This document shows, one piece after another, positions 1-64,000 of a stretch of 64,000 nucleotides of DNA. The DNA is from Corallium rubrum. Taxonomy: Eukaryota > Cnidaria > Anthozoa > Scleralcyonacea > Coralliidae. How positions within the stretch are numbered: the stretch's first letter is position 1; each line of letters opens with the position of its first letter. Position numbers and translations under genes: made by a program. The notes below the pieces were generated by a model. That model saw only the letters and a list, made by a program, of their open reading frames with translations. It did not search any database and was not told the DNA's origin. Location of the stretch: assembly GCA_964035015.1 (NCBI GenBank), contig OZ036017.1, forward strand, positions 5,505,496 to 5,569,495. Reading direction: 5' to 3'.

Positions 1-2193
1 TGCCTTTGCGTCTTGCCTTTGCGTCTTGCCTTTGCGTCTTGCCTTTGCGTCTTGTCTTGTCTTGTCTTGTCTTGTCTTGTCTTGTCTTGTCTTGTCTTGT
101 CTTGTCTTGTCTTGTCTTGTCTTGTCTTGTCTTGTCTTGTCTTGTCTTGTCTTGTCTTGTCTTGTCTTGTCTTGTCTTGTCTTGTCTTGTCTTGTCTTGT
201 CTTGTCTTGTCTTGTCTTGTCTTGTCTTATCTTGTCTTGTCTTGTCTTGTCTTGTCTTGTCTTGTCTTGTCTTGTCTTGTCTTGTCTTGTCTTGTCTTGT
301 CTTGTCTTGTCTTGTCTTGTCTTGTCTTGTCTTGTCTTGTCTTGTCTTATCTTGTCTTGTCTTATCTTGTCTTGTCTTGTCTTGTCTTATCTTGTCTTAT
401 CTTGTCTTATCTTATCTTATCTTATCTTATCTTATCTTATCTTATCTTATCTTATCTTATCTTATCTTATCTTATCTTATCTTATCTTATCTTATCTTAT
501 CTTATCTTATCTTATCTTATCTTATCTTATCTTATCTTATCTTATCTTATCTTATCTTATCTTATCTTATCTTATCTTATCTTATCTTATCTTATCTTAT
601 CTTATCTTATCTTATCTTATCTTATCTTATCTTATCTTATCTTATCTTATCTTATCTTATCTTATCTTATCTTATCTTATCTTATCTTATCTTATCTTAT
701 CTTATCTTATCTTATCTTATCTTATCTTATCTTATCTTATCTTATCTTATCTTATCTTATCTTATCTTATCTTATCTTATCTTATCTTATCTTATCTTAT
801 CTTATCTTATCTTATCTTATCTTATCTTATCTTATCTTATCTTATCTTATCTTATCTTATCTTATCTTATCTTATCTTATCTTATCTTATCTTATCTTAT
901 CTTATCTTATCTTATCTTATCTTATCTTATCTTATCTTATCTTATCTTATCTTATCTTATCTTATCTTATCTTATCTTATCTTATCTTATCTTATCTTAT
1001 CTTATCTTATCTTATCTTATCTTATCTTATCTTATCTTATCTTATCTTATCTTATCTTATCTTATCTTATCTTATCTTATCTTATCTTATCTTATCTTAT
1101 CTTATCTTATCTTATCTTATCTTATCTTATCTTATCTTATCTTATCTTCGCATCTTATCTTATCTTATCTTATCTTATCTTATCTTCGCATCTTATCTTA
1201 TCTTATCTTATCTTATCTTCGCATCTTATCTTATCTTATCTTATCTTATCTTCGCATCTTATCTTATCTTATCTTATCTTATCTTCGCATCTTATCTTAT
1301 CTTATCTTATCTTATCTTCGCATCTTATCTTATCTTATCTTATCTTATCTTATCTTATCTTATCTTATCTTATCTTATCTTATCTTATCTTATCTTATCT
1401 TATCTTATCTTATCTTATCTTATCTTATCTTATCTTATCTTATCTTATCTTCGCATCTTATCTTATCTTATCTTATCTTATCTTATCTTCGCATCTTATC
1501 TTATCTTATCTTATCTTATCTTATCTTATCTTATCTTATCTTATCTTATCTTCGCATCTTATCTTATCTTATCTTATCTTATCTTATCTTATCTTATCTT
1601 ATCTTATCTTATCTTATCTTATCTTATCTTATCTTATCTTATCTTATCTTATCTTATCTTATCTTATCTTATCTTATCTTATCTTATCTTATCTTATCTT
1701 ATCTTATCTTATCTTATCTTATCTTATCTTATCTTATCTTATCTTATCTTATCTTATCTTATCTTATCTTATCTTATCTTATCTTATCTTATCTTATCTT
1801 GTCTTGTCTTGTCTTGTCTTGTCTTGTCTTGTCTTGTCTTGTCTTGTCTTGTCTTGTCTTGTCTTGTCTTGTCTTGTCTTGTCTTGTCTTGTCTTGTCTT
1901 GTCTTGTCTTGTCTTGTCTTGTCTTGTCTTGTCTTGTCTTGTCTTCGCATCTTGTCTTGTCTTGTCTTGTCTTGTCTTGTCTTGTCTTGTCTTGTCTTGT
2001 CTTGTCTTGTCTTCGCATCTTGTCTTGTCTTGTCTTGTCTTCGCATCTTGTCTTGTCTTGTCTTGTCTTGTCTTCGCATCTTGTCTTCGCATCTTGTCTT
2101 GTCTTGTCTTCGCATCTTGTCTTTTCTTGTCTTCGCATCTTGTCTTGTCTTGTCTTCGCATCTTGTCTTGTCTTGTCTTCGCATCTTGTCTTC
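1..2193. repeat. CTTGT/CTTAT pentanucleotide array with CTTCGCAT interruptions
   Basis: A pentanucleotide array of about 2.2 kb. It opens with four short 13-bp units around CTTTGCGT, runs as CTTGT to about 400 and as CTTAT to about 1800, then returns to CTTGT. The octamer CTTCGCAT is interspersed at 1145-1560 and again from 1945 on. The layout is roughly mirror-symmetric, with the G-type unit outside and the A-type unit inside. Because the array has few stops it is open in several frames, but those frames only encode low-complexity repeats and are not genes. The array reaches the window edge. Confidence 0.97.
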
Positions 2194-3160
2194 CGTCTAG
2201 TCTGTTATGAGCAGGCACATTAACAAGTGTTGTATTTTTATGTGCAGTGTGTGTTAATCATAAAATTAAATAATAATTAAAAATGTCTTTTTCTTTTTTG
2301 TATTGAAACTTCACCATCGTTAAATATCCGGACAACAAATTACGAGAAAAAATGTCTGGTGGAACCTCATAGCCAAGTTGTTCAGATAGTTATCTTGTTC
2401 AGTAGTTTTTTAATTATTTCATTCAATCGGATGGACTATAGCTAATATTCCATAGAAGTGACGTCTAAACAACTAGGTGACGGAGAATATATGTTTCTTA
2501 TCAGATTGAATTGATCACCTACTGTAGTTCAGAAACTAATGAACAACTTGGCAAAAGAAAAACAAAACAAAGTGGAAATGCTTTCAATCCAGTACATAAC
2601 AATGAACTGTTAATTAAAATTAGTTTAAAAATTTAACTCTTTCCTGTCCGAGTTGGTGTTTAGTATTTTATTCTGGCTAACGCCAGACGATTTTATTCAC
2701 CTCTAGGGAAGCCCTCGAACAGGAATGAGTTAATGTTAATTTGTCCGTGAGCATGTAGGTTAGCATCAATAGACATCGCGAAAAAAACAACAATTCTCAA
2801 TTTGTTTAAATACCGTAAATGTTTGTATATGTTACCGTTACAGTTTGTTGATTATTTATCTTATTAAAGTTTTTATATATATAATAAACATTTGTTAGGG
2901 ATATTTATATGCTTTTATTTATAGGAATTCTATATACTGTATATAGGTAGCGCGGTCGCCTGGTTTCTATTTTGTAACAACAAAGATTTATCCCTGCCGC
3001 CGCTCAAGGATTTTTACGACCAGCAAAGAAAAGTGACGACAAGAATCTTCTTCTGCCTTGTCGGAAGGACCCTTAGCTTCTATCTCCGCGGCCGCTACGA
3101 CATTGTTGCGTCCAATTGAAAACCAGGCTTAATGTTTGCTCACAATAATTCAATAAATTA
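2194..3160. other. AT-rich non-coding stretch
   Basis: No supportable gene. At about 2640-2735 there is one copy of a short dispersed palindromic motif (TCTGGCTAACGCCAGA type), which recurs near 23415, 53772 and 60828. A block at about 2950-3132 ends in AAAACCAGGCTTAA, which matches the end of the small palindromic element at 33272-33457. Confidence 0.5.
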
Positions 3161-3167
3161 ACAGTGT

Positions 3168-3353
3168 TAAACCTTATTCCAAAATAGCCGCGAATTATAA
3201 TCGTTTATGTGCATATAAATTAGCCCTTATAATGACCGGTTTAAAGTAAAAATTCTTTTGAATTTCCTACATGAAAACGAGTTCATATATAAGGGATATT
3301 TTATATGTATATAAAATAATTTTAATTTGGCGGCCATTTTGGAATAAGGTCTA
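3168..3353. mobile_element. Short MITE-like inverted-repeat element
   Basis: A segment of about 185 bp with inverted ends: ACCTTATTCCAAAATAGCCGC on the left and its near-complement, ending GGAATAAGGT, on the right. There is no ORF. The structure fits a non-autonomous DNA transposon, but the superfamily cannot be assigned. Confidence 0.6.
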
Positions 3354-3359
3354 TAAATT

Positions 3360-3700
3360 CAAGTTTTTATTACATAAGCAAAGTTAAATCGCATTAAATT
3401 TGCACCTATGAAAAACATGATAAATAACATAAGATTTGCACGTAGCGCAAAAACGTTAGCAAATTCGCCTTTGCAATAAATTTGCAAACTTTGCAAACAT
3501 TTGTGCAAAGCTTGAACTTTGCAACAAATTTGCAATGACTTTGCACCGGCGGCTCTACGGCAATTGCCATATCCGCACCAGTTGCAAAGTTGACGGCAAT
3601 TTCCAACTTTGCATATGTGCAAATTTGGCCAAACGCGAGCAAAGTTGATTTTTGCAACAACTTTGTCATTAAATTTGCAAATGTGCAAATCAATTTTTTC
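3360..3700. repeat. Dense TTTGCAA-motif cluster
   Basis: About 340 bp in which TTTGC or GCAAA recurs every 10-25 bases in both orientations, giving many small overlapping palindromes. A 152-codon open frame on the minus strand crosses it, but it repeats short peptide blocks and looks like a by-product of the repeat. Function unknown. Confidence 0.5.
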
Positions 3701-3786
3701 GTCCCGTATATTCTGTGGTACCGCTAAGTGGCCCTTCTGTATAGTCTTTATTCTGGGGCGTGGTTTAACAACCAGTATCCGCAAAA

Positions 3787-3956
3787 ACTGTCGTTCAACT
3801 AAATGTCGCGGTGTCACCGATTTAAAATCGAAGTGACCTTATGCAAACTAGAATGAACGTTCGTGAACACGAAATGGACAAATGTTGACAAATTTGAATT
3901 TTGGAATGATTGTTGTGAAGTACGAGGCTCAGATAATTCAGATGAGATTGTCACAC

Positions 3957-4025
<69 letters not shown>
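3787..4025 (+). repeat. Dispersed repeat with coding-like 3' end, closed by (TA)n
   Basis: The block carries a conserved string ending GATTGTCACACAATAGTTTA followed by (TA)n at about 3963-4025. In one frame its end reads FEFWNDCCEV, then SDEIVTQ and a stop. The same unit occurs in reverse at 15849-16010, its 3' part occurs at 13908-13956, and a related peptide (FEFWNDCYEVEHSYGSDGKM) lies in the minus-strand frame at 5502-5775. This looks like a mobilised coding 3' end attached to TA-rich microsatellites. Confidence 0.6.
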
Positions 4026-4028
<3 letters not shown>

Positions 4029-4525
4029 GTATTTAGTGTTTATTTCACAATACTTACACGGGAGATTTCAGGTTATCACCACAGGTCGAAGAGGTACCGC
4101 CTCGAACATGAATAGACTTCCCTTCCCCAGCTATCACAAAAGTGACTCCAGCCCTTAGGACACTGAAAGGCGGGTTAAAAGTTGGAAGTCTAAAACATGA
4201 AAGATTTTATAATACAACAAGTAATACAATGTCAACAATATAGTTAAATTAATAATCCATAACATAGTCAAAAGTTGGGTTATGGATTATTAATTTAACT
4301 ATATTGTTGACATTGTATTACTTGTTGTATAATAAAATCTTTCATGTTTTAGACTTCCAACTTTTAACCCGCCTTCCAGTGTCCTAAGGGCTGGAGTCAC
4401 TTTTGTGATAGCTGGGGAAGGGAAGTCTATTCATGTTCGAGGCGGTACCTCTTCGACCTGTGGTGATAACCTGAAATCTCCCGTGTAAGTATTGTGAAAT
4501 AAACACTAAATACCTTTATATTATC
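4026..4525. repeat. Near-perfect ~235-bp-arm hairpin
   Basis: The arms at about 4026-4263 and 4279-4525 are inverted copies; I count only about two mismatches, and the spacer is about 15 bases. (TA)n abuts the left arm. There is no ORF across it. Either a very young foldback insertion or a library/assembly fold-back artefact would explain such low divergence. Confidence 0.85.
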
Positions 4526-4674
4526 GCTCGTTCTGAGATAGAGCTAAGAATTTGAGCGCACTTGCGTACCCGTTCGGGGAAAACGGCGTGAGTCAGTTAG
4601 TCGGTCGGCACATCTAAAACTGTGTGGCTTATTCTATCAGATCTGAATGGAATGAAACAAACATTTTAAATACG

Positions 4675-4680
<6 letters not shown>

Positions 4681-4755
<75 letters not shown>

Positions 4756-4966
4756 TCGAAATATGGTATAGTAGGTTAATACTGCCGAAACAGAGAACGT
4801 GAGTGGTCTAACGTTTCGAGCGAAGGCCCTTCGTCAGAGAGAAACGTTTCTCTCTGACGAAGGGCCTTCGCTCGAAACGTTAGACCACTCACGTTCTCTG
4901 TTTCGGCAGTATTAACCTACTATACCATATTTCGATTGTTGTTTCAACACTGTCTACGCAGCACAC

Positions 4967-5032
<66 letters not shown>
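4681..5032. repeat. Palindrome with hammerhead-like core between two (TA)n tracts
   Basis: (TA)n at 4681-4750 and 4971-5032 flank a near-perfect palindrome (4756-4937, centre about 4846). Each arm holds CTGACGAAGGGCCTTCGCTC followed by GAAACG. This fits a hammerhead-type core: CUGANGA, a 4-bp stem II (GGGC/GCUC with a CUUC loop), then GAAA. Such motifs are known in the terminal repeats of Penelope-like elements. I do not see a clean stem I/III. Confidence 0.6.
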
Positions 5033-5035
<3 letters not shown>

Positions 5036-5094
5036 AAAACATCATTAATAATTCATGAAGAAAACACAAAAGAAATCATGACCGTGAAGGAGGT

Positions 5095-5365
5095 TGTATA
5101 TCTGATAGAAACCACACGTGGTTGTATCACATATACAACCACTAGTGGTTGTATATCAGGTCACTATCTCCGCTCTAAAACATTGAAATTGAGCTTTTTC
5201 TGAATTAATCTGAACAAATATTACTCATATTAACATCAAAGAACTCGGCGTGTTTTAAGCTGTTTACAACATTCGCGTCCGTGTTGTATCGAATATATAA
5301 TCACTCGCCTTCGGCTCGTGATTGTATATTCGATACAACACGGCCGCTCATGTTGTAAACATTAC
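5095..5365. repeat. Two hairpins, one with a GC-rich CGCCTTCGG apex
   Basis: A small hairpin built on TGGTTGTAT motifs lies at 5095-5160. A larger one at about 5250-5365 has AT-rich arms (TGTTTACAAC ... GTTGTAAACA) and a GC-rich tip reading CTCGCCTTCGGCTCGTG. Similar tips occur in hairpins at 15310, 21645 and 22420. Confidence 0.6.
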
Positions 5366-5403
5366 ATATGTTATGGTTGACGGGTTACCGTGTTAAAATA
5401 TGA

Positions 5404-5463
<60 letters not shown>

Positions 5464-5464
5464 A
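5404..5464. repeat. (AAAT)n microsatellite
   Basis: About 15 copies of AAAT/AAATA starting at 5404. Simple sequence with no coding content. Confidence 0.95.
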
Positions 5465-5501
5465 AATAAATAAGTCTTTCTTTGCCTTCTTTATACCGGT
5501 C

Positions 5502-6049
5502 TCAGCATGGGCCATGGCGAACATCATTTACATTGGACATCTTCCCATCTGAACCATACGAGTGCTCAACTTCATAACAATCATTCCAAAATTCGAATTT
5601 GTCAACATCAGCTATATCTCTGATATATATTGGACACTCTCTGGTGAGGTGCTTAAACACTGTCACCATGCATGACGCAAACTTGAAAAACTTCGTGGAC
5701 AAATTCAAGTTTACATGATTAAAATTAAGATGAATATCACACACGTCAAAACATGGACTAAATAGTCTGTAAGAAAATGCACTAATGACTTACTATTTTA
5801 ACGTTTAGAGAATATTGATTCCTTCCCTTGCATACTAATATAATTTTTGTCTCGCGCAAAACTATTAATTAAGCGGTGATTTAATACCTGACGCTGTGCC
5901 TTTAGCAATCTTCCCATTGTATGATTGACAGTCAATGTCATTAATTTTGTTCCAACTGCTCTGACAAACCTGAACTTGGGATTTGGAATATTTTCTATTT
6001 TTTTTGCGAAAGCTCTACCCAATTTCTGCCGTAATTCTAGTTCCTCCAT
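5502..6049 (-). pseudogene. Two exon-like open segments of an unknown protein
   Basis: I do not recognise this protein. Segment one (6049 down to about 5888) is open and ends at a donor-like CAG/GTATTA. Segment two (about 5766 down to 5502) follows a TTACAG acceptor and encodes a peptide containing FEFWNDCYEVEHSYGSDGKM before a stop. The donor and acceptor phases do not match as written, so either the intron model is wrong, the gene is broken, or the pieces are unrelated. The second segment is related to the dispersed repeat at 3787-4025, which suggests a mobile origin. Confidence 0.3.
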
Positions 6050-6119
6050 TTCTTCACTTATCTCAAAAGCAGATACGGTTTAATATCGAAGACAAGAGTG
6101 GATGTTAAAGCGATTACAC

Positions 6120-6365
6120 AGAGAATTTTACCGGGTTGAAACAACTCTTCGGGTGGAGTTAAAATTACTCCTTCGTGTAGAGTTATTTTGCCAGAGTTAT
6201 TTTTACTCTGAGAAGAGAGTTATTTTAATTCTCTTCAGAATTGACTGAGTTAAAACAACTCTATTTAGAGGGTTAACCACAGGAGGAGTCATCTTAACTC
6301 CCTAGGGGAGTTATTTTGACTACATCAGAGTTAAATTAACTACAGCTTCAGAGTTAAATCAACTC
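6120..6365. repeat. Degenerate GAGTTA...ACTCC palindromic repeats
   Basis: Irregular alternation of GAGTTA-type and complementary ACTCC/ACTC blocks spaced by short T-rich stretches. The same motif grammar appears at 30345-30730 and 33535-33740. No coding signal. Confidence 0.6.
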
Positions 6366-7110
6366 GATATTTAGAGTTAAATCAACTCCAGCTGCATCGT
6401 TCAGTTAACTCGATGTTCAGAGTTAAATCAACTCGAACTTCATAGTTAAATCAACTCGAACTTCATAGTTAAATCAACTCGAACTTCATAGTTAAATTAA
6501 CTCGAACTTCAGAGTTAAATCAACTCCAGCTGCATCGTTCAGTTCACTCGATGTTCAGAGTTAAATCAAGTCCAACTTCAGAGTTAAATCAACTCGAACT
6601 TGAATAGTTAAATCAACTCGAACTTCATAGTTAAATCAACTTGAACTTCATAGTTAAATCAACTCAACTTCTTAGTTAAATCAACTCGAACTTCATAGTT
6701 AAATCAACTCGAACTTCATAGTTAAATCAACTCGAACTTCACAGTTAAATTAACTCGAACTTCATAGTTAAATTAACTCGAACTTCATAGTTAAATCAAC
6801 TCGAACTTCAGAGTGAAATCAACTCGAACTTCAGAGTTAAATCAACTCGAACTTCATAGTTAAATTAACTCGAACTTCATAGTTAAATCAACTCGAACTT
6901 CATAGTAAATCAACTCGAACTTCATAGTTAAATTAACTCGAACTTCATAGTTAAATCAACTCGAACTTCATAGTTAAATCAACTCGAACTTCATAGTTAA
7001 ATCAACTCGAACTTCATAGTTAAATCAACTCGAACTTCATAGTTAAATTAACTCGAACTTCATAGTTAAATCAACTCGAACTTCATAGTAAATCAACTCG
7101 AACTTCTTAT
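6366..7110. repeat. 23-bp tandem array (AGTTAAATCAACTCGAACTTCAT)
   Basis: About 30 tandem copies of a 23-bp unit containing AGTTAAATCAACTCG and then AACTTCAT, with scattered substitutions. Units follow one another directly with no unique spacers, so this is a minisatellite and not a CRISPR array. It appears to have grown out of the GAGTTA...ACTC palindromic motif just upstream, since GAGTTAAATCAACTC is itself that motif. Confidence 0.9.
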
Positions 7111-7202
7111 TCATGCTCCAGTGTTCTATTAACATAGCAAACTTTACCACACATATTTAATTTATTTGTAACAATAATACATTCCACTCTTTTACTATAA
7201 AC

Positions 7203-10200
7203 TTATTTTCCAACATTGTACCTGGGAGCTAAATATATTGTCCTTGTTGCTAAGCCAAATGGCTTTGCATTATGGAGCGGAATAATATACGAAAGTTGGG
7301 AATGCTTAACAATATTCATATTTGCATTAACAGGCAATTCAACTTCATATGCTTGGAAGTGGTCATTCCCCCTGTTGTTTCTAATTTAGTAACAAGAAAA
7401 CTAATTTGTTTCAAGTTATGACTCAAGACGATAATTTTTTTTATGAGTACGAATGTCAATTCATCATCTTCAACTTCCGTTTGTAGATAACATCCAACTT
7501 TGTACTTTGTTCCACTTACAGTAACCCATTGTGACCTGTAACGATATAACAAAATGAAATAGTGAGGAAATTAACCATGTGCATGTAGTACATGATTGTC
7601 TACATGCATGTTACGAATAATATCAGAAAACACTCCCCTTACAATTTAGTTTATATTGCATCATTATATTGCCAGCGTTGCTCATCCCCAACCCCCGGCC
7701 CGGGCATTTGCATTTTTTAATATTATTAATCCCAAAAAACAATCATTTGAAAGTCTATTTGTATAAATACATACACATACTGACATACACATGCAGCAAT
7801 TCCCAAAGCATGTGTAGCAGCAAGCCCAATCAATTGTTTGGTCGTAACAAATTCCCGGCCCAATGCCCAGGAGTAGACTAATCCCCGGCCAGGGGTAGAC
7901 TAATCCCCGGCCACGGGTAAATACTGAGAGAACAAATGCCCCACTCCCACGCAAATAACCCCTGCAAATGCCTGGCATTATCCGTGGGGATGGGCAATGC
8001 TGGAATTGACTGATGTATTATTTGCATACAGGGAACACAAAATATGCTTGGGGGGGGGGGGGGGGGCTGTTTGCTAGAGTCACATAACATCACAAGAGGG
8101 GAGGGGGTATCACTGAAAAACAAGAAATTAAAATGTCAATGAAAACATGCATCCTTGATAGCGATTATCAGCTACATATTTTCAAATTTTTCTAAATTAT
8201 CATTCTCCTGGTCCAGAATCGAATTTATAAGCTCCCCTCCTCCCAATTTTCAAGGACCATATCATCAACGAAAGTGATGTGAATATTTTAGTAAATTGGT
8301 CACTAATATTATTATAATCCCGATAAGTGTCCATAAGTTTCAGTGATGAGTTCATGGGAGGGGGCTAGCCCGAAGTCATGTAATTTTTTGAAGGGTAGTG
8401 ACAGCTCTCGCAGAGCATCACATGAGGGAAGGCCACCAGGTCAGTGTCAAAAATCAGTGAAAAAAGTGTCACATTTTGTGCACAGCACATGCATGCATTT
8501 GCCACTATATTAAAAGTATAATTAAACAGAAATACAGTGTATTGGATTAACATTGAATCTAAACTAAGCTAATTACTCTGTTATTCTTGTATCCTGTTTG
8601 ATACTTGCATCATCTTGTTGTAAAACCCTGAAGCATTCAGAATCTCCAGCAAATATTGTCTTCCCTAAAAATACAACAAATAAACAGTTCTGATTACAAA
8701 GTTCTTGTTACTACATTAATCAGCCATCTGCTATATACAAAACACAATGAAACTAAAAATATATGAAAACTAATGATTTGTAGTTGGCAGTACTGTCATT
8801 ATTGTGGTTATATCCTGCATTAGTTCAAATTTGAGTTTGTTTTCTTTGTTCCTCATAGGAATGCATTTGCAATACATCCTCAGAAAACCAAGGACTAAGC
8901 AATTATAAAACTCATTATAAATTCACAGGTTTATATCTGTATAAAGACTTGAGTTTTATACAGATACAAACCAGTAAATTTACAAATTTATGGGCTTTCC
9001 TGCCACAACGATCCTGAGTAGAGTATGTTGGACCAGCATCCCCATACAAGGAGGCAAGCTTTTGCCTATATACCTTGATGCTTGAGCAGGGTATAGTGAG
9101 GAAAGCATTTGCTGCTTTGAAGAATACTGAATCACTGTGTGCATGCCCAAACGCTGTCCCTGTGGTGGTGTCCCACATTTGGTGAATGATATGTTTTAGG
9201 ACTCCTCAAATTTTGGATAGGTCAGTTAATTACCTCAGATCTCAATATTAAACCACATACAACCCATGGGCACGTATGGCCTTGGGTTGTATATGGCTTA
9301 ATGCCTCAGCTCTCAGTCATTAACTCTAACAATTAATATTCATGTTTAGTTTATAATTTTTAAACTGTATATACCTGGTCCAGTCTGTACACCTTTCTCA
9401 AGAAAGGTACTTAAGCCACTGCATTCATCTTGAAGCCTATAGCAGAGCAAGTGCTGATGTCTCTTTGATAAGGTCAGTGGCGTGTTGGTGAAGTTCTTGA
9501 TAATTAATGCTAACTGCTGGAAATAACTATGCTTCGCCTCATACCTCATACACCATGAACGGACTAAAGGTCCCAATCTGTAAATGACATGACATACATG
9601 CATGTACATTAGCTTGTCTTGTCTTGTCTTGGTATACTACATCATGCTGCGGGCAGAAGAAGTTTTATGTTGGGAGGGAGGGTGGGGGGGGGGGGGGGTG
9701 TTAATTCAGGCACAGATGTAATCTGATCCCCTGGAGATTCTCATTGTGACAATTAGGTAATTTATATTAATGAAGATTTCAAACATTGATGTTTTAGGGC
9801 ATAATGTAATCAAGAAAACAGTACAAAGCTACAGTAATATGACAGAAGAAATTATTTTTAATGCAGTCCTGCAGGCATAAAGATCTAAGGAATGGGCAGA
9901 GAAATGCATATGGTGCACAATGCCTTTTACACTCGATGCTGAGAAATATTTGGGACTATTTCAAGAAAAATATAAATGACAAATGTAATTGGCCATGTAC
10001 ATACCTTATAATAGTGCGTGGTACATGGATTTTAGGAATGATCGGTCTTCCAGGATACAGGTGTAAAAAACCTCTGTGGTGCTCTTCAATGAGCACTTGT
10101 AGATATGCTGCTTGATTTATGCCTATACATGTTGAAAACACAGTGTAAGTTATCTCTAGCAACTTTCCAACTAAAATTCAGTGTTCATCATCATCTGGAA

Positions 10201-10896
10201 CTAACGTCCCCATGAGCATTGGTAAAAATCTGGCAAGGCACCACATTTGAGCAGCTTTAAAAAAGGAGAAAGTATTATGCATCAAGAACAAAGATCAAAA
10301 GTGACAAGATTATCATGCACCACCTCTCAGAGTCATTAGTAATGGAAGTTACTTTTCTAAAATAATGTCTTCGGTATGTTTAAGTTATTCTCAACTTTAA
10401 TGCACATGCATACATAACTATATTTAAATAATTATCTGTCTTCAGAATACCTATAATAAAGGGAAGCAGCATCAGTAAACAGACATCTTTTCACTCCTCA
10501 GTTCCGCAAGGTGCCGCAGAGCGAAAAGATGTGTCTACTCAGACTAAAAGGGAAGTGACTAATTTCCAAAATATTTAAAGTGACTCATTACTTGACATAA
10601 TTTTTGGTAGTACATTCAAAAATGTTGTACATGCACATACTAGGCATATATACACATAAGATGTACATGCATGTACAATTTTATTTGATCAAATTAACAC
10701 TGTACTTAACATCAATATCATTATACAACAATATAACTGTAACAGTACCCATACACTCTCTGCATTTCCTGTGAGCTTGAGAGCCTTCCTTAAACCCACC
10801 AAGGAACTGTGACCCAAGGTTGTCACCAGAGAAAAAAGCAATTGTCCCATGGAATGACTGAGGATTCCCATCAATGTTAAACTCATATCCAACATC
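7203..10896 (-). pseudogene. Decayed multi-exon gene, conserved uncharacterised invertebrate family
   Basis: Recognisable exons run down the minus strand. Exon 10896-10749 contains FSGDNLGSQFLGGFKEGSQ and a Cys cluster RKCREC. Exon 10254-10005 contains MWCLARFLPMLMGTLVPDDD and then LYPGRPIIPKIH. Exon 9577-9375 contains WCMRYEAKHS and SKRHQHLLCY. Exon 7535-7203 contains WVTVSGTKYKVG and DHFQAYEVE. Phases between the first three exons agree (1, 2). Damage: an in-frame TGA at 10178-10180 where a Trp is expected after DDDEH, a short deletion after PKIH, and a one-base frameshift in a run of G near 7366-7372. From memory, such proteins are multicopy in cnidarians and fish and look transposon-derived; I cannot name a domain. 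The exon between 9375 and 7535 is uncertain (possibly near 9070-9140), and the 5' end beyond 10896 was not found. Confidence 0.55.
7850..8110. repeat. CCCCGGCC short repeats and a poly-G run
   Basis: Repeated CCCCGGCCA-GGG-TAGACTAAT blocks at about 7856-7915, followed by a G run at about 8050-8066. This lies inside the introns of the minus-strand pseudogene and has no coding support. Confidence 0.5.
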
Positions 10897-11039
10897 CTTG
10901 AAATTGTAAAGATTGACAATTTAGTTTAAGGAGAATATGTACAACATATTTCATACTCATAGAAAGCATTGTGCCTGGTGGAGTGGTGGTTGTTGCCATG
11001 AAATCACAAAACACAATACCACTGGCCAATGTGACACCC

Positions 11040-11218
11040 CCCTTGCCCACTCCACCCATGGTTGCCCACTCAGCCCAAGTTTGTTCGCTACACCCAAGAT
11101 TGCCCACTCCACCCAAGTTTGCCCACTCCACCCAAGGTTGCCCACTCAGCCCAAGTTTGTCCGCTACACCCAAGATTGCCCACTCCACCCAAGTTTGCCC
11201 ACTCCACCCAAGTTTTTC
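11040..11218. repeat. Minisatellite of CCCACTCCACCCAAG-type units
   Basis: Tandem units of about 19-20 bp (GCCCACTCCACCCAAGTTT and variants with CTCAGCCC or GCTACACCC) form a higher-order repeat of about 75 bp that occurs at least twice. Several frames are open only because the unit lacks stops; they are not genes. Confidence 0.85.
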
Positions 11219-11219
11219 T

Positions 11220-12600
11220 CAGCTTGTCACCATAAGAGCTCACAGAGTTAGAGGTAGCGCAACAACAAAGTCTTGTGCCACCCATGCATAAAATCGTAGT
11301 TTCATTTAGGCCCACATGCAAATTACTTTCCTATTCAATTTGGGCCCCTATGCAAATTATATTGTGTCTATTAAAGCATAATGGGAAGATAACATAGGCT
11401 AGCTGGGACTGTTTTTTAATGTTTTAAGTTCATTATTTTTAGACATGCACTGCGTTTAGGATTATTGCCTGCGAAGGAGGCTGGAAAGTCCAAAAATGTA
11501 ATATTAATTGCAATAGACAGAGCATTTACACATTTCTTCCATATTTTTTAATTATAAAATTTAGAACTACAAGTTACTATAACTTATTCAACAATATACA
11601 AATATTAAATAATCATACCTCTTGTTCTAATGCTGTGGCAAAACTGTCAATGCAATTCCAAGTGCTCTATAATAGGTTTTGACAAATCTAGAGTTTTAAT
11701 AAAATTATACAGCAATGTACCATTGATCCTGATCAGATTATTTTGAAGAACTTGTATAAGTCAAAATACAAACATAAATAGTAGCATCTGATCAGAATGC
11801 TGACCAGTGCAAACATAATGAACCCAGTACACCAATATACACCTACCTGTAACTAGAAATACATGAACGCAACAACCCCTCGCCCGCTTTTACATGCTTT
11901 TTTGAAACATCCCCACCCAAACACCCACCCCCTGATTAAAATAAGCACTCCTGATATACAGCCAATATAAAAACAAACAGATATAAAAACAAATGATATT
12001 AAATCCTTTGGTATATTAAATTATAGAATTTATGGATAGGTCAATAGGATGACAAAACTGATTTAAATCATTTAATGAAAGTTGAACATATCAAAGTAAA
12101 ACTTGGATTTCATTATTAAATTCTGGTTGTAAAAAATATAAGTTTATTGTTTTTAGGAGGTTTGAAAAGGGATGGGATTATTTTTAGTAAGCCTTAATTT
12201 AAATGGCTTCTCTATGCATGTACATTTTGCAAAGGCAGAATTAAAAGTTAACAGCTCAAAAATTACATTTTTAATAGAGTCTGAGATAAAAACAATTCAG
12301 TAGAATCGGATTCCACAAAGAAGTATTAAACAGACAACGTTTCAGTCGAAAATTTGGAAACACAGCCAAGAAAACCGACAAAGCCCATGAGTATTTTTAA
12401 TAATAAAAAGTACATGCACGTCCACCACGGTTAATATAAAGCCCAAGGTAGTGTTATGGTTTGGACGAGCAAAGGGAAAGCACGAAAACGTGAAGCTGGA
12501 TATTGTTTTATAGGACATAAGGACAAAATACAAATCCCCTACCGTTAATTGAGAGTTGAGACCATTGAGCCACAAACACTGCAATTCAGATCGACTTTTT
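11220..12600. other. Non-coding stretch, no gene seen
   Basis: AT-rich sequence without a convincing exon on either strand. A short block at 11850-11890 (CTAGAAATACATGAACGCAA and CCTCGCCCGCTTTTACA) recurs at 51540-51582, so it is part of a dispersed repeat. Confidence 0.4.
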
Positions 12601-12744
12601 GTTTACCATACGGCGTTTGGTTTCTTCAGGTTCTCTGGTTTCGCTTCACGATATATTAAACCGGCTGTTTGTATCCTTTTCTTCGTTGTTCTCTTTTAAT
12701 TTAAGTAGAGCAGGCTCCATATTTTCGTTAAACGAAAGCAAAAT

Positions 12745-12970
12745 AATACTGACAGATTCAGTTTTCTGCATCGCTAGTCACCAGTGTTCAACTATTCTTA
12801 CCGCGTGACACCGTACCAAACATATATATAAATATAAATAAACTATTTCCGAGATTACGTCTCCCTCGCTTTTTCTCCACGCGTGTAAAATGGATCCACG
12901 CATGTCGAGATTAGCACCCTCACCGGGCTCCGGGCCTTCGGCCCTACGCCCGGGCTCGGGGAAAATAGAA
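12745..12970. repeat. GC-hairpin dispersed repeat, copy 1
   Basis: Contains CATGTCGAGATTAGCACCCT followed by a GC-rich block with GGGCCTTCGGCCC at its centre and GGCTCGGGG at its end. An internal TA-rich microsatellite lies upstream, preceded by CCAGTGTTCAACTATTCTTACCGCG-like sequence. Copies 2 (40640-40770, inverted) and 3 (52640-52870) share all three parts. The sharp change from AT-rich surroundings to a GC-rich hairpin is conspicuous. Confidence 0.75.
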
Positions 12971-13374
12971 GGAAACAACCGTGAAATCTCCCACCACCAA
13001 GAAACACAATTTATTGTCAGTTGTACAAACCGATATCTTACCTCGACAAGATAAACTCTCCTCACCGAAGTTGTAAAGATAGTTCACAAGTGTGTTCAGA
13101 CAAATCATTCAGACAGGTTGACTCGTGGCATTGCCAATTTAGAAAATCCATCTTCGTCGCACATGCAATTTAACAGAGCAAATCCTTCTGGCGTATGCGA
13201 CGTAAGTTGTAGGAAGAAACTTCCTACGTCACAAAACGTCATAAAACGGTCAACATTCTTACGTCTCAAAATCGAGATCTCGTTGACTATATATAACTCG
13301 GACTGGACACGAGACACAGGCACCCATGTCAAGAATAGTGTGCTGCCTTCGGCAGCAATAATTTACAAATAACT

Positions 13375-13860
13375 TCCATCTAGTTCAGCGGTTAAATGTG
13401 AAAATGAGAGTGAGCTGTGCGACTTGAGCAATATGTCAGAATTTAAATGCATGGTGTAAAATAGACTTGTGCATTTGACATAGTTTAGTTGATCTGAAGA
13501 AGTAATTTCAGGCTGCGCTGGCATAAAGCTAGTCTAAAGTTTTGCTGCAGTTTATAGTGGGCTGAAAATCTCAGCCAGCTTTGGAGCCTTAGCCGTTTTA
13601 AATAGGCTGCAGCCAGTTTTCCCAATCAAATTCACAATTGCAGCATTATTTTAAAGTGATTTTCTTGTAAATTCATGCTGAAATTTGCTCATTATGCCCC
13701 GAAAAGCACTCAGCTTGAGGTTTTCAGTTTCTTGCAGATTTTCCCAAATGCATCTTACAATCACCATCATATGTTTATATCTTCAGTGCATTAATGTGTT
13801 CACAATATACAATTTACATTGTTCGGTCATGTTAGCCAAATACCAGTATCCGCATGTACG
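13375..13860 (+). repeat. ~485-bp dispersed repeat, copy A
   Basis: Matches 43186-43670 in inverted orientation over almost the whole length. Shared landmarks are GAGAGTGAGCTGTGCG, the block with TTTAAATAGGCTGCAGCC, GCTCATTATGCCCC, and the end CAATTTACATTGTTC. Divergence is moderate, with indels. No ORF is conserved between copies. Type unknown. Confidence 0.75.
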
Positions 13861-13907
13861 CAAGCGCGTACCTATTTTTGTATATGTTTCGTAGCTGTAT
13901 ATACTGT

Positions 13908-15304
<1,397 letters not shown>

Positions 15305-15309
15305 CAGGT

Positions 15310-15450
15310 TATTACATTCGTGACTCGGTGATATCAGTTTATCGCTTTCAGGACGATATCATAATTGTCCCTCGTTCGCTGCTCTCACTCGTAACAATAA
15401 CAATATCGTCCTTCAAGCGATAAAACTTATATCACCTCGCCCCTCATGTG
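15310..15450. repeat. Imperfect hairpin with GATATCA arms
   Basis: Arms around GGTGATATCAGTTTATCGCT and its imperfect complement near 15410-15440, with a GC-richer apex near 15372-15392. It belongs to the same style of AT-arm/GC-tip hairpins as 5250-5365, 21645-21775 and 22420-22510. Confidence 0.5.
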
Positions 15451-15456
15451 ATAACC

Positions 15457-15487
15457 TATACATACATACATACATACACACATACAT

Positions 15488-15551
<64 letters not shown>

Positions 15552-15552
15552 G
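15457..15552. repeat. Compound (CATA)n-(CA)n-(TA)n microsatellite
   Basis: CATA units from 15457, CA units from about 15504, then TA units to about 15552. It ends against the hammerhead motif. Confidence 0.95.
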
Positions 15553-15561
15553 TGTGTGTAA

Positions 15562-15605
15562 CTACAGACGGTACCGTTTCGGCCTTTTGGGCCTCATCAG
15601 TGTAG
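15562..15605 (-). ncRNA. Hammerhead self-cleaving ribozyme motif
   Basis: Read on the minus strand this is a complete type-I-like hammerhead. Stem I pairs CUACA (15605-15601) with UGUAG (15566-15562). Then come the invariant CUGAUGA (15600-15594), stem II GGCC/GGCC with loop CAAAA, the invariant GAAA, and a short stem III (ACGG/CCGU). The cleavage triplet GUC falls at 15569-15567, predicting a cut between 15567 and 15566. All catalytic-core positions are present. Hammerheads of this kind are known in Penelope-like terminal repeats and in small retrozymes of invertebrates. The surrounding 15553-15786 is non-coding and lies between two microsatellites. Confidence 0.85.
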
Positions 15606-15783
15606 GCTGATGAGCAGGATGAAGGTAACTGCTATTTACAGTCACCTTTGGTGCCTCACAAATTGTGGGACATCAAAACTGCCAGAGCGCTCAAACTGCA
15701 AGCAGTGAGCGTACGCATAATGCGTAAGCAGCAATGGCTCATCCTGTAGAGCGCTCAATATGACCTAAAGGCCATAGAGCGAT

Positions 15784-15785
<2 letters not shown>

Positions 15786-15849
<64 letters not shown>
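15786..15849. repeat. (TA)n microsatellite
   Basis: About 30 TA units. It joins the hammerhead-bearing segment to the inverted dispersed repeat at 15849. Confidence 0.97.
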
Positions 15850-15856
<7 letters not shown>

Positions 15857-16012
15857 GTGTGACAATCTCATCTGAATCATCTGAGGCCTCAACTTCACAA
15901 AAGTCATTCCAAAATGGAATTTCGTGTTCACGAACGTTCATTCTAGTTTGCAGATGGTCACTTCGATTCTAAATCGGTGACACTGCATTTAGTTGGACGA
16001 CAGTAAGACAGT
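15849..16012 (-). repeat. Dispersed repeat with coding-like end, inverted copy
   Basis: On the minus strand this block is near-identical to 3787-3963. It reads TRMNVREHE, then [20 protein letters not shown] and TAG, followed immediately by (TA)n. This copy is less damaged than the one at 3787. Confidence 0.65.
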
Positions 16013-16054
16013 TAAAACATATTCCGAAGAATAATTCCATCCTGTAAACTCAAG

Positions 16055-16450
16055 ATATGAGTCAAACAAGTGGAACTATGTTGAAAATTGTAATATTTCG
16101 ACTTTATTTCAAAGTCATCATTAGACAAGTGAAAATACAAAAACATGCCAGGTCTTATATACAAGTCAAAAGATCGATGACATCATCGGCAACAAAGGAG
16201 AAGAAAACCTAACAGTAATTACACGAGAGAAGACTTAACACTAGCTATTTACATATACGTCAGAAAACCTAACACTATTTACAGAACTGAAGCTCTAATT
16301 GCTTATCAGGTTAGGCAAAAAGTGACAGTTCTTTGCTAGCCTTTCAGGCCCGAGTTTAGCTTGGGTTTATTAAACTTAATTTGCAATGCTTCCATTATTA
16401 ATAGTTGATTAGTGTTAAATAAATTATTTGAGTAACGAATTTTGTAATAG
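16055..16450 (-). mobile_element. Penelope-like element 3' fragment
   Basis: On the minus strand it matches the 3' end of the Penelope-like element at 36490-37830, including the end of the ORF (CTCGGGCCTGAAAGGCTAGC) and the 3' UTR. It is severely 5'-truncated. The hammerhead-like core is present but its CTGATGA has become CTAATGA, which should abolish cleavage. Confidence 0.8.
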
Positions 16451-16800
16451 TGCAATGCTCTGACCACTGAGCCACGGAGGGCGTTCTACACTTGAATTTT
16501 CCTTCACCCAAAATCCTTAGAACACGCTATGTAATCGAGTGAAATGCCTAATATCACTTATGATATACCCAATTCTCTCCTGGCATTACTACCTTATTAT
16601 ATATACAGAACTCGCGATCAAGCTCTCGGCAACGCCCTCCGTGGCTCAGTGGTCAGAGCATTGCACTAGAATCGCAAGATCGTGGGTTCAATTCCTGCTG
16701 GAAGGCATGTGTAGTTGCATTTTCCGCAACTGGTCCCACGGTTTGGTCTTAAAATGTATATATTCTACACTCGAATTTTCCTTCACCCAAAATCCTTAAA
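16449..16800 (+). mobile_element. tRNA-derived SINE copies
   Basis: A full plus-strand copy starts at about 16629. Box A is TGGCTCAGTGG and box B is GGTTCAATTCC, spaced as in a tRNA gene. A body follows, ending in CTTCACCCAAAATCCTTA. A scrambled copy at 16449-16545 has the tRNA-like head inverted and the tail in plus orientation. Other copies are at 53215-53400 (minus) and 53520-53690 (plus). A tRNA-type pol III promoter plus a shared non-tRNA tail defines a SINE family. Confidence 0.8.
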
Positions 16801-18000
16801 TATTCCTTGGGGGGTCCGGGGGCATGCCCCCCCGGAAATTTTTTGAAATTGGCATTCTGACGGTACTTTGGGGAAAGATTTAAAAGTTTTAAATCGTGTT
16901 TTCAATAGCGCATTTTATCAAACCTGGAAGGTGTCGAATAAATTTATCGGACAAAGTGGACGTTTTATTATGCAAATACATTTAAAATTGTAGAAATAAC
17001 GGGGGGAAATCCAATAAATCGAATCTTAGGTAGCTGCTACGCATGCACCCACGACGGAAATCCTGAATAACATCAGAAAGTACACATAAACACATTCATA
17101 TGACAATATCAAAGACTCATGTTATCAAAATCATTAAGCACTTTAGATATTTTGAATGATATTCCAGGCCACTGAGGCTAGGATCTGGTCGTGTGAGAAA
17201 CATCAAGAGGTACACGAGGCAACCAAACAAAACTAATGTGTTCTCATGTTGTGCAATATTTACGCAGAACTATCATTACCAGACATCACATGGTTCAATT
17301 TAAATAATTCACGTTCGCGCGCGCTATCAAATTTACTAACCCATACAGTCATTCAGCCAGAATAGAATACTATTATAAACGTCGCGTCTATATATGACTA
17401 TATAATATACGCGTTTGATAATCAAAGGATTAGTTACCGCGATAGGTTCTGAACCGTTTGAGTCTGACTGCCAAGACTCTGAGAATCCTTTGACGAGTAA
17501 TACCTTCTGGCCTTAGCCAGTGTCGATAATATTTGCGCGTCTGACAACCAAAGGCTTAACGTTAAAACTTACCTACCGATCGGGACAATTTAATCATCAC
17601 TGCTGTTTAATTTGAAGTGAATCCTACACGTTTTATCACGTTTGTAAAGTCATGTTTGAAATGTGTTCGAAACTGAAAGAGCTCTCCCAGTCTGACTCAA
17701 TTTATCTTTGGCAGAATCGGCAGTCTCGACAGCAGATCAGTCGGCAGACCAGGCAAGAACTACAAAGTAAAACGCCGCCAACCAATCAATGTTCATGATA
17801 AAGAGCTTCTGCGAAAATTCAACCAATGAGAATAAGTCATATAACGGTCCAAATCAGGCAAAAAAGACAACGAAATCAGGCAAACCAATGAACGAGCGTA
17901 ATAGAATTCGTTTTAGATATTTAGCCCATCACCGCAGCTAATAGCCTAATACAATAGCTTAATATGAATATCAATGCCCAGCATAATACACGAAGCAAAG
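16800..18000. other. Non-coding stretch
   Basis: No gene seen. A short palindromic block GGGGGCATGCCCCC lies at about 16818-16834. The rest is unremarkable AT-rich sequence. Confidence 0.4.
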
Positions 18001-18009
18001 CCATAAGTT

Positions 18010-19407
18010 TAAAAGTAATTTACTGAATCTAACGTTTCGTTGCTTCTCGCAACATCTTCAGAGAATGAATGATGGAATAAATAATTACAAATATATAAAT
18101 AGGTTACTAATAATAACTATTACAGATATATGAGAGGTGAGAGGTCGGGAGGTGAGATGTCAGAAGAGAGAAAGTGGGAAGGAGCTGATGTTTGCATTAA
18201 GCGAGGGTTTAATCTTCTGAATGAGTAAGCTTTCCTTAATTAGCAGATCAGTGACCGAAGTGCCAGAAGATAAAATAGTAAAGTCCTCAAGAGAGATGGT
18301 ATGGCCGCGGTTTCACAGTGGTGTGAAAGAATACTTGAGGGCGAAGGATTAGTGCGTTTCTTGCCAGTAATGGCGGAAACACACATGTGATCAGAAACTC
18401 GAGTGTGAAGAAGTCGGCTGGTTTGGCCGATATACAACATGCTACAATGTTGACACTTAAATTGATAAACAACTCGAGATTTAAGACTTTGGGTAACATA
18501 TCTTTGAAACGAAAAAAGTGTGATAACCGAACGGTTGGGCGAAAAACAATACAAAGATTGATATGCGGAAAACTAGATGAAAATAATTTTAAAATTTGTG
18601 TACGGAGTTGGAGACAGTGCTGTCCAGTGAAAGGAAGAGAAAAGTAAACCAATTTTTTAGGTGCAAGCGAAACTTTGGCAATAGGCGAGGAAATTTTATC
18701 TAAGAATAAACGAACAGATTTTTCAATAAGGTTTTTTGGATAACCATTAAGAATAAATGTTTGTTTAAATTTTTCGATTTCCAAAAGAAAATTTTCATAA
18801 GAAGAACAAATGTTAAAATAACGTTGTAAAAGAGTAAATAACAATCCTTTCTTATAAATATCCGGAATAAAACTTTCAAAATTTGTATATAAACCAGTAG
18901 AGGTTGGTTTACGAAAAACAGAAGTCGAAAAGGAACCATTGAGGCGAGAAATCATGATATCGAGAAAGGATAACATCTTGTCATTCTCTGTCTCAGCCGT
19001 AAACATTATATTTTGATGTTGTCTATCTAAATAATTAAGAAATGGTTTTATGTGTTCAGTCGAACGAAAAAGTAGAAAGCAATCATCAACATATCTACGA
19101 TAAAAAACGGGTTTAAAATCAGCCGGACAATTGTAAAGCCAAGAATTTTCATGAAACGAAAGAAAAATATTAGCGAAGATGGGTCCAAGCGGGGAACCCA
19201 TAGCAACACCGTCAATTTGTTGGTAAAGGGAACCGTTGAAAAGGAAGTGGCAATTTTTGACAGACAATTTTAGTAGTTTAGAAAACTGGTCTCGAGTGAA
19301 ATTTTTAAAATGGGTAGAATTTCTAAAGAGCTTATTAATAATAATTTCAATAGTTTCATCCAGGGGAATGTTGGTAAAAAGCGATTTAACATCAAAGCTA
19401 ATAATTT
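18010..19407 (-). mobile_element. Penelope-like element, inverted copy 1 (RT plus GIY-YIG)
   Basis: The minus-strand frame 19267-18287 encodes the C-terminal half of a Penelope-type reverse transcriptase (QIDGVAMGSPLGPIFANIF; YVDD in YRRYVDDCFLLF; FLDIMISR) followed by a GIY-YIG nuclease start (CSMLYIGQTSRLLHTRVS). The RT plus GIY-YIG pairing is diagnostic of Penelope-like elements. The copy is truncated at its 5' side, and the C-terminal end shifts frame near 18300. A hammerhead-like core lies at 18030-18062: CTGAAGA, stem II GTTGC/GCAAC, GAAACG. Confidence 0.88.
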
Positions 19408-19415
19408 AGTCATGG

Positions 19416-20825
19416 CTAGCTTTGATGTTAAATCGCTTTTTACCAACATTCCCCTGGATGAAACTATTGAAATTATTATTAATAAGCTCTTTAGAAATTC
19501 TACCCATTTTAAAAATTTCACTCGAGACCAGTTTTCTAAACTACTAAAATTGTCTGTCAAAAATTGCCACTTCCTTTTCAACGGTTCCCTTTACCAACAA
19601 ATTGACGGTGTTGCTATGGGTTCCCCGCTTGGACCCATCTTCGCTAATATTTTTCTTTCGTTTCATGAAAATTCTTGGCTTTACAATTGTCCGGCTGATT
19701 TTAAACCCGTTTTTTATCGTAGATATGTTGATGATTGCTTTCTACTTTTTCGTTCGACTGAACACATAAAACCATTTCTTAATTATTTAAATAGACAACA
19801 TCAAAATATAATGTTTACGGCTGAGACAGAGAATGACAAGATGTTATCCTTTCTCGATATCATGATTTCTCGCCTCAATGGTTCCTTTTCGACTTCTGTT
19901 TTTCGTAAACCAACCTCTACTGGTTTATATACAAATTTTGAAAGTTTTATTCCGGATATTTATAAGAAAGGATTGTTATTTACTCTTTTACAACGTTATT
20001 TTAACATTTGTTCTTCTTATGAAAATTTTCTTTTGGAAATCGAAAAATTTAAATAAACATTTATTCTTAATGGTTATCCAAAAAACCTTATTGAAAAATC
20101 TGTTCGTTTATTCTTAGATAAAATTTCCTCGCCTATTGCCAAAGTTTCGCTTGCACCTAAAAAATTGGTTTACTTTTCTCTTCCTTTCACTGGACAGCAC
20201 TGTCTCCAACTCCGTACACAAATTTTAAAATTATTTTCATCTAGTTTTCCGCATATCAATCTTCGTATTGTTTTTCGCCCAACCGTTCGGTTATCACACT
20301 TTTTTCGTTTCAAAGATATGTTACCCAAAGGTCTTAAATCTCGAGTTGTTTATCAATTTAAGTGTCAACATTGTAGCATGTTGTATATCGGCCAAACCAG
20401 CCGACTTCTTCACACTCGAGTTTCTGAACACATTGGTGTTTCCGCCATTACTGGCAAGAAACGCACTAATCCTTCGCCCTCAAGTGTTCTTTCACACCAC
20501 TGTGAAACCGGCCATACCATCTCTCTTGAGGACTTTACTATTTTATCTTCTGGCACTTCGGTCACTGATCTGCTAATTAAGGAAAGCTTACTCATTCAGA
20601 AGATTAAACCCTCGCTTAATGCAAACATCAGCTCCTTCCCACTTTCTCTCTTCTGACATCTCACCTCCCGACCTCTCACCTCTCATATATCTGTAATAGT
20701 TATTATTAGTAACCTATTTATATATTTGTAATTATTTATTCTATCATTCATTCTCTGAAGATGTTTGCGAGAAGCAACGTTTAAACGTTGGATTCATTAA
20801 ATTACTTTTAAACTTATGGCTTTGC
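19416..20825 (+). mobile_element. Penelope-like element, inverted copy 2 (RT plus GIY-YIG)
   Basis: A mirror copy of 18010-19407, head to head across a spacer of about 18 bp near 19408-19420. The RT begins at SFDVKSLFTNIPLDETI, carries MGSPLGP and YVDD, and is stopped at 20054-20056 where the sister copy has Gln (CAA to TAA). GIY-YIG residues LYIGQTSRLLHTRVSEH are in the frame 20165-20656. The hammerhead-like core near 20755 is damaged. Both copies start at nearly the same internal point, which is typical of Penelope partial tandem or inverted arrays. Confidence 0.88.
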
Positions 20826-20879
20826 TTCGTGTATTATGCTGGGCATTGATATTCATATTAAGATTAAGATACCCGCCTG

Positions 20880-21088
20880 GATCATCAGTTGCTAATACAA
20901 TAGCTCAAATGAGCTGTTTACACGGCGCTGCGCGTGCGTATCATATATTCACTTGACTAGAGTAACTAGATATTATTGACTTGAATAGTCTTGTAGAGTG
21001 TAGCAGTGAATATACGGGAAAACTATAGAAAGAGATTTTTTTTTCTGCGCCTTTTTTCACCTTAGTCGTTTGACTTGTTTGACTAACG
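20880..21088. other. Flank of the 13.8-kb TIR unit
   Basis: No gene. This is the sequence between the Penelope-like pair and the left inverted repeat. It ends ACTAACG, immediately before TTAA. Confidence 0.5.
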
Positions 21089-21360
21089 TTAAAGTGCATA
21101 TACGAGAATTTTCATTTCCCCCCCTAAAAATCGGCCATATTGAGACGATTCTAACGATATATAACACTCCTTCAACGGATGAAAACTTCCCGAGATATTT
21201 GGTTCTAAACATGGCGAAAAATAGGTTTTTCAAAACAATGGCCGGGAGAAAAGAGTCTGAGTCCGAATAAGGCTGATGACGTCACATCGGGACAAGCTGT
21301 ATTTGCGACTACAGTTGTTTACAGGCGGTGTGCGCAATACGACCGCAAAGCGTGATGGGG
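21089..21360 (+). repeat. Left terminal inverted repeat with A-type inner module
   Basis: Outer part shared with the right end. The inner part, GGCGGTGTGCGCAATACGAC (21324-21343) through GATGGGG, is shared instead with 29268-29318 in reverse. It lies about 100 bp upstream of the nuclease ATG at 21460, so it probably contains the promoter. Confidence 0.8.
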
Positions 21361-21459
21361 TTTTCGCGCCTGGATTGCAATTGTGCCTCATTTGCATTTT
21401 GCCTTGACCGAGAACACCAAGAGACAATCGTCAGTATCAGCGTATGTAAATATTCTTCG

Positions 21460-24400
21460 ATGGGAATCAATTGCCTTTTTCCATACATAAAGAAATATGG
21501 TAATAAGGTTCATATCAGCGAATTTTATGGACGAATTGTGGCAGTCGACGCTTCGTGTTGGATCCATAAAGCGTTAGCAATTTCTTTATCACAACATGGC
21601 AATCGCGAAAGGTGAGTTATAATAAATACTATTTATATCTTATTAGATGTTTTGGTGTGTAGTATCGCTGTATATTTTTACAAGTTGTGCCGTATTTTGA
21701 CGAGCCCGCAGGGCGAGTCAAAATACAAACAACGAGTAAAAATATACAGCGATACTACACACCAAAACATCTTATAAGAGATTTATTATACAACTGCTTT
21801 GATGAACAAATTTTTATGGAAAAAGAAAACTCTAAAAAAGCCAGAGATGTAGCGTGACTTGCACCAGGACAAAACCAGGACAAAATAATAAGCATACATG
21901 AAGTAGTTCCCAACTGATAAATCTGATTGGCTAACAAAATCTGTCAAACCGGTTTTCTACAAGTTTTCTACTATCCAAATAACTAACTATCCAAATATCG
22001 CTGTTTATCATTCATTTCGTTTCTATCCGGCATTCTGATTGGTTAATTTACCTGCAAATAACTGAGTGCAAATAATTTTCTGCTGCAAATAATTTTATGA
22101 GCATGCGCACTAGCGGTAACACTGCTGACGGCAAATAATTTTCGTAAACATGGCGGCTAGTTCTTCAGCTATCCCAGGAAATAATCGAGAGTATTTGGAA
22201 GCATCCTTAACGACAATGTACTTCAGAAAAGAAATAGTGAAAAGGAAGTTTTAGTGAGATAAAAAGCAAGACTCGTGCCAACATAAAGTAAGTTTTACGA
22301 AGATTTTAGTATGCCGAAGACAGAGAGAAGAGTGGCGATCTCTTACTTCAGGCATTTCAAATTTTTAAGTATTTTATGAATGATAAATCAATTATTGAAC
22401 TCGTCTATCGCAAAATATCATGATTTGTCAGCGTCTCGCTACTAGTTATTTGCCTCTGCCTTCGGCATCGGCAAATAACTAGTAGCTCGCCACTGACAAA
22501 TCATGATATTTTGCTCCGACTCGTCCAATAATTGATAAATATTTGTACTCATTTTTAGCGTTATTTGGACGTTTTTAATGCAGTTGTATAATAAAATGGA
22601 CTATTCGACCAGGTCCTAGGATAGTTCTGTGTGTATTGTGATTGTTTTTTCCCCCGTTTTTCAGGTTACTACATATTTTCACTAAACATTTATCTTCAAT
22701 ACAAGAAGCTGGAGTGATTCCATTTGTAGTGTTTGACGGGCAAAACCTACAAGCAAAAGCTAAGGAAAATCTTCGACGACGCAGGTATATACATTTTAGA
22801 CCTTTGCTTCCTATAGAAGTATGGGGTTAGGGCATAAACTAAATTATATTTTCTTTCTTAAAGTCGTAAACAAGACCTTGCTCGTAAAGCACAACGGCCT
22901 AATATAACGATCACCGAAAAAAGAAAGCTTCTTAGCCAGAGTGTCGAAGTGACATATGAAGACATGGTAGAATGCATGAAGGTGAATATTAAATTATTCT
23001 ATTTATTTTTGAAGTTTGTCAGAATAGATTATATAACCCTGGAAACATGTGGGTATTATAACACAGTGGGTATTTCTGTTGTTATACTGCTCCCCAAGAT
23101 AATTGTTGCCCAAGGCTTATTGATGTGTTTGCATGAAGTATTTGATTATTTATTACAGATATGCCTGAATAAAGGGGTGAAGTATGTCGTCTCTCCATAT
23201 GAATCTGATGCACAGATTGCATATTTGGTGCAAAATGGCTATGCAGACTTGGCAATTACCGAAGATTCGGATCTGCTGGTATATGACTGCAAAAAGGTAA
23301 GATTGGTTTGTTATTGATCAGTATGCTGTGTTTACACTGTGAGCCTTCTGTAGTGGAAACTAAGCTTTGGCCTGAACCTGACGAAGGGGTTGTTGCAAAA
23401 AACAACAACATTGACGAGTAAAATTGCCTGGCGTTAGACAGAGTAAAGTAATAAAGTACATGTAGGGTGCTTCCGGGTTGATTGCCACATCCTAATTTAT
23501 TATTTTACTTTTTTATTATTTTACTTGATTTTACTCGTCAAGGGGTGAACACTGGCTCTTGGTGGGTTAAGGATACAAAACAAGATAAGGTCACTGACAG
23601 CTACACCTGGTATAGAAAATTTTAATTTTATTGTGTTTTTCAGGTTTTGGTAAAACTTGAACAAAGTGGCACAGGAGAGCTGTTTGAGCTGGACAAGATT
23701 TTGAATGGGATAAATGTAACCGTGACACAATTCATTCATGGTTGCATAGCTGCAGGTTGCGACTACCTAGACAATGTTCGAGGGGTTGGCATTAATAAAG
23801 CTTTTACCTATGTAAAATCTGGTCAGTTATTTACAGAGTTAAGGAAAAAGGGAGCTAATGTCCATTACGAAGGTCAATTCAAAAAAGCCATGGCAGTTTT
23901 TGAACACCAAACCATTTTTAACCCCACACTGAATGTGAATCAGCCTTTGAATGACTGGAAGGAGAAACCAGATGACGAACTGCAGAATTACTGTGGAAAG
24001 TATCCTTACTTAAAGCATATACAACAATAGATAATAATTAAATGCTTTCCGCATTGCTTTCATTTTATTTTATGTAAGCACTCAACTTGGTTCACTTTCA
24101 GTAAAGTTCAAATAGTAGCTAGCCTAAAAGCTAAAAACAAAAATGATACAAAAAATAATATTCAGCCTTCCTGTTTGTGAACTTGACTTATCTGCAGAAG
24201 GTAAGGATTTGAAAGGGAATTTCATTAGGTACCATTTACTGTTAACACAGGGGAGGGGCTGGTTAATGAACAATTACAGTGAACAAATTTCATTTTACCA
24301 GAGAAGCTAGCTGCTAGACCTCCTAGTAAACTCCCATTGTAATTTGACACTTCCTAGCCTACCAAAATCTTTGCAGTCCTGGGTTATAACACTTGTTGTG

Positions 24401-25914
24401 ATGGTCAGAATAAAATTCTTAACTTAATAATCAGCTTCCTGGACAAGCATTTTGCCAATGAGCTTGCTGCAGGAAACATCAACTCAACAAGTGGAATGAA
24501 ACAAAATAACTTTTCTCACCTCCAGGTAGTAATTGGTTGCCTTTTTATTAATGTGTATTAGAGTAAAATAATCTAGTTGGTGCATTACAGCTTAATGGCT
24601 TAATTTTGTCCTTGTACAATGAAGTAACACAATCAGTGTAATATGGAACCACACAAGAAAGATGGATTCACATCTCCTTTTGTGTGGTTGAGATAGTTTT
24701 TATGTTGACCCATTGAGTGCCAGTGCTATGCAACTGAATGGGTTAATTAAACCAATTCTTATCAATAACAGGAATATCTTTAAATTAAATACTGCCTATT
24801 CATAACTTCATTTTAGATTCCTCTTCCAAACATGCCAATGGAAAGTCAGACTACAGGTACAGTAGGGTACAGTAGTGAATTTATTTCTGCCAGTATTTAC
24901 CAGCCAGTATTTACCAGCAGGTAAATACCAGCCTAAAATGAACATGTTTTTTGATCGATTTGCTTAGACAAAGGTGATCATAATTTGTGACTTGTTCTTT
25001 GAAATAATTGTTATCGTAGCTATCTTAAAACATCACAAAATCTCTGAAAGCTGTATTTGTAAAAAAATGAGTCATGATGACAATTATCTTCAAAGAAATC
25101 ACAAAGACCATTTTGGTCCAAGACCGTGCAAACGATGTTATCACAACACAAAAGGGTGTGACTGCAGCTAATTATACTTACGCCATCATAACTTAAGCTC
25201 ATATGAACTTATTTTGTGTAATTGCAGGTGAAATAGTTGGGACCATTACAAGCATTGCAGACTCATGGTTCTCATGGACTATACCAACCTTCCCTGTTAT
25301 GTCCATAGAATTTAAACAAATAAATGTAGTACTAGACTCTGGCAATGCAGATGCTCTAATTAGAAGATCCACTGACATCTCCCCAGGAAAATTTAAATGT
25401 ACGTCACACTGCAAAATCACAATTGATGGAATTGAGTACATTGTCTTATGGGAAATAACAACAGTAAGCGAGGTTAGAGATGAGAGTGCAGGTATGGCGA
25501 GACAAAACATTGAAGAAGAGGAAATTGAAAGTGCACATTGTTCCATTTAAAGTTCTTGGAACATGTCATTCAGCCGAAAGACAGAAAATATTAGAGGAAG
25601 CGTTCGAGTACCTAAATGAGTATAATAGGCCAGTCTATGTGCATTTGGAAAAAGAACCAGACAATTTACATGATGCAAATGCAATTGCAACTTATGTGAA
25701 AACTGATGCTGCATTCCACAAGGTTGGTTATATTGCAAGTGAACTGACACAGTATGTTAGCCCCCATATGAATGATCCTAGCTTTGATGTGCCTATAAAA
25801 TACATCAAACTACGTACAACTTTTATGCGAATTGGATTTTATCTCACAATTAACATTTCCAAAAAAGGATCATGGCATCCTAATGTGGTCAAAGCTAGCA
25901 AGTCTGCTATGTAA
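21460..25914 (+). CDS. EXO1/XPG-family nuclease running into a HIRAN domain (9 exons)
   Basis: Exons: 21460-21611, 22665-22784, 22864-22981, 23159-23296, 23644-23999, 24435-24525, 24817-24856, 25228-25491, 25553-25914. All have GT/AG borders and phases that close, giving 546 aa. Residues 1-325 match exonuclease 1: N-terminal IVAVDASCWIHKAL, FVVFDGQNL, the XPG-I box PYESDAQIAYL with EDSDLLVYDCKK, and helix-hairpin-helix AAGCDYLDNVRGVGINKAF. The family cuts 5' flaps or resects 5' ends using two metals held by these acids; all are present. The choice of 23999 as donor skips a TAG at 24028 and aligns residue for residue with EXO1 (YCG..., then ELAAGNIN). Residues about 427-546 form a HIRAN-like domain (VLGTCHSAERQ; EPDNLHDANAIA; KVGYIASEL), a DNA-end-binding fold. 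Weak point: the last intron is only 61 nt; otherwise the ORF would stop at 25550 and HIRAN would be a separate frame. Confidence 0.75.
21645..21775. repeat. Hairpin in intron 1
   Basis: Arms of about 55 bp (AGATGTTTTGGTGTGTAGTA and its complement) with a GC-rich tip GACGAGCCCGCAGGGCGAGTC. Lies in intron 1 of the nuclease gene. Confidence 0.75.
22010..22560. repeat. Intronic repeat with ATGGC start-like segment and hairpin
   Basis: A hairpin at about 22385-22540 has arms around CAAAATATCATGATTTGTCA and a tip TGCCTTCGGCATCGGC. Upstream, AAACATGGCGGCTAG opens a short frame (MAASSSAIPGNN...) that ends near a GTAAGT-type donor after one frameshift. This looks like a captured 5' exon within a foldback element in intron 1. 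Confidence 0.45.
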
Positions 25915-26459
25915 ATGCATAAAATATACTGTATAGAACTGGTTTGATGCAACCCATCGTATTGAAAAATCAACATTTGTAAAGTAAATTAACTTGTCTG
26001 TTTTTAGAGTGCTTATAAATATGAATGACTATATTCATTGTTATTTGTTACTTACAAATATGTGCATAAGGTTATGTGCTGTGCGTCTATGGTGTCAGTA
26101 GTTACTTTACATTGGTGGAGCATCTCAAAACACAATACCTAGTGGAAAACACACTTCATATAATCATGTTTTTACCATTTGCATTGCATACACTATTCAG
26201 CGTCACACTAAGAAATCACGCGATTTTGGGTGGCAAAAATAACGGACACCAAAGGAAACAACTGTCTGAATTTGCCAAAAAAATTACCTTTCTGAATTTG
26301 TATTAATGAAGGTAAATAAAAGCTTTACCAAAGTAAGTTAAGTCTAAACATTTGCCACCCAAAATGGTGGAAGTCAAAATTATGTCAAATTATGTGTTGT
26401 GACGTCACTTGCAAAAAAGGGCTGGGTAGTCCACTACAGTAGTCTGTACAAACTCGCAC

Positions 26460-28854
26460 TCACATATGTTCTGGCACTGGTGGCAAAGCCACTGGAGTGC
26501 GAAGAAATTTAGCTCTAGCTGTCAACTGGCCCCTTTGGGGAAGGGATGCACGATTTGCAACAAACACTCCAGGATCACCTCTTCTTGACAAATGAACTTT
26601 ATCCAGTCTTTCCACAATTTCAGGTCCTGATGGTTTGTCAAAAGACGGCAATTCATTATCGGTGTATCTAGTTTTTGCCCCTGTCCAATAGTAAAACTGC
26701 AGGTCTTTATCAATTCTCTTCCGAAATTCATCTAAAATTTTGGGTTGCTCACCGAAGAACTGCTTCAGGTCAAAAATATCCCCGAGCATCTCATGCAATA
26801 GGGCAATGAAACATTCAACATCATCGCTCGACGAGGATCGTGGGTGCTCTGGTGGGATGGATCTTGCAATATTTTCTAGTCTTCGTAGCCGCCGACTTTC
26901 TAAATTTGCAACAAGCCTAACAATCACCTCCCTTGTGAAACCACATATGCCTTTCAATGGCCAGTGAAAAAACAAAATTAAACATGTTGTTTCATTAAAA
27001 TCACTTTGAACTTGAATTGGGGTCATGCTTTTAATTTCGATTCGGAAAATTAGACAAAAACAGCTGCTAAGAATTTAGGTGCAATTCTGGTCATTCTTGT
27101 GCAACCACATACCTTATACAAAGTAGTGGCACACATTAATTCAATAAACATGGATGTTTTGGTACTAAAGCAAGCAAACAGGTCTTTGATGGTACTCAGA
27201 AAACTTAGTGGAAAGTTTTATGATAACACCTGTGTAAGGTCAAACTAAACTCCAGTATCAATGTCTTTGTATAACATTATTATAAAAATTGTAAAAACTG
27301 CAGCTCACAAGAAAAAGGTTTGCATAAAATCTGACCTGTTTACATCCAACAAACTGTAGTCAGGTGTTTGTCTATGCCAGGGTATCCAATCATCAAGGAT
27401 CCAGAATTTCATTTCCTCGCAATATGAATGGCGATCGGCATCTGACAGCCCTCTCCCATCAGCGGCTTTGTGCCAGTTACGAATTCGTCGAATGACGTTG
27501 GCACCACTTTTATGTCCCTTAATTTAAAAATTACTGGTCTTTTATGAAATAGACAAATGGCATTGGGGAAGTTATGATTGGAATATATACATGTACTGAT
27601 AATTTTTTCTACCTTGGGCCCCCTCTTGGAACCTACAACATTTTGCATGAGTGAAAGGCCAAAATAATTGTATTTAAAGTACTATATACCTTTCTTTCCA
27701 GAAATGATATTACTCCGCTTGAAATAATTCGTTCGCAGTCAGGAACAGACTGTTTGTTTTTCCCAATCAGTGCTTCATAGGTCAGCCCAGTTGAATTATC
27801 ATGCAGTGCTTCCCTCATAAATCTGAGGTCAATCCCAGGAATACGGCCTTCTCGAAGGCATCCAATGATCCTTTTGAGCAAGTGGTTATGATCCTCTCGC
27901 TGATGGACATATTCAGACCCGTTTTCATTACACTCTGGTTGGTAAAGGTTGGCTGTGAAGTCAGCAGGATCATTTGAAAGTTCTTTCAGTTTTTCCACTT
28001 CCTTTCTGAACATGTAGGTTGCCAATACCGATTTTAATACTTCAGCTGTAGTTTCTTTTCGCCCTTCTACCCATGGATGAGGATCGTGAGAGAATGGAAA
28101 CAGTTTCCTCCTCAAAATGTATGCAGCTTGTTCCAAGGACATTTTTTCACTTTTCATGAAATTATCTAGCCACTGCAAGTCATCCATGGGAATGGCAGAG
28201 TGATTTTTCAATGGTTTGCCTTAAATAAAATAGAATAAGACACAAGCTACTACACTGATAAAGTGAAGGATAAAAAGTCATGGGTTCATTAGCCACACTG
28301 AAGTGCGAGTTGTATGATTACCTAGATTTTGTCTGCTTCAGACAACTTACAGTATTCTGGCACAGACATCACAATCATAAGCTTTTATTAATCCTCACCT
28401 TGACAGTTTACATTGACTGGCATTAGATTAAAGTAGGGCACATTAGGGTGCAATGCAAGTCAGACAATTTTACTTGTCAAGGAGGGGGCGCTGGCACTCA
28501 ATGCTTGGTTAGTTGATTTAATTTAAATCAGTATGATTCGAATACCATACCTGATCGTTGGGATTTACATGCATTGTTTACTGCTTAGGCACATCCATCC
28601 CAGAATTCTTTATCTTTGGTTGTTGGCCATTTGTCGTTCCACGCGTCTTTCCAATACAGGCATATATACTGTATTAGCATACAGGTTTCTTGTTTAGTCC
28701 ATGGCACTGGTTTTTCATTCTTGCTGGATAAAGAACTTTGAGAAGTTGTTTGGAAAAGGATCTTCCTCGAACTACCTTCACGTAAAGCCAACTTGGGCTT
28801 TGGCTTCCCTGGACTGTCGCCAGTTGACAGCTCGAAGCGTCTCTTGGTAGCCAT
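26460..28854 (-). CDS. SANT/Myb-like transposon-type protein (4 exons, 513 aa)
   Basis: Minus-strand exons 28854-28593, 28219-27690, 27517-27336 and 27027-26460 have GT/AG borders and phases that close to 513 aa with no internal stop. The N-terminus is basic and low-complexity, then a trihelix/SANT-type DNA-binding motif: PWTKQETCMLIQYICLYWKD, later KEFWDGC. The middle and C-terminal parts (RNWHKAADGRGLSDADRHSY; HPRSSSSDDVECFIALLHEM; FYYWTGAKTRYTD; RRGDPGVFVANRASLPQRG) I recognise only as a conserved invertebrate family of unknown function. SDDVECF is acidic, but I cannot assign a DDE core. The gene converges on the nuclease gene, their 3' ends are about 550 bp apart, and its start faces an A-type TIR module at 29268-29318. 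Likely role: DNA-binding partner of the element. Confidence 0.75.
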
Positions 28855-29267
28855 TTTGTTCCGGTGTCATTTACCTGTTAAAATAGGCATTATAAATTCA
28901 AAAATTGCAGACGAACCGTACGAGGTGCGATGTGGTGCGATGGGAATTTTGGATAGTTTATGCTTTAAAAAACAAGTATAGAAAAGAAAACTTATTGATT
29001 TCTAATCGTGTAAGGATATTCTGGCAATATAAAAACGCTACTAAAACACCACGTCGAAACATGCCAAATATGGGTTCAGTTCAATCGGCTATAACTTTCG
29101 ACACAGTCAAGTTTTCGTGAATGATTTTAGGTACACATTAACACCAAACACTCCTTTTCGATATAATAATAAAAAACGTAACCAAAATGAGAGGAAATAA
29201 GAATAAAATAAATGCTAAACTTACCCATCACTGAAGGTGAATTAACATTCCTTCGCAAAATTTGTAA

Positions 29268-29440
29268 ATTGTGCCCCCATACTGCTTTGCGGTCGTATTG
29301 CGCACACCGCCTGAGTTGTTTAGTATACAATTGAGGACGAAATACCTTCGCGGTGTGTTGTATTCGGATGTTTCAACAAGCCAGACCCTAAAAACGGTAC
29401 AATACTTCATAGGGAAGTTTACGATGAAGATTTAATACCA
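29268..29440. repeat. Internal head-to-head copies of both TIR inner modules
   Basis: Reading left from 29320 on the minus strand gives the A-type module seen at 21324-21360 (GGCGGTGTGCGCAATACGAC). Reading right from about 29318 gives the B-type module (CAATTGAGGACGAAATACCT, then TTCGCGGTGTG) that is otherwise found just inside the right TIR, in reverse, at 34500-34640. The two overlap at GTTGTTTA. The A module lies upstream of the SANT-like gene start at 28854. Confidence 0.75.
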
Positions 29441-30340
29441 GCAGCAATAGCATGATGCCAATGTTAAGATGTTAAGTGACGAACGCAGATACAGTATGGC
29501 GCACTGTATGGTCTATTATTAAGCATTTCAACTGGCCAGACGGTTTCTTCGGAAACATTGCTTTCAAGACAAGAGAAGCCCCATATCCTGTGGCTAAAAA
29601 GAGCTGATATATTAGAGAAACCTTCTACCCACCATATTTCCTGCAGACAAACGCGAAGGAAAGCTTTGAATTGAGAGTCAAGCGCGACAAGGAGGATTCA
29701 ACGCATGTTTTGATGCAATTATTTTAACAAACACAGACTCCAGGTAAAATAACTTTTTTAGGTATTTAGAAAGAAAGAAGTGCTGCTGAAAAACCACAAC
29801 CTTCCAGATCATTTGAATACATCGAGCATGAAAATATAATGAAGACAAAATAAGCATATGTCGTTATGTCGAACATCTTGTCAGCTGCTTGTCTGATCAA
29901 GTCAAGTCTTTCTCGTCTCGTATGTGTTTTGTGTGTTCACAGACATAGTTACTGGGCAGTATAAATGTCTCTGGCAAGTATCTTGATATTATATACGCTT
30001 ACAATTGCACACGACGTTGATTAAGTGAACTTGCAGGTGACACTTTTCTAGGTACAAACATGAAGCTGTGTTATAAGGCGAAGAGACTTGACATATTGAA
30101 CGCTGTACATGTGTGGAAATAATACTTTCTTTCTTTGCTTTCCTGATGTCTGATCAAGTCTTTCTCGTAGACATAGTTATTGGTCAGTAATGTCGCTGGC
30201 AAGTATCTTGATATTATATACACTTACAATCGTACACGCCGTTAATATTTGATACCCGAAGAGACTCGACATATAATTCTCGTTACATGAACCACTGACT
30301 TTTTTCTCGAGCTTTACACACTGATAATTTCAAGGAGTCA
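29441..30340. other. Non-coding, with internal near-repeats
   Basis: No gene seen. Two related blocks (about 29875-30060 and 30140-30270) share GATCAAGTCTTTCTCG, ACATAGTTA, and GGCAAGTATCTTGATATTAT, so part of this stretch is a local duplication. Confidence 0.5.
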
Positions 30341-30344
30341 ACTT

Positions 30345-30730
30345 GACTCCAAAAATGGAGAAAAAAAAGGTACAGATTGACTCCTTTTTTGGAGTAATTT
30401 TTACTCCAAAATGTTTACTCCCTTTTTGGAGTACTTTTTACTCCAAAACTGGAGTAATATTTACTCCAATAGGAGTTAAAATTACTCGAATATGAGTTAA
30501 AATTACTCCAGAAACGGAGCTAAAATTACTCCAGAAACGGAGTTAAAATTACTCCAGAAACGGAGTTAATATTACTCCAGGGACAGAGTTAATATTACTC
30601 CACAATCGGAGTAAGAAAGGCATCAATTCTGCTCCAAAAATAGGGTAAAAATTACTCCTATTTAGGAGTAGTTGAACTCCAAAATTGTGACTCCCTTTCT
30701 GGAGTAAGTTTAACTCCAAAAAGAACTACC
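30345..30730. repeat. GGAGT/ACTCC palindromic minisatellite
   Basis: Units such as GAGTTAAAATTACTCCAGAA alternate with TTTTTGGAGTA blocks. Each unit is nearly self-complementary. Same motif grammar as 6120-6365 and 33535-33740. Confidence 0.8.
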
Positions 30731-30794
30731 GCAAGATAATCACCCTAAAATTACAGTAACCGCTTGATTACAGTCAACTCTCAAAGCAGACACT

Positions 30795-31655
30795 TAGGCT
30801 TGGTTTAGACGTCGAAGTTCCGTCGCATTTAATTCGTCGCATTTAATGCGACCAATTTTATCCGACGGAAATGCAACGTCTAAACTGATTTTATTCGACG
30901 CGTCGCATTTAATTCGACGCTGTCGAATTATGCGACGAGCTGTGTCGCATAATTCGACGGAAATGCGACGTTGATTTAGACGTCGCATAAAATGCAGTCG
31001 AATAAAATGCATAAATTAGTATAATCACTTTTTCTATCCTACAATATCCCTCAATACCTAACAATTTTACAGTTCGTGGGCCCCACGAAGATCATTTTCA
31101 ACATGGCGTACTTGTTTTTATCGTCCAGAATGTTTTGTGACGGACGAAAACAATTAGTATGAAGTTGGGTGGCAATAAAGGGTTACTTGCTGAAGGTATT
31201 GGAGTTTTCGGCTGAAGAAAACTGTCGAACTAGCCGAAAGCAACACATTAATCGAGTTTTAAGAATGAGAGAGCTTTAAGCGAAAGCTTCTACATTCCAA
31301 TTCCACTAACGACAAACAGGCGACCAACGCCAAGGTTTAACGACACATGTTGAAACACAGAGAGTATCTGAAGGTCTTCTTTGTGTTTTAGCTTTTTGAT
31401 AAACTCACTTGATCATGAAGATAAAAACATGGCGTTTCTCTTAACAGCTGGGTGCCATGCAAATTGGAGCGGTAATTCGAAACTCGAAACACCAACGTTA
31501 AGAGCTATTTGGCGTTAAATTTCAACCGTAACATTAAATGCGACACATTAAATTCGACGTCTAAACCGAACTGTGCCACTTCTGTCGCATAATCGTCGCA
31601 TTAAATTCGACGAATTAAATGCGACGGAACTTCGACGTCTAAACCAAGCCTTCAT
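30795..31655. mobile_element. Foldback element with GCTTGGTTTAGACGTCGAAG ends
   Basis: About 860 bp with inverted ends (GCTTGGTTTAGACGTCGAAG at left, its complement at right) and subterminal iterations of GTCGCATTTAATTCGACG. Internal sequence includes CAACATGGCGTACTTG, which opens a short frame ending near a GTATGA donor-like site. No transposase. Confidence 0.8.
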
Positions 31656-31731
31656 GGAAGTGAGAACAAAAAGGCAAATCATGTAAAGCATATAATATTT
31701 CGTAAATCATGTAATACAGCAACATATGTAA

Positions 31732-32487
31732 GGCCCGTTTCAAACGTCGAACTTGCCATGTGCCGAGCTTAATAGTTTGAATTAAGCACATGATAAGCTC
31801 GACGTTTGAAACAATTAAGTTCGACTGTTTTAATTAAGTTCGACCGCGAAGTTAAGTTCGACCGGTTTGGTCGAGTAGAACGACCAAAGCGCGACAAAGC
31901 GCGACGTGGTTTCAAACGTTGAACTTATCATGTGCCGAACTTAATGCAATTCACGAAAAAACGTGTTTGTCTAGTTTTTCTAACTGTAATGCGAGCTGAA
32001 AACATGAAACTTTATACGCACGGCGGTCTTTTCGAGTAAATATAGATGCGAGAAGAGATCATTACTGTTTGTATCGTAATAAGCATGTAATCGATGCGCT
32101 GAGTTTGAAGTTTGAAGAAGATGAAGAAGTCAATCATTCCGCATTCAACTGACAACAAGCTTGTGTAAGGCAGATTCAAGTCAATCATCTACTCATAATT
32201 ATTCTGTTCTCTTTTCTCGCTCTCTTCTGATTTACCGTCACCATTTTCCGACAAGAAAATAATGAGATATAGACAAGAAAAACGAAAACCGTGCGATTCA
32301 TGGCACATTATTCATGTTAAGCGCTGCACATTCGCGTAGGTGGCCACTGACCAAATCCAACGAATGCTCGCCGCTAGCAATTAAGTTCGACATGTTAGGC
32401 TTGACGTTTGAAACCACGTCGAACTTTGTCGAACTTAATATGTATTAAGTTCGGCACATGATAAGCTCGACGTTTGAAACGGGCCTA
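31732..32487. mobile_element. Foldback element with GGCCCGTTTCAAACGTCGA ends
   Basis: About 755 bp. Ends TAGGCCCGTTTCAAACGTCGA and its complement (CGACGTTTGAAACGGGCCTA). Subterminal TTAAGTTCGAC and TGTGCCGA blocks repeat in both orientations. Same architecture as the neighbouring 30795-31655 element but different sequence. No transposase. Confidence 0.8.
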
Positions 32488-32532
32488 AGACACCCCAGTA
32501 TAACAAGACAATCATGTAAAAAGTGTTCTCTA

Positions 32533-33187
32533 TTAGCTCAATTCCTGGATAAACTTATTGACTGCCACTCGTTGCTTCGCCTCACTGGCCCTGTCCATAA
32601 TAGCAGCCTCCAAAAATAGAAATGTATTTTTTGTTGAGCTGGGATACTCAACATTAAATATGTAGTAGCAGCCTAACAAGACTGCCAATGCCTGAATAAT
32701 TGGTACTGAGCTGTTCAATTTGGCAATAATCTTGCCCTCTCCAGCAATGTAGAGGGGAGTTACATCACTCATATCACCTGCTCCAACAAGTTTTGGGGCC
32801 AATGACTCATTAATGACAACATCAATTGATTCATCAATCATCATCCTATATAAAAGTTAAAATGATATACTGGTAAATAACAGCAACATAAATGAAAAAC
32901 ATGGCCTCCTTGGCTTGCAAGTGTTTGCATGGGAACCGGGCTGGTTTGCCTTCTATGAACAACCCTTTGTGCTAGTTCACCTCTTATGAACAACCCTTGA
33001 GCTAGTTCACCTCTTATGAATAACCCCTTGAGCTAGTTCACCTCTCTTATAAACAACTGCTTACACAAATTACTAACAGTCAAACATACAGAGCAATTTT
33101 TGAGCAGCTCCGAACCAGTTGTACTACGTTCTTTCATCAAAAGTGGAAGCACTAACACTGCTGCAGTCTCCTCAATGCCTATATCTC
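32533..33187 (-). pseudogene. Exons of a conserved uncharacterised protein
   Basis: The last exon (about 32845-32533) encodes PLYIAGEGKIIAKLNSSVPI and then LGCYYIFNVEYPSSTKNTFL, ending in a stop. An upstream exon-like segment 33187-33090, with TTTCAG acceptor and GTATGT donor, encodes ETAAVLVLPLLMKERSTTGS. Both recall the C-terminal region of a multicopy invertebrate and fish family of unknown function. The donor phase (0) does not fit the last exon frame (needs 2), so the model is incomplete or broken. It lies in the distal half of the 13.8-kb TIR unit between foldback insertions. Confidence 0.45.
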
Positions 33188-33271
33188 CTGAAATAAGCAC
33201 CCAGGGCACTTAATCGATTAAATACGGTAATAATATGTCTGAGTAAAGTACGTTGTTATTATATTAATTTA

Positions 33272-33457
33272 AGCCTGGTTCTCATATGTCGCCGATCGTC
33301 GGCGATTTGTGATTTAGATGCATGTTAAGTAAAAGAATAAAAGCACTGCTTTTCTGCATTGTTCTTTATTACTTAACATGCTGCTGCATTTCCCGTTTTA
33401 ACATGCATCTAAATCACAAATCGCCGACGATCGGCGACATATGAAAACCAGGCTTAA
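33272..33457. mobile_element. Short near-perfect palindromic MITE
   Basis: About 186 bp whose halves are complements: AAGCCTGGTTCTCATATGTC at left, its complement at right ending ACCAGGCTT, with GCCGATCGTCGGC near each tip. Flanking T-rich dinucleotides agree on both sides. Its end motif also occurs at 3112-3123. Confidence 0.85.
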
Positions 33458-33534
33458 GAAAATTAGACAATAGACAAGTTCGGCAGCAGCAGTAAATCAG
33501 GACTAATTGGAATTATTTTAAAAAGCAATCCATC

Positions 33535-33745
33535 ACCAATAATTTTACTCCAATATCAGAGTTATTATAACTCTAGTGGTGGAGTTAATTTTAATCCAAT
33601 GGGAGTAAAATTGAAAATATCTCGTCAAAAGGAGTTAATTCAACTCCAATATAAGAGTCAAAACAACTCTGAAATTTTAACTCCTATGAAGGGAGTTATT
33701 TTAACTCCCTTCCTAGAGTTAAAATAACTCCTTGAAATTAACAGT
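33535..33745. repeat. GAGTTA/TAACTC palindromic repeats
   Basis: A third copy of the GAGTTA...ACTCC motif grammar, about 200 bp, non-coding, near the right end of the TIR unit. Confidence 0.75.
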
Positions 33746-34499
33746 GCAGCTATTTACTGTGGTTGGTATGATTAGGGTTTTCTGCGTATTCGTATCTATA
33801 GAATAAAGCTACAGTTTGGAAGATCATTAAATTGTATTCCTGATATGCCAATAAATATTATAATTTATCAATGGCAAAAGTGTTTTACCTGTCAGACCAC
33901 AAATAGCTAAAACATAAACAGACTCTGGAAATTACAGAAACGGAGATAAATACAGAGTTGCCTACGGATGAGGCTAGAGATGAATATGTTATAAATGGCT
34001 TAAGGCCCAATTACAGATTTACGTAAAAGCTGTGAAGGGAAAAATATCAGTAGTCCCTGCGAGAAGACATGCAGCTGACAAGGTGCTTGACAGGACGATA
34101 TATTAGACTGCTTGTTTTGTTTTCATTATATAATTATTCAAGAGTAGATGTATTTCAAGGGTATGGAAGATCGGGATTTTTCAGTGGTATTTGACTCTTC
34201 TTCGTACTTCCTAAATATCTAAAAAGTTATTATACCGAGGGTCCATATTTGTGGAAAAAATGCATTAAATTACAATATACAACGGGTTTGTTGATTTCTC
34301 ACTGCACCGGTGACTCGGTCGTGTGGAGCAGATGCGGGTGGGTAGAACGTTACTCTAATACCACCCATTTCTATACACGAGATATAGAGCTTATCTTGTA
34401 CTGGAAAAATACTCTTCCAGCGAAACCGACGTTGGAAATCGACTGGCTTACAGTTTGTGTGCGTTTGCGCTTGACAAGTTAACAACCCAAAGTTGGCGT

Positions 34500-34853
34500 C
34501 TTTCTCTTGCCTCCAATCTTAAACCTTTAGTGTAAGCCTTCCTGTGAAGTGTTATACCATTCTCTGAGTTTTTGCCATTATCTGGTTTGTTGAAATACTC
34601 GAATAAAACACACCGCGAAGTATTTTGTCCGCAATTGTAAAGTAAACAACTGTAGTCGAAATTACAGCTTGTCCCGATTTGACGCCATCAAACTCAGACT
34701 TTTTTCTCCCGGCCATGTTTTGAAAAACTTGTGTTTGGAGCCAAATATCTCGGGCAGTTTTCATCCGTTGAAGGAGTGTTATATATCGTTAGAATCGTCT
34801 CAATACGGCCGATTTTTAGAAAAAAAATGAAAATTCTCGTATATACACTTTAA
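34500..34853 (-). repeat. Right terminal inverted repeat with B-type inner module
   Basis: The complement of 34632-34853 aligns with the left end. The inner part (CAATTGCGGACAAAATACTT on the minus strand, then CGCGGTGTGTTTTATTCGAG) matches 29327-29440 instead of the left inner part. Confidence 0.8.
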
Positions 34854-34859
34854 ATCTGG

Positions 34860-35350
34860 CTATCGCCTCGTGCCTCTACTCAACTTCTTTCGTGTTCAAA
34901 TGACGTCAAACGTGCCTTTCATAAGAGTACATATATGCACGGAGCTTTATGTTTTATTTGTTAAATGGAACATTATATCAAAAGAAACAAATCGGTAATA
35001 TAACAGTTCTAGAAAGCGGAACGCAGATAATATTAATGATCTTCGGTATACACAATGTCTACCGATCAGCGGCAGGCATTATTAAATTGTGCGCTACGCT
35101 ACACCTGGCATTGTTTGGCGGTGGAATATATTGATTTATTAAAGAGAAGTGTATTTTTCTACTATACTATTATATCAAACACAACTCTATTTGTTGTTGG
35201 AGGTATATATCAAGGCCACAAAAGGCTAAGCGACATTTCGAGGGGCAGACAGTGTATTTATACGAGTCTTTGTTCATTAATTTTTATATGACATACCACA
35301 CCATTGTGCCAGATGATTTCACTTAACATTTAAGCATGCGACGTTATTGT
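34860..35350. other. Non-coding stretch
   Basis: Only short frames of 60-80 codons, with no recognisable motif. I see no gene. Confidence 0.4.
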
Positions 35351-35359
35351 AAACACTCA

Positions 35360-35525
35360 CGTCACGCGTATAAAATTGAGCCATTAAAGATGGCAACAGC
35401 CGCTATTGCTGCAAATCAACAACCTAAAACTGCATAGATTTCCGTTCTTCACTTCAAGCAAGAGTGCTGACGCCATCACTCTTTAATGGCTCGATTTTAT
35501 ACGCGTGACGTCCATGTTGAGGAAA
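35360..35525. mobile_element. Short inverted-repeat element
   Basis: Left ACGTCACGCGTATAAAATTG then AGCCATTAAAGATGGC. Right carries the complement, ending CGATTTTATACGCGTGACGT. About 165 bp, non-coding. Confidence 0.7.
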
Positions 35526-35606
35526 ACGTCGCATGGTTAAAATTTCGCGTCCGATATTTATGGCATCTAACAATATGGCTCGCCTTCGGCTTTCCATTGT
35601 AAATGC

Positions 35607-36346
35607 CCATAAAGCTCGGGATACACGTGCGATTTTTTTCTCGCGCTGGTAACGCAACGGGTCAAAAGTTATTGCGTTGCCGGTACGAGAGAAGTGGCTA
35701 CACGTGTGGTAATTTTATGACGGGGTCGCAATAGTGACACCATGACGTGTCGAAGAGCGAAGCGTTGGCTTCGGCAATGCTGTTGCTGTGAAGTCGATTC
35801 TGATAGAAAAAAAGCGTTTAAAACGTTGAATGGAAAGAATGTTATTTTTGTGAGCGATTTCCATTATTAGCTGTCCCTGATACTTTGATTCTTCAAGTTG
35901 AAGAATCCATGCGAATGTGATTTTCATACTTTCAAGGTAGTAAGATTGTCATTCTCGTCGCTACTTTCTCTGAGAAGATCGACGGTCGACTAATCTATAT
36001 CTGTACTAAACCGAGACTATTCAAGGAAAGAAAACGAGCATGCTCTACATCAAACTGATCATTCTAAAGCGAATTTTATTAGCCAGTCTGAAATGAACAC
36101 TGTGTTTCCTGCTAAAACCAGGCTAAAATAATGCCTATGTAATTTAATACTTTCGGCAATCGTTGCAGAAAGTTAAACCATTTTAACTTTCGGCAACGAT
36201 TGCGGAAGGCATCAGGTTGCAATTGCGTTGCCGCGCAAGATATGATACATGCGCGATTTCCTCTCTCGCGCCAGCAACGCAATGAAATTTGACCCGTTGC
36301 GTTGCCGGCGCGAGAAAAAAATCGCACGTGTATCCCGAGCTTTAAG
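35607..36346. mobile_element. MITE with AAAGCTCGGGATACACGTGC ends
   Basis: About 740 bp. The terminal inverted repeats of about 60 bp (AAAGCTCGGGATACACGTGC, TTTTTTTCTCGCGC, AACGCAACGGGTCAAA) are nearly perfect complements. A second pair of GTTGCCG/CGGCAAC blocks lies inside. No coding potential beyond chance. Confidence 0.85.
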
Positions 36347-36489
36347 CTCTTTAATTGAAAATGCTTCGGACGATAACAAGTATTTTACTACTAAATAGTA
36401 AATGGTAGCAACTCGCAGCACTTCACTTTTGATAAAAACTTCTAGTCTTAGATCGTATTTTATATAATAACAATGAAATCGATACCACT

Positions 36490-37830
36490 TTGGCCAAATG
36501 CACCTTAAAAAACCAATTTTAAATTGCTGCAATAAAACCACCTTTTCATTTGACAACCAGTTATATGAACAAATTGATGGTGTTTCCATGAGATCTTCAC
36601 TTGGTCCAGTCTTGGCGAACATCATTCTAACAGAATTTGAGTGGACTGTTGTTTCTGATCTATTTCGTTGCGGTACCATAAAAATTTTATAAACGTTATG
36701 TAGATGATACACTCCTTCTCATTAAGTCTTCTAACATTCCGGCAGTTTTAACTTTGTTTAACAAATTTGATAAGAATTTAAGATTTACAGTAGACACGTT
36801 TCCTGAAGGAATTATTCATTTTCTCGATATTAAAATTTCAATAGACGGCACTGACGTTTATCGTAAAGATACGCACACCGTCCAATATACACATTTTTTC
36901 TTAAATCTTTTATGTCCTGGAATGGTTATCCAAATGGCGTCAAAAACTTTTTGGTTAATCAATTAAAACGTAAATATACCGCTCCTTCTGCTGCAGCTCC
37001 TACTCAAAAACCACTCGATGATGATAAATTACCTAAAATTTGGATCGGTATTCCCTATCTTGGTAGACGGGGTGAAAATCTTGTCAAATCTTGTATCTCA
37101 AAAATTCGGCGTTATCTTAAATATCCGGCACTAAAAAAGTCTCTTATTTTACTTCTAATAAAGACAAAATTCCAGATTTGTCGCGCAGTAAAGTTGTCTA
37201 TCAAATTACTTGTCCGGGCTGCAAATAAAACATATATAGGAAAGACTGATCGCTGCCTTCAAAAACGTCTTTCAGAACACGCTACTACACACAACACCAG
37301 TGCCGTTGCTCAACACGTTCTAGAATGTGAACATGCACAATTCATTGCCGACCTCCACCATCAATACGACCGACTTAACGATCTTCCCTTCTCTTTTAAT
37401 CTGACTACCAGTATGAAAAACTTAATTTTTAACAATTACAAAATTCGTTACTCAAATAATTTATTTAACACTAATCAACTATTAATAATGGGAGCATTGC
37501 AAATTAAGTTTAATAAACCCAAGCTAAACTCGGGCCTGAAAGGCTAGCAAAGAACTGTCACTTTTTGCTTAATTAACCTGATAAGCAATTAGAGCTTCAG
37601 TTCTGTAAATAGTGTTAGGTTTTCTGACGTATATGTAAATAGCTAGTGTTAGGTCTTTTCTCGTGTAATTACTGTTAGGTTTTCTTCTCCTTTGTTGCCG
37701 ATGATGTCATCGATCTTTTGACTTGTATATAAGACCTGGCATGTTTTGGTATTTTCACTTGTCTGATGATGACTTTGAAATAAAGTCGAAATATTACAAT
37801 TTTCAACATAGTTCCACTTAATATAAATAA
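36490..37830 (+). mobile_element. Penelope-like element, 5'-truncated (RT plus GIY-YIG)
   Basis: Broken frames along the plus strand give YEQIDGVSMRSSLGPVLANI, YVDDTLLL (36690s), FLDIKISIDGTDVYRKDTHT, SWNGYPNGVKNFL, and then a GIY-YIG start CPGC/CGAANKTYIGKTDR with RLSEHATTHNT. At least two frameshifts are needed, so it is dead. After the stop near 37546 comes a 3' UTR with a hammerhead-like core at 37763-37791: CTGATGA, stem II GACTTT/AAAGTC with a GAAAT loop, GAAA. It is a different family from the 18-20.8 kb pair but the same as the fragment at 16055-16450. Confidence 0.85.
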
Positions 37831-37849
37831 GTTTGGGGAAACACCACGA

Positions 37850-38160
37850 AAAATATTTCGGCTGGTCTTGGTTTTTGAACGACAGTTTTTGTATATGTTT
37901 TGTAACTCGTTCCGGAATCGCCTTCAATCTCCAAACGTCGTGTTATCGGTGCGTGAATCAGCATTTGAGCGTATTTTTGATGAGCCCAGATAATGTTGTA
38001 TTAACCTGCAACGGCTATTGGAAACATACTCCAAGATAAGCCAAACACAGAGAATATTTACTAACACAAAAACCCCCGCAGGAATACAAGGTAGACAGCG
38101 TCTACCTCACTATCACCTTAATTATGTGTCAGTCCGCTCATTTTAATAAATATCTGTTTT
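37850..38160. other. Non-coding stretch
   Basis: No gene seen between the Penelope-like 3' end and the next foldback element. Confidence 0.4.
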
Positions 38161-38173
38161 TGAAACTCAGAGG

Positions 38174-39290
38174 CCCTGTTTATATGGAGGCGAGTTACCC
38201 AGACACTATTCGCGACGCGGGTTAATGGCTTAACTTAAACCTTCTGAAAAGAGAAACTTAATGTAAGCCACGAGGGAAGTTAAAATCAATATTCATAATA
38301 TTGAATTTGAATCGCGGTTTGTTGAAAAATTCCGCACATAAGCGAAAAGGTGGTGAGCTGCCATTGAAGATTTTTAGACGTGTAACGAACTACTAACGTT
38401 TCCAGCTGAGTCACATAGTTATCGGCTATTTAAAAGCTTCTAGGACAGCGTCGGCCACGGTTGAAATCCAAATATTACCAGGGTTAAGTCACGTTGGCCT
38501 GAAAAACAGAGAAAAAAATCTTCTCGACGTTTCGAGAAGATTTTTCTCTGTTTTTCAGGCCAATGTGACTTAACCCTGGTAATATCGGCTATTTAGCCGT
38601 TTATACAGTATTACTCTGATGGAAGGCTTTATATTTAAGCCGTGTTCTTTTGCGAAAAACAACCCTAATGTCTTAAGTTTTTTGAATTTGTAATTGGCAA
38701 ATAAAAGAAATAAAAAGAGTTCCACCCAAATCTGAGCTTTTGCCTTTCACTAAAAGTGTGGGGGACACTATCCGCGGGGGAGACTCTAGAGAGTTTGCAA
38801 TCGCGACGTCTTTGACGACGGCTACGTCAACAACCCCAAAAGGACTGGAACGAGTTTAATGTTCACGTTGCAAGGTCGCCGTACGTTCTCCTGCGACGCC
38901 ATTTTTGTTAAACTGGCGTTGTGTGACAACGGCAAGCATCGATATGGCAGAAACTGCAGAAAATAAGTAAGTATTGACTGTCTTGCATTTGTTGGACTAT
39001 ATATTTTCATCTATTCAACTAATTTCCCAATAATATTAGGAAAATATCGATGAAATAGAAATCGCTAAAAGTATTACCGGTAGCCGTCGCGAATTAAAAT
39101 TTGCCAAATTACCGAATTTTGCAACGGGTACGATATTAAAAAGAGGTTCTCGTCCAGTCCTTTTGGGGTTGTTTACGTAGCCGTTGTCAAAGACGTCGCG
39201 ATTGCCAAACTCTCTTACCTGCTGTGACACCGGGAAACCGGGGTAATTCGGCTGGCCGAGTTGAACTCGCCTCCATATAAACACTTTATA
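38174..39290. mobile_element. MITE with nested inverted repeats
   Basis: Outer ends are TGTTTATATGGAGGCGAGTT and its complement near 39262-39285. A second inverted pair (CGACGTCTTTGACGACGGCT, then CAACCCCAAAAGGACTGG) lies at about 38800-38855 and 39148-39210. A self-contained 100-bp palindrome (CCAGGGTTAAGTCACGTTGG arms) sits at about 38478-38585 and is probably another insertion. At 38944 an ATG (MAETAENK) runs into GTAAGT, a possible captured first exon. Confidence 0.75.
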
Positions 39291-39723
39291 CAGGTCCCCA
39301 ATTATTATTCATTGAGAATTGTGTTGGCGTTTTGCTATTGGACATTCTTTAGACTTTTGTGTGCAGCCTGTCATATTTACGTTCGCCGCCAGGTTGCAAG
39401 ATCAGTAGCCCGATTAAACACCTGAGCAGGCGTCTTGTTAAGTTTAAGTCGTCAACACACTCGTATAAACGATCAATTTTTAATAAGTCGCGACTTATTT
39501 TGGACTAGTTTTCAACCCTGTTCTTGTTTCAGTCGCAACTTACTTTAGTCTGCGAACAACTTGCCAATTTATACGAGTGTTTTTGCGACTTAAATAGGAC
39601 GCGTCTCATTTTCACCCGTTTAAATGGCCTATTGTCCTGATATTAATAATTTTTGGCTCATACTTTTTTCCGAGACAAACTGAACTCAAAGTCATGAGAC
39701 ATTATCAGATATTTTTCCTACCC

Positions 39724-39726
39724 AAC

Positions 39727-39759
<33 letters not shown>

Positions 39760-39840
39760 GATCGATCGATCGATCGCTCGATCGATCAATCGATCAATCG
39801 ATCAATCGATCAATCGATCGATCGATCGATCAATCAATCG

Positions 39841-39914
<74 letters not shown>

Positions 39915-39995
39915 CAATCAATCAATCAATCGATCAATCGATCAATCGATCGATCAATCAATCAATCAGTCAATTAGTCAGTCAATCAATCACCA
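39724..39995. repeat. (ATCA/ATCG)n tetranucleotide tract
   Basis: Mixed ATCA and ATCG tetranucleotides over about 270 bp. The open frame through it (NQSINQSID...) is a translated repeat. Confidence 0.95.
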
Positions 39996-39999
39996 TTTA

Positions 40000-40620
40000 T
40001 TTGTTCCATTACAATGAGTATACAATGAATCAATTTTAAGAATACGGAAATATTTAGAAGTACATGCATTAATAAGTTATAAGGTACAGGGAGCCAAGGA
40101 GAATAACTAAAATTATAAACTAAAACGTTATAAATTATAAACGTAAAACTAAAGTTAAACGAGCTTAATCTCGTAGCCAGACTCATTGCGAGTTATTGCT
40201 ACCGTGCGCATGCGCAGACGATCACCTTTTGGCCACAAAACTTTCAAAATAGCGGAGAAAACGTCATGTAAACAGGTGAAAAATTGACATTGTTAGTTGT
40301 TACTGAATATTGTCATTGATTACAAAGCAGAAAAAGCTGCCGAAGGACTGGAATCGTGTAAAGAATAAACATGAAGACGTTGTCATAGTATCAGAAGAGC
40401 CCCACCAAACAGTAGAGTGTAAAAAACTCTTTACGAGAGAAAGGCTAGTAACCAAACTACAGGCTCATTAATTTCATAATTTCGTCCTAATGTCGCTTGT
40501 TTCGTGAATTTGTGAATCACTTTTTATGTAAATGGTTGATAAACAGACAGTATTATGTCCCTGTGAGAGGTCTACACTTCATGTTAGTAGACCTATGAGG
40601 AACATGATATTCTACCACGC
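40000..40620. other. Non-coding stretch
   Basis: No recognisable coding segment. A GC-alternating block GTGCGCATGCGCAGACG lies at about 40204-40220. Confidence 0.4.
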
Positions 40621-40634
40621 TATCCGTGCAAAAA

Positions 40635-40775
40635 TATAGTCCCCGAGCCCGGGCGTAGGGCCGAAGGCCCGGAGCCCGGGTGAGGGTGCTAATCTCGACA
40701 CGCGTGGAGTACACGCGAAATTACAAGCAAATGGAAAGAAATTCTGCGAGATGTTTATATATATATATATATGTC
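40635..40775 (-). repeat. GC-hairpin dispersed repeat, copy 2 (inverted)
   Basis: Complement of the block at 12880-12970: CCCCGAGCCCGGGCGTAGGG, GGGCCGAAGGCCC, then AGGGTGCTAATCTCGACA, followed by a TA microsatellite at about 40756. Confidence 0.75.
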
Positions 40776-41227
40776 AACAAATCCGCAACTTTCGCAGTTC
40801 GGAATTCGAATAGCAGGGTTACTGGTAGACCGAAAACGACACTGTGTCCTGAAACTGGCCGAAGCCTGTAAAGAAATCTGCTCTGGTGTATTCTACTTAA
40901 CTCGAGGGAGAACGATGAAGAAATCAGTTTGAAACAAACGGCTTTTTAGATCTTGAAGAGAACTGAATGATGCCTGGTCACGGAGAAACCGAACGAGAAA
41001 AACAATCTGAATTCTGAAAAGAGTAATAGAGTATAGACTGAATTGGCAGTGTTTGTGGTGACAAAAGCAGAAGAAAGTTTAACGGTAGGAGATTCATATT
41101 TAACAGTTTAGCTGAGTCTTGAAAAAGAAAATCATGCAATATAAATAATACTCTTGTCTACAGTTGTCTTTGGACCACTATTATCTATTTTGAATGAAAA
41201 TTTGTTAGTTGGTTCATCTCGTTGTTA

Positions 41228-41575
41228 TAGGACTATAGTCTTACTGTAGTCTTAGGACTATAGTCTTAGGACTATAATCTTAGTCTTAGGACTATAATCT
41301 TAGTATTAGGACTATAATCTTAGTCTTAGGACGACGGTATATATAGTCTTAGGACTATAATCTTAGTCTTAGGACTATAGTCTTAGGACTATAATCTTAG
41401 TCTTAGGACTATAGTCTTAGTCTTAGGACTATATATAGTCTTAGTCTTAGGACTATAGCCTTAGGACTATAGTCTTATAAAATATAAATTTAGTCAGGAC
41501 TATATATAGTCTTATAAATTTAGTCTTAGGACCATAGTCTTAGACTTATAGGACTATAGTCTTAGTTTAGGGCTT
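41228..41575. repeat. Minisatellite of CTTAGGACTATAGT units
   Basis: Irregular tandem copies of TCTTAGGACTATAGTCTTAG-type units of 12-20 bp. Each contains the small palindrome GACTATAGTC. Non-coding. Confidence 0.9.
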
Positions 41576-41639
41576 AATAGTTTCTTTTTTAATATTGACT
41601 TTGCATGCTCTTTCGGTGTGTCAATACTTAATACTACAG

Positions 41640-41990
41640 TACACACGTAAAAATCTCACAGCTTGTCAACAGGATGTGTTCGCAACAGGCTTGTAGCAAG
41701 GCTGTTAACAGGTTGTAACAATGCTGTTCATTCAAAACGCTGCTACAACCTTGTTAGCATCAACCTGTTAACAACTTCTTAAGTGCAGAGCGGTAACAGG
41801 TTGTTTGAACAACTTGTCATCAGTCTGTTGGAGTCATCAGCCTTGTTACAAGTTGTCAATAACTTGTTACAGACATGTTAACAGACTGGGACAGCCAGTG
41901 CAAACACATGACGGTGACAGCCTGTTGAACAGCCTTGCAACAACTTGCTTGCAGGTCTGTAACAGCTTGCGCGTTTTTACGTGTGTACAT
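41640..41990. mobile_element. MITE with ACACACGTAAAAA ends and ACAGGTTGTT iterations
   Basis: Inverted ends GTACACACGTAAAAATC and TTTTTACGTGTGTAC enclose many CAACAGGTTGTTA/TAACAACCTGTTG variants in both orientations, so the whole element is a loose foldback. Confidence 0.75.
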
Positions 41991-41999
41991 GACTACAGC

Positions 42000-42700
42000 C
42001 AGGTGAACTTTGCCAATGAATTTTCCTTGATGTTATACTGGTTTGTTTCTCTCTTACTATTCAAAATTTTTCAGGCTGTTAATTTTATTATTACATAGAC
42101 TAAATATAAAAACTATAATAGACTTAAATAAAAAACAAAACTTTACCAAAACCAGAAAGTGTGTGTCATGGTGCTGGTGGGGGGTGGTTTACAAAAATGT
42201 ATATATTAAAAGTGGGCGAGGGATTGTTGCGATCATGTATTTCTAGTTTCGGTGTTTATACGGTACCAAAAAACACCCTGCAGCAACTTGTCTCCAAGTA
42301 TGTACAATATAACAGTTTACGCGTTTTTATGTGTGTACTGTATATACTGAGTCAGGAGCGTAGCATGCTTTTTTGCGATGTATGCACACAAGCAAAATTT
42401 GTTGTGGAACTGTGTTAATAAGGAGAGAGGAGGGGGCTGGAAAATATTTGGAAATTTGTGTTTCTGAAGCTGCATTTTCTGAATTCCAAGAGCACTTTTG
42501 ACCAAAACTTTAAATTTTTAAAACATGTTCTTCATGGCGTGTTATCTCATTTGGTATCCAAAGCAGGTGTGGCAACCAAAAATGTAAGTCTGGCAACTGA
42601 AAAAAATATTTTGGCTACTGAAAAAGATTGGGGATATTATGGCTCAATGATGGTTGTCCAATACTGTGGAAAGCATACCGGTCGTTTTCGTGAAATGCTG
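42000..42700. other. Non-coding stretch
   Basis: Short frames only. A partial end of the 41640-type MITE (CGCGTTTTTATGTGTGTAC) is present near 42319-42337. Confidence 0.4.
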
Positions 42701-42712
42701 TGTTAGTCGTAC

Positions 42713-43185
42713 AAGTCGTTACGGGTCGTATGTTGTTTTTACGGGTCGTACAACTCGTATAAAGCCTCATTATATATTCAGTGTTAGCCTGTAAACATAC
42801 TGTCTTTGGGGGGTGGGGGGTGGGAGGTTTGAGGTGAGGGCTTTGGGTGTTTGAGGGGGGGGGGAGGTGTTGGGGTATGTCTCGTAGAATATCTATTCAG
42901 TCTCTTAGGCAGACCACGAAAATGTTGTCGATCCGTACGATCCATTACGGGTCGTTACCATCCGTAAAAAGGGTGATTATATATTGCAGTGTGGCTAAGG
43001 TAGGCCACGAAAATGGTGTACATCCGTACGTGATCCGTTACGGTTCGTATGCTACTTTTACGGGTCGTTACGAACCGTAAAAAGATGATTATATATTCCA
43101 GTGTGGCTAAGGTAGGCCACGAAAATGTTGTCCATCCGTACGATCCGTTACAAGTCGTATGCTACTTTTACGGGTCGTTACATGC
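42713..43185. repeat. ~110-bp tandem repeat (GTACGATCCGTTACGGGTCG type)
   Basis: Three to four imperfect copies of a unit containing GGCCACGAAAATGTTGTC, CCGTACGATCCGTTAC and TTTTACGGGTCGTTAC, ending GATTATATATTCCAGTGTGG. A G-rich insert lies at 42806-42870. Confidence 0.8.
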
Positions 43186-43670
43186 GGACATTGGTATTTG
43201 GCCAACATGACTGAACAATGTAAATTGTATATTGCAAACACATTAATGTACTAAAGTAAACATATGATGGTGATTGTAAGATGCATTTAGAAAGATCTGC
43301 AAGAAACTGAATACTTCAAGCTGAGTGCTATTGGGGGCATAATGAGCAAATTATAGATATAGAATGAAATTTCAGCATGAATTTACAAACAAATCACTTT
43401 AAAGTAATGCTGCAATTGTGAATTTGATGGGGAAAACTGCAGCCTATTTAAAACCGCCAAGGCTCCAAGGTTCCAAGGCTGGCTCACATTTTCAGTCCAC
43501 TAACTGCAGTAAAACTTTAGACTAGCTTACGCCAGCCCAGACTAAAATTACTTCTCCAGATCAACTAAACTATGTCAAACACACAAGTCTATTTTACATC
43601 ACGCATTTAAATTCTGACATATTGCTCAAGCCGCACAGCTCACTCTCATTTTAACATTTGACCGCTGAAC
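43186..43670 (-). repeat. ~485-bp dispersed repeat, copy B (inverted)
   Basis: Inverted, diverged copy of 13375-13860. Confidence 0.75.
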
Positions 43671-43941
43671 TACACGCGTAAAGACGCACAACTTGTTCAC
43701 GGTTGTTGACAGACCTTGTGGAATATTCCGGAGTCTTTTTGACTCATAGGGTCAAATAGCCGAGACACGTGACTTGAAGTGCTTCGAGTTTTTGACAAGA
43801 CACCATGGTCTTGAACGTTTGTAAAGAGTCTTATTTAGTTTTGTAAAAAATAAGAGAAGGAATAATGTTTTCAAAAGGAATTTTCTTGTGCTTGTTTGGG
43901 AAATTCTACATGGTCCTTCGAGCCGGATATGAGCACTTGGA

Positions 43942-44046
<105 letters not shown>

Positions 44047-47000
44047 CTGGAAGATCTCTTCTTACAAGAGCTGGCAAAGCTACCGAGACCTAGCCCAACG
44101 GACATTGAACCAAGAGAAAGGTTGTTAAAAGTGAAAATGACGGCGGAGATTGAAAATAGTGCCAACCGAATCTTAGAAACCCACCTTAGGAACGGGGAGA
44201 AAGTAGAAGAGATTGTTGATACAGTCTACGCGATGGGTAAAGCAGTGGTAACACTGATGGAAGTAAAGAAGAAAGAGAAGAACAGAAGAGTAAATGGAGG
44301 TAATAGAAGAGAGCGGAAAATGAAAAACCGAATGAAGGAACTACGCCAGCTAATTGCTAAAACATGCAATGAATTACATCGAAGAAAGATTAGGCGGAAA
44401 CCAAGTAGACGAGAAAGAAAGATACTAAGAGAAATAAAGGAAGCTTCAGGATACATGAATGCAACAGATAGAGAACTCAGGTCAACTAAGGAAAAGTGGT
44501 TGGATGAGTTAAGGTATCGTAAGGTTTTATTGGACAAGATGATCAAGAAAGGGAGAAGGATCCGTAACAACATAATGTTCCAAAAAGACCAGAGAGGGCT
44601 ATACAAACAAGCGAGTAAAAAGAAAGAAAACATAGGCAGAACACCAGAAATTGAGAAGTTTGTTGAATTTTGGGGAGGTATTTGGGAAGAGAGGAGAAGT
44701 ACAGTAGTGCAGCCGTGGATGACGGAGATCGAAGAAAAACTAAAGAACAAAATATGCTCAGTAGAAGATTTCAATATCGATGAAAATAAATTGGCTGGAG
44801 TACTAAAGAAACGAAAGAATTGGACAGCCCCTGGAGCGGATGGGATCCAGAATTACTGGTGGAAAAGATTTAAGAGTGTGTGGACCCCACTTGTAAAGAC
44901 AATGCAGACATGGATTATAGAAACCAATACCATACCGGAATGGATTGCAGTGGGACGAGGCGTGATGATACCGAAGGCAGAAGACCTTAGTATTGTGAAA
45001 GATTATCGACCGATCACGTGCTTGAACACAGTATATAAAATCTACACTGGAGTGATTGCAAAATATTTGAAAAGCCATGCAGAACGAAACGAAATGTGGG
45101 ATCAAAATCAAATGGGAACGAGAGAAGGTGTATTGGGAACAGTTGATCAGTTACTAGTTGACAATTGTATCATGGATGAAGTGCGCGAACAACACCGGAA
45201 TCTAGCCGTGGCGTATTATGATTATCAGAAAGCATATGACATGGTACGGCATGACTGGATCTTAAAAGTTTATGGGTGGATGGGAGTGCCAGAAAATGTA
45301 TGTAGGCTGGTCGAAAACCTGATGAAAAAGTGGATGATTAAGCTGGAAATTAGGGTGGATGGGGAGAAAAGAATGAGTAGATGGATAAATATACGAACAG
45401 GGTTTCTACAAGGAGATAGCTACTCGCCAGTGGGTTTTTGTTTAAGTGAGGTACCAGTGATGATGATGTTAAGAGAAACAAAAGGATACAGAATGGGACC
45501 ATCTGGCAACAGAGAAGTAGTGAGAACGCACAGTCTGTTCGTGGACGACCTGAAAGTATATCAGGAAAACCACGAGAGGCTGGCTATTGCAAATGAGATT
45601 ATCGTACAAGCGAGTCATGATACAGGGGCATGTTATGGTGTCAAGAAATGCGCTGAGATAGTGTTTGAAAGAGGCAAGATGGTGAAAAGCGAGGGACTAG
45701 ATATCCTTGAAGAAAGAATGAAGGCTCTAGACCCTGAAACTAGCGAAACCTACAAGTTTCTCGGATGCGAACAAGGAAAGAAAATAGATAAAGAGAAAGT
45801 GCTAGAAAGAGTGTCATTGGAGGTGCAGGAAAGAATGGAAAGTCTGGTACAGATGGAGCTATATGATAAGAATCTAGTTAAAGCTATAAACTGTAGAGTA
45901 GTACCAGTAGCGGGGTATGTAATGAATGTATGCCGATTTAGTAAAAACGATTTAGCAGAACTAGATATGATTGTCAAACGGGTGTTGAGGAAAAATGTGA
46001 TGCACGGACGACAGGCAAGTAATGAGAGACTATATTTACCACGAAATAAAGGAGGAAGAGGACTGAAAAGTATGCGAGATGTCTATAATGAGACCAAAGT
46101 TAGAATAGCTTGCTATATGACATATTCGCAAAGTGAATGGATCAAAGTGGCTTGGAGGCGGGAATGCAAAAAGGAATATTGTTCTATTAAGAGAGAAGCA
46201 GAGGAAGCGATGCTAGACATAGGGGAGAGCATTAAGTTCGGTGAAGAGGCGGTGTGGCTAAATGGCGAAAGGATGTGTGGGGAGTGGAAAGAGATATGGG
46301 GTAAACTGAAAGCCATGTTACAAACCAAGACCGAGGTGATGCGTATAGAACAATATACAAAGAAAATCTTACAAAGTGAAGTGTATAGAGGGATCGAGGA
46401 GAAGGGCCATGGATGGCTTGAGTGTAATATGGACTCAAGAAAGACAGCAGCAGTAATCCTTATGCAAGAACAGATGGTGGAGACACGGACATGGAAAGCC
46501 CTTAGAGGAATGGAGGTGGAATCGGAAATGTGCCGCCTATGCGGCATACAGAGAGAAACAGTACACCATCTGTTATCAGGATGTAAAGTAGTAGCTGGAA
46601 ACGAATATGTACGAAGACATAACAACGCATTAATGGTGTTGGCTGTAGCATGGGCAAAGCAAGAAGGGTTGATAAATAAGGATGCGGTATGGTACAAAAT
46701 ACAATGGAAAAAAGGAAATGTGTTGGAGGGAAGTGAAATGAAGCTATGTTGGGACTTGGAATATTGTATGAGAAAAACAACTACTGCAAGAAGACCAGAT
46801 CTAACGTTGGAAGACAACAACAAGAAACTAATATGGTTCGTAGACATGGCATGCCCATCAGAGATAAACATTGTACATAAACACCAAGAGAAGCTACAGA
46901 AATACCAACAACTAGCTTTCGAAACTCGTGAAAAACGACGAGAATACAAAGTCCAAATCGTTCCAGTAGTAATAGGAAGTTTAGGTGGAGGTATGGTAAA

Positions 47001-47139
47001 GGCGAGGAGACAAATTGGAAAGGTAATACGAAACGAAAAAGAAGTTGAATGGATTGGTAACCAAATGCAGAAGACGGTGCTGATCGAAAGTGAATCGACA
47101 CTACGCAAAATAATATCTGGGATCGTACAAGCAGAGTGA
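44047..47139 (+). CDS. Non-LTR retrotransposon ORF with RT and restriction-like endonuclease, 5'-truncated
   Basis: Open from the (AAT)n junction; the first ATG is at 44137 (44122 is TTG). Motifs in order: a lysine/arginine-rich N-terminal third; RT from about residue 230 with WTAPGADGIQNYW, PITCLNTVYKIYTGVIAKYL, YYDYQKAYDMVRHDW, TGFLQGDSYSPVGFCL and catalytic FVDDLKVY (about residue 474); then a CRLC...HHLLSGC zinc knuckle (about 46530-46590) and RRPDLTLEDNNKKLIWFVDM (about 46791-46850), the PD-X-D core of a restriction-like endonuclease. That layout marks the early-branching LINE group (R2/R4/NeSL). TAA-repeat flanks and VDDLK recall the R4/Dong clade. The N-terminal DNA-binding fingers expected upstream are absent and the ORF has no ATG near its start, so the copy is 5'-truncated. 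The rest has no stop and may be young. Confidence 0.9.
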   Translation: MEDLFLQELAKLPRPSPTDIEPRERLLKVKMTAEIENSANRILETHLRNGEKVEEIVDTVYAMGKAVVTLMEVKKKEKNRRVNGGNRRERKMKNRMKELRQLIAKTCNELHRRKIRRKPSRRERKILREIKEASGYMNATDRELRSTKEKWLDELRYRKVLLDKMIKKGRRIRNNIMFQKDQRGLYKQASKKKENIGRTPEIEKFVEFWGGIWEERRSTVVQPWMTEIEEKLKNKICSVEDFNIDENKLAGVLKKRKNWTAPGADGIQNYWWKRFKSVWTPLVKTMQTWIIETNTIPEWIAVGRGVMIPKAEDLSIVKDYRPITCLNTVYKIYTGVIAKYLKSHAERNEMWDQNQMGTREGVLGTVDQLLVDNCIMDEVREQHRNLAVAYYDYQKAYDMVRHDWILKVYGWMGVPENVCRLVENLMKKWMIKLEIRVDGEKRMSRWINIRTGFLQGDSYSPVGFCLSEVPVMMMLRETKGYRMGPSGNREVVRTHSLFVDDLKVYQENHERLAIANEIIVQASHDTGACYGVKKCAEIVFERGKMVKSEGLDILEERMKALDPETSETYKFLGCEQGKKIDKEKVLERVSLEVQERMESLVQMELYDKNLVKAINCRVVPVAGYVMNVCRFSKNDLAELDMIVKRVLRKNVMHGRQASNERLYLPRNKGGRGLKSMRDVYNETKVRIACYMTYSQSEWIKVAWRRECKKEYCSIKREAEEAMLDIGESIKFGEEAVWLNGERMCGEWKEIWGKLKAMLQTKTEVMRIEQYTKKILQSEVYRGIEEKGHGWLECNMDSRKTAAVILMQEQMVETRTWKALRGMEVESEMCRLCGIQRETVHHLLSGCKVVAGNEYVRRHNNALMVLAVAWAKQEGLINKDAVWYKIQWKKGNVLEGSEMKLCWDLEYCMRKTTTARRPDLTLEDNNKKLIWFVDMACPSEINIVHKHQEKLQKYQQLAFETREKRREYKVQIVPVVIGSLGGGMVKARRQIGKVIRNEKEVEWIGNQMQKTVLIESESTLRKIISGIVQAE

Positions 47140-47251
47140 CATATAAGTGTGGACATTGTTAGCGAGACTGGCAAAATTATTGGCAGTACTTGTACCTTTC
47201 TCACAATTATTGTGAGTCAAAGGCCATGGGCCGTAAAGGTTATCAATTTTC

Positions 47252-47324
<73 letters not shown>

Positions 47325-47330
47325 TTTAAT
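47140..47330 (+). repeat. LINE 3' UTR and terminal (AAT)n
   Basis: About 110 bp of UTR after the stop, containing CTCACAATTATTGTGAG (a small hairpin), then (ATA)n at 47252-47322. The same trinucleotide frames both ends of the element. Confidence 0.85.
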
Positions 47331-47506
47331 TTGCAGTCTCTCTACAGTGTAGCTTTACATCTGCAAAGTTAAAATTTTAAACTACTTAAATCTATTGACT
47401 ATACATATTAGTTATATTGAAATCTAATGCGTTCATGAAATTAAATAAAGGAATATAGTTTAAATATTAAAAATGTATAAAAATATCAAAGTCTACATAG
47501 TCGTAA

Positions 47507-50500
47507 ATGGACGATTTAAGGCGATTAAAGAAGAAACGACATGGTCATAGGACCTACATGAGGAATGTCTGCGAGAAGGTAGATAATCTATTAGCAGAAT
47601 ACAACGAGGAGAATCGAGGTAAGATCAAAACCTTTAGAGATGTGTTGAACGAGAAATTGGGAGTTCTGAGCGAGCTAGATTCGTCGATTTTGAACGTTAT
47701 CGATGACGAAGATATTGAAAGAGAAATTGAAGAAACGAGCGAGCTGAGAAGTGAAATTCAAGAGCGTATTGTAAACATTGAACTAGTTATTATGTCTGAT
47801 GATACTTCTGTTGGTAATGAAGCGACAAGCTCAGTGTCAAATAAAAGCTCTGTTTCGAATAAAAGCTTGGAAAAGTCTAACAAAAGTAGTCAGTCGAAGA
47901 GATTAGGAAACAACATCAAGTTGCCAAAGCTAGTAATAAAGAAATTTTAAGGTAAACATTCTGAGTACAAGACATTTTGGGAAAGTTTTGAAGCAGCTGT
48001 ACATTCGAATGAATCTTTGAGCAATATCGAGAAATTAAATTATTTGAGAACATATTTAGAAGGACCTGCTTCAGCAGCCATTGCTGGACTGTCTTTGACC
48101 AATGAAAATTATCAAGTTGCTATTGACCTACTAAATGAAAGATATGGAAATAAGCAGACTATTATAAGTTCTCACATGGAATCACTGTTGAAGATGCCCC
48201 GAGAAACCGATGCGAATGACAAGCGAGCAAGAGTTGTTTATGACCAGATAGAAGTGAATGTACGAAGTTTACAAGCTATGGGTGTAAGCTAGAGATGTAT
48301 GGAGGCCTATTAAATCCTGTTTTAATGGAAAAGATCCCTGAAGAATTTCAATTGATTATCAGCCGTAAGATGAAATCTGACACTTGGGATATTTCTGAGT
48401 TAATGAAAGCATTTAGAGATGAATTAGAGGCACGGGAGAAAACCCGGGTTGTTGGTGGTTATAGCAATCATGCGGAGAAACCCTGGGCAAAAGGTGGTCG
48501 ATTTAAGGACCCTATTACTGTTGCTACACTGCATGCGAATGATCGAGTTCAGATTGGTTTTTATTTATGTGACCAGCCTGGGCAAAAATCATACAAGTGT
48601 ACCCTGGTTACTGACCCAGATAACCGAAAGGGGGTTCTGAAGAAAAAGGGACGGTGTTTTCTTTGTTTAAAGAGTGGTCACATTGTGAAGAACTGCCCTT
48701 CTGACATGAAGTATCCGAAGTGTGGGGCAAGACACCACAGCCTAGTCTGTAAGAAAGTGTTTGAATTACAGCCCACTGGGAATAATAGCATATGCCAACA
48801 GCAAAGCCCGCTAAGAATTGAATTTGAAACACCAGTGAACCCCTCTAATCCAGATGGGAATGCAACAACAGCCAATTTATATGTGAACACTGAGACTTCA
48901 GTGCTTTTGCAGACAGCTGTTGCCAATGTCACTAATCCTATAAGCAAGAAATCAGTGAAAGCGAGATTGATATTTGATAGTGGATCACAGAGGTCTTATA
49001 TTTCTAATCATATAAGAAATGTGCTTGAACTATCCACGCTTGGGTCAGAGAATTTGTTGATAAAAACTTTTGGTTCCGAGGTCGAGCAACCGAAAACGTC
49101 TGATGTGGTGAAGTTCTGTGAGTAAACCAGGAGGTGGCCTTCATTTGTACCTGGATGCCTGGATGCAGTACCAAAGATCAGTTTGCCTGTAACGAAGCAG
49201 AAGATCGAATTTGCAAAGTCGACATACAACCGCCTATCATCTCTGGGGATGGCTGATAGTTCCAATGGTGATGTCGATATGCCGATTGACATTCTAATTG
49301 GAAGTGATTTCTACTGGCAATTCATGACTGGGGAGAGCCGAAGAGGAAGAAATGGTGGTTCAGTTGCTATAGGAACGCACCTGGGATGGGTATTGTCAGG
49401 TCCAGTCCATGCACTGACCCAGAATGTGGTTGGTTCGTCAGTATGCTTGAATGACACGCACGTGCTAAGACTAGACACGGCAGAAGAAATGAACAAAACG
49501 TGTTCATTGAAGAATGAGCTTTCAAAGTTCTGGGACATTGAAACCCCAGGAATAGCTCTCGAGAATGAGGATGTGGTCTACGAGCAGTTCCTGAACAAGA
49601 TACATATGAAAGATGCAGGATATGTAGTTTCACTTCCATGGAAGGAAGAACACCCCACCTTGCCTGACAACTATAACCTAAGTTGTTCGAGATTCAGTTC
49701 AGCGCTCAGACGCCTAAGGAAAACACCGGAGATCCTGCACGAGTACGACAAAGTTATCCGTGACCAAGAAGCAAGAGCATCATAGAAACTGTTACATCTA
49801 CAGGATCGCCGAACAAGATTCATTACTTACCACATCGAGAAATTATACGGCCGGACAAACAAACAACAAAGTTGCGAGTGGTCTTTGATGCCTCGGCGAA
49901 AAAGGATGGACCATCTCTAAATGATTGCCTGTATGCAGGCCCATCTCTATCTCCATTGTTGATGGACATTATGATACGATTTCGTTGCTTCAGAATAGCG
50001 CTTGTGGCAGATATTGAAAAGGCGTTTTTGATGGTAGGAGTGGAAGAGACAGATCGAGATTCTCTGCGATTCCTGTGAATTGATGACATCAATTCTGATC
50101 AGCCTAAAGTAGAGGTGAAAAGATTTACGAGGCTTGTGTTTGGTGTGTCATCTAGCCCATTCCTTCTTAACGCTACGCTGAGATTCCATATCAATAAGTA
50201 TGCTGTGAGTGACCCCGAGTTTGTAAAGAAGGTGATTGAAGCATTGTATGTAGACGACCTTACAACTGGAGATCAAACCGTGGAAGGAGCATATCAGCTA
50301 TTCCTGAAGTCGAAGTTGAGAATGTTGGAAGCTGGGTTGAACCTATGGAAATGGTCTTCCAATTCTAAAGAACTGATCACAAGAATACAAGAGTCTGATT
50401 CCAATGAGGATGTTGCCCATTATGAAACCGATACGGTGACACAAGATCATGAAACCTACGCAAGTTCTACCTTGGGCACGGATCACGAAGTAAACGAAGA

Positions 50501-50638
50501 AAGTGAACACAAGGTCTTGGGAATAATGTGGCACCACGATGCCGATGAGTTGAGTGTTGACTTGGGTCGCATTGTTGAAATCTCAGCCAACTTGCCAGCT
50601 ACAAAGAGAACAGTGCTAAAAGTCACAGCCCCGCTGTA
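47507..50638 (+). pseudogene. BEL/Pao LTR retrotransposon, truncated and broken
   Basis: Order of parts: gag-like region with the DUF1759-type segment (KTFWESFEAAVH; YLRTYLEGPASAAI; LLNERYGN), zinc knuckle CFLCLKSGHIVKNC, a retropepsin-like segment with FDSGSQRSYIS, a linker with DILIGSDFYWQF, and RT (RVVFDASAKKDGPSLNDCL; ADIEKAFLMV; YVDDLTTGD). The DUF1759, protease, RT order is that of BEL/Pao. In-frame stops at 47948-47950, 49123-49125 and 50076-50078, plus frame changes near 48288 and 49780, make it inactive. Homology ends abruptly at about 50630, just after the RT (LKVTA), so RNase H and integrase are missing. No LTR pair was recognised. Confidence 0.88.
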
Positions 50639-50639
50639 G

Positions 50640-52640
50640 CTTGCACTTTTTTGTGAAAAGAAACACTGCCCCCTATACTCTATAACAAAACTACATGTTA
50701 TCAGTCTTATCTTCCTTGTTAATCGATCTGTTCGAAAAAATGTCGCCACTTATTAGTTCTACCCGAAATTGCATTCCAACCAGATTGCCTGGGGAAAGTT
50801 TCGGTGTACTCAAAAGTATATAACGTCATGTGTAGTAGGTTAAAGAATATAAATTCTAATAGTTCTATATTATAGCTTGCAAAGTAACAACCGATGACAC
50901 TGTAACAATATACGGAAAAAATTGCCGTCTCCCGCGTGGACCGTGGTATATTCGACTCAAACTCTTAAAGTTCAGAAATTTAAAGTTTTCAGGAATATCC
51001 AAGAAGGAAACTTAAACTAAGAATTCTTCTTGCAAAGAAATAGATTGTAGAGCGGTTAAAAATGCTGCCATGAAGGTCGTCGCCGGTCGATCAAGGCACT
51101 TGCGCGGCTTGATTAAACAGTGTAGACAATTCGCAGCTTTGGCAGATAAAAACGACAAAAAACATGACAGCCATAACTTCAACTTGTCTGCAGTTCGACT
51201 TCACTTCTCAACACTGGATATCACTGGCGTAGTCTGCGCCGTCAAACTGCAGCGCTTACAGTCAATGATTATATGCACTTTAACTGCGTTTTGTCTGCTC
51301 ATTAACTGCATATTGACTGGCAGACAAGAAAGAGTTAATTTTCCTGTCATTTTCCTGCGGGAAACACCATGCATGGTAATGCACCAGCTATTCATTTACC
51401 TTAATTAAATTCTTTAGGCAGTTCTTCTGAAGAGTTTTCCTTGATAACAATGGACTGAAATTCTCAAATATTATATTGTTTGATTTTAAACTGTATATAG
51501 TAATTTCTTGATTAGTTCTTGACATATTGTATTAATTATACTAGAAATACATAAATGCAATAACTCCTCGCCCGCTTTTACAGCAACCCCCCTTGCGCTC
51601 TTTTTTTATTGGAGGCCTGGAAATAGCTACTCCTGTCGGAATGAAAATATAGTTTTAATTCTGGTAGAATATTTGAAATAAAAAACAGAAACTCTATTTT
51701 TTTAAAGAAAAATGCAACAAAAAACAAAGAAAAATTTAAGAATGATATTTCGTAAAATATATTGAGATGAAAAAAATTGCATGTCGCCTCCCAGGTTTCG
51801 AACTCGATCTCGTTCGCGTGCAAGCCGACGATGTTACCACCACACTACTGAAGCAGGCGTCAAAATTTTATCAAAACATTAGGGTTATATTGTACAGTTA
51901 TTTCTTTCCATGTTTACAAAGACCATTGCTTGGTATCTAAAAATATTTGCATTTTGAAAACTACTCAAACTGCCTGGCTGGTATTCATTTATGATATTTT
52001 AAATTTATTTAAACAAATATAACAAAAACAGTTTTTCATTTCGAAATCTGAATTGCTGAAAATGTTTTCACATACATGTTAATGCCAATGGGCCTTAATA
52101 AATATTTCAACAGCATTTGTACGTTTTAAAAAAATGTTCCTTTTCCATTTTTTATGCTAAATTATAAACAACCGCTAAGTCATATTAAGTAGTTTTACAA
52201 AAAGAAAACTATTTAAAAGAAGATAAGATGGCAGCCACAGGTAAAAAATACAACGGGCATCGGCAAGAAAAAACATGCAATTATGGATATGATACGTTTA
52301 AAACGGACTTCAAGGACACACAAAATGTCATAATATAAAACAAAATTAACAGTCATAGATGTAAACAGGGAAACTCGAACAGTTTTGCTACTAAGTGTTC
52401 GTGATTACTGAGAGCGACTGCTCTATATTTTTACCGTAGCTTAAACTCTTCGGCCTTTATCATCGTTGGTTTTCTACATCTTTTTCCCTCTTTCGAGGTT
52501 CGGTTTGACGGGTTTCCTTTAGTCAAGACGTTGATTTGTTTCTGTTCTTTTGAAATGAATGTACGTATCCCCAAAACTCCTTTCTCAAGTCTTTTTGTCA
52601 AGAATATATTACTTCAAATCTTTTTTGTCAAGAACTATAT
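50640..52640. other. Non-coding stretch
   Basis: No recognisable gene. A 112-codon frame at 51070-51408 has no motif I know. 51540-51582 repeats the block at 11850-11890 (CTAGAAATACAT...CTCGCCCGCTTTTACA). Confidence 0.4.
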
Positions 52641-52680
52641 TGTTTCCAGTGCCCTACAATCTTCACCGCGCGTGGTCCGT

Positions 52681-52746
<66 letters not shown>

Positions 52747-52870
52747 GCAAATATTCAGATCGCTCAAACTGATCCGCATTTGAACACGCGTGTAAAGTGG
52801 ACTCCACGCATGTCGAGATTAGCACCCTCACCGGGCTCCGGGCCTTCGGCCCTACGCCCGGCTCGGGGAT
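52640..52870 (+). repeat. GC-hairpin dispersed repeat, copy 3, with (CA)n(TA)n
   Basis: CCAGTGCCCTACAATCTTCA, (CA)n at 52683-52731, (TA)n to 52746, then CATGTCGAGATTAGCACCCT and the GGGCCTTCGGCCC hairpin. Same three-part order as copy 1. Confidence 0.8.
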
Positions 52871-53214
52871 AAATACAGTACTGCTCAGAAGTATCCTACA
52901 TCATGCATTCATTCTTATAACAGTCGACTGATTGACTTGAACTTACTGCAGTTCAACAATGGTTGAGTTGCTGTTTTGTGCAAGAAACAGATCATTCGTA
53001 TCTTAATTCAGTCATTAATGTACGAAATGCAGTGTCAGTTGATATAATGGTCCAGCTGAACCCCAGTTTCAAACTGAGGCCATCATGGTTTGATCTAGTT
53101 TATTGTTGTATTGGTTACTTTTGAGCAGTACTATGCACAGTGCCGTTTTAAAAAGGAATAGAACAAACGATAAATGCACTTATTTTTATGTAACTAACAT
53201 AACATATCTGAAGT

Positions 53215-53400
53215 TATATTGGGCATTTCACTCGATTACATAGCATGTTCTCGGGATTTTGGGTGAAGGAGAATTCAAGTGTAGAATATATACATTTTAA
53301 GACCAGACCGGGATTTGGCAGGAATTGAACCCACGGCCTTGCGATTCTAGTGCAATGCTCTGACCACTGAGCCATGGAGGGCGTTGCCAAGAGCATGATC
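53215..53400 (-). mobile_element. tRNA-derived SINE, inverted copy
   Basis: On the minus strand: box A TGGCTCAGTGG, box B GGTTCAATTCC, tail ending TTCACCCAAAATCC. Its head faces a (TA)n tract at 53410-53471. Confidence 0.8.
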
Positions 53401-53408
53401 GCGAGTTT

Positions 53409-53409
<1 letters not shown>

Positions 53410-53471
<62 letters not shown>
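53410..53471. repeat. (TA)n microsatellite
   Basis: About 30 TA units between two SINE copies in opposite orientation. Confidence 0.97.
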
Positions 53472-53474
<3 letters not shown>

Positions 53475-53519
53475 GGTGGTAATGTCAGGAGAGAATTGGG
53501 TATATTATAAGTTATATTG

Positions 53520-53690
53520 GGCATTTCACTCGATTACATTGCATGTTCTCAGGATTTTGCGATTGGCAAAGGTCGTGGGTTCAATTCCTGCGGGAAGGCC
53601 TGTGTAGTTGCATTTTTCGCAACTGGTCCCGGTCTGGTCTTAAAAGGTATATATTCTACACCCGAATTCTCCTTCACCCAAAATAATAAT
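53520..53690 (+). mobile_element. SINE copy lacking its box A head
   Basis: Retains box B (GGTTCAATTCC) and the tail. The region where box A should lie is replaced by a tail-derived sequence (GATTACATTGCATGTTCTC...), so this copy is rearranged. Confidence 0.7.
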
Positions 53691-53769
53691 ATCTGGTCTG
53701 TTCACATTATAGTCTACGCTCGAAAGCACATTAAGCACTGCTGCCTATGCTGTGTATGGGTCACTCTTT

Positions 53770-54780
53770 GACGAGTAACATAATCTGGTGTTAGATAGGG
53801 TAAAATCATTGAGTATTGTTTTTGATAGACTCAGGCAGAAACAGATTAAATGTACCCCGGTACAGACGTTTCATATGCCAAAATTACACATCACTGTGTC
53901 TGCAGGCATTTCTTGTTACCTCAAAAGCACAATCAAAATTACTGTGCCCGGTATGCCAACCTCAAAAACACATATAGTGTTAGTATAGGCTCCAGGCAAA
54001 TTTCTCACTCGAAAGTGCAATCATACAAAATTTTTGATGACTGCACCCAGTGCACCAGCCTCAAAAACATATATTAGGTGCAGATCCAAGGTTGGTGTGG
54101 GCCCCCATTTTGCACACACATGTACACTGTATACACGCCGATATTAATGACTTTGTATTTCTCTTAAATCTCACTTAAAAGCCCAAAATATTGCATTACC
54201 AGAAATTTGAGACAAGATGGTGGCGCCCGTGCATATTAAGGACCATAATAATAGAGATTCTCAACGGTAAATAATAAGGAGAACACATAATAATTCAAAT
54301 TTTGCTTAAACGGTGACATATTTCTTCTTTGCCCGACTCCATCTGACTTCAGCATGGACTAAGGAACAGTTATAATTAAAAAACGTTTTCTTAGCTCGAC
54401 GACAAAATACTTCCCTAGCTCGTCTTATTTTTGCACTGAAAGTGCCACTATCCATAGCATTAGCCATAGTAATCTTTGTGAACAGGTGCTAGAAATTGAC
54501 CAAATTGACCAACAACGTTACGGGCGATGCGAAGTGCCCGACTCGCGGTGCATTGGGCATGAGCCAGTCTACTTCGAGAGCACATAAAGGTCCTCCTTTG
54601 TCCCTAGCATAGTACTTCCAAAGGCGTTTGAACTTGCTTGATTTCACAGTCCATGCGGTCATTTACAGGTTGTTTATATATACATACATGCACGATTTAG
54701 GAAAATTCTAAAGAACTCAATGATCTGAATAATGAGAAGCACTAGAATACAATGGAATCACACACCTTAGAAGACGCTTA
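53770..54780. other. Non-coding stretch
   Basis: No gene. CCTCAAAAACATATA-type blocks recur at about 53955-53975 and 54057-54075, a degenerate local repeat. Confidence 0.4.
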
Positions 54781-54783
54781 TAG

Positions 54784-54962
54784 ACCCCGTTTACACTATG
54801 CCGCTACGATTTGAAAACGGAACAAAATCATGCCGGTATGCAAATACAGCATATAACATTTCATGTTATTTTTGTGCCGGTGTCGTATAAACGCAAGGCC
54901 TAAACGGCATGATTTTGTTCCTTTTTCAAATTGTACCGGCATCGTATAAACGGAGTCTTAGA
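54784..54962. mobile_element. MITE with AGACCCCGTTTACAC ends
   Basis: Inverted ends AGACCCCGTTTACACTATGC and its imperfect complement ending AAACGGAGTCT, with internal CAAAATCATGCCG/CGGCATGATTTTG. About 180 bp, non-coding. Confidence 0.8.
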
Positions 54963-55271
54963 ATACATAATTATATTATTAGGCGAATAGCCGCTTACCG
55001 AGAGCGGCGGCACAAATTTCCCAAACTTCTGGTACGTGATGGGAACAGTTCATTAATTTTCTGAAACCAAAGAATTTCTAAAAGTTATTGTGCTTTTGGT
55101 ATTAATCTGATTCATGCTTTTCATAAATTTCTAAACCTGGATCTGCCTCCGCATATTATGTCTAGGTATAACTGGCGAGATTATATGTGTATTACTCGAA
55201 AGCAAAAGTCTTGACATGTGCCCAGTAATTTCCAACATGTGAACCAAGTTCACCAGGCCATCTATTAACTT

Positions 55272-55620
55272 TTAATGCCTACTATATCTTCCTATAGTTT
55301 CTTGTGCAAGCAACTGCAACCTTTGCTCTTCATCAAGTCGCTTTCGCAAGTTTTTGTTTCTACCAATGGTTTTTAAGCGATCAAATGTCATTGGCTCAAA
55401 CACAATATCATTAATGGATCTCACTCTAGATGTAGCAACAAATGTACATCCAGCTACTTTCTCACTTTTACCCAAGTCAACAACAGCCTTTGGTAAAGTC
55501 TGTCCCTGTGACTTGTGAATGGTCATTGCATACCTTAATCTCAATGGGACCTGTTGTCTTGACATGTACTTCCCATTAGTCATCCATTCAAATACCTTTG
55601 GTGGCACTGGTATGCACGTG
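55272..55620 (-). pseudogene. Helitron helicase C-terminal segment
   Basis: Encodes VPPKVFEWMTNGKYM, then RYAMTIHKSQGQTLPKAVVD (motif V/VI region of PIF1 helicases) and FVATSRVRSINDIVFEPM, ending GRYSRH and a stop. It is separated from the preceding helicase segment by the insertion at 55621-56648. Confidence 0.85.
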
Positions 55621-56648
<1,028 letters not shown>

Positions 56649-56649
56649 A

Positions 56650-56816
56650 CTTGGGACGTGTATCAATAAATCCTGGGCCAGTGTAGGCAGGGAAATGTAC
56701 AAACACAGCGACAGGTAGATTTGGTGGTTCGAGATTTTCTGCAAACCTAATCTCCTCGACCACTCCAAATGAACCATTACGAAGGGCAACGTCAGCCCAC
56801 AGGTTAAAGGATAAAG
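56650..56816 (-). pseudogene. Helitron helicase segment between insertions
   Basis: Minus-strand reading: NLWADVALRNGSFGVVEEI, then FAYTGPG-like VHFPAYTGPGFIDTRPK. This is the PIF1 segment that links the parts on either side of the two insertions. Confidence 0.8.
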
Positions 56817-57177
56817 GACTGGGGGGTTAATCATCCTTACTTGCAGCCAGGGGCTGAATCGCGAAGGACGCAGATATCAACGTGGCCGTGTCGAGGCATA
56901 TCAAAGGCGCTCCAGGCAACCGCCATACGACACAGTTCAGACCACGGATCACAGCTAAGATGTTAGGTGTTGATTTTATGGAGGGAGGAAAACCGGAGAA
57001 CCCGACGAAAAACCCTCGAAGCACAGGAGAGATCAACTACAACTCTATTCACATGGGTCCAAACCCGCCAACGGGGTCATTCCCAAGCGGTCACCCATCC
57101 AAGTACTAACCCCGTCTAACCAGGCTTAACTTTTTGGTGAGAGGCAGCGCGCTAACAGCACACGCCACCCGTGCTCC
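56817..57177 (-). mobile_element. 5S-rRNA-derived SINE (SINE3-like)
   Basis: On the minus strand the head contains GGGTTAGTACTTGGATGGGT followed by GACCGCTTGGGAAT, the internal-promoter part of 5S rRNA. Downstream is a core with GAGGGTTTTTCGTCGGGTTC and TCCGGTTTTCCTCCC, resembling a SINE core conserved across animals, and a tail rich in TTTATCC. CAGGTT occurs at both borders as a likely target duplication. It lies inside the Helitron helicase. Confidence 0.75.
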
Positions 57178-57182
57178 AGGTT

Positions 57183-57311
57183 GGATGTGAGCATGACCTC
57201 TGTTTTCTTAGACAGGGATATCACTGCTTCTAAGCCATCAGCTTCATCAGATGTTGCTGCTGATGCTGCATGGCCAGAATTCTTTGCCTGAATCTTTGCC
57301 ACAGCCTGTCC
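57183..57311 (-). pseudogene. Helitron helicase segment
   Basis: Encodes QAVAKIQAKNSGHAASAATS and then SLSKKTEVMLTSNL. It continues in frame with the segment upstream of the hAT-like insertion at 57312-58476. Confidence 0.8.
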
Positions 57312-57569
57312 AGAGGCGGACTGGCCCACCGGGATACCGGGAAATTTCCGTTCCATGCAGGCGCCCCCATAAAAGACAATTAACAATCCTAGACTACAAG
57401 TCGTAAACACAATGATATATAATTTGTATTTTCTCAACTATTTACTCTGCATGTAATTGCATATGTTATCTTTTCTTTGTTATTCACTCTTCATCAGATG
57501 TAACCATATGTAATTTTTCGGGTATACAATAAATTTTGTAACTCTAATAAGATTAAGACTAATTTTAAG

Positions 57570-58047
57570 AGGCTGTTTACATGGAAGGCGGGACGGGACG
57601 GATCGTATCGCTACAATATTTTCCCTTTATTTATCTCATTTCGTTTATATGAAGGATGTGTTTGCCGGGACATTTTTGTCCCGTCCCGCCTAACAAGGAT
57701 CCCGGTTTCCTAGCTCAACCATAATATATAAATCCTCTGACGCTCTGTCCCGCCTAATCCGGACGATATGATGGATACCGTTTCGAGTAGTTATTTCGAT
57801 TCTTAAGCTGTTTATTTGATACAAATTAGTGATAACGGCTAGTAGGAGGACAGCAGCTCTTTATAATACGTCAAATTATATTTATTTCTCTGTTATTCTG
57901 TGGTTTTTACAACTTTCTATTTGTGTTGTGAAACGTCCCGGTCGCAATTATCCTGGCTGAAAACATTCTCCTATAAACCCGGCGGGATGAGAAACGTCCC
58001 GTCCCGCTTACTTACCCCGTCCTGTCTCCCATGTGAACAGCCCCCTA
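57570..58047. mobile_element. Nested MITE with GGCTGTTTACATGGA ends
   Basis: Inverted ends AGGCTGTTTACATGGAAGGC and (complement) CATGTGAACAGCCCCCT, with GGACGGGAC/GTCCCGTCC blocks inside. Within the hAT-like element. Confidence 0.8.
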
Positions 58048-58206
58048 AAGCTGGATTTCCACTAGGCATAAAATATCGCGCCCTCGACTTTTCAGTTTCT
58101 TTTGTCTTGTGAGTTTCCATGTGGAACGAAGTAGAAAACTATATTCAATTTGTACAATAGAAAAGTCGAGCGCGCGATATTTTACGCCTCGTAAAAATCC
58201 AGCTTA
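58048..58206. mobile_element. Nested short MITE with AAGCTGGATTTCC ends
   Basis: Inverted ends AAGCTGGATTTCCACTAGGC and (complement) CTCGTAAAAATCCAGCTT, with ATATCGCGCCCTCGACTTTT inside. About 160 bp, directly adjoining the preceding MITE. Confidence 0.8.
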
Positions 58207-58484
58207 AGAGTAGTTGAATCGTGGAACAGTAATTCACTCGATCGTAGTATACAATATATTATTGTCTATTAAATGTTGTAGTCACAAAAAAATATGGGCA
58301 TACATAAATCGTGCTTAAAATGAAAAATGCTGCTCACAATATCAGAGGGTCAAAAATTCAAAAATTTCCTAGAAGCCGTAACGGCACGCGCACTCTCCGG
58401 CCGAGACCCTTAGAATACTCAGGCTTTGCACTCGGCCAGGCGCCCAGTAACTTTTCTGCTGCCAGTCCGCCCCTAAGCCTGTCC

Positions 58485-59880
58485 ATTGCCTCTCAACTTC
58501 TCATAGTTGTACTCTGCTACACTCTTCTTGTCAAAGTATAACCGAATAGCATCATTAAACTGATCCATTGCAATATTATGTGTGGAATGTTGCAGCAGGA
58601 GAGATGCCAGTCTTGTTCTGTTACCTGTCCATCTTTCATTCTCATCAGCAAGGTTCTGAATGCTTGTGCCTCAGCATTCTCACCAGCTTGTCGCATGTTC
58701 TCATTCAAAATGATTATAGAATCAAACAAAAGATATAATGAATGACGATGATCACTAGTAGTGGATCCATATCCTGCAATATACAATGGACGGTCACCCA
58801 CTGGTGGCAACTGACAAAAGTCACCAAGGAGGATCACTGAAATACCACCAAATGGCTTATCTTCATTCCCTATGCCAGCACGCAATCTATTGTCTAACCA
58901 CGACAACATTTTGTGACCAATCATTGACATTTCATCGACAATGAGGTAACTGTTACCTTCCAGTTTTAACTGTAAGCGTTGCAACGATTCATCCTGTCGG
59001 TCTTTATACTCACGTATAGGAAGTTGTGCAGAAGAGTGTAACGTCTGGCCATTAATAATAAATACTGCAATACCTGTTGTTGCAGTTATTATACAACTGT
59101 CACCCAAACCCGTTTTAAAGCAGTGATTTTAGGTACGTCTTACCTGTTCCTGCAGTACCACATACAATCACGTTGACTGGGTCAGGTTTCTCACCATTTT
59201 GCATATGAGATAGAACAATATCATATGCAAGTAGTTGCTTCTCATTTAGGGTTGATGGATCAATGGGAACTTCGTTGCTCACTTGTACATTGTGTCGTTG
59301 CCCTCGTTCTTCTGCATCTTTCCTCTGCTGGTAGATCCACCCAGGGCATTCTCTGAGCATCTCCACTGGAACTGTTTCTGCAGCTGCATACCAGTCGTTC
59401 CCAGTCCCCAACTGCTGATCACCAAACTCCTCATACGGTTGGTTCAACCTGCATAACAGCATCCAGTCATCGAGTTGGTTTTCTGGATCGTTATTCTATT
59501 CGTCATCATTGTTACCTGTGTTATCATCATTACTATCCTCTTCATTTCCTTCATCTGACATGTGTTGGAAAACTCTGTCTCGATCTTCCTCGTGACGTAA
59601 AACATTCTGTGAAGCAAAATCAGTTTCAAGAAACATGTAATAGGTGTTGATGAACATTTCATTATTTTGTTCCTTATTGTCCCATGCATTTGATGGTTCA
59701 CCCTCCCAGGGTTTGAACTTGATCAACTGAAATTTGCAATACCTGCCAAAATCAGGCCCATGGGGGTTTGCTAACACCTTTGGAAAGGTCCTTACAATAT
59801 ATGGTAATGGTCGCTTTCTTATTTCAGATCTGATTCTTTTGTACTGTGACACATACTGCATCAAATTCAACTGAGATAAG
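58485..59880 (-). pseudogene. Helitron PIF1-type helicase, N-terminal segment
   Basis: Walker A CGTAGTGKTYL (about 59130-59160), TATTGIAVFIINGQTLHSSA, Walker B YLIVDEMSMIG, and VILLGDFCQLPPVGDRPLY are all present, so this was a helicase ATPase. A one-base insertion near 59113, just after Walker A, shifts the frame. Upstream (59870-59496) lies the Rep/helicase linker (PYIVRTFPKVLANPHGPDFG) with an acidic tail. The reading frame resumes beyond the hAT-like insertion. Confidence 0.85.
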
Positions 59881-60013
59881 CATGATACCTGCTTTTCCCA
59901 GTTGAACGCTTACCATAATCTTCAATTGTATATTTTTGCAAGACCTCTTCACTTTGGTCCTCAGTGTCCATAACAACTCTCCTACTGTTAGCTAAACATA
60001 CAGTAACAAAGTT

Positions 60014-62210
60014 CTAAGTACATCCTACCAAAAGCAAGCTCAGCAGCATATGTACAGTCTCCTGTGCTGCCATGTCACGATCTCCAACAACTTGGATCAT
60101 TGCCTTTTTGATCGCTGATGATACCTGATCGTCATTGTGTAATCTAGACACACGTGATTGCAAAATTTCTGATACTTGCTTTGACCGTGGCTCTTCTTTT
60201 GCAGCATACTTGGCCATATATCTAGCACAAGCATTCTGATCAACAATTACCTGCAAATCAACATTAGCTCTCCAATTCTCAAGCATGACCTTATTATGTG
60301 AATTTAATCTAGGGTCATTTCTTTTTGTCACCAACTCTGTACTCACCTTGTCATGTGACAACTTCTCATAACACAGTTTTGTTTCCTCCTCCAATGCCTT
60401 TGGGAAACCAAATCTTCATTCTGCAGGAACATCATAACCTTTCTGCTTCAAGCAGTAGGCTGGGCTGCATCTCGTATGCCTCTCCACAGTATTCACCAAT
60501 CTGTGGTAGTCATCATCTCTGTTGTGAACTGCACTCGGTTCGACAGCTGATGGATGTGGCTCAGGAATTTGCTATTGTTCTCCTGGTAATTCCTCATTGG
60601 CCGTTGTCACCAACCAGCCAACATATCTTCAAGATAATAACAATTGAAGTAAAAAAAATTAAATACTATAATTTTAAAAAAATAAGAAAATGTCTGTTGC
60701 CAATCTGTTAGCTCTAATCATAAACAGATACTGTACCAATTTTACACTGTTTTGTAAAAATTTAATTAAGCCTTCTGACCCTTAACCCTTTATAGGCCAA
60801 GACCTTCCCATATGCTGAATAAAATCGTCTGGCGTTAGCCAGAATAAAATTCTTAAAGTGGCCAATGTACTATACAGGGTTAATTGGTCTAAATTGTCCA
60901 AATTAAGCCAATTTAAACAATACTATAGAAAATATTAAATATATGTTACTCACCTCACTAACTGCCTCTCGGCTTCTTTTCCACGGTCAATATCTTCTTG
61001 GCAAAAGAAATAAAAATCTTCCATTGACATTGTGGTATCAGCTTGGCTGAAACCCCACCCCTGGGCAGCTTGAGCTCGTAACAATGGAATATCAGGGGCA
61101 TTGTTTAACCTGGCACACCCATGGGCATGAATACTTCACCTGGTCTGATATTCGTAGCGGAACCAATGACAGTCTGCATCTAAAATACAATTCAACCAAT
61201 GGCTGATGAAGTCATCCAGGCGCTGCTTAAAATACCACTTGGTCAAATGGGGCTTGTCAATCACAGCTTGTGCTCGTTATGACCTTGTTGCATCTTCCCC
61301 TGTCTGCAGAAGTCTTTGCAGATCTGGCCAGTAACTATCAGCAGCACCAAATGTAAAAACGAAAGTTGGGCAACCTTTCTGTTCTATTAGTGCTAACAAT
61401 TCTTGCAATCGGTGATACCAGTACTGGTTTGTACCTTGCACCTTAGACATATAACGCTGCAATCGATTCACCATTTGCTAACCACTCATCAAATTAGCCA
61501 TCTCTTTTAGCTCTTCCATGGTCAAGTTGGCATCAGCTGGATGTTGACGCAAGTAAATATTTGCTTGCGACAATAGTTGATGCCTTTTCTTCATATCTAG
61601 TGCCCAGTATGGAAAACGTGGGTGAGAAGCGAACCTCCAGCTGTACTCACCATTTGGCAACACTTCGGCAAGCTTTTCCAAGTGCTTAAATGCCTCAGTC
61701 AAAGTGACACCATGTTGCCTGGCCCGTGTGGTTGGATCACCTTTCCCAAATGGCAACAATGTGGGAAATGCCATTGTCGCTAGACCATCTGTCTTAAACT
61801 AATTCCCTACATTACCTTCTGTAAATGGCCAGTCTAATGCATCCTTCTCATTCACTGTCTCTCGAATTGCATCAGCTTCCTTCCTATGCCTTTGTCGGTG
61901 AGGAATGAATGAGCTTCTCCCACAACCTACAAGAGATTCTTCAACACTGTTATGAGTATATCTACTGGCTACTGTGGTGGGCCTTAATTTTCATGTTCAG
62001 GAGCTGTTACCTGTAGTTTTGAATATCTGGTTCAACGACACACCTGAGGTCATCTAGGACACCATTTTCAGGCAAGCTGTGTATTGGCTCTCGATCAATC
62101 TCTGCATCTTTGAAGTAAGGATTGTTGGTCTTTAACAATAACACTGCCTCAAGAAGTCTGTGTCGCGAACTAGACTGGTTCCCGTAAGCCCATATCGTGA
62201 AGGTACGGGC
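60014..62210 (-). pseudogene. Helitron Rep (HUH endonuclease) region
   Basis: Top to bottom on the minus strand: LLKTNNPYFKDAEI (about 62110-62150), FPTLLPFGKGDPTTRARQHG and RFASHPRFPYWALDMKKRHQ (61774-61478), FVFTFGAADSYWPDLQRLL (61400-61310), HUH motif SIHAHGCARL (about 61100-61130), Cys/His segment RHTRCSPAYCLKQKG (about 60440-60490), and the two-tyrosine motif ARYMAKYAAKEE (about 60190-60225). These are the Helitron strand-nicking parts. It is dead: stops at about 61475-61477 and 61262-61264, and a TGA directly before SIHAHG where Gly is expected. Confidence 0.85.
60650..60960. repeat. AT-rich gap with TCTGGCGTTAGCCAGA motif
   Basis: Non-coding stretch inside the Helitron region. At about 60826-60850 it contains AAAATCGTCTGGCGTTAGCC, a copy of the short palindromic repeat also seen at 2670-2695. 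Confidence 0.5.
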
Positions 62211-62830
62211 ATCTTATTCAAACAGCTGGCAACATAGCTATTTTTGTTAATTCGAGTATGCTGATTTCGAAAACCAATGTTGCCAAGTTCAATTCTTATG
62301 TTAAGGGGGTGTAATTTTCATTTTAAAATATGACGTCATAAACCCACATGAAATCGAGGTTATTTGCTATAGCCTATCAAGCAAAAGTTGCTAAATCCGG
62401 CCTGAATACGATGTTTTCTTTGCAATATTCAAATATTTCGATGAACTATATTAATTACAATTTGTATGTAATAATATTTGTGTCACGTGACCCATCACGT
62501 GACTAGTAATCATAATAATAAAATATGACGTCACAATCCTTCATGAAATCGTTATTTCCTTGCCTGTTTTTGTTTTAACCACTGTTAACTCATTATAAAC
62601 CAAACGTTATGAGTACCTTAGAAACATTCCAGACATTCATGTGTGCAATATCAAATCACGTGACACATTGCGTGACGTAAACGTGACCAACATCGGGTAG
62701 AGAGAGCGGAGAAAAGGCTAGCTTCAACGTCAGAGGCACATCATATGCATGCCCTATAGTAGCGTATTAAGGCACAAATCGTTCCCCGATTTGCCGCAGC
62801 TACAAAGTCCGGAATACACTATCTTTGCCT
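62211..62830. other. Non-coding stretch with repeated CACGTGAC motifs
   Basis: No gene. GTCACGTGAC-type motifs recur (about 62482-62504, 62655-62680) and TATGACGTCA occurs twice (62329-62339, 62523-62533), a density suggestive of regulatory DNA or a decayed repeat. Lies between the Helitron and the FEN-like gene. Confidence 0.4.
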
Positions 62831-62849
62831 TCCTTCATTTGCGCCGCAG

Positions 62850-64000
62850 AGTTGCACAACCAGTCGTGCACTGACATGAAATCATCTCTACACACGCTTT
62901 TGGAATTGGGTAAGTGTCATCAGGACTGGCACCAGCTTGTCATCTTTTAGTTTCCAACCAGATTCCTCAGGCTTGGGCAGAATCTGCCTCGGACAATGCG
63001 CCTGTCGCCATACCATGGCCTGATAATGGGCTCTCATTATGTGGTACTTCAAGGCATCGCTTGTTGGTGGGAGTTTATCTGGAGTACCAGCCTTAGAAAA
63101 GAACAGAAATCAGGCCATGTCCACGGATGATACATTTGTCTTGTACATTCTGCAAACAAACCTTTCTGCTCTTTCAAGCGTGTCTGTTGTCAGGGTTCCT
63201 TCTCCGATGGAAAGGAGCAGATTAAAGTTGTCTTTCAACACCGTCCATGCGGTCTTCTTGGAGTGACCAAACAGGTACGAGGTGGTGTCGCAGCCGGTGA
63301 TTGCGTGGAACTGTAGGATGGCCTTCTCTGATCCTGCTGGAAGCTTGAGATAAACATCATCCAAGGGGATGAATTTAGGTTTCTTAGCGGTTCCTGCTGC
63401 AACCCAGACTTTAGAAGTTATCCGGTGTCGATGGGCCAGCAGCAGCAGTAGCACATCTGTGTCACGGACTGAAACAACAACATTCTGTGCATACCCGTTG
63501 TTGTGTATAACATGTATGACAATGTGGGTATCCGCCTCCTCGTGACGCAATGCAGCCCATCGACGTTTACAGTTGAGTCAGAGCACTATACCTCCCCTTC
63601 ATCCTTGAATCCATAAGACACAACAATAACCTTGTGCTCAGGTGCCCTCGCGATCAGCTCCTCCGACAGAAACCGAGCTAAGTCAACCTTGTTGTCGCCA
63701 AGTGTCGAAAATGCTTGCCCGTTTGATGGTAAAGGGACAAATCCACCCTAAATAACTCTCCGAATGGCGCGCACATTCCGCGACCGACGAATCCTTGTGG
63801 AGGCTTTGATCGACTTTTCTCGGTATCTATCAAACATGACGTCGACTCTTTTGACAATTCACCAAACGTGTTCGCTCTTTCTGGTTTGCCTATTGCTGCA
63901 ACCAATGCAAACCCGTCGATTACTAATGTCGAGTCTCCCACGAGGGTTAAAGCAGCGGGACAAGTAACCTCTTTTGTCAGAACCCCTGCAAGCACAAACT
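62850..64000 (-). pseudogene. FEN/XPG-like family protein, decayed, 5' end beyond window
   Basis: Minus-strand pieces in order: STLVIDGFALVAAIG and TFGELSK (63960-63850), VDVMFDRYREKSIKAS in a shifted frame, VDLARFLSEELIARAPEHKV, then frame 63550-63110 with RHEEADTHIVIHV, VRDTDVLLLLLAHRH, and FHAITGCDTTSYLFG, and finally LPPTSDALKYHIMRAHYQAM. The spacing of acidic motifs (IDG, FDRY, EEADT, DTDV, GCDT) mirrors FEN1/XPG nucleases (VDAS, FDG, EADA, DSDL, GCDY), so a divergent member of that fold is likely. At least two frameshifts and stops (near 63750 and 63585) break it. A multicopy invertebrate family, probably mobile. Confidence 0.65.

Follow-up and report, generated by a model that had tools for sequence, protein, structure and literature searches.

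A defective member of a putative multi-gene DNA transposon lineage with a nuclease–HIRAN gene and 9-bp target-site duplications, nested in a TTAA-ended unit of Corallium rubrum

The region 21322-29313 of a 64,000-nucleotide stretch of Corallium rubrum DNA (the window, to which all coordinates refer) is very probably a defective member of a multi-gene DNA transposon lineage with terminal inverted repeats (TIRs), nested in an unrelated TTAA-ended Kolobok-like unit. The lineage has ends of its own and a 9-bp target-site duplication and is present in many copies; two genes recur in it tail to tail and diverge together, and there are relatives of ~1 kb. The earlier note on this DNA had read 21089-34853 as a single TTAA-flanked unit and had proposed an undescribed multi-gene transposon with a nuclease, HIRAN and a SANT-like protein. 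Such a transposon is present in multiple copies, and a lineage combining nuclease-HIRAN and transposase may be undescribed; the TTAA edge, however, is that of another element. The features of the region are as follows:

21089-21321, plus strand: outer TTAA unit, first part of the left arm (from the inverted-repeat alignment and TTAA-ended copies; a separate element)
21313-21321, plus strand: left target-site duplication AGTTGTTTA, found once in the paralogous sites and the outer unit's right arm
21322-29313, no strand: gene-bearing transposon, defective copy, 7,992 bp (ends common to copy C46, perfect 9-bp duplication, uninterrupted paralogous sites)
21322-21360, plus strand: left TIR (CAGGCGGTGTGCGCAATACGACCGC...; inverted repeat I12, 39 nt, 92%)
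21460-25550, plus strand: EXO1/XPG nuclease gene, one open frame over eight exons in the splice model (21460-21611, 22665-22784, 22864-22981, 23159-23296, 23644-23999, 24435-24525, 24817-24856, 25228-25550)
21633-22588, no strand: ~0.95 kb extra in intron 1, absent from copy C46
25468-25914, plus strand: HIRAN part
26463-28854, minus strand: putative transposase gene remnant, with the SANT-like exon 28551-28854 and further exons 27690-28219 (with DxxH), 27336-27517 and a last one ending near 26463 (with E); exon ends read by eye
28461-28503, minus strand: site where ~4.1 kb of the transposase gene, with the first two conserved acidic motifs, is present in copy C46 but not here
29275-29313, minus strand: right TIR (inverted repeat I12)
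29314-29322, plus strand: right target-site duplication AGTTGTTTA, a perfect copy of the left 9-mer
29323-29385, plus strand: outer TTAA unit, rest of the left arm (matches 34581-34651 inverted)
34579-34853, minus strand: outer TTAA unit, right arm, in which the insertion point is uninterrupted

The inverted repeats of about 235 bp reported earlier at the two ends were recovered by aligning 21089-21322 with 34853-34642 (84% identity over 234 columns, E 1e-53), and TTAA was read at both outermost ends, as had been claimed. The repeat is dispersed in the genome (235 candidates and 40 scored matches, the window's own included), and the seven other copies examined from the 40 (L002-L008) all had TTAA ends and unrelated flanks. 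The TTAA-edged repeats are a separate, dispersed unit with Kolobok-like termini and not the gene-bearing transposon; far from being bounded by them, the gene-bearing element has its own ends at 21322 and 29313, where its TIRs begin CAGGCGGTGTGCGC, and its own 9-bp duplication. It lies within the left arm of the outer unit, and this nested insertion made the whole look like one 13.8-kb element. All seven other repeat copies examined were uninterrupted at the insertion point, and the 9-mer AGTTGTTTA occurred once in each of the seven paralogous sites examined and once in the outer unit's own right arm. Together, the 9-bp duplication and the uninterrupted sites show that the gene-bearing element does not end at TTAA. 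Widespread occurrence of the 235-bp repeat apart from the genes, which had been named beforehand as evidence against a mobile gene unit, was indeed observed for the repeat; it does not touch the gene unit, whose ends are different.

A search of the genome with the TIR start gave 127 hits, compared with 0 in the reversed control. From a first set of 17 hits, 14 could be paired and three could not, and all seven pairs had an exact duplication of 9 bp and of no other length; further pairs were exact at 9 bp in 16 of 20 cases (6 of 7 long ones and 10 of 13 of about 1 kb). Over the 27 pairs, 23 were exact, one had one mismatch and three had no duplication. None of the 27 matched at a length of 4 or 8 bp, and one also matched at 3 bp. 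These counts and the insert-free sites support 9 bp in place of the four-base TTAA duplication proposed before. The duplicated sequence varied among copies, and the left-end start CAGGCGGTG was present in all 12 nuclease-bearing copies retrieved there (20 originally requested). The short relatives of ~1 kb share the TIR start, and many paired ends lie about 1 kb apart, too short for the nuclease-HIRAN gene.

Both the EXO1/XPG nuclease and the HIRAN domain named in the earlier note were confirmed. The nuclease matched XPG_N (1.8e-17) and XPG_I (3e-21) in Pfam and human EXO1 in the PDB (1.6e-47), and HIRAN was detected in the window copy at 4.6e-8 with 33.2 bits, against a Pfam cut-off of 24.7, which copy L043 exceeded with 43.9 bits. 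The splice phases had been described as closing perfectly; this holds for the eight nuclease exons of the splice model, but in the window copy HIRAN and the exon before it are in different reading frames. HIRAN and the preceding nuclease exon lay in one ORF in 9 of the 14 copies with ORFs listed, and the EXO1-type nuclease is joined to HIRAN as a predicted fusion. A tblastn search of a phage collection with P0012 gave no match, and an IMG/VR search with the L043 HIRAN exon returned one stretch that fitted a pattern and no confirmed relative.

The convergent second gene described beside the nuclease was also found. It had been regarded as a SANT-like companion; the conserved D...D...DxxH...E residues and the full-length relatives (1,082-1,223 aa) indicate that it is most likely the transposase itself. 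Its relatives were found in amphioxus, an acorn worm, a brittle star, a stony coral and sponges. In alignment A4 the residues D462/D465, D683, D837-H840 and E1018 were kept in all covering relatives (11, 13, 12 and 11, respectively), and DxxH (D837-H840), present in 12 of 12, lies in the alignment between D683 and E1018. A hint of an RNase H fold came from the profile PF21787, which matched sponge relative P0075 above the cut-off (2.4e-5; a partial match, profile positions 62-130 of 137), the only one of 13 relatives to pass it, and 4 of the 13 reached E 0.1 or better. A whole-genome search with PF21787 yielded 142 matches, many of them to P-like elements and none at loci of the present family in this genome when coordinates were compared by eye. 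No transposase was found in a PDB profile search with this protein, and an NCBIfam scan gave only two weak coiled-coil matches, both in P0075. The absence of stops claimed before did not hold for this gene, as the SANT exon of the window copy contains an in-frame stop, which sister copy C46 does not have, and ~4.1 kb of the gene is missing in comparison with C46.

The arrangement of the two genes recurred across the genome. XPG was located within 6 kb in 33 of 45 HIRAN clusters, always upstream and on the same strand, and was absent within that distance in 12. The transposase was located within 8 kb in 25 clusters, 24 of them tail to tail, and absent in 20; 18 of the 45 clusters had both partners. 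Copy C47 (12,426 bp, exact 9-bp duplication) contains pieces of XPG, HIRAN and transposase, the last following residues 1 to 1128 of P0045 in order, with 335-442 unmatched; its tblastn pieces hold stops, some across introns and one or more within coding sequence that matched. In HIRAN, pS exceeded pN in all 146 pairs with pN > 0.05 (153 pairs in all), and nuclease-HIRAN and transposase diverged together (Mantel r 0.716, 0 of 10,000 permutations; 13 of 16 copies used); the copies in both comparisons are related, some nearly identical, so the pairs are non-independent, and many pS values are saturated.

We considered whether these observations could be explained by known elements. The nuclease of AcademX is of the XPG type, and AcademX elements, like the lineage described here, are TIR DNA transposons with a nuclease and a DDD/E-type transposase. 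An ordinary Academ transposon of the AcademX branch would place an XPG/EXO1 nuclease beside such a transposase, as observed, and we regard this reading as rather unlikely. The nuclease-encoding AcademX elements have 3-4-bp and the helicase-encoding AcademH elements 9-10-bp duplications according to an excerpt of PMC10045372, whereas exactly 9 bp were found in 23 of the 27 pairs here; an AcademX label given on the strength of the nuclease fails this duplication-length test. The alignment also shows a DxxH here, which may speak against Academ: the superfamilies to which PMC9587614, in excerpt, ascribes C/DxxH are hAT, P, MuDR, Kolobok and Dada. HIRAN joined to the nuclease is a further difference in this comparison of descriptions. 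An AcademH element in which a nuclease had replaced the helicase, with the duplication length set by the transposase and not by the accessory enzyme, would account for 9 bp, within the 9-10-bp range (PMC10045372, in excerpt). We consider it improbable: at the level of descriptions a nuclease-HIRAN gene stands here in place of the helicase, and no helicase domain was detected by Pfam in the transposases scanned or in 10 of the 12 C47 ORFs of at least 100 aa (two scanned as pieces; exons that are split or shorter may have escaped). As the two branches are described, the nuclease-carrying lineage with 9 bp and DxxH fits neither AcademX nor AcademH. The P superfamily has an 8-bp duplication and a THAP N-terminus. 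It has in common with the lineage the D...D...DxxH...E order and, in the sponge and brittle-star relatives, a weak partial match to PF21787 (TNP-like RNase H, N-terminal), and differs from it in that the lineage has a SANT-like N-terminus, a 9-bp duplication, an extra nuclease gene and a spacing of about 220 residues from the first conserved D motif to the second. Kolobok shares with the gene-bearing element the DxxH motif and, in some of its lineages, accessory nucleases (PMC9587614, in excerpt), but TTAA is duplicated in Kolobok and piggyBac, in contrast to the 9 variable bases here.

That the 13.8-kb unit itself mobilises the nuclease and SANT genes, as its 235-bp inverted repeats with TTAA at both ends might suggest, is almost certainly wrong, since within its left arm the genes are enclosed by separate TIRs and a 9-bp duplication, and eight sites are uninterrupted. 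There is also a low probability that the nuclease-HIRAN gene was captured from the host and travels as a passenger, playing no part in transposition. Its EXO1-like sequence and the many paired ends spaced too closely to contain it agree with such an origin, whereas the gene order kept in many divergent copies, the co-divergence with the transposase and the constraint argue against it. The most far-reaching possibility, less likely than not, is that of a superfamily-level DDD/E lineage, outside Academ and P and present in cnidarians, sponges, echinoderms, hemichordates and amphioxus. Its duplications would be 9 bp long, and an EXO1-type nuclease fused to a 3'-end-binding HIRAN would serve it as its own end-processing or repair-steering enzyme.

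EXO1 and HIRAN both act in DNA repair elsewhere. In the mechanism that we propose for the lineage, the minus-strand protein would have an RNase H fold, act as a DDD/E transposase, bind the TIRs through its SANT-like domain and make cuts staggered by 9 bp. HIRAN would hold the EXO1-type nuclease at 3' DNA ends, the nuclease would trim or resect ends arising from excision or strand transfer, and this processing would favour repair that leaves the copy number unchanged or higher. The copy in the window jumped into the left arm of the unrelated TTAA-ended Kolobok-like unit and, because the first two acidic motifs are missing, could be mobilised at most in trans.

Among CC-licensed PMC papers, we found none joining HIRAN, XPG and transposon (an absence that, in this scope, is weak evidence) and none with Academ and XPG together as whole words; papers pairing HIRAN with transposase, or XPG with DNA transposon and transposase, were off topic by title. 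Published discussion relates the 3-4-bp and 9-10-bp duplications of Academ to nuclease and helicase, respectively (PMC10045372, in excerpt). In the lineage described here 9 bp are found together with a nuclease, and duplication length is uncoupled from the accessory enzyme; for Academ itself this has a direct bearing only should the transposase turn out to belong there. Besides correcting the misreading of a nested insertion as a 13.8-kb unit, the analysis adds an EXO1-HIRAN protein to the enzymes that a cut-and-paste element can carry, so that an end-resection enzyme of the element's own becomes a testable question.

The part of the window around the TTAA-flanked unit comprises the following features:

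16068–16451 and 37432–37819: 388-bp inverted repeats, 97% identical, surrounding the whole region
17958–20862: 2.9-kb near-perfect palindrome (98.5% self-complementary), whose open reading frames, to judge by eye from their motifs, resemble Penelope-type reverse transcriptase with a GIY-YIG-like end, arranged as an inverted pair
21089–34853: outer TTAA unit, its left arm interrupted by the next element and continuing from 29323
21322–29313: gene-bearing element, nuclease-HIRAN gene on the plus strand, putative transposase gene on the minus strand
30796–31651, 31731–32486, 33269–33457 and 30319–33746: nested hairpin or MITE-like inverted repeats within the outer unit; one of them contains a tandem repeat of 23 bp (30438–30612)

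The earlier note had read the region as one unit in which 235-bp inverted repeats, with TTAA at both outermost ends, bound the two genes. The repeats themselves were recovered, those at 21089 and 34853 being 84% identical over 234 columns and terminating in TTAA at both ends. They are dispersed, with 235 candidate places in the genome (of which the 40 best were scored, counting those in the window itself), and all seven other copies examined had a TTAA edge and unrelated flanking sequence. The termini next to TTAA read AG at the start and CT at the end; a section of PMC9587614 gives RR...YY termini as telling Kolobok from piggyBac, and by terminal signature alone the outer unit is Kolobok-like. 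The genes are bounded by other ends. A sister copy on contig C46 could be aligned to the window solely between 21322 and 29313, where the ends form a 39-bp inverted repeat with AGTTGTTTA on either side. When empty sites were compared, this 9-mer was found once, at the same position and with the insert absent, in seven other (paralogous) copies of the outer repeat and in the unit's own right arm. The alignment limits, the 39-bp inverted repeat, the flanking 9-mer and the insert-free sites together show that the gene-bearing element measures 7,992 bp and sits inside the left arm of the TTAA unit.

The length of the duplication was assessed across the genome. A 25-base TIR pattern (at most two mismatches) occurred at 17 places and at none in the reversed control; 14 of these formed seven pairs, leaving three unpaired, and every pair showed a perfect 9-bp duplication, with no match at other lengths. 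A looser 15-base pattern occurred at 127 places (none in the control), and from about 100 of them we selected 20 of the further pairs, seven long and 13 of 0.96–1.2 kb, of which 16 had an exact 9-bp duplication (6/7 long, 10/13 short), one had a single mismatch and three had none. Pooled, the 9-bp duplication was exact in 23 of 27 pairs and a 4-bp duplication matched in none. Sequence taken just upstream of the nuclease start in 12 of the 20 nuclease-bearing copies initially sought placed CAGGCGGTG at the start of all 12. The short pairs, for example C1:4177711–4178801, look non-autonomous and have a TIR start in common with the gene-bearing element. Two 3.1-kb elements (C22:14048657–14051741 and C28:14468365–14471469) have 9-bp duplications and XPG matches inside; none of the genome transposase matches fell within them. 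At C1:79406117–79430533 two copies lie as mirror images with reverse-complement flanks, either an inverted duplication or an assembly foldback, and the pair tested there had no duplication.

The EXO1/XPG nuclease and the HIRAN domain reported in the note were both confirmed by matches. The plus-strand gene matched human EXO1 over 312 residues (1.6e-47), and the alignment kept the stretches vavD, vfDg, pyEsDaq, eDsDl and gcDyl, which include the catalytic carboxylates of EXO1/FEN1. HIRAN lies downstream of the nuclease exons, and it occurs in one ORF with the exon before it in nine of the 14 copies with ORFs printed (L043–L046, L049, L050, L052, L053 and L059, some nearly identical). In two mirror copies, two stretches matched a Dendronephthya protein at 90% and 95% and two others at 61–78%, which makes an octocoral the probable host.

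The convergent minus-strand gene is the one described in the note as SANT-like; the gene stood, and the label is weakly supported since the Myb match in one relative, P0058 (0.0028), is under the curated cut-off. Long relatives of the protein are P0045 (1,135 aa, used for numbering), P0046 (1,181 aa) and P0071 (1,223 aa) from Branchiostoma and P0074 (1,082 aa) from Dysidea, with others in Glandiceps, Porites, Paramuricea, Dendronephthya, Halichondria and Amphiura. D462/D465 are strictly conserved in 11/11 relatives (the chimeric P0002 counted), D683 in 13/13, D837-H840 in 12/12 and E1018 in 11/11. The transposase RNase H domain PF21787 was over cut-off in the sponge relative P0075 (2.4e-5) and weak in three more of the 13 relatives scanned; none of the family's loci was seen, by eye, among the coordinates of 142 genome matches to PF21787. 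Context and motifs thus make a transposase a well-supported prediction for this protein. The 142 matches indicate that P-like transposases are abundant in the Corallium rubrum genome, some in 1,007-aa open frames with identically scoring copies, and one, at C1:67024735, has a HIRAN cluster about 3 kb away.

The pairing of the genes was assessed within the C. rubrum genome, with matches clustered into 54 transposase, 45 HIRAN and 50 XPG loci. XPG lay within 6 kb of 33 of the 45 HIRAN clusters, always upstream on the same strand, and transposase within 8 kb of 25, tail to tail in 24; 18 had both in range, 12 lacked XPG and 20 lacked transposase. Of 16 copies, three were left out for short alignments; across the other 13, transposase and HIRAN distances correlated at r = 0.716 (0 of 10,000 permutations). 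Between subfamilies HIRAN is, on substitution counts, under constraint, pS exceeding pN in all 146 pairs with pN above 0.05 (153 in total), the copies being related and pS saturated in many; in the window copy's closest pair HIRAN was relaxed (dN/dS 0.73). Both the constraint and the co-divergence favour some role for the nuclease-HIRAN protein.

From the TIRs, duplications and motifs, the minus-strand transposase would act by cut-and-paste with staggered cuts 9 bp apart. With EXO1 a 5' nuclease and HIRAN a domain that binds 3' ends, a fused protein may process DNA ends, perhaps by resecting the gap at the donor site or by trimming joints.

AcademX transposons carry an XPG nuclease. Part of PMC10045372 gives duplications of 3–4 bp for AcademX and 9–10 bp for AcademH, a difference said to seem linked to nuclease versus helicase. 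The gene-bearing element differs from AcademX in having 9 bp with an XPG-type nuclease, and from AcademH in having that nuclease, with no helicase found in the transposases and C47 ORFs scanned. On these features we provisionally assign it to none of AcademX, AcademH, P and Kolobok.

The note had also held that splice phases close without stops. All eight nuclease exons are open in our splice model; in the window copy HIRAN and the exon before it are in different frames, and the SANT exon is interrupted by an in-frame stop that is missing from C46. Near 28461–28503 the window copy lacks about 4.1 kb of transposase gene present in C46, the part bearing the first two acidic motifs, and C46 lacks window 25487–26516, that is, HIRAN and the transposase C-terminus. 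We single out no copy as functional. In copy C47 (12,426 bp, 9-bp duplication) every part is represented by fragments, which are colinear with P0045 1–1128 except 335–442, and the copy contains stops, at least one within a matched coding stretch. Ten of its 12 ORFs of at least 100 aa were scanned (two as pieces), with no helicase found; they gave XPG_I below cut-off, and HIRAN.
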